Of a DNA stretch of 33,305 nucleotides, positions 1 to 33,305 are shown in pieces. The translations under genes and the position numbers were made by a program. The notes under the pieces are model-generated. The model saw only the letters and a list, made by a program, of their open reading frames with translations, did no database searches and had not been told where the DNA came from. The DNA comes from a virus. Numbering within the stretch: position 1 is the first letter of the stretch; every line of letters begins with the position of its first letter. The stretch is from positions 1 through 33,305 of the IMG/VR virus record IMGVR_UViG_3300031974_002550. The stretch is one strand, 5' to 3'.

Positions 1-3000
1 TTAAGAACATTCTAAAGTCCCTAGTTTTTGTTTCTGGATAAGGTAGATCCCATTTTTCTTTAGGTAACTGTACGTATTTACTATAACCCATTAACAGTAA
101 TAGATCAGTATGTAATTTAGTTTCTTCGGATAATGCTAAAGAAATGTTTTCTAGTTTTCTATGTAATCTATCAAGCGGTATATTAAAGAAAACGTTAGCT
201 TGTCTTGCTCTAATTTCCCAAATAGGATCTTGAGGGTATAGATACCATAAATCATCTAATCCATAATAAGCGGCTCTTTGTTTGTTTATATTCCACTTTC
301 TAAGTTTATCTATACTAGACAATTGTTGGGCTTTTGAACTGAGAGGTGGCGAAAAAGACAATAGATCTTTTATTATTTGGTTTTCCTCTTTTCTCTTTGG
401 TTTTATAAACCCACCAGCTTCTTTATTTCTAAATAACTCGTCTTGATAATCAGATAGCTTCATGTTTTTAATAACAGTAGCTCCAAGTCCTGGAATACCA
501 AACATTTTTATTTGACCATCTATCCAAGAGTTTAAAGCATAAAAATACGAAGTTTTTTCTTCCGGCGTTAACTCTTCTTCCTCATCATCATCTTTAAATA
601 AAGGTATTAAATCAAATACGTTTAATAAATTTTGAGCTGCAGAAAAGAATATAGACTGAACAAAAGTATAATACGTTAGTTTAGATAAATTTGTTTTTCT
701 ATCACCTCTTCCATTTATTAAGTCTAAAGCAGCTCTTTTTGATAATCTAGCATACTGGAACGGAGTGTTCATGAATGCAAAGGCCAACCTACCATAAGGT
801 CCTATTTGAAGACTAGATATTCTAGATGGATCACTAGACTGTTGGCTTTCCTCAGCTAATCTCTCGAAGTCTATCATTGTCTTTTCGATAGCTTGAGTTT
901 CTGTTAATCCCTGACTTATATATGTATTTAATCTATTTCTATAAAAAGTAGCACCTCCAAAAGCTATCGCAATAGAGTCAGCTGTTCTAGTTGGTAAATA
1001 ACCAAACTTAACTAGCTGAGCGTAAAATCTTTTAAAAGCTGAGAACGTATCTTTTTCACCAGCCATAGATTCTCTAAGAAGTTTTTCAACAGCTGAAGAT
1101 TCTATGTCAAACTGTAAACCACCCCTTCTGTTTGTCAAATACCTACTGTTATACAACATGGCGAAATCTTGAGCAAACTGTTTTGGATTAGCAAGTGTTT
1201 TACTAGCGGCAACAATATTATTATCAGTCCAGTTTATAAAGTTTGCAAACGATATTAACTGAAGTCCAGCTGATTTAAAGTTTAAGAACATTATAGAGTT
1301 AACAGAAGCATTTGTCCAACCCATTATAGCTGTTTCAACTGGATTAGCCGCTCTAGTTGTCTCGTTTTTACCAGTATACATTCTTCTAAAAGAACTATTA
1401 AGCTCTTTTATATAGTTACTACCGTAAAGCGCTTCAAGCTTTAACATGTTCTTATTTGTAAATATGTTTTCAAAATTATTTTTAAACTTCTCAAAAAACA
1501 CTTTACGCTCGCTTTCAGCGTGATTATATATATCGTGACTTACCGTATTGTTTATTATGTTGTCGTTGTATTTAATATAATAGTCACCAGTAGATTTAGA
1601 TCTTGTTCTACCAACTAAACCTCTTAAAGAACTGGCAAATAATAAAAATTCTACATTATTTGGATCTTTAACAAAATCAACAAGGCCTTTTACCTCTTCT
1701 GCTGAAATTAAAGAAGGGTCAATGTTTTCACCAGCGGAATAAAATAAGTATACTCTAACAGCTTGCTCTGCGGTGAAAGTTTTACCTTTTACATTCACTG
1801 GTTGCTGTAGACTAGATTTCTTAAATTTAAACTTATTTATATCAGCTATCATAGCATCAGCCTCTGCTCTTGTTATAGATTTACTTTTAACAAGCTCTTC
1901 TACCGCGGCTATTTTAGATCTTTTTGCTCTAATAGTAATTTCACCAGACACAGTTTGTTTATTCAAACTAGGCATTCCTTTAGAGTCTATTTTTTTAACG
2001 TATTCTGCTCTATCAAAAAACCTATTATATTGGATGTTTAGATTTTGTTTCCAAGTTCTAAACTGCTGTTGACCTTGATAATATGGTTCTAAAAGTCTTT
2101 CTTCTATAAATCTTATAGCTACGTCACCATCTTTGCCCGCTGGGGTAAAAACCCTAGTCAATCCTATAAAGTCTTCTGCGTTGTATGGTAAATAATTAAA
2201 CGTGTCTGTTACTTTAGATATAAAAGATCTATCTTTTTGCATTACATTAGCAGCTGCAGCTGTAATCTGATCCTTTGATTTTATTTTGCCTTTTGTTTTT
2301 TGCTCTATTATGTTACCCATAGTCCCTTCTAGAGATAGTTGAGCTCTACTAGGATTTATAAGAGCATCTAGTTTTGCGTCAAAAGCTATTTCGCTAGCTC
2401 TACTTATAGCTTCTTTGTTTAGAATTATAAACCTTTCAGTGTCAGTTGATTCATCTAAGAAATGTAAATGATCATAACCTTTTTTAACTAGTAAAGCTCT
2501 CAAAGCTTCTCCAGTATAATTGTTTTCTAATTCTGATTGAGTTATATATCCTTCTTCTTCGAAAAACTTTCCTAAATACTTAGTGGTAACAGAAGGTTTA
2601 TCAAACCATCTGTAGTCTTTCATTAAATCTATACTTATATTTATAGCTCCTTGTCTCTCTATTAAACCATCGGCATACTGACCTGGTATAAGTATTGCTC
2701 TGTCTAAATTTAACTTAGTTTTAAAAGAGTTTTGATATGGGTTTTTTCTACCATCTTTTTCGGCAACGGTAATCATAGCATCTTTACTACCAAGCTCGAA
2801 ATTAAAGCCTCTAATTTCAAAGTCTTCTGAAACTTTAGAGTTATAAGTGTTAAAATATAATTCAACATCTACTACAACATCGTCTAGTCTTAAAACATCT
2901 AAAACGTCATTTCTAAACATGTTAAGTGATTTAACCTTATAATCTATAATATCACCATTTTTAATATCATAGAATATAGTGTTAATAGCTTCTATAGTTA

Positions 3001-6000
3001 AACCGTGATAGTTTGCGGAGTCTATGACAATTTGAGCTCTAGAACTAGCATTTCTAGATCCATCGTGTCTATTTATCTCTCTTTGAAGTCTGTCTATGGT
3101 ATCTTCTGTTACGATTTCACCAAACAACTCTTGTCTACCTCTAAACAATTCAGTTACTTCAGGGTCGTTAGTTAAAAGATAGCTAAATACGTCAAAACCG
3201 GCTTGCTCAGCAATCATCTCAGCTAACGTATCTTTTCTAGTACCTTGCGTACTTCCACCCACGTTGTCCCCAAAAAAGAAATCTAAGAATTCCTGCTGAG
3301 TTACAACTCTCTTTTTCGTTTTACCTCTACCAACACCGGTACCATCTTCCTGTCTGTTGTCTCTAACCTGCTTGCCAGATTCTTTTGTAAATTTGTATAT
3401 AAAAGGGTGTTGTACATTATTGGCTTTCTCTTGTTTTGTTTGAATAGAAAACCTTTTATTTATAGCGTCAATAGGCATTATAGCGTATATATCTTCCCAG
3501 TGCTTTGCCATAAATTCCGGATATTTCATACCCAAGAAATTGTTTTTAAGTTTACTACCAAGAACTTTAGTTTGTATCTCAGTTTTTAACATAGTCATTA
3601 ATGACTGAGATAGATTTGTCTTAAAGTTTCTAGAAGATATATCTAATCTACCACCAAGTATTTTAATAACAGCTTCTTTAACTACGTTTTGAAGCTCTGG
3701 TGTAAAACCAAGAGTCTCCATGGTGTTAACCATTTGCTGTACATACTCTTCTTGCGTAAAGTTACCATAGTCAGGTGTATAACCTATTTGCTTGTTACCA
3801 ACAGCTGATGTTGCGTCTTCTGTAAACATCATTTCTTTTGAGCCAATCAACTCTCTTAATATATTACCTTGTCTCAACGGTAAATACGTGTTCATGTAAG
3901 CACCTAAAGGGCCTTTAGATGGATCATATTGGTTTTCAAGTATGTTAAAGAACTCAAGATTATATGCTTGTCTAAAATCCTCTAAAGTTAATTTACTTTC
4001 GATGTTTGGATTAAACTGTTTATTTACAGTGCCTTCTATTATACCTCTGTTTAACTCATAAAGCTCTTGGAACTTTTGTCTTTTAACCTCTGGAGATGTT
4101 TTTGGATCATAAGCCTCGTCTACTATCAACTTGTTTTTTCTAGTAATGTCTTTTGCTTTTTGAGATATACCAGCTGGAAACTTACCTTGGTCAGCTAAGT
4201 CTCTTTCTAGTTGTATAGCTTTGTTAAGCTCTTTTATTTTTTCTATATTTTCTTGCATTTGCTTAGCAACACTAGGATCATCTTTAGATGAAACTAATGC
4301 TTTTTGCTCAGCGATAATAGCTTGCTTTTGCTCTTCAAGAGTTATTTGTGCTCTTGACTTTTTTTCACCAGTAACCTCATCTACTTCAACCGCTCCTTTT
4401 ATTTTTACAGTACCTTTACTGTTCAAAAAGTTGTTCCAATTTTTTAAAAAACTAAAAACGGACGAAGCTGTTGAAAAGTCAACCTCTGCGCCTGTGGCTC
4501 CAAATACAGCTTTGTTTATAGCCTTACCCATTCTAGAAAAAGCATCAGCCATAGGGGATTTAACATCAAAAGCTTGTTGTACTTGTAGGTAATCGCTCAT
4601 CGCTGTTAAAAACTCTTGATTCAATGTTTGTTGATCAACTCCTCTAGATTTATAATTAGCCTGTGTTTGATTTAAAAACTCAACCATTAGCGATGTCTTT
4701 ATATCACCAGAGTTTTTTAAGTCATTTTTTAATTGACTAACCATATCAGAGACTATTTTTGGGTCTATAGAGTCTAATATAAAGTGTGTTACTTCGTGGC
4801 TTTCAGCGAAGGCAGCAATCAAAGCACCGTCTCTCTTTCTATCGCTATTTAATATATTTTCTTTAATATTTTGATCTACAATCAATGCTGGTGTCAAATC
4901 TTTACCTTTGTACTTTATTTTAACACCAGATTGCAAAGCTACACCATTAGCTTTTCCGTCAAGCAATGCCTGAACTTGATCATCAACTTTTATTTTATAT
5001 CTTTTAACGAAAGCCGCTGCTTGTTTTCTAGTTTTAAAAGTAAAAACTCTTTTATCGGCCATTGGCCCTTCGGTGGACTCGTTAACTCTATTAGCAGCTT
5101 TTCCTTTGTTTTTTGTGTAAGAATCTATGACTTGAATTTTTTGCATTTCGTATTTAGAATCCGCCACGTCATTTAAAGATGTTTCTAACTGCTCTTCTCT
5201 ATATTTAATATCTTCTTCTGTTGAAGATTTGTTTTGTTTAGCCTGCTCTAAATCTTGTGCTTTATTTTCAGCCACTCGTTTTTTAGAAACATAATCATTT
5301 GCTTTTTCTATTGCGGCTGTTTGATTTTCAGGACCAACTTGATACAAACCTTCATCTATCAAGACATCAGTAGTATCATTAATATTGCTAATTTGCTCTT
5401 CAGCTTCTTTTTTAGTTATTTTACCCTCTTTTAGATCTCTTTTAACCTTTGCTTTTTCAGCTTTTATCATAGATAAAACATGATCTTTGCTGCTCCAGTT
5501 AGCTTTTAAAGATATTTGTTCTCCGGTAAAGTTTATCAAAGATCTACCTTTACCCATTCCAAAGAATATTAAGCTGCTTAAAAACCCTTGTCCAGCGCCC
5601 TCTTTTACTCTGGTTGGATCAAATTTATAAACACCAGTGCTAACATTAGCACCAACCATAGAATTTATTTCTTGTAAACTTTCAGTTATGGATTCTGCTG
5701 TAGATATTCTTAATGCATCAACAGCCATGTTCTTACCACCTGATTTTTTTATTGCTTTTTTAACCTCTCCTCTTAATAGAGCTCTCCAAGCTTGTTTCGG
5801 AACAACTTTCGCTGCTTTTGTTGCTACAAATATATTTGAAGCAAAATCTAAACCAGCATTCACCGCACCAACGACAATAGCAGTATCTGGATCATCTTCT
5901 CCGGCCTCTATAATATCAAAAAGCATTTGTTGCTTTTCTTTATCACTAGCAGAGGTAAAACCCATGCCATATTTATGCTCAGCTATTCTATACAATGATT

Positions 6001-7669
6001 CTATATAAACACCTCCGGCTTCTTGTAAATAAGTACTACCACCAAAGGTTACAATAGAAGCAACCATTTGTGGAAGCTGTTCACCAGCCATTAGTTTTAT
6101 ATCTCTAAAAGTAATACCATCTTCGTCGAACAATCTAGCACTATCAAGAAGATCTAACTCTTTTTGTAATCTCTGACTATCAGATATTTGACTTAAAAAG
6201 TATTTGTTATGTTGTTTTATTTTGTTTTTTAAATAAGGTATAGGATCTTCACCAACCCAAAGATTCTTATACTGTTCCTCAGACATATAAATAGATGCTC
6301 CACCTCTACCAGCTGCTTCTTGTAATGATCTAGATTCTTTAGGATATAAATTTGCAATATCAACTTCATCTAAAGTAGCCTTAGCTAAAGCTATTAATTG
6401 TTCTTCGTTTAATTCGCCACTTTCTATTGCTTTCAAAAAGTTTTTAATATTAGCAAAATCTTTAGATCTATGTAGCATCTCAGTGTTGACGTCTCCAAAT
6501 TCAAAAGCCTTTGTTGTTTTAAATACACCTTCTAAAACAGCGCTACCTTCTATCCAGTCAGGTAATAATTTTGACTTATTAAACTTTCTTATATCAACAT
6601 TTAAATCTTCGCCAACAACTTGTAATACAGAAGCTACAAGTTCGTTGTATCCTCTGTCTTTTTTTAGTTCTTTTTCTAGAAGATCCAACTGAAACTTGTT
6701 CATTTTTTCTTCTATAACTAATAGATCAGCATCGCTAATAAAATCACCTTCTATAGCGTTTATCATTTCAAGTTGTTTATTATAAAACAACTCTTCGTTT
6801 TTAGAGTAAAAATAAGGTAAAAATTCTTTTGACATGTAATCGCTTTCGTGAATCATGTCACCAATAATTTTATCAGCTTGAACTATAAGATCGTCTTCAG
6901 TTAACCCTTCTTCTATTCTTTGCTCAAAGTCTTTTAATTCTTGTGGTTTTCTTTTTAGATAATCATCTTTCAATGATCTTTTGTCTAAAAACAAAGGTTC
7001 TAGTATTTTTTTAGAGTCTTTTAAACCATCTACATTTATTTGTCTCCAGTAATCATAATAAGAATCACTAATGTCTGAAGGTGATCCAACAGGGGGTTTT
7101 ATAAGCTTATTAACTAATTTATATCTTTCTTCTACAGTTTTATCCAGTAGTGCTTTCCATTGAGGACCTTCAGCTGATAAAGCTTTATTCATGGTATCAG
7201 TGTAATCCTTGACTTGTTGTTCATAAGTTCTAGGATCACCGTAATATAAACCTATACCCGTACCTTCGTTGTAGTTGGGGTCAACTGGTTTGTCTTTATC
7301 TTTATATGGGGATTTTTCGGTCAGCGTCGGACCTAATTGGAATTTGTTAGTTTGGTCTATAGGTATTTTATTTTCTACAAACCTTCCTGTTTTTGGGTCT
7401 ATAATCCACTCCGATGAATATAGATCCGAGTTGGATGCCGAATCTTTTTGAGACGATGTCGCTGCATCCGTTGCAACATCGCCTTGTTGCTTTCCCTCTA
7501 CATAAGAATTTACAAATGTTTCGTAATCTTGTGTGAAGAGTTTTTTCTCACTCACTACGTTGAATACTTTTTTCTTGTATTCTTCATCTTGCCAAGCGTT
7601 TTTAAATTTAGCAAAATCTTGAGTGAATAGTTTTTTATCGTAAAGTACTTGATAAAGCTTTTCTAGCAT
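1..7669 (-). CDS. Giant polyvalent internal virion protein with HExxH motif (partial, runs off left edge)
   Basis: An open frame runs from the ATG at 7667-7669 to the left edge, giving at least 2556 residues with no stop seen; the TAA at 1-3 is in another frame. Residues 5-26 and 35-56 are a direct repeat around KKLFTQD. Residues 958-962 read HEVTH, the zinc-binding motif of metallopeptidases, in the context AFAESHEVTHFIL. A hydrophobic stretch lies near residue 605 (GAVNAGLDFASNIF). Near residue 1730, GYDHLHFL followed by ERFIILNKEAI resembles the C-terminal strand region of ADP-ribosyltransferase-like domains of phage polyvalent proteins; this is weak. Residues about 2270-2350 (GPYGRLAFAFMNTPFQYARL onward) match a module I recognise from large marine phage proteins. 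Proteins of this size at the end of a podovirus late operon are usually packaged and ejected with the DNA. Enzymatic activity is inferred from motifs only. Confidence 0.85.
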   Translation of the reverse strand, partial: MLEKLYQVLYDKKLFTQDFAKFKNAWQDEEYKKKVFNVVSEKKLFTQDYETFVNSYVEGKQQGDVATDAATSSQKDSASNSDLYSSEWIIDPKTGRFVENKIPIDQTNKFQLGPTLTEKSPYKDKDKPVDPNYNEGTGIGLYYGDPRTYEQQVKDYTDTMNKALSAEGPQWKALLDKTVEERYKLVNKLIKPPVGSPSDISDSYYDYWRQINVDGLKDSKKILEPLFLDKRSLKDDYLKRKPQELKDFEQRIEEGLTEDDLIVQADKIIGDMIHESDYMSKEFLPYFYSKNEELFYNKQLEMINAIEGDFISDADLLVIEEKMNKFQLDLLEKELKKDRGYNELVASVLQVVGEDLNVDIRKFNKSKLLPDWIEGSAVLEGVFKTTKAFEFGDVNTEMLHRSKDFANIKNFLKAIESGELNEEQLIALAKATLDEVDIANLYPKESRSLQEAAGRGGASIYMSEEQYKNLWVGEDPIPYLKNKIKQHNKYFLSQISDSQRLQKELDLLDSARLFDEDGITFRDIKLMAGEQLPQMVASIVTFGGSTYLQEAGGVYIESLYRIAEHKYGMGFTSASDKEKQQMLFDIIEAGEDDPDTAIVVGAVNAGLDFASNIFVATKAAKVVPKQAWRALLRGEVKKAIKKSGGKNMAVDALRISTAESITESLQEINSMVGANVSTGVYKFDPTRVKEGAGQGFLSSLIFFGMGKGRSLINFTGEQISLKANWSSKDHVLSMIKAEKAKVKRDLKEGKITKKEAEEQISNINDTTDVLIDEGLYQVGPENQTAAIEKANDYVSKKRVAENKAQDLEQAKQNKSSTEEDIKYREEQLETSLNDVADSKYEMQKIQVIDSYTKNKGKAANRVNESTEGPMADKRVFTFKTRKQAAAFVKRYKIKVDDQVQALLDGKANGVALQSGVKIKYKGKDLTPALIVDQNIKENILNSDRKRDGALIAAFAESHEVTHFILDSIDPKIVSDMVSQLKNDLKNSGDIKTSLMVEFLNQTQANYKSRGVDQQTLNQEFLTAMSDYLQVQQAFDVKSPMADAFSRMGKAINKAVFGATGAEVDFSTASSVFSFLKNWNNFLNSKGTVKIKGAVEVDEVTGEKKSRAQITLEEQKQAIIAEQKALVSSKDDPSVAKQMQENIEKIKELNKAIQLERDLADQGKFPAGISQKAKDITRKNKLIVDEAYDPKTSPEVKRQKFQELYELNRGIIEGTVNKQFNPNIESKLTLEDFRQAYNLEFFNILENQYDPSKGPLGAYMNTYLPLRQGNILRELIGSKEMMFTEDATSAVGNKQIGYTPDYGNFTQEEYVQQMVNTMETLGFTPELQNVVKEAVIKILGGRLDISSRNFKTNLSQSLMTMLKTEIQTKVLGSKLKNNFLGMKYPEFMAKHWEDIYAIMPIDAINKRFSIQTKQEKANNVQHPFIYKFTKESGKQVRDNRQEDGTGVGRGKTKKRVVTQQEFLDFFFGDNVGGSTQGTRKDTLAEMIAEQAGFDVFSYLLTNDPEVTELFRGRQELFGEIVTEDTIDRLQREINRHDGSRNASSRAQIVIDSANYHGLTIEAINTIFYDIKNGDIIDYKVKSLNMFRNDVLDVLRLDDVVVDVELYFNTYNSKVSEDFEIRGFNFELGSKDAMITVAEKDGRKNPYQNSFKTKLNLDRAILIPGQYADGLIERQGAINISIDLMKDYRWFDKPSVTTKYLGKFFEEEGYITQSELENNYTGEALRALLVKKGYDHLHFLDESTDTERFIILNKEAISRASEIAFDAKLDALINPSRAQLSLEGTMGNIIEQKTKGKIKSKDQITAAAANVMQKDRSFISKVTDTFNYLPYNAEDFIGLTRVFTPAGKDGDVAIRFIEERLLEPYYQGQQQFRTWKQNLNIQYNRFFDRAEYVKKIDSKGMPSLNKQTVSGEITIRAKRSKIAAVEELVKSKSITRAEADAMIADINKFKFKKSSLQQPVNVKGKTFTAEQAVRVYLFYSAGENIDPSLISAEEVKGLVDFVKDPNNVEFLLFASSLRGLVGRTRSKSTGDYYIKYNDNIINNTVSHDIYNHAESERKVFFEKFKNNFENIFTNKNMLKLEALYGSNYIKELNSSFRRMYTGKNETTRAANPVETAIMGWTNASVNSIMFLNFKSAGLQLISFANFINWTDNNIVAASKTLANPKQFAQDFAMLYNSRYLTNRRGGLQFDIESSAVEKLLRESMAGEKDTFSAFKRFYAQLVKFGYLPTRTADSIAIAFGGATFYRNRLNTYISQGLTETQAIEKTMIDFERLAEESQQSSDPSRISSLQIGPYGRLAFAFMNTPFQYARLSKRAALDLINGRGDRKTNLSKLTYYTFVQSIFFSAAQNLLNVFDLIPLFKDDDEEEELTPEEKTSYFYALNSWIDGQIKMFGIPGLGATVIKNMKLSDYQDELFRNKEAGGFIKPKRKEENQIIKDLLSFSPPLSSKAQQLSSIDKLRKWNINKQRAAYYGLDDLWYLYPQDPIWEIRARQANVFFNIPLDRLHRKLENISLALSEETKLHTDLLLLMGYSKYVQLPKEKWDLPYPETKTRDFRMFL
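7502..7657 (-). repeat. Two-copy 30-residue N-terminal repeat in the giant protein
   Basis: Residues 5-26 and 35-56 of the giant protein are related copies spaced 30 residues apart. Both contain KKLFTQD followed by an aromatic residue, with matching aromatic positions afterwards (FAKFKNAW versus YETFVNSY). The repeat sits at the extreme N terminus before a low-complexity linker. Such a place would suit a docking or packaging tag, but that role is inference. Confidence 0.8.
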
Positions 7670-7683
7670 GATATTTTATTTTA

Positions 7684-9147
7684 TTATTCTACGTTTAAAA
7701 CTCCGATGTCAGGGTTAGTGCTTCCTCCTCCAGACACAAAGTAACCAACAGCGTTGTCAGAGAATCCTATATCATAAAGTAATTCTTGATATACCGCGTT
7801 TGGATCGTTTAAGTTTGAGAAAGGATTAAATCCAGACCAACTATCATCAAAACTTGGATCAACCTGGCCTTTGTTTAACATAAACATATATTGATCTTTT
7901 GGATATAGTTCTCTATAGTCCTTAATCAATTGATCTCTACTAATTCCTGAGAATTGATTTGCGTACAACTTGAAGTGTTCACCTCTAGTTATCATTTGAC
8001 GAGCTGTTCCAGAAGAATTAGCTTTAACAAAGTTTATGTAGTCCTTAGCAACCTGCTCCCAGTTACCAGCCTTTGCAGCGTTAACAAACGCTAATGCACT
8101 TTCCTTGGCTTTACTAGCTCTACCTTGACCAAGTGATATTTCTTGCTGAACTGAAGGTGTTAACTTGAAACCAGAGCCACCTCCAGTGCCTCTACCTCCA
8201 CCTCTACCTCGTAGTTGTCTTTTTCTTTTGTCTTCCGCTGATTTAAAACCTGCTGCAGCTGTTTTCTCAAACATGCTTAAATACTGCTCTATAACAATAT
8301 TAGTTAGTTCGTCGTATCTAGACTCGTCCTCTAAAAGAGCTGGGTCTAAACCTAAACCTCCATCTATAATAAAATCATCTGTTGCTAAAGAAACTACTGT
8401 TTCTCTACCGCCTTCTGATAACATAGATTTTAATTGAAGTTTATAGAAATCCCTGCTAGCTGCATCTAATTTGTTACCAGCATTATATATTTTTTTATTA
8501 AGCTCTACTATTTTAGTAGCAGTTTTAAAGTCTTTGTTAAAATATTTTGGAAGATCGTTTAATTCTTTTTGAATTATAATGTTTTCACCATTTTCTGATA
8601 TTCCACCAGTATAAAAAGATATATTACCATCATCAGTTATACTAATGTCGTATTTATCTGTTAAGACATCTGTTAATATATTTAGATCACTATTCTTATT
8701 GCCATCAGAGACCAATCTACCTGTAAAATCAGGAAGATCTTCATCTTTCATTTTTTTAAATATCTCAAATTGATTGTTCAGTTGTTCAAAAGAAGATGAT
8801 ATTGAATTCATTTTAGAAACATTCTCCATGTAAGCTGTTGAGGTCGGACTGTATCTACCAGCAATTCTAGCAGCTTGAGCATACTCATTTCTTTTTTGTA
8901 TTAAAAACTTGTTAACAGCGTCTCTATATTTAGGTGATATTTTAGCCACATTTAATGGCTCGGCCATATTCTCAATATAATTAGCCACTTTAGACTCAAC
9001 TAAGGCTTTTTCTCTCTTTTTTCTAGCTAAAATATTATCAACCATACTCTGCGCTCTTGCAAAAGGTTGCGCAAAAGAAAGAGATGGATCATAATATCTA
9101 CTTTGATATATTAAACCTTGTTGTGCTATTAAATCTCTATTAGCCAT
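7684..9147 (-). CDS. Probable internal virion / structural protein, 487 aa
   Basis: The protein is largely predicted helical and polar, without a signal peptide. The N terminus (RYYDPSLSFAQPFARAQSMV) is followed by a Lys/Glu/Ala-rich helical segment to about residue 130, and a Gly/Arg-rich linker lies near residues 315-325 (RGRGGGRGTGGG). I recognise it as the kind of uncharacterised protein that precedes the giant polyvalent gene in marine phage late operons. It starts 11 bases after the preceding gene and ends 14 bases before the giant gene, so the three are very likely co-transcribed. A role as an ejected cargo protein or scaffold for the internal core is inferred from position. The start follows an A-rich leader (AAAAAAATAAG). 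Confidence 0.75.
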   Translation of the reverse strand: MANRDLIAQQGLIYQSRYYDPSLSFAQPFARAQSMVDNILARKKREKALVESKVANYIENMAEPLNVAKISPKYRDAVNKFLIQKRNEYAQAARIAGRYSPTSTAYMENVSKMNSISSSFEQLNNQFEIFKKMKDEDLPDFTGRLVSDGNKNSDLNILTDVLTDKYDISITDDGNISFYTGGISENGENIIIQKELNDLPKYFNKDFKTATKIVELNKKIYNAGNKLDAASRDFYKLQLKSMLSEGGRETVVSLATDDFIIDGGLGLDPALLEDESRYDELTNIVIEQYLSMFEKTAAAGFKSAEDKRKRQLRGRGGGRGTGGGSGFKLTPSVQQEISLGQGRASKAKESALAFVNAAKAGNWEQVAKDYINFVKANSSGTARQMITRGEHFKLYANQFSGISRDQLIKDYRELYPKDQYMFMLNKGQVDPSFDDSWSGFNPFSNLNDPNAVYQELLYDIGFSDNAVGYFVSGGGSTNPDIGVLNVE

Positions 9148-9158
9148 ATCTTATTTTT

Positions 9159-9770
9159 TTATCTAGCCATTTCAGCGTAAATTCCAGCGCCCGCACCTAT
9201 AACATTTCCAACACCACCAAGTATACCAGCTGTTGCTTGTTGCCTAGCTTGGTTGGCAGCTGCTAATCTTTGTTGAGACATACCTAAAAGTGTTTCTGTT
9301 TTCTCTTGCTGTTGTTGTCTAGATATTAATTCTCCCTTAGCCTCCATAGTTTGAAGTTGACCTGCCATATTAGCTTTAGCCATTTCATTAGCAGACTCTT
9401 GTTCCGCGATACTAGCCGATGCTTGTTGAAGATTTTGTGATTGTTGACCAGCCATAGCTTGTGCTAAAGCGGCTATACCAGATCCACCAGCTGCACCTTG
9501 CATTCCTTGCATAGTATTAGCTAAACTTTGTTGCTGTTGTTGTGCGGCAAAGTCAGCGGCTTGAGTGTTTACAGTTAAATCTTCGTAAACATTCTCCATG
9601 TTTTTATATACGTTAGATGTGTCAAGCTCCATGTAAGCTTGTTTATTCATGTTGTATTCTTCCTGCGCTTTGCGCTGCTCTCTTTTTCTTTTACCACTTC
9701 CAATTATTCCGCCAGCGATACCCGCTAAACCTTGAATACCTTGAAGTGCCGCTCCTATTGGTATTGGCAT
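9159..9770 (-). CDS. Small Gln/Ala-rich internal virion protein, 203 aa
   Basis: Both ends carry Gly/Ala/Ile-rich apolar segments: residues about 2-27 (IPIGAALQGIQGLAGIAGGI) and about 180-203 (AGILGGVGNVIGAGAGIYAE). Between them lies a Gln/Ala-rich helical, probably coiled-coil core with a run of five Gln. This layout is like small ejection proteins of podoviruses, which insert into membranes during DNA entry (T7 gp14 and P22 gp7 have a similar role and size, though I claim no homology). It lies directly upstream of two larger candidate cargo genes. The start follows GTAAAAAAAATAAAATT. Confidence 0.65.
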   Translation of the reverse strand: MPIPIGAALQGIQGLAGIAGGIIGSGKRKREQRKAQEEYNMNKQAYMELDTSNVYKNMENVYEDLTVNTQAADFAAQQQQQSLANTMQGMQGAAGGSGIAALAQAMAGQQSQNLQQASASIAEQESANEMAKANMAGQLQTMEAKGELISRQQQQEKTETLLGMSQQRLAAANQARQQATAGILGGVGNVIGAGAGIYAEMAR

Positions 9771-9820
9771 AATTTTATTTTTTTTACTATATTATTATTA
9801 TTACACTTTATCACTAAATA

Positions 9821-10153
9821 TTAACTACTTATAAATATTTCAGAGCCAACAGAATATAACTCTATTTTTTGATAAGAATCATTTTTAAATTGAGCTTCTG
9901 CGTAGTAACCTCTTAATCCGCTAATATTTGCTTTATTTGTTTTACTAAAAAGTATAAAACTATTATTATCTGGTCTTGGGGTTGCACTAGATATATTAGC
10001 CACTATAGTATATGTAGATATAGATGTTATAACACCTATTTCTACAATAACATCTCCGTTTTCATCATTAGTGTAATAAACAGTATCTCCAACTTGAGCA
10101 GAAACATTTATTGGATTAGGGAATGTAAGTGTTATACTTTGTATAGATGCCAT
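9821..10153 (-). CDS. Small beta-rich structural protein, 110 aa
   Basis: A short beta-rich protein beginning MASIQSITLTFPNPINVSAQ and ending in a segment around RGYYAEAQFKNDS and ELYSVGSEIF. I recognise this pattern (a GYYAE-type motif followed by V/L-GSE-I/V-F) from small uncharacterised structural genes of many uncultured marine phages. It begins 1 base after the stop of the 891-aa Ig-like protein, so the two are likely translated together. A role as a capsid or tail decoration protein is inferred from position only. The following 50 bases, up to the next gene, are AT-rich with no structure I can support. Confidence 0.65.
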   Translation of the reverse strand: MASIQSITLTFPNPINVSAQVGDTVYYTNDENGDVIVEIGVITSISTYTIVANISSATPRPDNNSFILFSKTNKANISGLRGYYAEAQFKNDSYQKIELYSVGSEIFISS

Positions 10154-10154
10154 A

Positions 10155-12830
10155 TTAAGTTACTGTTACTGCGCCTGTGAATATATTAATTGAAACATTA
10201 CTAGCACTTGTTACTCCAAAACTATTACCATTAGAATCTAAAACCTCTTCTTGATTTGTTCCGGCTGAATTTTCTTTAAATACTTGTAACCAAGCTGCGT
10301 CAGAATGTGCCCAAGCGTAATAAGTTCCCGACACTAATCTAAATGAGTCTAAAGAAAGCCTAAGCGTGAATACACCTGTAGCTGTTGCCGCGGCCATTTG
10401 ACTAGCTAATGAGCTGTTTATTACGAAATAATCTTTACGATCGCCACTTCCTATAGTTCCGCTAACATAATAGGTTTCAGGATTGCTAGCGCTATAAGGA
10501 GATGAAACTATATTATTTTCATCATAAACCACGCTATTTGTGTCAACAAAGTTACTTGACACAGTGTCTGAATTAGCTGTTGTTCTGTCTGAAAATAAAG
10601 GTAAAGTTACTAACTGCCAAGCCGCGTCTGTTAGATTGAAAGAAGTTGAATTAGCAGAACTTGTACCTGTATTGTTTAAAGCTGATCTACCTATTATAAA
10701 TCTGACCGTGTTGTTATTCGCGTCTTGTGTCTCAGCTAGCAGTATAAAATCAGCATCGTTGCAACTGTGACCAGAAACCGAGCTTGGTTTTGCTGATAAG
10801 TTTATAGCTGACGTTGTTTTAGGTGATTGTCCACTAGCCGTTGATGCGCTTATACTTGCACCTCTATAACTAACCACAAACTCCATTTTAGTTAAAATAT
10901 CATAAGCAGCACTAACGTTTATCGTTTCTGAGTCAGATGCACCTAAGGGATCTGTGGCAATTAAAACTATTGTTGTTAACCCGGCTGGAACAGGGCCTGT
11001 TAATGTACCGGTGCCATCTTGGTTATCTGTTAACGTCCACCCTGCTGGAAGACTAGATTGAGTGCTTATTGTGACTTCTGGATCAGTATGATCTACATCT
11101 GAATATGTAAAGTTATATGTATAAGTTCCACCTGCAACACCAGTGAACTGAGGTGCTGTGCTCGTTATAATAGGAGCATCATTAACAGGGGTAACTGTTA
11201 TAGATACAGATGCCACGTTAGAATCAACCTCACCATCGTTCACTTTGTACGTGAAAGAATCAACACCGTTGAAGTTAGCGTCTGGTTTATATAAAACAGA
11301 ACTCCAAACATTCAACAATTGCCCTGTTCCCAATGGTACTTGAAAAGTTGTATCCGTAGGCGCATATATATCTCCATTAAGTGGTAGTGAAGTTATATCA
11401 TAAACTAAAGAATCTCCATCTAAATCACTACCTAAAAGTTGTATTACTAGATTATTTGGATCAACCTCGTCTTCAACTATTGTTTTCGTTACATTAGCAG
11501 CTGTTGGAGGTCTGTTTGTTTGAATAAAAGAATCTAAGTTTAATTGACTTAGTACATTGTCTATACCTGTTTCTAGTACAAAACCATCTACTGTTATAGT
11601 TAGCGTCTGTGAGTTGTTTGACAGTTCAGTTATAACAGCGTCTATATCTATATCGGTCCCACCATTATTAAGTGGATCTGTATTACTAAAATCTGATGGC
11701 AATGGGGGAGTATCGACTGTTATCTCAGAACCAGAAGTAACTTGAAATATTAATTGAAAGGCATAATTTGAATCACCAGGCTCTAATTGTTCGAGAGGGT
11801 GATACGTATAAGATATGTTACTAGGTAAAGAAAGGTTTGGATCCGTAGATGTTAATCCATAAGAAACCGTTATATCTAAATATTGATTTATCGTAAATGT
11901 TGATGGTTGACCAGAAGGTGTATCAAAAGTTGCTGCTAAATCACCGGTTAAAACAAAATCGTAATGATCATTGTCTGTAACAGCGGGAAATATTATATTA
12001 AATGAATAAACACCACTCTGTGGCATTACAACGTTTGACAGGGTGGAACCTAAAATACTAGTGCCATCTTCATTGACTACTGTTAATGAAAATAAAGCAC
12101 CTGGATTACCATATATTTTCATGTTTCTAGTCGTGCTAAAGTTACCAGGTAGATTACTAGTATCTATTGTATAAGAAGTTATTTCTCTAACCAAAACAGG
12201 TATTTCTTTAACATTAGCTATAATCGTAAATACGTCACCTGTAACATTGTTACTTCCAAAAGTATAATTTCCAGTAAATGTAACTGAAGTTAAATTTCCG
12301 TTGGAATCATAGACGTTTGAAGATGTTATTGAATAGTCCGCAACCACACCAGTTGTTATAGCTCCTTGTGGGGCTGATGGAAAGAAGTAACCACTATTTG
12401 CACTAACCGTAAAAGTAAAAGCCTGAACTGTTTCACCGTTTTCGCCTGTAGCGGAATAAGCGGTGTTTCCAGAAGATGGTGTTATATTAGAACCTGCTAT
12501 TAACTCGACAACACCAGACAGACTATACTGTAACAACGTTGCGTTACCTGCTATACATATAGGTATTTCAACATCGTTGCTAGGCATCACATAGTTGGTG
12601 TCAAAAGTAACAGTACATATAACGTTGTTTCCATTTTGAGTAAAAACAGCACCTGTTACTTGAGAGGGACCTGAAACATAAGAAAAATCATTAGCATTTA
12701 TTTGATAACCAGTGTCTGGTACCAATGTCAATGTTGCTGTTGGCTGAACACTTGATATTGTGTCGCCTTGTGGTACTTCAAAATTAACAGATTGTACTGA
12801 AAAATTACCTATTGTTGTTGTGTGACTCAT
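10155..12830 (-). CDS. Cadherin-like/Ig-repeat virion surface protein, 891 aa
   Basis: All-beta, Asn/Thr/Ser/Asp-rich, without cysteine-rich or membrane segments. Residues about 440-552 form a cadherin-like (VCBS/Big_9-type) domain: NRPPTA at the start, SDLDGDSLVYDI as the acidic calcium-binding loop, FNGVDSFTYKVNDG, and the closing VTPVNDAP. Residues about 553-640 form a second Ig-like domain of the He_PIG type (SLPAGWTLTDNQDGTGTLTG). Residues 1-430 contain further beta repeats that I cannot assign, and 650-891 look like a separate beta-rich C-terminal domain. Such domains on phage virions bind carbohydrates or cell surfaces. Placement between the muzzle gene and the cargo genes suggests an appendage on tail or capsid. 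Divalent calcium binding and host attachment are inferences. Confidence 0.8.
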   Translation of the reverse strand: MSHTTTIGNFSVQSVNFEVPQGDTISSVQPTATLTLVPDTGYQINANDFSYVSGPSQVTGAVFTQNGNNVICTVTFDTNYVMPSNDVEIPICIAGNATLLQYSLSGVVELIAGSNITPSSGNTAYSATGENGETVQAFTFTVSANSGYFFPSAPQGAITTGVVADYSITSSNVYDSNGNLTSVTFTGNYTFGSNNVTGDVFTIIANVKEIPVLVREITSYTIDTSNLPGNFSTTRNMKIYGNPGALFSLTVVNEDGTSILGSTLSNVVMPQSGVYSFNIIFPAVTDNDHYDFVLTGDLAATFDTPSGQPSTFTINQYLDITVSYGLTSTDPNLSLPSNISYTYHPLEQLEPGDSNYAFQLIFQVTSGSEITVDTPPLPSDFSNTDPLNNGGTDIDIDAVITELSNNSQTLTITVDGFVLETGIDNVLSQLNLDSFIQTNRPPTAANVTKTIVEDEVDPNNLVIQLLGSDLDGDSLVYDITSLPLNGDIYAPTDTTFQVPLGTGQLLNVWSSVLYKPDANFNGVDSFTYKVNDGEVDSNVASVSITVTPVNDAPIITSTAPQFTGVAGGTYTYNFTYSDVDHTDPEVTISTQSSLPAGWTLTDNQDGTGTLTGPVPAGLTTIVLIATDPLGASDSETINVSAAYDILTKMEFVVSYRGASISASTASGQSPKTTSAINLSAKPSSVSGHSCNDADFILLAETQDANNNTVRFIIGRSALNNTGTSSANSTSFNLTDAAWQLVTLPLFSDRTTANSDTVSSNFVDTNSVVYDENNIVSSPYSASNPETYYVSGTIGSGDRKDYFVINSSLASQMAAATATGVFTLRLSLDSFRLVSGTYYAWAHSDAAWLQVFKENSAGTNQEEVLDSNGNSFGVTSASNVSINIFTGAVTVT

Positions 12831-12842
12831 TTTTTATTTTAT

Positions 12843-15800
12843 TTAGCAATTTTCATCTACATAAAGATGCACGTTAAACGAATCCTTGTAACAAGTATCA
12901 TTAATATAAACATGTACATTGAAATCTGATTGATCGTCAGATTGTATAGATGCTCTACCTATACCCTGTACAGAAAACTCATTTGAATCAACGTTGTTAT
13001 CGCAATTATCATCAAAATAGGTTGTTAAACCTTTTATGTAGTTGTAATATTTACCTTCTTTGTTTACAAAAGTTTTTAAACTTCCTTCCTGTAAATCTGT
13101 TGCTATCCAATTTGTGTACCAACCAGATTCAACAGTTTCGCTTGTTGGAATTAAAGAATCAGCTTGTATCTCAGCTAGTGAATATCTTTTTGTTCCAGAT
13201 ACATTATATATATAATTACGCGGTTTTGACCCAGTATAATTTAATGTTTTAAAAACCTTAACGTTATTTGCTTCTTCATTAAATAAAAAGTTCAAAGAAC
13301 TGTCATATTTAACACCATAAAACGTATTATATGCATCGTTAGCTCTGTGTTTCCATATTATACCGTTTTTAAAAGTATAATACTCTCCATTTAAACTCAA
13401 ACCGCTTTCTTGGATAAAAGACTTTCTACTCTCCCAACCATCTACGTCTTCTTTAAACGTCAATGTTGTGGCTACTATATTGTCGCTTGGGTCATCAGCT
13501 ATATCACAATTAGTTCTGTCAAAAACTCCTGTTTCTAGCTTTTTTTGCCATTCTGGAGAAAGTGCATCTAAAGTTAAGTTATAAGAGTTGTTAACGTCAT
13601 CATAACTTCCTATGATTGATTTAGAGTATGGTAGATTATCAGAAAAGAAATCTCCCATGCCTTTAGTTGCTATCTCTTCTATACCATCTCTAGAAAGTCT
13701 TAAAACAGTTCCTCTGTTTTTGTCAGAAAAATAAGATCTAAAACCATATGTTGCAAAAGATTCTGGATTTGTAGATATACCAAATTCTCCAACATACGGT
13801 GTTACTTGCCCTAAAACGTTGAAATTAGAAGTTACGTTTGCATTGCCATCAGCATTATAAAGTGCGTCTTTGTTAGCTAGTATATTAAAACATTTATCTT
13901 CTGTTAAACAAATTAGATCGGTATCTCTAGCGTGTAGTTTTTGAATTGTTCCATAACTAGGATTAAGATCTTTTGTTATTTTTTCAGCTTGTATAAATTG
14001 ATTTAAGCCATTTATACCTGATGTTGAATTAAATATGTTTGAATATATCAAACCAGAACCTTTTAGTTCTTCTTGATATGGCTCTTCTAAAACAGCTGAT
14101 ACTATAGGGTTTTTATCCAATAGCACTGCATTATAGTCGTCTCTTATTCTATTAGACTCTACGCCATTTCCAAAACTCCAACAATTGTGCCATTCCAACT
14201 GTTTCTCATTGTTTAATTCTGATATATCATAAATATCACTAGCGGCATAGTAAATATCTAACTCAGCTGATTCTTTTGGTTCAGTTTCCCATATAGCTGG
14301 ATTTTCAGTTGTAAATTCAGATCTATTGCCAAGATTACTTACATTTTGCAATATTTCTATTGTTCCATATTGCTGACCACTGTTATTCCCAATAGGTGGA
14401 ACCCACGTCATAGGTCTATCAACCTTTATGCTATATCGTATAGACCTTCTTGGCCACTTTTTACCAGCGCCATGGCAACCTATACTTCTATCGGAATTTG
14501 TGTAATAAGTTCTAAATACTTTTTTTATTTCGTAAACTTCTTCATTTGGATCGCCTACAAACCTAAATAATGTACCAACTGCTTTTAATGCGTCACTAAA
14601 ATCTTTTTGAGGTCTTTCATTAGCGTTATCAGTATCCCAATTTGCCCATATAGACCAATGCCCATCACAAAATGCTTGAGATTGTCTAGGCCCAAAACCA
14701 TGCCAAGTTATATCTAATTTGTCTTGACCAGCAACACACCCCCAGCCTACTTCATGAGGTTCGAAAACTAAACCTTGATTCTCGTAATGCCAGTCTGGGC
14801 TATGTCTTTTAATAGGGTGAGGTCTTGCATAATCAAAAAACCACCAGTGCAAAATATTTGATGAATTAGAGGTTCTAGCATATACGTTTTTTGATCTTAT
14901 AACACCATATCTAGGGTTTGGATCATCTAAAAGTATGTTTTGCTGCAAAGTAGCATCTTTATATATTTTAGCAAAAAATCTACCATCAAACTCAGGCTTA
15001 TTTTCTTCTACCGCTTCTCTTATTGTTACTATAAAAGTGTCAGAAACTCTACCAGCAAAAGTTCCATCTGTTGAAACAAAACCAACAGTGTCATCGAATG
15101 GCTCGACTAAATCAATTTTTACTATTGAATTATCATTATTTGGATCACCTAATGTTGTTATGTTTGCTATTTCAAAATAATCAGATGTGTTATTTCCAAA
15201 TGATATAGCTGTATATAAATTACCATTAGCACTTTCTAAACCTCCAAATAAATTTTTCCATATAACATTTCTAATATAAAAATTTGTTCTATCTGGTAAA
15301 GGAAAGCCATCAGACAACCCAGCTATAGTTGTCCAGCTATGCTCCCCAGAGCCCCTTAATTTTTTAGTCGTTTTTATAAAAGTAGGGGCTTCATTAGATA
15401 TTGATATTATTTTATATTTAGCGTTTTCAGTCACAGGTACGTCCGAAGCATGTTTTTTCTTTAACTCTATAAAACTTTCTTCTGAAACTTTATTTCTATC
15501 TGACGATGGAAAAGACAGCCATATATTACCATCTTCAGCATCATACCATCTATCCATCGCTAAATTATAATATTCATTCGATGTTTCTTTTATAAAATAT
15601 TTAAAATATTTTGCCCAAGACGGAGGTAGGTTGTTTACTTTAGCTTTTATTATATTTCTTAAAGGAGCAAAACTTTTTGTTAAAGCCTTTGTTGCATTTG
15701 ATGATGTAAAAACAGGCGTCTGTCTACCAAATTTATCTATATAAGAAACACCTAGTTGATAAGTTCTTTGGGACTTTATAGATTTACTTGGATTTCCTAT

Positions 15801-17270
15801 AGAAATATCAGAAGTGTCTTCATCGTGCTGAATTTGTATTTGAAGATCATGGTTTATATCTTGACCTAATTTGTTATTCATGTTGTAGCCTTGTACGTAA
15901 TTACCATACACAAGTCTATTACCTATGAGTTCTTGAGATTTAGCTTTTCTAGGCACATTGTCCCATGGTCTCAATATTTGATTAGCCTCTATAACAGAAC
16001 TAATTATTTCACTTTGAATAACATATTCATTAGCCACCCATGTGTCTGAATTTTTAGTTATAGATTCTACTTTATAAACCAAGTTGTTATTAGATTCTTT
16101 GTAAAGTATATCTATTTCTTTTACATCAGGTGGTATATCGCTTGTTACAAAATTAGATATTTTTATTATTCTAGCAACATTAGTCATCGCTAAGTTATAA
16201 CCGTGATAACCATCATATTCAAATGGTTTTCCAGGTAAAAAAGCTACTTCAGTGAAAGGAGCAAATGTAGAATATTGATTGTCTAAATACTTATATCTAT
16301 AAGAAAATCTAGGCATTTTATATTCAAAAAGTGGATCTTCTAGATCAAGCTCCACATCATAGGGAAGCGTTCCAGTTGGTATCTCGTCTGGAATTGAAAG
16401 TATTTTAACTTTATAGGTGTATATATTTATAACCTCAACAACTTGTAGTCTTATAGAGAAAAGATCATTGTATTCGTTTGCGTCATCGTTGAGATCTAAA
16501 GTAAGAGTGTCTCCTTCTAAAAAATCAACAGATGTTGTAAAGGTTACATTAAATGGAGGCGTGTTAATATCCAAAGAGTCGTATTCATCATCTTGATCTA
16601 AAAAAGCAAAAGCATAATTTAAGTTAGTTCTTATTTCTCCATCTCTGTCGCTCTCGGACATAGTTAGAGAAGGTCTTTTTAAAGGGTATTTTTTTATAAC
16701 GGTTACATCTTGTTCTATGAAATCTCTTCCATATATTTGAGAATGTGTTACAAAATCATTGGTTGAATTTTGCCAATCTTTAATTATTACTTTTTTAGGC
16801 TCGTTTTTATTATCAGTCCAAAAAATAACGCTTTCAATAATATTTACGCCAGTTATCAAATAATCTTCTGAAAAATTAAAAACATTATTAGCGTCGACAA
16901 CAAGAGGTTTTACTAAATCATTGACTTGATTATACTCAGCAATAACATCAGCTTCGTTAGAAGTTATAAACCAGTATATTTTTTCTGTAGATGTATCTCT
17001 AACAGAACCTATACATTTAGCATTAGTTAAATTAGATATATATCCACCCTTAGCTAGATCCCAAGGTTGATAAACACCAGTACTTGAGTTATAACTTTTG
17101 TTTTTTAGTTCAATGTTACCTTTGATATTTTCAAAAGCTCCAACATCTGAATCTTCCGATGCTGAAATTTCTAAGTTTAAAGCATCTCTATATTCGCCAT
17201 TAGGTACAATTCTCTCGTCGAGGTCTTTATTCATTCTACCTCGAGCAAAACCTCTAACTATTTCTGGCAT
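12843..17270 (-). CDS. Muzzle / tail tubular protein B-like tail protein, 1475 aa
   Basis: The N terminus (RGRMNKDLDERIVPNGEYRD, then LNLEIS and SDVGAFENIKGN) is a hallmark I recognise from the large tail-tube or muzzle proteins of crAss-like and related podoviruses. The protein is long, beta-rich and acidic, with many aromatic residues, as expected of a propeller-type tail-tip protein. It follows the two ring/adaptor genes (3-base gap) and precedes the Ig-like gene (12-base gap). In crAss-like phages the muzzle closes the tail end and gates DNA and cargo exit. A cysteine- and His/Trp-rich patch lies in the middle (HWWFFDYARPHPIKRHSPDW region). The assignment rests on the N-terminal motif, size and gene order. 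Confidence 0.8.
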   Translation of the reverse strand: MPEIVRGFARGRMNKDLDERIVPNGEYRDALNLEISASEDSDVGAFENIKGNIELKNKSYNSSTGVYQPWDLAKGGYISNLTNAKCIGSVRDTSTEKIYWFITSNEADVIAEYNQVNDLVKPLVVDANNVFNFSEDYLITGVNIIESVIFWTDNKNEPKKVIIKDWQNSTNDFVTHSQIYGRDFIEQDVTVIKKYPLKRPSLTMSESDRDGEIRTNLNYAFAFLDQDDEYDSLDINTPPFNVTFTTSVDFLEGDTLTLDLNDDANEYNDLFSIRLQVVEVINIYTYKVKILSIPDEIPTGTLPYDVELDLEDPLFEYKMPRFSYRYKYLDNQYSTFAPFTEVAFLPGKPFEYDGYHGYNLAMTNVARIIKISNFVTSDIPPDVKEIDILYKESNNNLVYKVESITKNSDTWVANEYVIQSEIISSVIEANQILRPWDNVPRKAKSQELIGNRLVYGNYVQGYNMNNKLGQDINHDLQIQIQHDEDTSDISIGNPSKSIKSQRTYQLGVSYIDKFGRQTPVFTSSNATKALTKSFAPLRNIIKAKVNNLPPSWAKYFKYFIKETSNEYYNLAMDRWYDAEDGNIWLSFPSSDRNKVSEESFIELKKKHASDVPVTENAKYKIISISNEAPTFIKTTKKLRGSGEHSWTTIAGLSDGFPLPDRTNFYIRNVIWKNLFGGLESANGNLYTAISFGNNTSDYFEIANITTLGDPNNDNSIVKIDLVEPFDDTVGFVSTDGTFAGRVSDTFIVTIREAVEENKPEFDGRFFAKIYKDATLQQNILLDDPNPRYGVIRSKNVYARTSNSSNILHWWFFDYARPHPIKRHSPDWHYENQGLVFEPHEVGWGCVAGQDKLDITWHGFGPRQSQAFCDGHWSIWANWDTDNANERPQKDFSDALKAVGTLFRFVGDPNEEVYEIKKVFRTYYTNSDRSIGCHGAGKKWPRRSIRYSIKVDRPMTWVPPIGNNSGQQYGTIEILQNVSNLGNRSEFTTENPAIWETEPKESAELDIYYAASDIYDISELNNEKQLEWHNCWSFGNGVESNRIRDDYNAVLLDKNPIVSAVLEEPYQEELKGSGLIYSNIFNSTSGINGLNQFIQAEKITKDLNPSYGTIQKLHARDTDLICLTEDKCFNILANKDALYNADGNANVTSNFNVLGQVTPYVGEFGISTNPESFATYGFRSYFSDKNRGTVLRLSRDGIEEIATKGMGDFFSDNLPYSKSIIGSYDDVNNSYNLTLDALSPEWQKKLETGVFDRTNCDIADDPSDNIVATTLTFKEDVDGWESRKSFIQESGLSLNGEYYTFKNGIIWKHRANDAYNTFYGVKYDSSLNFLFNEEANNVKVFKTLNYTGSKPRNYIYNVSGTKRYSLAEIQADSLIPTSETVESGWYTNWIATDLQEGSLKTFVNKEGKYYNYIKGLTTYFDDNCDNNVDSNEFSVQGIGRASIQSDDQSDFNVHVYINDTCYKDSFNVHLYVDENC

Positions 17271-17273
17271 ATT

Positions 17274-18179
17274 TTAGTGTTTTATTTGCTTAGATTTGCC
17301 TCTCATTACTTGAGTGATCTCTTCTATTTTCAAGTTAGATAATCTAAGTTTAGCAGTTCTAGCCGCTGCAAATTTTTCTTTTTTAAATCTATTGATTATA
17401 TATTCAGGTACATTTGCTCTAGCTGACAAAATAGAAAGTGCTACGTATTTGTAAACAGCTTCTTCGGCAAATTTATGTACAATCATCTCTTCGTCAGTGG
17501 CTAAACCATCACTTATATATTTAAGCGTTATAACCTTACCCATTAGAGACGCGTCAAAGAATATTTTGTTTTTTATTGGATCTATAAAAAATACACCGTT
17601 AGACTGAGTGTATTCTGGGTCTATACCATATCTTCTACCGAATAACTGTGTTAGACCAGCGTCGTTTTCAAGATCATTTAAGTCATCTTGATTATCCTGT
17701 TGTCTGTTTTTAAACCTTTTCCAAGTTTCAGACTCGTTAGCCGTTAACAAGTTACCATTACTATCAAAGGTGTACTCATAATTACTATCCTGAATTATAG
17801 GAAGTGGATTACTAGTGTTTCTAGTTGGATACACTATTCTTTCAACACCACTATCATCTACCCAAGTAACTTTTACGTAATTTACATAATCATGCGGTAA
17901 TGGCATTTGAAGATTTGGTGGTATTTCTATTTCTTGCGACTTTTCAGATCTAAAAATATCATATGTAAACTCTTGCATACCTCTTCTAACGTGATACGCA
18001 ACATCGGTTCTTTTTATCTTACTTATAATCTTGTCCTCACCTACATAGTTTATAATGAAGTTATTAACTAGATCTTTTAAGTTTATAAATTGATACCCAC
18101 CGTAATCATTTATATTACTAGCTTGATTTCCGTCTGATCCCTCGTAGTATTGTTGTTGTGTTCCAGTGAATAAGCCCAT
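17274..18179 (-). CDS. Neck ring / head-to-tail adaptor protein, 301 aa
   Basis: Starts MGLFTGTQQQYYEGSDG and contains YVGEDKIISKIKRTDVAYHV, then RGMQEFTYDIFRS and PLPHDYVNYVKVTW. I recognise this set as a conserved structural protein of crAss-like and uncultured marine phages, found next to the muzzle gene. The helical N-terminal half resembles the multihelix adaptor fold (P22 gp4/gp6-type connectors); the C-terminal part contains a beta section and a basic helical tail (RFKKEKFAAARTAKLRLSNL). It overlaps nothing and starts 3 bases after the previous gene. It should form a ring below the portal. Sequence-level homology was not tested. Confidence 0.75.
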   Translation of the reverse strand: MGLFTGTQQQYYEGSDGNQASNINDYGGYQFINLKDLVNNFIINYVGEDKIISKIKRTDVAYHVRRGMQEFTYDIFRSEKSQEIEIPPNLQMPLPHDYVNYVKVTWVDDSGVERIVYPTRNTSNPLPIIQDSNYEYTFDSNGNLLTANESETWKRFKNRQQDNQDDLNDLENDAGLTQLFGRRYGIDPEYTQSNGVFFIDPIKNKIFFDASLMGKVITLKYISDGLATDEEMIVHKFAEEAVYKYVALSILSARANVPEYIINRFKKEKFAAARTAKLRLSNLKIEEITQVMRGKSKQIKH

Positions 18180-18182
18180 TTA

Positions 18183-18878
18183 TTAAGATTTTTGTTGTTG
18201 AACGTCCATAGCGTCTTCTTGTGCTGCTAGTTGATAAACTGATAGGTCTCTTACTAATACACCAGCTAGCGACAATATCTTCATGACCAACTCAACTTCT
18301 TCAGATGGATGTAATTCAAAGTTAACAGAATATGTTGCGTCGTATAGTGCTTCGCCATATACCATTTGATATTTCCACTCAACTTTTGTTGGTTTTTTAA
18401 TGTAGTTACAGTTTAAAGATTTAACAGAGTCGTCAATCTCAGTTGGCCCATAAGCTTTTATACCATTAATATCTTTGGTATATATGGGGAACTCAGCCGT
18501 TGGAGCTGCTATTGGTGAAGATGTTATATATAAGTATTCGTTTTTATTTACCCTCTCTACTTCGTTTCCATCATATATAATGGTTCCAAGTCTATATAAA
18601 TCAGATGGTAAAATCCAGTAATTATTGGAATAAGTTAAGGCTACTGTTTTTTCAAATAAACTTATTTTTTCATTCAATATATTTAACATATCAGAATATT
18701 CAGTGTCATTACCATGTAACATACCGAATTGTTCTATATCGTAAAAATATTGTTCAAAAATATCCATTTGCGCTTGATTTGCAAATAGATTGAATTCTTG
18801 AGGCGTCAAGTATCCTCTTTGCTCTTTGTTTAGTATCGCAAGAACTCTTTGGTAAACCGTGTCTATACTTACTGCCAT
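18183..18878 (-). CDS. Neck ring / connector-like protein, 231 aa
   Basis: The N terminus (AVSIDTVYQRVLAILNKEQR) is followed by YLTPQEFNLFANQAQMDIFE, a conserved helical pair I recognise from the ring or connector proteins of marine and crAss-like podoviruses. The middle is beta-rich (LTYSNNYWILPSDLYRLGTI), and the C terminus is helical with Gln at the end. Length and position, one gene upstream of the second ring protein, suit a head-completion ring. The start codon lies 9 bases beyond a long hairpin in the leader (18888-18930), with AAAAAAATAAC directly before ATG, so translation could be sensitive to that structure. Confidence 0.72.
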   Translation of the reverse strand: MAVSIDTVYQRVLAILNKEQRGYLTPQEFNLFANQAQMDIFEQYFYDIEQFGMLHGNDTEYSDMLNILNEKISLFEKTVALTYSNNYWILPSDLYRLGTIIYDGNEVERVNKNEYLYITSSPIAAPTAEFPIYTKDINGIKAYGPTEIDDSVKSLNCNYIKKPTKVEWKYQMVYGEALYDATYSVNFELHPSEEVELVMKILSLAGVLVRDLSVYQLAAQEDAMDVQQQKS

Positions 18879-18887
18879 GTTATTTTT

Positions 18888-18930
18888 TTATAGTGATTAG
18901 GCCACGATTACAGCGGCCTAACCGCTATAA
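18888..18930 (-). promoter_or_regulatory. Long imperfect hairpin in the leader of the ring-protein gene
   Basis: The arms 18888-18903 and 18915-18930 pair over 16 positions with one mismatch and one G-U pair, around an 11-base loop; the core arms are TTAGGCC and GGCCTAA. On the transcribed (minus) strand it is followed by A-rich sequence, not a U-tract, so it does not look like a standard intrinsic terminator. It fills most of the 58-base gap between two late genes. It may be an RNA processing site, mRNA stabiliser or translational control element; which one cannot be told from sequence. Confidence 0.7.
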
Positions 18931-18936
18931 GTGACT

Positions 18937-19761
18937 TTAATTTAGTCTTTTTTCTATATTGCTATACACTTCAACACCGTCGTCAGTTTTAAACCAAGCG
19001 GCTAAAGCTGAATATGGGTTTTCGTCAAAAGGTACAGTCATTAATTTTCTACCATTAGATCCCCAGTTGAATGTTCTTTGATCTTGTGATAGATTTATGA
19101 TACCAGCTTCTACAGCTTTAATACCAAAGTTTCTTAGTTGAACATTTTCATCAGAAGCAAGATCTAAAAATAAAGCTGGATTTCTTTTAGCAAGCAACAT
19201 GACATCTCTTTTAATTTCTTTACTAGTCATATTATTTACCTTGTTACCAACCTCAACTCTTAAAATAGCTTCTAATTGATCAATATCTAGTGTTTTAGCA
19301 GCGTTTAACGCTTCTAGTTCCATTTCAATATAGTCTAGATCATCTTGAGCTTCTCTAACAGTGTCTAACTCAGAATATAAACCATTTTTTAATGGGTGAT
19401 AAAGAGACAAAAGTTTTTGTAACGCTTGTTGTTGTCTCGGTACTTGCAAAACACCATCTCTAAAAATAATTTGCCCTAAAGTAACTTCGCCTTGTTGCTC
19501 ATCAACAAAAGGACTATTTTGATTAGTAGCATATCTAAGTTCTCTTTGTAAACCAGTATTTTCATCAAACCACAATAATGGTCTTTTTCTAGAGTGTTTT
19601 GCTGGTAATGTTGTTATAAGTGGTTTTTTATTGGATGTTAGAAAATAAACTCTATCTTTAATTTCCCACTCTGGTTTTTTTGGTTGAACTGGTGCATTTT
19701 TTGCAACAGTTGGCTGAGGTTCAATTAACTCAGTTTCGTGTGTTGTAGCTTTTTTAGCCAT
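18937..19761 (-). CDS. Capsid-adjacent structural protein of unknown function, 274 aa
   Basis: Not recognised to a named family. Residues 1-35 are a disordered, Pro/Thr/Gln-rich tail. Residues about 35-110 look beta-rich (DRVYFLTSNKKPLITTLPAK), and about 110-200 are helical and acidic (LDTVREAQDDLDYIEMELEA, then DQLEAILRVEVGNKV). The C-terminal part (FGIKAVEAGIINLSQDQRTF) is a compact helix-turn region. It follows the major capsid gene and its terminator, and precedes the ring proteins. This position suits an auxiliary capsid or head-closure protein, which is inference. Read-through of the upstream terminator or a separate promoter would be needed for expression. Confidence 0.6.
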   Translation of the reverse strand: MAKKATTHETELIEPQPTVAKNAPVQPKKPEWEIKDRVYFLTSNKKPLITTLPAKHSRKRPLLWFDENTGLQRELRYATNQNSPFVDEQQGEVTLGQIIFRDGVLQVPRQQQALQKLLSLYHPLKNGLYSELDTVREAQDDLDYIEMELEALNAAKTLDIDQLEAILRVEVGNKVNNMTSKEIKRDVMLLAKRNPALFLDLASDENVQLRNFGIKAVEAGIINLSQDQRTFNWGSNGRKLMTVPFDENPYSALAAWFKTDDGVEVYSNIEKRLN

Positions 19762-19798
19762 GATATAATAAAATTAAAAAGTTTATAAAAATGTAAAA

Positions 19799-19827
19799 AT
19801 TACCCCCGTCGATAAAACGAGGGTAAT
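19799..19827 (-). terminator. Intrinsic terminator after the major capsid gene
   Basis: On the minus strand the sequence forms an 11-bp stem (one G-U pair), arms ATTACCCTCGT and ACGGGGGTAAT, with a 7-base loop TTTATCG. It is followed by TTTTACATTTTT. It lies 20 bases past the capsid stop codon. On the plus strand the same stem would carry a C-A mismatch, so the minus-strand reading is the better one. A terminator here would raise capsid transcript over downstream tail transcripts. Confidence 0.82.
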
Positions 19828-19846
19828 AATTACTTTTGTTAAATGA

Positions 19847-21313
19847 TTACGGGGTAGCAGCAGTATCTTTGAATAAGATAAAGTTGTTAGCACCTTGTAC
19901 ACATAAACATCTTTCAGATAGCATGTGAACATTCATTTCGTCGATGTCAGAAGTATAGTTACCACCAACAGAACCTGTGATCCAAGTTTTCATTCTTCTA
20001 TCATCAGCTTCGCTAGCTCTATATCTAACATGTAAGAAAGGTCTTTGAATGTTTTTGCCCAAAGTTTGATCGTAAACTGTAGAAACACCAGCAGGTACAA
20101 GTACACCGTCAATGTCTGCAGTAAGACCTCTTGTAGCAGCATCATTCAAATATTTCCAATCTGTTTTGTAGAAATCATAAGAACCTCTTCTGAAACCAGA
20201 GAAACCTAGATTAAGTGCCATATCTTCAGAGTTGTTGAATACTCCGTAAGAAGTACCACCGCTTCCGTAAGAATTAGCTCTAGCTAACATGTTATCAATA
20301 GAAAGAGAAGTACCTCTATCTAAAAACAACATATTTTCTTCGATAGCACCTTGTTTGTCTAGTTCCTTAAGAATAACGTCAAACTCAGCAAGACCACTAA
20401 GTCCAGTTGCGTTGTCAAAATCGTGATCGTTGAAAACCAAACCTCTGCTTTCGATGGCAGCGAAAAGACCTTCAGTACCTCTAACGTCTTGACCAGAATC
20501 AGCTCCAGCGTTATCTAAAATATCAATAGTTTGAGTAGCTTTTTCAGCCTCAACCATTGTCATTTCTAGATAATCTTCGAATCTTAATCTTGTTTCGTGC
20601 TCAGATTTTAAGTACCATAGATAACCAGAAGTTCCAAGTTCAGAAGTAACCTCAACCCAACCGATTTGAGCAGTGTCAGAACCGTTGATGTTATATTTAT
20701 CTTTAATGATAATTGGTGAGTTACTAAACTTTTGGAATCCAGCATCGATAGACTTGTCCATTCCGGCAGATCCTTTACCAAACTCAGAACCATAAACAAA
20801 TACTTTAAGGTCAGTTGGGTTGGTAGCAGCTACGAAAGAAGCAGGCCAGTTAGCAGAAGTTAAAGGATAAGCCTCTAATTCACCAGTGGCAGCATCTACA
20901 GATTGAACAAAAGCTTTTACGCTTTCAAATCCTTTAGAAACGATAATTGTTTGATTAGCTCTAATAGCGTGAGCTTGTGGGTTTCCAGCAGAATCAAGAA
21001 TGACCAACGTTTTATCAGAAGCAGTGTTGTCAACTTTTACTTTAGCACTGTCATAAGCAACGTGTAGTCTTCCTTGTTCTGTCCATACGACTTCGTCAGA
21101 AGCCATAGGCATTTCAGCTCCTACCATTCTTAGAAAAGAAGATACAGATCTGTTTCCATATCTTTCAACTTCTTTTTCATATACTTCTGGTAAAAACTGT
21201 TTTGTAAAATCAAAATCTCCTCCACTGATTGACAAATAGTTTTTGTCAAATAAAGTTTTAGTAGGTGCAGGAGTTAATCCAGCGGGGTAAGCCCCTTGTG
21301 ATGCAAAACTCAT
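19847..21313 (-). CDS. Major capsid protein, HK97-fold type, 488 aa
   Basis: Starts at an ATG preceded by TTTTAAAAATTTAAAA. The sequence MSFASQGAYPAGLTPAPTKT, then FTKQFLPEVYEKEVERYGNR (an extended N-arm-like region), a beta-rich middle, and a long helix-bearing segment (YLEMTMVEAEKATQTIDILD, close to a spine helix) fit a HK97-fold shell protein. The length is near that of crAss-like capsid proteins. It directly follows the acidic scaffold-like gene (18-base gap) and is the only gene in the window followed by a clear terminator, as expected for the most abundant virion protein. The fold is inferred from context and composition, not from a structure search. Confidence 0.85.
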   Translation of the reverse strand: MSFASQGAYPAGLTPAPTKTLFDKNYLSISGGDFDFTKQFLPEVYEKEVERYGNRSVSSFLRMVGAEMPMASDEVVWTEQGRLHVAYDSAKVKVDNTASDKTLVILDSAGNPQAHAIRANQTIIVSKGFESVKAFVQSVDAATGELEAYPLTSANWPASFVAATNPTDLKVFVYGSEFGKGSAGMDKSIDAGFQKFSNSPIIIKDKYNINGSDTAQIGWVEVTSELGTSGYLWYLKSEHETRLRFEDYLEMTMVEAEKATQTIDILDNAGADSGQDVRGTEGLFAAIESRGLVFNDHDFDNATGLSGLAEFDVILKELDKQGAIEENMLFLDRGTSLSIDNMLARANSYGSGGTSYGVFNNSEDMALNLGFSGFRRGSYDFYKTDWKYLNDAATRGLTADIDGVLVPAGVSTVYDQTLGKNIQRPFLHVRYRASEADDRRMKTWITGSVGGNYTSDIDEMNVHMLSERCLCVQGANNFILFKDTAATP

Positions 21314-21331
21314 TTTTTAAATTTTTAAAAG

Positions 21332-22534
21332 TTATTTTTTCATTTTTATTCTAAGCGATGAAGAATCATCTCCGGATACTACTCTAAATTTTACACCGTC
21401 AACGTTCGTAGTTTTTTCATGAACCCCTCTCGGACTCATGTCTACGTTCTTTGACCTGGAAATGCTTTCTTTAATAGCGTCAGCTTTTCCTTGTTCGTAA
21501 AAATGATTAGCGATAGCATCTGCGTTCATAGCTGTAAAAAGCGCTTTATGATAACCCTTAGCATCACCCATCGTGTTATCTTCTGCTAAAAACTTTTTAA
21601 CAAAATTATTTATGTCACTTTGACTTTGCTTAACTTCGTTGGCGTTTTTTACATTAAATCTAAATCTTTTTTCACCGACATTGTATTCAAAACCTTTGAA
21701 TTTATCGTTAAAAACTTTATTGGTTTTATTCAAAAAGATTTCAGATTGTTTTTTTGCTACCTTAGATGTCTCCTCGTTTTCTTTGTTATAGCGGTTGAAA
21801 AATTCAACTGCTTTTTGCTGATCTGGTGTTAACCTTGATCCAGCTTTAATTTGTTCGTAGTATTTACCTTTTAGTCCTTCTAAATGACTTTTGGCCTTAG
21901 CTACTTCTTCTTTAAAAGCTATCTTAGCTTTTCTAATATCTTTTTCGTCGTCTAAAGACTCATCAAAAGAAAAATCCTCCATTAAGATGTCAATATCTTC
22001 TTTGTCTAAATGTGGTTTTGTGTTCTCGTAATATTCTCTTAACAATTGTGTTTCATTAAGTTTAGAATAATCCTGGTTTAAACGCACATAGTCTTCTAGA
22101 CTTCCGCCTGTTTCATTTATAAAATCTACTACTTTCTGAATGTTTTCAGGGAGTTGCACCCCGCTTTCTTCTTTTTCAGCAATAGCTTCTTCAATTTCTT
22201 CAGCTAGTTCAGCTGTTTGCTCTTCAACCTCCTCTTCTGTTACCTCTTCAACAACCTGCTGTTGCTCTTCTTGAACTTCTTCTTCCTGCTGAGGCAATTG
22301 TTCAACCACTTTGTCTTCTGGTTGATCAACGGTTTCTACTTCTTCGGTATCAACAACTTCTTGTTGTTTATTTAAATTTCTTAAATCTACCTTAATAGTA
22401 CCATCTTCGTCTATAGTAGTTGTTTTTTGTTCAACAACTTCTTCTTGAGGTTGATTTTCTGTTGTTTCTTGACTTTCTACTGTTTCCTGATCAACAACCT
22501 CGTCTAAAACAGTTTCTTTTTCTTGTTCTGTCAT
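21332..22534 (-). CDS. Capsid scaffolding-like protein, 400 aa
   Basis: Residues 1-125 are extremely acidic and Gln/Glu/Val-rich, with no globular core visible; they are followed by helical, coiled-coil-like segments (ESLDDEKDIRKAKIAFKEEV, then AVEFFNRYNKENEETSKVAK) and a basic C-terminal tail (SSSLRIKMKK). Scaffolding proteins of tailed phages commonly sit just before the capsid gene, are helical and acidic, and end in a basic helix that contacts the shell. Location between portal and capsid supports the call. No protease gene was seen nearby, so removal of the scaffold by cleavage is not supported here. Confidence 0.75.
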   Translation of the reverse strand: MTEQEKETVLDEVVDQETVESQETTENQPQEEVVEQKTTTIDEDGTIKVDLRNLNKQQEVVDTEEVETVDQPEDKVVEQLPQQEEEVQEEQQQVVEEVTEEEVEEQTAELAEEIEEAIAEKEESGVQLPENIQKVVDFINETGGSLEDYVRLNQDYSKLNETQLLREYYENTKPHLDKEDIDILMEDFSFDESLDDEKDIRKAKIAFKEEVAKAKSHLEGLKGKYYEQIKAGSRLTPDQQKAVEFFNRYNKENEETSKVAKKQSEIFLNKTNKVFNDKFKGFEYNVGEKRFRFNVKNANEVKQSQSDINNFVKKFLAEDNTMGDAKGYHKALFTAMNADAIANHFYEQGKADAIKESISRSKNVDMSPRGVHEKTTNVDGVKFRVVSGDDSSSLRIKMKK

Positions 22535-22568
22535 GATAAAATATTATATAATTATACATTTACTATTA

Positions 22569-24995
22569 TCACCTGGGTTCAAAAGAACCTAAATCAAAAT
22601 CACCACTCAATATATCATTTCCTGATGATTCAAAATCTTTTGGCCCGGTGTTTTTTTGTCTTTGCTCTATAAGTTGGCTTTGCTGACTTGCTTGCATTTT
22701 AGTTCTGTCATCTTTTCTGTCTTCTTTAAAACTTTCTTTAGATCTATAAACTTCAGCTTCTTTTTCCTTTAAAGCCATGTTTATTTGGAATTCATAAGAC
22801 ATCAACTCTTTCTTCAAATTAGCCTCTTCTTTTAATCTTTGAGAACTTAAAGAAGATTTTGCTTGTTCTAATTGTATCTGAGAGCCAGTTAAAGCCTGTT
22901 GTTTTTGTACCTCAAGTTGAGCAGCTGCTTGTTGAGCTTGAACATTTGCCTCTGCTTGAGCCTGCATATTTTGTTGCTGAATCAATTGATCTCTTTGTAG
23001 CTTTTTCTTTCTTCTAAGCTTTAGTAATTGATTAGCTAACTTTAAATTTTTAACTTCTCTAATATCAATTGCATCTTCTAAATCTATAGTGCCTTGTGAT
23101 ATAGCCATTTGTATGTTATTTTCCAACATGGCTTTTTCTTCGTCATCAGGTGTTAACTCTATAAATATACCAAAATCATGTAGATGTAATTGGTCTATAT
23201 CTTCTAACGTAGACACGTTGTGTATACCTATCTGTTGAATAAAAGCATCTCTAGTTGGAGAATACTCTAGTATATCAGATACTCTTAAAGATAACGCTTC
23301 TGCTATTTCAGCTGTTATAAACAATCCTCCTTGTAATATATGTCTAGTAGCGGTATTACTATTGGCAGCCGCTAGTTTCTGAACGCCAACCAATGCTTTA
23401 GCATCAGGCATGCTACCATCTCTAGCTTCGTTTAATCCCGTTACATCTCTAATCATTTGCAGATAATAGTTGTACGTGTTTATCAACGATGCTATCTTAT
23501 TATTACCAGATCCAGATGCTATTTCTTGAATAGGTATTTTACCTGGATTTAAATCTCCTTCAGAAGTAAAGGATCTACCAATAACAGAACCAGTCTGGAA
23601 GAACATATTAAGCGCCTCCTGAGGATTATAATTAGTACCATTTCCTAAGTCTATTTCCGCGAGTCCATCAGCATCCAAATATATTCCGTCTGGAACCATT
23701 CTAGATAGAACTTGCTGAAGTTTTAAATGCGTTATTTGTATCATGTCAGCGAAACCAACTATTCTGCTGACCAACGATTCTATTCTACCTTTGTACATTC
23801 TAGGAGCAACTATAGAATAATTCATTCTAACCTTAGTTGAGTCACTTTTAGGACGCATCATGTTTTTAGCCAACTCCCATTTTAACAATGTATTTGTTCC
23901 TAAGACTAGAGCTCCTTCGTATAAAACCTCTATTGATCTAGAGACTTTTTCAAATTTATCGTCAAGTATTTCCGCTGGAGGATTAAAAGTGTCATCTTTT
24001 ATTAATATTTTAGAAGCTCCAGTCCCTGTTTGTTTTACTTTGTAAACTTCATTAGCATATGTTTTGTAATTAAAGTAAAGTATTTGAACAGAGTTTTTAT
24101 CTACATTGTTTGTTTCATTTATAGTTCTATGGTAAAAATCAGTATTTTGAACACCCTGTTTAGTTAAGTCTTCTAATTGATCCTCATCTAAATCAGGAAA
24201 CTGTTTTTTAAGTTCGTTTATAGGTATTGTTTTTATCTCACCAACATAATAAATGTCTTCAAAATAAGGTGAATCTGTATATGAATAAATAATGTCAGCA
24301 GGGTCAACGTATTCTACTTTTATACCCTCTGACTTGTTAAAGGTTGTTTTTGCGCAACCTATACCTAAAACTGTTAAATCGTAATTAACTCTTTTTCTTA
24401 TTAACTCATATCTATTAGACTCGAGTATTGTGTTTATAGCTTGCTCTTCCGCGATCTCAACAGACTCTTTGTAGTTCAGCTGCATGTGTAACTCAAGCTC
24501 CTCTGTGTTCTCCGGTATTTTGTCTTGTGGGTTTTCAAAAAGATTAACACCAAAAGCTTCCATTGCAAAGTTACTTAGTTCTTTTGTCTGCATATCTCTT
24601 AAAACAGACTCCATGTAAGCAGTTCTTTTCTCTATACCGTAAGGATCTTGAGAGAAGGCTTTAATGTCAAAAGTTCTCTCACTTATACCGTTTACAACTA
24701 TATCAACAAATTTTGGTATAATTGGAACTGGTTTCCAGTCTAAATTTAAATAAGATAGATCACCATTAATAGATAATTCATCTTTATACTTTTGTATTGA
24801 TTGTTCACCTCTAGCATAAAGCCTTCTTCTGTGAAACGTGTTTTGATTGTTATAAAACCTATTAGTACCTGAGTCTCTTTTAAACCACTCATGCTCTATA
24901 GCTTTAGCAACTTTTAACCCATACTCTGGGGTAACTTTTTCTAAGTCACTAGCTACTTGACTAGGAAAATAACTTTTTACAACTGACTCAGCCAT
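22569..24995 (-). CDS. Portal protein, 808 aa
   Basis: Follows the terminase with an 8-base overlap (ATGGCTGA), implying coupled translation. The first 650 residues have a mixed helix/strand composition typical of portals, including MIQITHLKLQQVLSRMVPDG and IRDVTGLNEARDGSMPDAKA, a helical segment near the portal crown-clip boundary. Residues about 655-780 form a long Gln/Ala/Lys-rich coiled coil. The size (about 800) agrees with portals of crAss-like phages. It forms the dodecameric vertex ring through which DNA is packaged and ejected. The C-terminal tail ends SSGNDILSGDFDLGSFEPR. Confidence 0.85.
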   Translation of the reverse strand: MAESVVKSYFPSQVASDLEKVTPEYGLKVAKAIEHEWFKRDSGTNRFYNNQNTFHRRRLYARGEQSIQKYKDELSINGDLSYLNLDWKPVPIIPKFVDIVVNGISERTFDIKAFSQDPYGIEKRTAYMESVLRDMQTKELSNFAMEAFGVNLFENPQDKIPENTEELELHMQLNYKESVEIAEEQAINTILESNRYELIRKRVNYDLTVLGIGCAKTTFNKSEGIKVEYVDPADIIYSYTDSPYFEDIYYVGEIKTIPINELKKQFPDLDEDQLEDLTKQGVQNTDFYHRTINETNNVDKNSVQILYFNYKTYANEVYKVKQTGTGASKILIKDDTFNPPAEILDDKFEKVSRSIEVLYEGALVLGTNTLLKWELAKNMMRPKSDSTKVRMNYSIVAPRMYKGRIESLVSRIVGFADMIQITHLKLQQVLSRMVPDGIYLDADGLAEIDLGNGTNYNPQEALNMFFQTGSVIGRSFTSEGDLNPGKIPIQEIASGSGNNKIASLINTYNYYLQMIRDVTGLNEARDGSMPDAKALVGVQKLAAANSNTATRHILQGGLFITAEIAEALSLRVSDILEYSPTRDAFIQQIGIHNVSTLEDIDQLHLHDFGIFIELTPDDEEKAMLENNIQMAISQGTIDLEDAIDIREVKNLKLANQLLKLRRKKKLQRDQLIQQQNMQAQAEANVQAQQAAAQLEVQKQQALTGSQIQLEQAKSSLSSQRLKEEANLKKELMSYEFQINMALKEKEAEVYRSKESFKEDRKDDRTKMQASQQSQLIEQRQKNTGPKDFESSGNDILSGDFDLGSFEPR

Positions 24996-27207
24996 AATTT
25001 TCTATTAATTTTGATCTTATTCCGTTATTTTTATATCTTCCGATATTCAAATTTATTGATTGTTTTTCTACAGATGCTCTTGGGCTATATAAATGTCTAT
25101 TACAAGCCATTATTGCTAAACCAGAACTAATAGTAGCATCAAACTTAGTTCTTTTATTTATATCAAATCTAACCCAATCATTTAAAGTTTTGTTAAAATA
25201 AACATCACCATAATTACCATCGCCTAAATGACCAACATATCTATCTATATATGTTTCTATAGCGGCGGCGTGTGCTTGTTTAATATCTTCACTTGTGTTT
25301 GGTATACCACCTATCTCTTTTTCGGCGACAGAAAGTTTATTCCAAACTTTATCAGGTCTATTCATTGAATATCCTCTATAGCCTCTTCTTTTTAAATAGT
25401 ATAATAATCTAGGTTTGTTATTTTCAGCTAAAATTGGCATTCCGTAAAACACTAAAGCCATTAAAACATCTTCAAAAAACATTTCAGCCGTCTGTGGTCT
25501 AGCTATATATTCTAAGAAAAAAGAATTAGATGGAGCATTTTCCATACTAAATTTAGTTAGTCCATGCAAAGATCCTTTTGATCCTTTTCCATCAGTCGTT
25601 CCGGATATATCATAAGAGTCACACCCGAATGCGCCAATGTGTTCATTACCTGCGTATTTAATTCCATTTTTTATAATTTGTTTATTTTGCAAAGAAGGCT
25701 CTGGAACCCAAGTTATATTAAATCTTCCGTTTGGATTTGGTGTGAAAAATACTCTAGTATCTTTTATACCATTTTCCCATTGAAAGTTTCCTTTTGTAAC
25801 AACATTTCCATAACCTATACCCTCATTGTAATCTATTTGCTCATAAAGCTTAACAAGATTAAATATGCTATTTTTAGTTTCGTCTCTAAAAGCATGTTCT
25901 TCAGTTCTAGGAAACTGTCTATAATACTCATTTAAAGCGTCTTGATCATTTTTTAAACCTTCAGCTTCATTTTCCCAGTGTTCTATTACACCAACGTCTA
26001 TTATGTCACCGTATGGTCCTTCAACCTCTGTTTCCGGTGTGTCAAATACAGGTGCTCCATAAGAATCAATGAATCCTTCGTAGTTCCATTCCATAGGTAT
26101 GAACAAAGAATATAGTCCCGAAGCAGTCTGTCCATTGCGGTTTCGTTTAGTAACGTCTGAAGAGTAATATAATTTTTTAAAGTTTTCACCACCTTTGTCT
26201 AAAGCATTAGACGTGCTACCCATCATACACTTACCAATAATTCTAGATCCTAGTCTAAGAGTAGTTTTTGTAACTCGCCAGTTATTTAATATGTTGTCAG
26301 GTCTTTCCCACTTACCACTTTCATCGTGCACTAACAATCTTAGCTTTTCACCATCATAGCTGTTGTCACCTGTGTTTTTCCAGTCTATTGTTGTATCAAG
26401 ACCTTCTAGCTCTTCTTTTTTATCGGTTGACTGTATAGATTTTCTAGTTAATTTAGAAGCTGGGACTCTATAAGCTAATTCTGTTTTTGGACGGTCCATA
26501 CCGTCTTGTATTGGTCTAAAAAAGAAAGGATAGTTAACTGATATTGGTACAACTTTGTCAGTAAACATTTTTTTAGCATCAGCACCTGTTTTTGATAGTA
26601 TACCAAATCTACTATCACTTGATATGGTAGCCATATTAACAGTTTCAGCTGAAGCCATAAAAGAAAAACCAGATCGTCTGTTTTTCAAATAACACATACC
26701 GTAGCATCTTTGATCAGCTTTACAGGCTTCCCAGAATATAAAAAATAATCTATTAGCTTCTCTAAAGTCTGGCGCACCAACATCTATTTTGCTCCATTGA
26801 AGATACATATAATGCGTTCCGGTTATATAAGTTGCAACATTGTTATTATAAAACCAAAAACCATTTTCTCTTCTTTCAAACTCCTCTTCAATATACGGCT
26901 CCCACTTTTCCTTAAAGTTATCAGTGGTATCTCTCCAGTCAAATATTGTTTTTATTCTATTTAATTCTTTTGGATAATCTTTTTTGACCCACTTGTTATC
27001 TTCTTTTTCTAGTTTCAACGGTTGAGGTGGTAAAGCTATTTTTAAATTCTGTATGCTATACACCTGCCCAATTTTACCATTTCTACTTATAACAACAACG
27101 TCGTGTTCTTTGTTGTAACCATATTTCCACGATTTAGACTTGTTTAGTCTTTTTATCGTAGTTGACTTTATTGGTTCTATTATTTCAAGTAAACTTTGCT
27201 TGTACAT
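24988..27207 (-). CDS. terL: Terminase large subunit, 739 aa
   Basis: ATP-driven packaging motor and headful-type nuclease. The Walker A position (residues about 173-184, YLKNRRSGFSFM) lacks the classical GKS/T, as in crAss-like terminases. Walker B is LRLLVHDE (289-296), and GSTSNALDKGG (330-340) is in the coupling-motif position. The RNase H-like nuclease begins at D530 (GCDSYDISGT), with acidic residues around 578-580 and D690 (FDATISSGLAIMA) as later metal-ligand candidates. The N-terminal block ITGTHYMYLQWSKIDVGAPD is also characteristic. The start shares one base with the stop of the preceding small gene (TAATG), and the end overlaps the portal gene by 8 bases. Confidence 0.92.
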   Translation of the reverse strand: MYKQSLLEIIEPIKSTTIKRLNKSKSWKYGYNKEHDVVVISRNGKIGQVYSIQNLKIALPPQPLKLEKEDNKWVKKDYPKELNRIKTIFDWRDTTDNFKEKWEPYIEEEFERRENGFWFYNNNVATYITGTHYMYLQWSKIDVGAPDFREANRLFFIFWEACKADQRCYGMCYLKNRRSGFSFMASAETVNMATISSDSRFGILSKTGADAKKMFTDKVVPISVNYPFFFRPIQDGMDRPKTELAYRVPASKLTRKSIQSTDKKEELEGLDTTIDWKNTGDNSYDGEKLRLLVHDESGKWERPDNILNNWRVTKTTLRLGSRIIGKCMMGSTSNALDKGGENFKKLYYSSDVTKRNRNGQTASGLYSLFIPMEWNYEGFIDSYGAPVFDTPETEVEGPYGDIIDVGVIEHWENEAEGLKNDQDALNEYYRQFPRTEEHAFRDETKNSIFNLVKLYEQIDYNEGIGYGNVVTKGNFQWENGIKDTRVFFTPNPNGRFNITWVPEPSLQNKQIIKNGIKYAGNEHIGAFGCDSYDISGTTDGKGSKGSLHGLTKFSMENAPSNSFFLEYIARPQTAEMFFEDVLMALVFYGMPILAENNKPRLLYYLKRRGYRGYSMNRPDKVWNKLSVAEKEIGGIPNTSEDIKQAHAAAIETYIDRYVGHLGDGNYGDVYFNKTLNDWVRFDINKRTKFDATISSGLAIMACNRHLYSPRASVEKQSINLNIGRYKNNGIRSKLIENYG

Positions 27208-27479
27208 TACTTAGATCTTCTTTCAGCAAAACCTTTAAAAGATTTTTCTTGTTTCTCTATAGGCTTGTCGTCAAGCATAGCCTTTTCCTCTTGTATTCTA
27301 TTTAAAATTTCGAAGGCATCGAATATGGCCAACTTTTTAGTAGCGGCAGCGTTCTTGAGTCTATCAGCTGAGACATCATCATCAGTTTCAACGATCGGCT
27401 CTTTAGCGACTTTAATAAGCTCTTTGACCGCCTCATGTCCAGCTAGGATTATATTCTCTTTCGTTTCCTTTACGTTCAT
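27207..27479 (-). CDS. Candidate terminase small subunit, 90 aa
   Basis: A small helical protein (NIILAGHEAVKELIKVAKEP, then DVSADRLKNAAATKKLAIFD, then FEILNRIQEEK), directly upstream of terL with a TAATG overlap. I have seen closely similar small genes beside terminases of marine phages. Terminase small subunits are helical DNA-recognition proteins of this size, but I see no clear helix-turn-helix, so the role is inferred from position. The start lies 47 bases inside the end of the co-chaperonin gene. The A-rich leader CAATTACAATTAAAT is compatible with initiation here; the next in-frame Met (residue 68) would cut off most of the protein. Confidence 0.65.
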   Translation of the reverse strand: MNVKETKENIILAGHEAVKELIKVAKEPIVETDDDVSADRLKNAAATKKLAIFDAFEILNRIQEEKAMLDDKPIEKQEKSFKGFAERRSK

Positions 27480-28032
27480 ATTTAATTGTAATTGAATTTG
27501 AATCTACTCTATATAGTCTATCTTTGTCTAAAACAAACTCATATTCTGATCTTGGAGAAAAACCAACTAAATCTTCTTCTTTTATACCAGAACATTTTAA
27601 ATCGTCTGAAACAAACTTCATGACCCCAACCAATGGTTTTTCTTTATCAATACTAAACTTATCTTCGTTATGTATTGGTTTAACAAAACAATAACCATCT
27701 ATAGCTCTCCAACCATCACCTTTGTTATATGCAAAAACTTGATCCTCTGACACAAAAAACTTGTCTTCTTCAAAATAGCTTCTACTATTTTTTTCATTGC
27801 CTCTAACATCATAAAAACGTCTAAAAACGTTGTGATGGACAACTACTTTATCACCTATTTTTATATTAGTATTGTTTTTTATCGGTGTTGACATAACTAC
27901 ACCTATTCTACTAACATATCTATGGTCTTGTAAATCACTGTTTAATATAAGTTCTTTGTCACCTATTTTTTTTACAGAGTTGTTTCTATTGCCTTCGGGT
28001 TTTACTATAAAGTTTAAAACGCTTCTTTGCAT
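27433..28032 (-). CDS. Tandem GroES-like co-chaperonin (two Cpn10-type domains), 199 aa
   Basis: Two GroES-like halves can be seen. Domain 1 (about 4-103): FIVKPEG at strand 1, a loop with the hydrophobic triple LIL (28-30) where GroES has the IVL of its GroEL-binding mobile loop, SRIGVVMSTP, IKIGDKVVVHH (58-67), and KFFVSEDQVFA. Domain 2 (about 110-185): DGYCFVKPI, LVGVMKF, GIKEEDLVGFSP and DRLYRVDSNSI; its mobile-loop region is short. It is encoded just before the packaging genes. Phage co-chaperonins such as T4 gp31 redirect the host GroEL to fold the capsid protein; the same job is likely here. A fused pair recalls chloroplast Cpn20. The start shares one base with the preceding stop. Confidence 0.75.
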   Translation of the reverse strand: MQRSVLNFIVKPEGNRNNSVKKIGDKELILNSDLQDHRYVSRIGVVMSTPIKNNTNIKIGDKVVVHHNVFRRFYDVRGNEKNSRSYFEEDKFFVSEDQVFAYNKGDGWRAIDGYCFVKPIHNEDKFSIDKEKPLVGVMKFVSDDLKCSGIKEEDLVGFSPRSEYEFVLDKDRLYRVDSNSITIKYERKGNEREYNPSWT

Positions 28033-28250
28033 TAATACTCTAAATTATATTCTACAGACACAGCCATGTTTTTATTAAAATCTTTCCACGGCATCACTTC
28101 ATTATTCTTTTTTATATACACAGAGTACTTTTCCTGCTCTTCTATAATGCTAGTTATTGTGTGACCACCGTAAACTTCTTGACCTACAGAATAATGCATG
28201 GCGTCGTTTTTATAGTCTTTACCTACGCTTATCTTTCTTATTAATTTCAT
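28032..28250 (-). CDS. Small protein of unknown function, 72 aa
   Basis: Not recognised. It has a probable beta-rich core (HYSVGQEVYGGHTITSIIEE, then KYSVYIKK) and no membrane segment or signal peptide. Its stop shares a base with the co-chaperonin start (TAATG), so the two are probably translationally coupled, and it begins 2 bases after the preceding coiled-coil gene. Tight packing and a coding-like composition support a real gene; the function is unknown. Confidence 0.6.
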   Translation of the reverse strand: MKLIRKISVGKDYKNDAMHYSVGQEVYGGHTITSIIEEQEKYSVYIKKNNEVMPWKDFNKNMAVSVEYNLEY

Positions 28251-28252
28251 TT

Positions 28253-28480
28253 TTAATTAGATTTTATTTCACCCGTTGTAGTGTCTATTGTTACTTCGCC
28301 GTATTTTTTTTGTAATTTAACTTGATAATCGTTAAGATCTTTTTGAGCCACGGCAGTATCGTGTAATATTTGATGTTTCTGTAATTCTAATCCACCTAAA
28401 GTGATTTGCTTATTTTTAATAACATCTAGAAAATCATTTAATTCTTTAAGCTCTTTTTTTGTTATTTTTTTATTAGCCAT
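28253..28480 (-). CDS. Small coiled-coil protein, 75 aa
   Basis: A Lys/Gln/Leu-rich helical protein with heptad-like hydrophobic spacing (KKELKELNDFLDVIKNKQIT, then GGLELQKHQILHDTAVAQKD) and a short beta C terminus (YGEVTIDTTTGEI). I recognise this as a widespread small gene of marine phages, with two amphipathic helices ending in KYGxVxI; its role is unknown. It lies 16 bases after the glycosyltransferase-like gene. It may oligomerise through the coiled coil. Confidence 0.65.
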   Translation of the reverse strand: MANKKITKKELKELNDFLDVIKNKQITLGGLELQKHQILHDTAVAQKDLNDYQVKLQKKYGEVTIDTTTGEIKSN

Positions 28481-28496
28481 AATAATTTAATTTAAT

Positions 28497-29399
28497 TTAT
28501 TTTTTATTTTTTTTAGGATCGGCATCAATGTACCAGTTTTTATATTTATTTCTTTTTGAGGTTATATATTCAAAATAATTATCTACTTTATCTCTCCAGT
28601 TATTTTCTAGTTTTGGGTTAAAAAAACCAGACTTGCTGCTTGAAAAAACTTTATTTATAAAATTAACACCATCATGTTGATTGTCAAACAATCTATGGTT
28701 TATAGCGTAAAAAGATCCTCTGTGCTGTTGATTCCAAACATCTATAGGTTCTATTTCTTTACCTAATGCCACCGAGTATATAGCGCTCTCGGAAATATGT
28801 GTTGTATATACTTTTTTAGCTTTTTCTAAAAAGTGATACATGTCGATGTCTCTGGGTAATATGCATTCTTCCCCAAAAAAATCTTTTATTTCGCCTATAA
28901 TAGCATGTGTAGTTATTGGATGCGGTTTAAAGTAAACATTATCTCCGTGTTCTTTTTTTATATCCTTAAGTTTATTTAAACAAGCTACTTGTTTTAATTT
29001 ATTAGACCCAGGTAAAACAACTAAATAATCTTTATCTTCGTATTTATCAAAATCTTGCTTTCTATCAGTGTATTTATTAGAAAGTTTATTTTTAATATTT
29101 TGACGAAGATATTCAGCATAATCCAAAACCTCACAATCATCATTGTAAGCATCGATTATGGCCTCAGTTCTAAATTTAGAATTCAAAGGCTGACAATAAA
29201 AATTAGTAGCATATTCTGTATACCCCATTGTTTTGAAATAAGGCATTTCTTCCGCTATAACGTCGTAACTATGCTCTAAATTGTTTTCTTTAGATTTTCT
29301 AATAACATATCCTTCGACTTGCTCTAGAATATCTAAATTTTTTGTTTTCTTTAAAGGTCCTATTCTTTCTTTGAGAACCTTGCTATTAAACATCTCCAT
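28497..29399 (-). CDS. Candidate GT-B-like glycosyltransferase (capsule/polysaccharide transferase-like), 300 aa
   Basis: The C-terminal half has the look of a GT-B nucleotide-sugar-binding half: YLVVLPGSN (125-133), VYFKPHP (155-161), ILPRDIDMYHFLEKAKKVYT (180-199), and HISESAIYSVALGKEIEPID (201-220). This pattern (K-x-HP, then an acidic position and helix, then SES plus a small-residue helix and G-x-x) is shared by capsule-type (KpsC/KpsS-like) and related transferases. The N-terminal half is less clear. It has no membrane segment. It lies between two Thr/Ser-rich fibre genes and the head genes, unlike typical replication or lysis genes, so it may modify a virion protein or host surface sugars. 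The substrate is unknown, and the family assignment needs a profile search. Confidence 0.55.
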   Translation of the reverse strand: MEMFNSKVLKERIGPLKKTKNLDILEQVEGYVIRKSKENNLEHSYDVIAEEMPYFKTMGYTEYATNFYCQPLNSKFRTEAIIDAYNDDCEVLDYAEYLRQNIKNKLSNKYTDRKQDFDKYEDKDYLVVLPGSNKLKQVACLNKLKDIKKEHGDNVYFKPHPITTHAIIGEIKDFFGEECILPRDIDMYHFLEKAKKVYTTHISESAIYSVALGKEIEPIDVWNQQHRGSFYAINHRLFDNQHDGVNFINKVFSSSKSGFFNPKLENNWRDKVDNYFEYITSKRNKYKNWYIDADPKKNKK

Positions 29400-29457
29400 A
29401 TTTTATTAAATTTAATTTATAATATTCACTATAATAATCACATATATATACTAACTG

Positions 29458-30690
29458 TTAATATAAGTACGACTTAACAGTAGATAATCTTTTAACCCAA
29501 GTGTTATAATTCGACCTAAGTGTTGAGTAACCAGTGGACCAAGACGTTGTAAAACTAGTTGTCGTGCTCCACGAAGTGATCCATGAAGTGGTGGTTAATT
29601 GACTTGTTGTCCAGCTTGTTGTGGTAGAGGCACTAGTCGTCCAGCTAGTCGTTGTGCTTTTGCTAGTAACCCAAGTTGTTGTATAACCAGTTGTAGTTGA
29701 TACACTAGTACTAAAACTTGTAGTTGTAGAACTACTTGTAGTCCAACTTGTGGTAGTAGATTTACTAGTAGACCAAGTTGTAGTAAACGTAGTCGTAGTA
29801 CTCTGACTTGTGTTGAAACTAGTTGTTGTAGAACTACTAGTGGTCCAAGACGTTGTTGTTGATTTAGACGTCGACCAAGTCGTGGTAAAAGTAGTTGTAG
29901 TACTTTGGCTAGTATTAAAGCTAGTTATAGTAGAACTACTGGTAAACCACGAAGTAGTTGTATCCCTAGATGTGGACCATGTTGTTGTAAACGTTGTTGT
30001 TGTGTTTTGACTTGTAAACCATGAAGTCGTTGTGGTTTGGGAAGTTGTCCAACTTGTGGTTGTAGAACTACTTGTTGTCCAGCTGGTTGTATAAGACGTT
30101 ATTGTGGTTTTTGATGTAGCTTGGCTTGTCGTCCAAGATGTAGTATACGTAGTTGTTGTATCCTGCTGCGTTCCTCTCGATGTTGTCCAGGTAGTTGTAT
30201 ACGTTGTGGTCGTAGAATGAGATGTTCCATGACTAGTTTGCCACGTTGTTGTATATGTAGTAGTTGTACTAGAACTTGTATTAAAATATGTTGTCCACGA
30301 TGTCGTCCAAGCAGTTATGGTTATACTACTTGTAGATCTTGAAGTTGTCCAAGAAGTGGTATAAGTAGTGGTTGTACTGTGAGATGTTGCTTGGCTGGTT
30401 GTCCAACTAGTCGTCGTGTTATAAGACGTTGTTGTACTGCGAGAAGTACTCTGACTCGTATTCCACGTAGTTGTGGTTGAGTGACTAGTAGTTGTTGATC
30501 TTGATGTTGACCAAGATGTAGCCCAACCTGTTGTTGTAGAACTACTTGTGTTATAATATGTAGTCCAACCTGTAATCCTAGTCTCAAGCGTAGTCCTACT
30601 CGTTTGTTTATCGGTAAAAACATCTCCTGTCCAAGAGGTAGTCGTTAATCTAGACGTTGTCCGAGAAGTGTTCCAGTAAGTAGTAGGCAT
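29458..30690 (-). CDS. Thr/Ser-aromatic repeat fibre-like protein, 410 aa
   Basis: After a short, non-repetitive start (PTTYWNTSRTTSRL, then SWTGDVFTDKQTSRTTLE), the whole body is Thr/Ser with a Trp, Tyr or Phe about every tenth residue (unit like TTTSWTTSxS) and Arg, Lys or Gln near each unit end. Three almost perfect 34-residue copies lie at 29656-29961. The C-terminal 20 residues (STLRSNYNTWVKRLSTVKSY region) are non-repetitive. It is a paralogue of the upstream repeat protein (gap 4 bases) but lacks the Hint domain. The regular aromatic spacing suggests a fibrous beta structure, perhaps trimeric; virion location is inferred from its place in the structural operon. It is unlike any named family I know. 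Confidence 0.75.
   Translation of the reverse strand: MPTTYWNTSRTTSRLTTTSWTGDVFTDKQTSRTTLETRITGWTTYYNTSSSTTTGWATSWSTSRSTTTSHSTTTTWNTSQSTSRSTTTSYNTTTSWTTSQATSHSTTTTYTTSWTTSRSTSSITITAWTTSWTTYFNTSSSTTTTYTTTWQTSHGTSHSTTTTYTTTWTTSRGTQQDTTTTYTTSWTTSQATSKTTITSYTTSWTTSSSTTTSWTTSQTTTTSWFTSQNTTTTFTTTWSTSRDTTTSWFTSSSTITSFNTSQSTTTTFTTTWSTSKSTTTSWTTSSSTTTSFNTSQSTTTTFTTTWSTSKSTTTSWTTSSSTTTSFSTSVSTTTGYTTTWVTSKSTTTSWTTSASTTTSWTTSQLTTTSWITSWSTTTSFTTSWSTGYSTLRSNYNTWVKRLSTVKSYLY
29656..29961 (-). repeat. Three tandem 102-bp coding repeats
   Basis: Three adjacent 34-residue copies of TTTSW-x-TSSS, T-x-TSF-x-TS-x-S and TTT-x-aromatic-TTTW-x-TSKS fill exactly 306 bases; the third is more diverged. The period is 10+10+14 residues. 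Adjacent DNA is also degenerate repeat sequence. The repeats are inside the gene, in frame, and could change in number by slipped pairing or recombination without breaking the reading frame. Confidence 0.85.
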
Positions 30691-30694
30691 TTTA

Positions 30695-32404
30695 TTATGG
30701 TGATATTTTAAAATTATGTGTTAATATTCCATTGGCATAAAAAACATCGTTTGGTTCAACATCTACTTTCCAAACTTTATATGTATTAACACTGTCTAAT
30801 ACTAAAGACGTTATCTCTATCTCTTCATCATTTATGTTTAAAAATACATCGCCAATTTGTAATTCGTTAGTATTTTTAACCCGCCAAAGTCCATCTCTTT
30901 TTATTACATGTAAATGTTCTTCTGTCGTTTTTAACAAACCGTCATTTATTATCCAAACACCAATAGCATCAAATCTATATAAACCTCTTATTGATTGTAT
31001 TAACTTTTCGCCATTTATACTTTCTGACGTTATTGTTTTTAAGGTATCAACATCATCAGTGTTGAAGGGACAATCTTTTGTTAATATACTATGATTTGGA
31101 TACAGTTGTTCTACCGGTAGTTTTTGCGTTGTAGATATATTTACTTCGGTTCCTTCTACTACGCATTTAGGGTCGATAAATGGATCATCTCCATCATCAG
31201 TTATTGTTGATGTTTGCCAGATAGTCGTGTATGACGTGAGCGTTGATGTGCTAAAGCTTCCACTTGTCACCCAGTACGTAGTCCAAGTTGTTGTTGTGTT
31301 ATATGATGTAGATCGCGAGGTAAATTTACTCGTTTGCCAAGTCGTCGTTGTTGTTCTACTGGTTATCTGACTTGTATTAAACGTAGTGGTTGTTGAATAA
31401 CTTGTAGTTGTACTTCTACTCGTTGCCCAGTATGTAGTATACGTAGTTGTGGTAGAATGTGATGTACCTGTCGACCTTGACGTTGTCCAGTACGTAGTGT
31501 ACGAGGTTATTGTTGTTTTAGACGTACTTCTACTCGTTGTCCAATACGTCGTCCAAGTTGTTGTAGTATCTCTTTGCGTGCCTCTACTGGTACTTCTACT
31601 AGTTTGCCAAGTTGTTGTAGTAGTGTGTGATGTGCTTCTACTAGTGTTATAATATGTTGTATATGACGTTGTTGTAGACTTGCTGGTTGATCTACTAGTA
31701 GTCCAATATGTTGTCCAAGCTGTTATGGTTATAGTTGAAGTGCTTCTTGACGTGGTCCAACTAGTTGTGTAGCTGGTTGTTGTATCATGTGATGTTGATC
31801 TACTGGTTGTCCACGAGGTGATTGTAGATCTACTAGTTGTCCATGAGGTTGTTGTAGATCGACTAGTAACCCAACTGGTAATTGTAGTGCGAGAAGTACT
31901 TTGACTTGTGTTAAAAGTAGTTGTTGTAGTTATACTAGTAACCCAACTGGTTGTTGTAGATTTAGAAGTTACCCATGTTGTTGTGGTAGACTTAGATGTT
32001 GATTGGCTAGTGTTAAACGTAGTTGTAGTACTTCTAGATGTTATCCAAGATGTAACGGTGGATTTAGAAGTTATCCATGTTGTAGTAGTAGAAGCCGTTG
32101 TGGATTGGCTTGTATTAAAAGTAGTTGTAGTAGATCTACTTGTAGTCCAACTGGTAACAGTGGATTTACTTGTGGTCCAAGTAGTAGTTGTTGTATGACT
32201 AGTTAATTGCGAAGTATTGAAACTAGTAGTAGTTGAAGCGCTTGTTGTCCAAGACGTAGTAGTTGACGCACTTGTACTCCACGAGGTTGTCGTAGAAGCA
32301 GAAGTGTTTGCTGAAGTTGTAGTGCTCACAGATGTGGATTGTGAAGTAACAATGCTTGTGCTTGTACTCCACAGATTAATTCTAGAAAAACCTATCTGCT
32401 TCAT
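30695..32404 (-). CDS. Thr/Ser-aromatic repeat fibre with C-terminal Hint domain, 569 aa
   Basis: Residues 1-30 are a short start (MKQIGFSRINLWSTST). Residues about 38-390 are Thr/Ser-rich repeats with a Trp/Phe/Tyr at spacings 10, 10, 14 (first aromatics at 42, 52, 62, 76, 86, 96, 110), with five clear 34-residue units at residues 38-207. A short acidic linker (ITDDGDDPFIDP) leads to a Hint domain at 414-564: C414 followed by VVEGT, TEEH in the block B position, the strand NTNELQIGD, and the closing VDVEPNDVFYANGILTHN. The last five residues are FKISP. It likely forms a virion fibre. The Hint part should cut or self-process; normal splicing is unlikely because Phe, not Cys/Ser/Thr, follows the terminal Asn. 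Confidence 0.8.
   Translation of the reverse strand: MKQIGFSRINLWSTSTSIVTSQSTSVSTTTSANTSASTTTSWSTSASTTTSWTTSASTTTSFNTSQLTSHTTTTTWTTSKSTVTSWTTSRSTTTTFNTSQSTTASTTTTWITSKSTVTSWITSRSTTTTFNTSQSTSKSTTTTWVTSKSTTTSWVTSITTTTTFNTSQSTSRTTITSWVTSRSTTTSWTTSRSTITSWTTSRSTSHDTTTSYTTSWTTSRSTSTITITAWTTYWTTSRSTSKSTTTSYTTYYNTSRSTSHTTTTTWQTSRSTSRGTQRDTTTTWTTYWTTSRSTSKTTITSYTTYWTTSRSTGTSHSTTTTYTTYWATSRSTTTSYSTTTTFNTSQITSRTTTTTWQTSKFTSRSTSYNTTTTWTTYWVTSGSFSTSTLTSYTTIWQTSTITDDGDDPFIDPKCVVEGTEVNISTTQKLPVEQLYPNHSILTKDCPFNTDDVDTLKTITSESINGEKLIQSIRGLYRFDAIGVWIINDGLLKTTEEHLHVIKRDGLWRVKNTNELQIGDVFLNINDEEIEITSLVLDSVNTYKVWKVDVEPNDVFYANGILTHNFKISP
30713..31165 (-). other. Hint (hedgehog/intein-type) domain within the fibre gene
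   Basis: It spans Cys414 to Asn564 of the 569-aa protein, about 151 residues, the size of a mini Hint domain with no homing endonuclease. The N-terminal block is C-VVEGTEV, the block B TxxH histidine is in TTEEHLHV, and the C-terminal blocks are KVDVEPNDVFYANGILTHN. The next residue is Phe, so a bacterial-intein-like or adhesin-type cleavage is more likely than splicing. Confidence 0.85.
31784..32293 (-). repeat. Five tandem 102-bp coding repeats
   Basis: Residues 38-207 form five 34-residue units (T-x-TSW/F-like decamer, second decamer, then a 14-residue third part), 510 bases in total. The aromatic residues keep a strict 10-10-14 spacing, although unit sequences vary (for example SNTSQ-like endings alternate with SRS and SKS endings). 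Further, less regular copies continue to about residue 390. Confidence 0.85.
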
Positions 32405-32413
32405 AAATTAATT

Positions 32414-33280
32414 TTATTGGAAATTACCTACATAATTGCAAAGCACTTTGTCTGTTGCTAATACAAAATAAGATATTATTGATACAGCGCCACTTGTATT
32501 AACAAATGATACACTAGCACCCTCAGGTGTTAACATATAACTAGGTAACGCCTGAGCACTGGTTGCGGCTGTGTTGTTTATAATTATTGTACCGGATTGA
32601 CCAATGTTATTACTGCTTATACTTAGCGCTATTGAATATGTGCCACTAGCGTTTAGTAAAAAATTATCATTGGTACTTAAATTTATTGAAAAAATATTAA
32701 ACGGATTTTTAGAAACCGTTGTTAAAGATCTTAATAACGCTCCGTCTATAAAAGAGTTACCATTTACATGTAGTTTAGCTTTTGAATTAGCCTCTGTACT
32801 TTGTGTTGAGCCATTTAAACCTATACTAACATCACCAGTGTGACCTATAACTATTCTAGGTGTTGGAGATGATCCTGTTCCAGAGGGACTTGTAGCTAGT
32901 GTCATGTAACTACCACCACTGCTACCAGTTCCAGCAGCTGCCCAAGTATAAGCATCGATCCAAGCATTACAATATCCGTCAGTAGCATCGTCTTTAACGG
33001 ACCACTGAAGTCTACCTATAAGATCATTACCCAAAACCGTGGTATCAAATCTTCTCAAATCTAATATACCACCAACTACGTTTGCAACACAAAGATCTGG
33101 TGGGCTACTAAAAGCGATTGCGTCTATATTGTTTATATTGACACCAACTTGATCGTTAACAGTGTCTACATACAAGACGTTAGTATCAACGGCAAGCGTT
33201 TGTGATATTGTAGCTGTACCGTTGACTACTAAGTCTGTAGAACTGCCAGAAAGTAAAGCGTCTGCTAATAACTTTGGCAT
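32414..33280 (-). CDS. Tail fibre / virion appendage protein, 288 aa
   Basis: The N terminus (PKLLADALLSGSSTDLVVNG) and the short beta-rich motif LYVDTVNDQVGVNIN recall the repeated VDTxNxxVGI-type shaft motif of phage tail fibres and of head fibres in marine phages. The middle (RLQWSVKDDATDGYCNAWID) and the C terminus (GTIIINNTAATSAQ, then SIISYFVLATDKVLCNYVGN) are beta-rich, as in trimeric fibre tips. It lies at the right edge, first in the fibre cluster, 9 bases before the Hint-bearing repeat gene. Receptor binding is inferred. The 25 bases to the right edge are AT-rich with no sign of another gene. Confidence 0.72.
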   Translation of the reverse strand: MPKLLADALLSGSSTDLVVNGTATISQTLAVDTNVLYVDTVNDQVGVNINNIDAIAFSSPPDLCVANVVGGILDLRRFDTTVLGNDLIGRLQWSVKDDATDGYCNAWIDAYTWAAAGTGSSGGSYMTLATSPSGTGSSPTPRIVIGHTGDVSIGLNGSTQSTEANSKAKLHVNGNSFIDGALLRSLTTVSKNPFNIFSINLSTNDNFLLNASGTYSIALSISSNNIGQSGTIIINNTAATSAQALPSYMLTPEGASVSFVNTSGAVSIISYFVLATDKVLCNYVGNFQ

Positions 33281-33305
33281 ATTATTGTTTTTTATTTAAT
33301 TATTA

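Follow-up and report, generated by a model that had tools for sequence, protein, structure and literature searches.

INTRODUCTION

Bacterial flagellin O-glycosyltransferases of the Maf type act in the cytoplasm, where they transfer a nonulosonate from its CMP form, and reportedly also Kdo, directly onto Ser/Thr residues of a self-assembling filament. Mucin-like and serine-rich-repeat glycoproteins are low-complexity Ser/Thr proteins that carry dense O-glycans and are encoded beside glycosyltransferases (GTs) of their own. CMP-Kdo or CMP-sialic acid serves as the donor for the enzymes KpsC, WbbB, KrkA, and polysialyltransferase. Sialyl- and Kdo-transferases hold CMP through a (K/R)xHP motif (PMC12887879), and in the retaining Kdo enzymes the nucleophile lies in a QxxxD motif that follows the first strand of the C-terminal domain (PMC12887879, PMC9587256). 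In mycobacteriophages, phage-encoded GTs go together with glycosylated virion proteins, as reported by Freeman et al. 2023 according to PMC12619734. Here we describe a locus at which a phage-encoded, Kdo-type O-glycosyltransferase probably decorates a mucin-like fibre. Our literature searches returned no report of these proteins.

RESULTS

The window analysed here is the whole 33,305-nt virus record IMGVR_UViG_3300031974_002550, which is a fragment. The features relevant to this work are as follows:

24988..27207, minus strand: terminase large subunit (phrog_6681, E=1.4e-169)
28253..28480, minus strand: conserved 75-aa gene at the 3' boundary of the module, by neighbour comparison
28497..29399, minus strand: 300-aa GT-B candidate (open reading frame and fold model)
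29458..30690, minus strand: Ser/Thr-rich repeat protein 2, 410 aa, 67% Ser plus Thr, predicted acceptor (composition; same slot in nearly all homologous loci)
30695..32404, minus strand: Ser/Thr-rich repeat protein 1, 569 aa, fibre-like, with the repeat in residues 1 to 405, predicted acceptor (composition)
30713..31165, minus strand: Hint (bacterial intein-like) domain, residues 414 to 564 of the 569-aa protein (PDB profile match and alignment)
32414..33280, minus strand: small upstream fibre-region protein, 288 aa (conserved C terminus ending in LCNYVGNF, same place in relatives)

An earlier note on this DNA had placed a GT-B-like candidate directly downstream of two Thr/Ser-rich proteins, and the three minus-strand open reading frames (ORFs) are indeed present. 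On that strand, the fibre-region protein, which had no match in a Pfam search, is followed by the 569-aa, 410-aa, and 300-aa proteins, three small genes, the terminase, the portal, and virion proteins. The three central genes look like one operon, since the gaps between them are only 4 and 58 bases. One of the small genes, at 27433-28032 (minus strand) and adjoining the terminase, encodes a GroES-like co-chaperonin of the phage type; another is the 75-aa gene, which in GT-lacking relatives directly follows an ordinary fibre region. The nearest annotated records of the terminase are Flavobacterium and Cellulophaga phages, the hosts of its relatives are Flavobacterium, Cellulophaga, Tenacibaculum, and Maribacter, and the sole relative of the 300-aa protein found in a bacterial genome collection belongs to a Flavobacteriales metagenome bin; the host is therefore likely a marine member of the Bacteroidota.

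The hundreds of hydroxyl sites that had been attributed to the repeats were confirmed by counting, with 275 in the 410-aa protein and 267 in residues 1 to 405 of the 569-aa protein (66% Ser plus Thr). The repeats have periods of 10, 14, and 34 residues, and Trp, Phe, or Tyr residues are spaced 10 and 14 residues apart. All four ACN codons are used for Thr and both AGY and TCN codons for Ser, so simple repetition at the DNA level does not account for the amino acid pattern. A Ser plus Thr fraction of at least 0.35 was found in ~9% of ORFs of at least 100 aa, in a locus set that is itself enriched for such ORFs, and the median was 0.12. An AlphaFold2 model of the Ser/Thr fibre contained strands at a pLDDT of 36 and is uninformative on structure. 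The earlier note had also pointed to D-T-T sites as a link to the D-S/T O-glycosylation motif of Bacteroidota hosts. Such sites do occur four times (at positions 205 and 277 in the 569-aa protein and at 175 and 241 in the 410-aa protein); however, D-[ST]-[AILVMT] occurs only twice per protein against a shuffle mean of 1.3 (P ~0.4), and D-S/T-x motifs cover <1% of the repeat hydroxyls. As the count is no higher than composition predicts, we rejected this motif as a glycosylation signal and dropped the host link.

The description of the 569-aa protein as a Thr/Ser-rich repeat protein holds up to residue 405, but its last ~155 residues lie outside the repeat and form a Hint domain that had been missed. 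This domain matches Hint, bacterial intein-like (BIL), and intein domains in the PDB by profile (best E ~8e-9; 2lwy, 2.5e-5) and has the Hint/BIL landmarks Cys414, T494-x-x-H497, and a C-terminal H563-N564 pair. It differs from a splicing intein in that Asn564 is followed by Phe instead of Cys, Ser, or Thr, with just 5 residues beyond and no real C-extein. The equivalent gene of a related locus (L056) closes with Peptidase_S74, the endosialidase-fibre chaperone, and on this basis, together with gene position, the Ser/Thr protein is presumed to be part of the virion. The Hint and Peptidase_S74 domains occupy the equivalent gene end, as if they were interchangeable self-processing modules. Because both are self-processing, the Hint domain may be a C-terminal self-cleaving or anchoring device. 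A further observation concerns several loci (L041:4233-5282, L025, L016, and others) in which the two Ser/Thr fibre genes flank a gene for a methyltransferase-like protein with a fused, degenerate Hint domain that lacks Cys1 and His-Asn. The plain methyltransferase-like form is also found in a GT-lacking relative (L142), beside a long ordinary fibre. We therefore rejected these genes as part of a glycosylation system and regard them as tied to fibres in general.

For the earlier note, failure of the 300-aa protein to match any glycosyltransferase profile would have counted against its proposal. No Pfam family matched, glycosyltransferase profiles included, and the only matches were to PHROG families of unknown function; its fold, in contrast, was predicted with confidence. 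An AlphaFold2 model built with 41 relatives adopts a GT-B fold (pLDDT 84.6, pTM 0.84), and a Foldseek search with this model ranked KrkA and WbbB first. In VIA-align, the best 15 rows were all KpsC, WbbB, KrkA, or polysialyltransferase, enzymes with CMP-Kdo or polysialic acid chemistry. Kdo transferases headed the list, with Z scores of 9.6 for KpsC, 9.5 for WbbB, 8.7 for KrkA, and 8.2 for polysialyltransferase; for such a model, values of 8 to 10 at an rmsd of 4 to 5 indicate a shared fold and not a shared activity. Comparison with the bacterial sialyltransferases (GT38/GT52/GT80) gave Z scores of 8.2 for 5wcn and 7.5 for 2zwi.

Motifs of the 300-aa protein include Asp46, LPGSNK (residues 129 to 134), KPHP (158 to 161), and T-H-I-S-E-S (200 to 205). 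Residues D46, K109, Y110, G131, N133, K158, H160, P161, T163, E204, and G258 are invariant in 23 diverse homologues with identities down to ~25%. Both the GT-B fold and the (K/R)xHP CMP motif of GT99, GT107, and GT140 are thus present in the modelled protein. The QxxxD nucleophile is absent from the protein and its homologues, the corresponding loop being LPGSNK, which contains no Asp, and membership of GT99/107/140 was rejected because this motif is missing. Profiles of the bacterial sialyltransferases (GT38/GT52/GT80) gave no match over the curated cut-off, and a PDB sequence search with the GT profile returned only KpsC, at an E value of 1.7. Below threshold, PF07388 (polysialyltransferase) appeared at an E value of 0.02 in 2 of 41 members and PF07922 (GT52) at 5e-4 in the homologue from phage KVP40. 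A DNA-modifying GT was rejected, as neither fold nor context points to nucleic acid. On the modelled fold and its motifs, the 300-aa protein appears to belong to a CMP-ulosonate transferase family of its own. An inverting mechanism appears more likely, since the CMP motif is kept while the nucleophile motif is missing, and the enzyme is plausibly inverting.

A query with the 300-aa protein returned 80 viral loci, and over all loci 97 distinct homologues were collected, of which 89 were testable for an upstream ORF. In the 80 viral loci, a Ser/Thr-rich ORF lay directly upstream wherever the sequence permitted, even where the downstream genes differed, with one apparent gap (L036). Among the distinct testable homologues, an ORF with a Ser plus Thr fraction of at least 0.35 was found directly 5' of the GT gene in 84 of 89, and four others were near-cases. 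In L224, one other gene separates the repeat from the GT; KVP40 has one small gene in between; the upstream gene of phage Cr30 encodes a Thr/Tyr-rich protein of 116 aa; and L036 was rejected as a GT without a repeat, as its repeat is present but frameshifted. The frameshift in L036 (~1060-2632) is near the start of the Ser/Thr ORF and is an assembly error or possibly phase variation, and the intervening gene of L224 (2287-3033) encodes a 248-aa protein that is GT-A-like by eye and had no Pfam match. The one true exception is Stenotrophomonas phage DLP6, which has the GT without any Ser/Thr repeat protein.

An unbiased control set of 80 loci was drawn by terminase, ignoring the GT, and 39 of these had at least 3.5 kb of upstream sequence. 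The GT and the Ser/Thr-rich ORF were both absent from all 39, and in the relative L126 the corresponding position, flanked by the same genes, is taken up by ordinary fibre genes. The comparison of 88/89 with 0/39 gives a Fisher P of ~3e-32, a value to be read with the caveat that the loci are not independent, most homologous loci being related to one another. Reverse sampling with a DNA pattern for the repeat yielded 27 loci, in which the GT adjoins every long Ser/Thr array that has DNA past its 3' end. Two candidate Ser/Thr proteins without a GT were rejected: the record of L212 carries a GT split by a frameshift, and that of L203 has a PF11397 GT instead. The co-occurrence of the two gene types, which the earlier note had suggested checking, is therefore almost perfect in both directions and extends over several phage families.

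The window's terminase type was missing from 19 GT-positive loci in which sequence was available, and the pair was found in the Vibrio phages KVP40, VS2, and QD01, in the T7-like Caulobacter phages Lullwater, BL199, and Quill, and in a prophage. Given its presence in such differing phages, the two genes are cotransferred between unrelated phages. In a prophage record from an isolate genome (L232), the GT homologue (3731-4515) is interrupted by a frameshift or stop, and radical SAM and methyltransferase genes lie after it. One phage contig (G001; L235, 7214-10959) has no homologue of the 300-aa GT, and a PF11397 GlcNAc-transferase (232 bits against a Pfam gathering cut-off of 21; E 1.6e-68) is encoded directly upstream of two Ser/Thr-tailed fibre proteins. 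The PF11397 family is known to act on polypeptides. This arrangement suggests that a Ser/Thr tail requires a glycosyltransferase of one kind or another, whose sugar varies.

The finding of a KdsB gene in a contig with a Ser/Thr fibre prompted a systematic search for Kdo-supply genes. kdsA turned up in 7 of 30 module-bearing contigs and in 0 of 40 relatives lacking the module (P 0.0017), kdsB in 7 of 50 and 0 of 40, respectively (P 0.016), and several of these genes scored over the cut-off of NCBIfam equivalog models. One contig adds a KdsD-like isomerase. In L260, the gene order is Ser/Thr repeat, GT, cupin, methyltransferase-like gene, and kdsA, followed by the small genes that trail the GT in the window, so that kdsA sits between the GT and the 75-aa edge gene. 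No kds gene was seen in the window itself, which is a fragment. Among 50,697 annotated phage records, 14 match KdsA at an E value of 1e-10 or better, 4 of these at at least 40% identity. Three annotated phage records have kdsA or kdsB without a GT homologue. A cupin-KdsB-KdsA cassette was noticed near ribonucleotide reductase genes in three marine phages (L255, L256, and L257), and in L255 and L256 the kdsAB cassette is followed by a GT29-like gene. In view of the GT-less records and these two adjoining GT29-like genes, kdsAB is not exclusive to the 300-aa enzyme. Control searches for GT29 matched no control genome, and absence from relatives therefore proves little.

DISCUSSION

Computation of the fold, the CMP motif, gene linkage, co-loss, and Kdo-gene enrichment revealed a phage GT that is genetically tied to a presumed virion-protein acceptor, as is characteristic of phage self-glycosylation systems. 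The proposal that this phage glycosylates its own fibre thus gains support from fold, co-occurrence, and the Kdo-supply genes of relatives, and we consider it likely that the 300-aa enzyme glycosylates the fibre with some sugar. The fullest version, a widespread, horizontally shared phage system in which a mucin-like fibre is coated with Ser/Thr-linked Kdo by a new, CMP-Kdo-dependent and probably inverting GT family, with some phages bringing their own Kdo-supply genes, has about an even chance of being correct in every part.

In our preferred model, which is fairly probable as a whole, the window would encode a virion self-glycosylation module. The two fibre proteins, with their mucin-like Ser/Thr-aromatic repeats, would be synthesized in the host cytoplasm, where the GT-B enzyme would modify the repeats' Ser/Thr hydroxyls directly with an acidic 2-keto sugar before assembly; the likeliest sugar is Kdo, with CMP-Kdo as donor. 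The CMP-Kdo would come from the host LPS pathway, with kdsA, kdsB, or a KdsD-like gene supplied by some relatives. The invariant Asp46 is a candidate for the catalytic base of an inverting reaction. The predicted product is a strongly anionic tail bristle, which may keep the fibre soluble or extended, protect it against receptor decoys or proteases, or bind receptors.

The sugar may be a different one. The donor that the GT uses on the fibre could be of the glycerol-phosphate type or a CMP-ulosonate other than CMP-Kdo, carrying sialic, legionaminic, or pseudaminic acid, with the kds genes of relatives serving other enzymes. Polysialyl- and sialyltransferases are among the fold matches, the weak Pfam hints are to GT52 in the KVP40 homologue and to polysialyltransferase in two members, and kdsAB lies beside a GT29-like gene in two contigs. 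However, Kdo-specific kdsA/kdsB equivalogs are enriched with the GT, the kdsA of L260 is within the GT's own gene run, and Kdo transferases head the fold list, so that we regard another sugar as unlikely.

Somewhat less probable still is a role of the GT in altering host LPS or capsule, for superinfection block or progeny release, with a common receptor linking it to the fibre. Phage seroconversion GTs are well known, the structural relatives of the enzyme build LPS and capsule, and fibre and receptor-modifying genes can adjoin. Against this, the GT accompanies the Ser/Thr repeats in phages that differ in host and fibre tip, and relatives with an ordinary fibre at that position lack it. Furthermore, G001 has swapped in a family that acts on polypeptides, and no membrane-anchor or flippase partner was recognized by eye beside the GT. 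Finally, the even periodicity of the 10-residue repeat, as in beta structures, and the strands of the otherwise uninformative fibre model (pLDDT 36) would suit an unmodified, hydroxyl-lined beta fibre with the 300-aa protein as a non-catalytic assembly factor or unrelated late gene, but this is improbable, as the CMP motif and other active-site-like residues are invariant to ~25% identity and a gene with no connection to the repeats would not follow them so closely.

If glycosylation of the fibre with Kdo is correct, a function can be assigned to two PHROG families of unknown function, the odd phage proteins made of little but Ser and Thr would be glycan carriers, and a reason is suggested for the presence of kdsA and kdsB in some phages. 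Protein-linked Kdo would then be a viral surface coat, and densely glycosylated fibres would revise views of how phages recognize their hosts, remain stable in seawater, and compete with one another. The model predicts an acidic glycan on the virions of cultured phages, namely, Lullwater of Caulobacter crescentus and KVP40-like phages.

Among known systems, virion glycosylation in mycobacteriophages is the nearest in kind, as phage-encoded GTs are there likewise reported to go with virion acceptors (PMC12619734). In those phages, the glycans are on the C termini of capsid and tail-tube subunits, whereas the presumed acceptor here is a dedicated fibre repeat with 60-70% Ser/Thr; going by these descriptions, the two are also set apart by the CMP-Kdo/sialic-acid type of the present enzyme and the Kdo-supply genes of some relatives. 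KpsC (GT107), WbbB (GT99), and KrkA (GT140) are the best structural matches and share the GT-B fold and the KxHP CMP motif, which KrkA keeps only in part, as Ser225-x-His-Pro. In contrast to these enzymes, which act on polysaccharides, the window enzyme lacks the QxxxD motif, is matched by no Pfam or PDB sequence over the threshold, and has a protein as its presumed acceptor. The PF11397 (GT60) polypeptide GlcNAc-transferases, absent from the window and found beside the Ser/Thr-tailed fibres of G001, are unrelated in sequence and presumably use UDP-GlcNAc, but they may serve an equivalent function with a different sugar. Maf-type enzymes are alike by description, although the window GT belongs to a different protein family and would have a viral acceptor. 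Compared with mucin-like and serine-rich-repeat glycoproteins, the fibres described here are viral and cytoplasmic, with regularly spaced aromatic residues and a Hint or S74 module at the C terminus.
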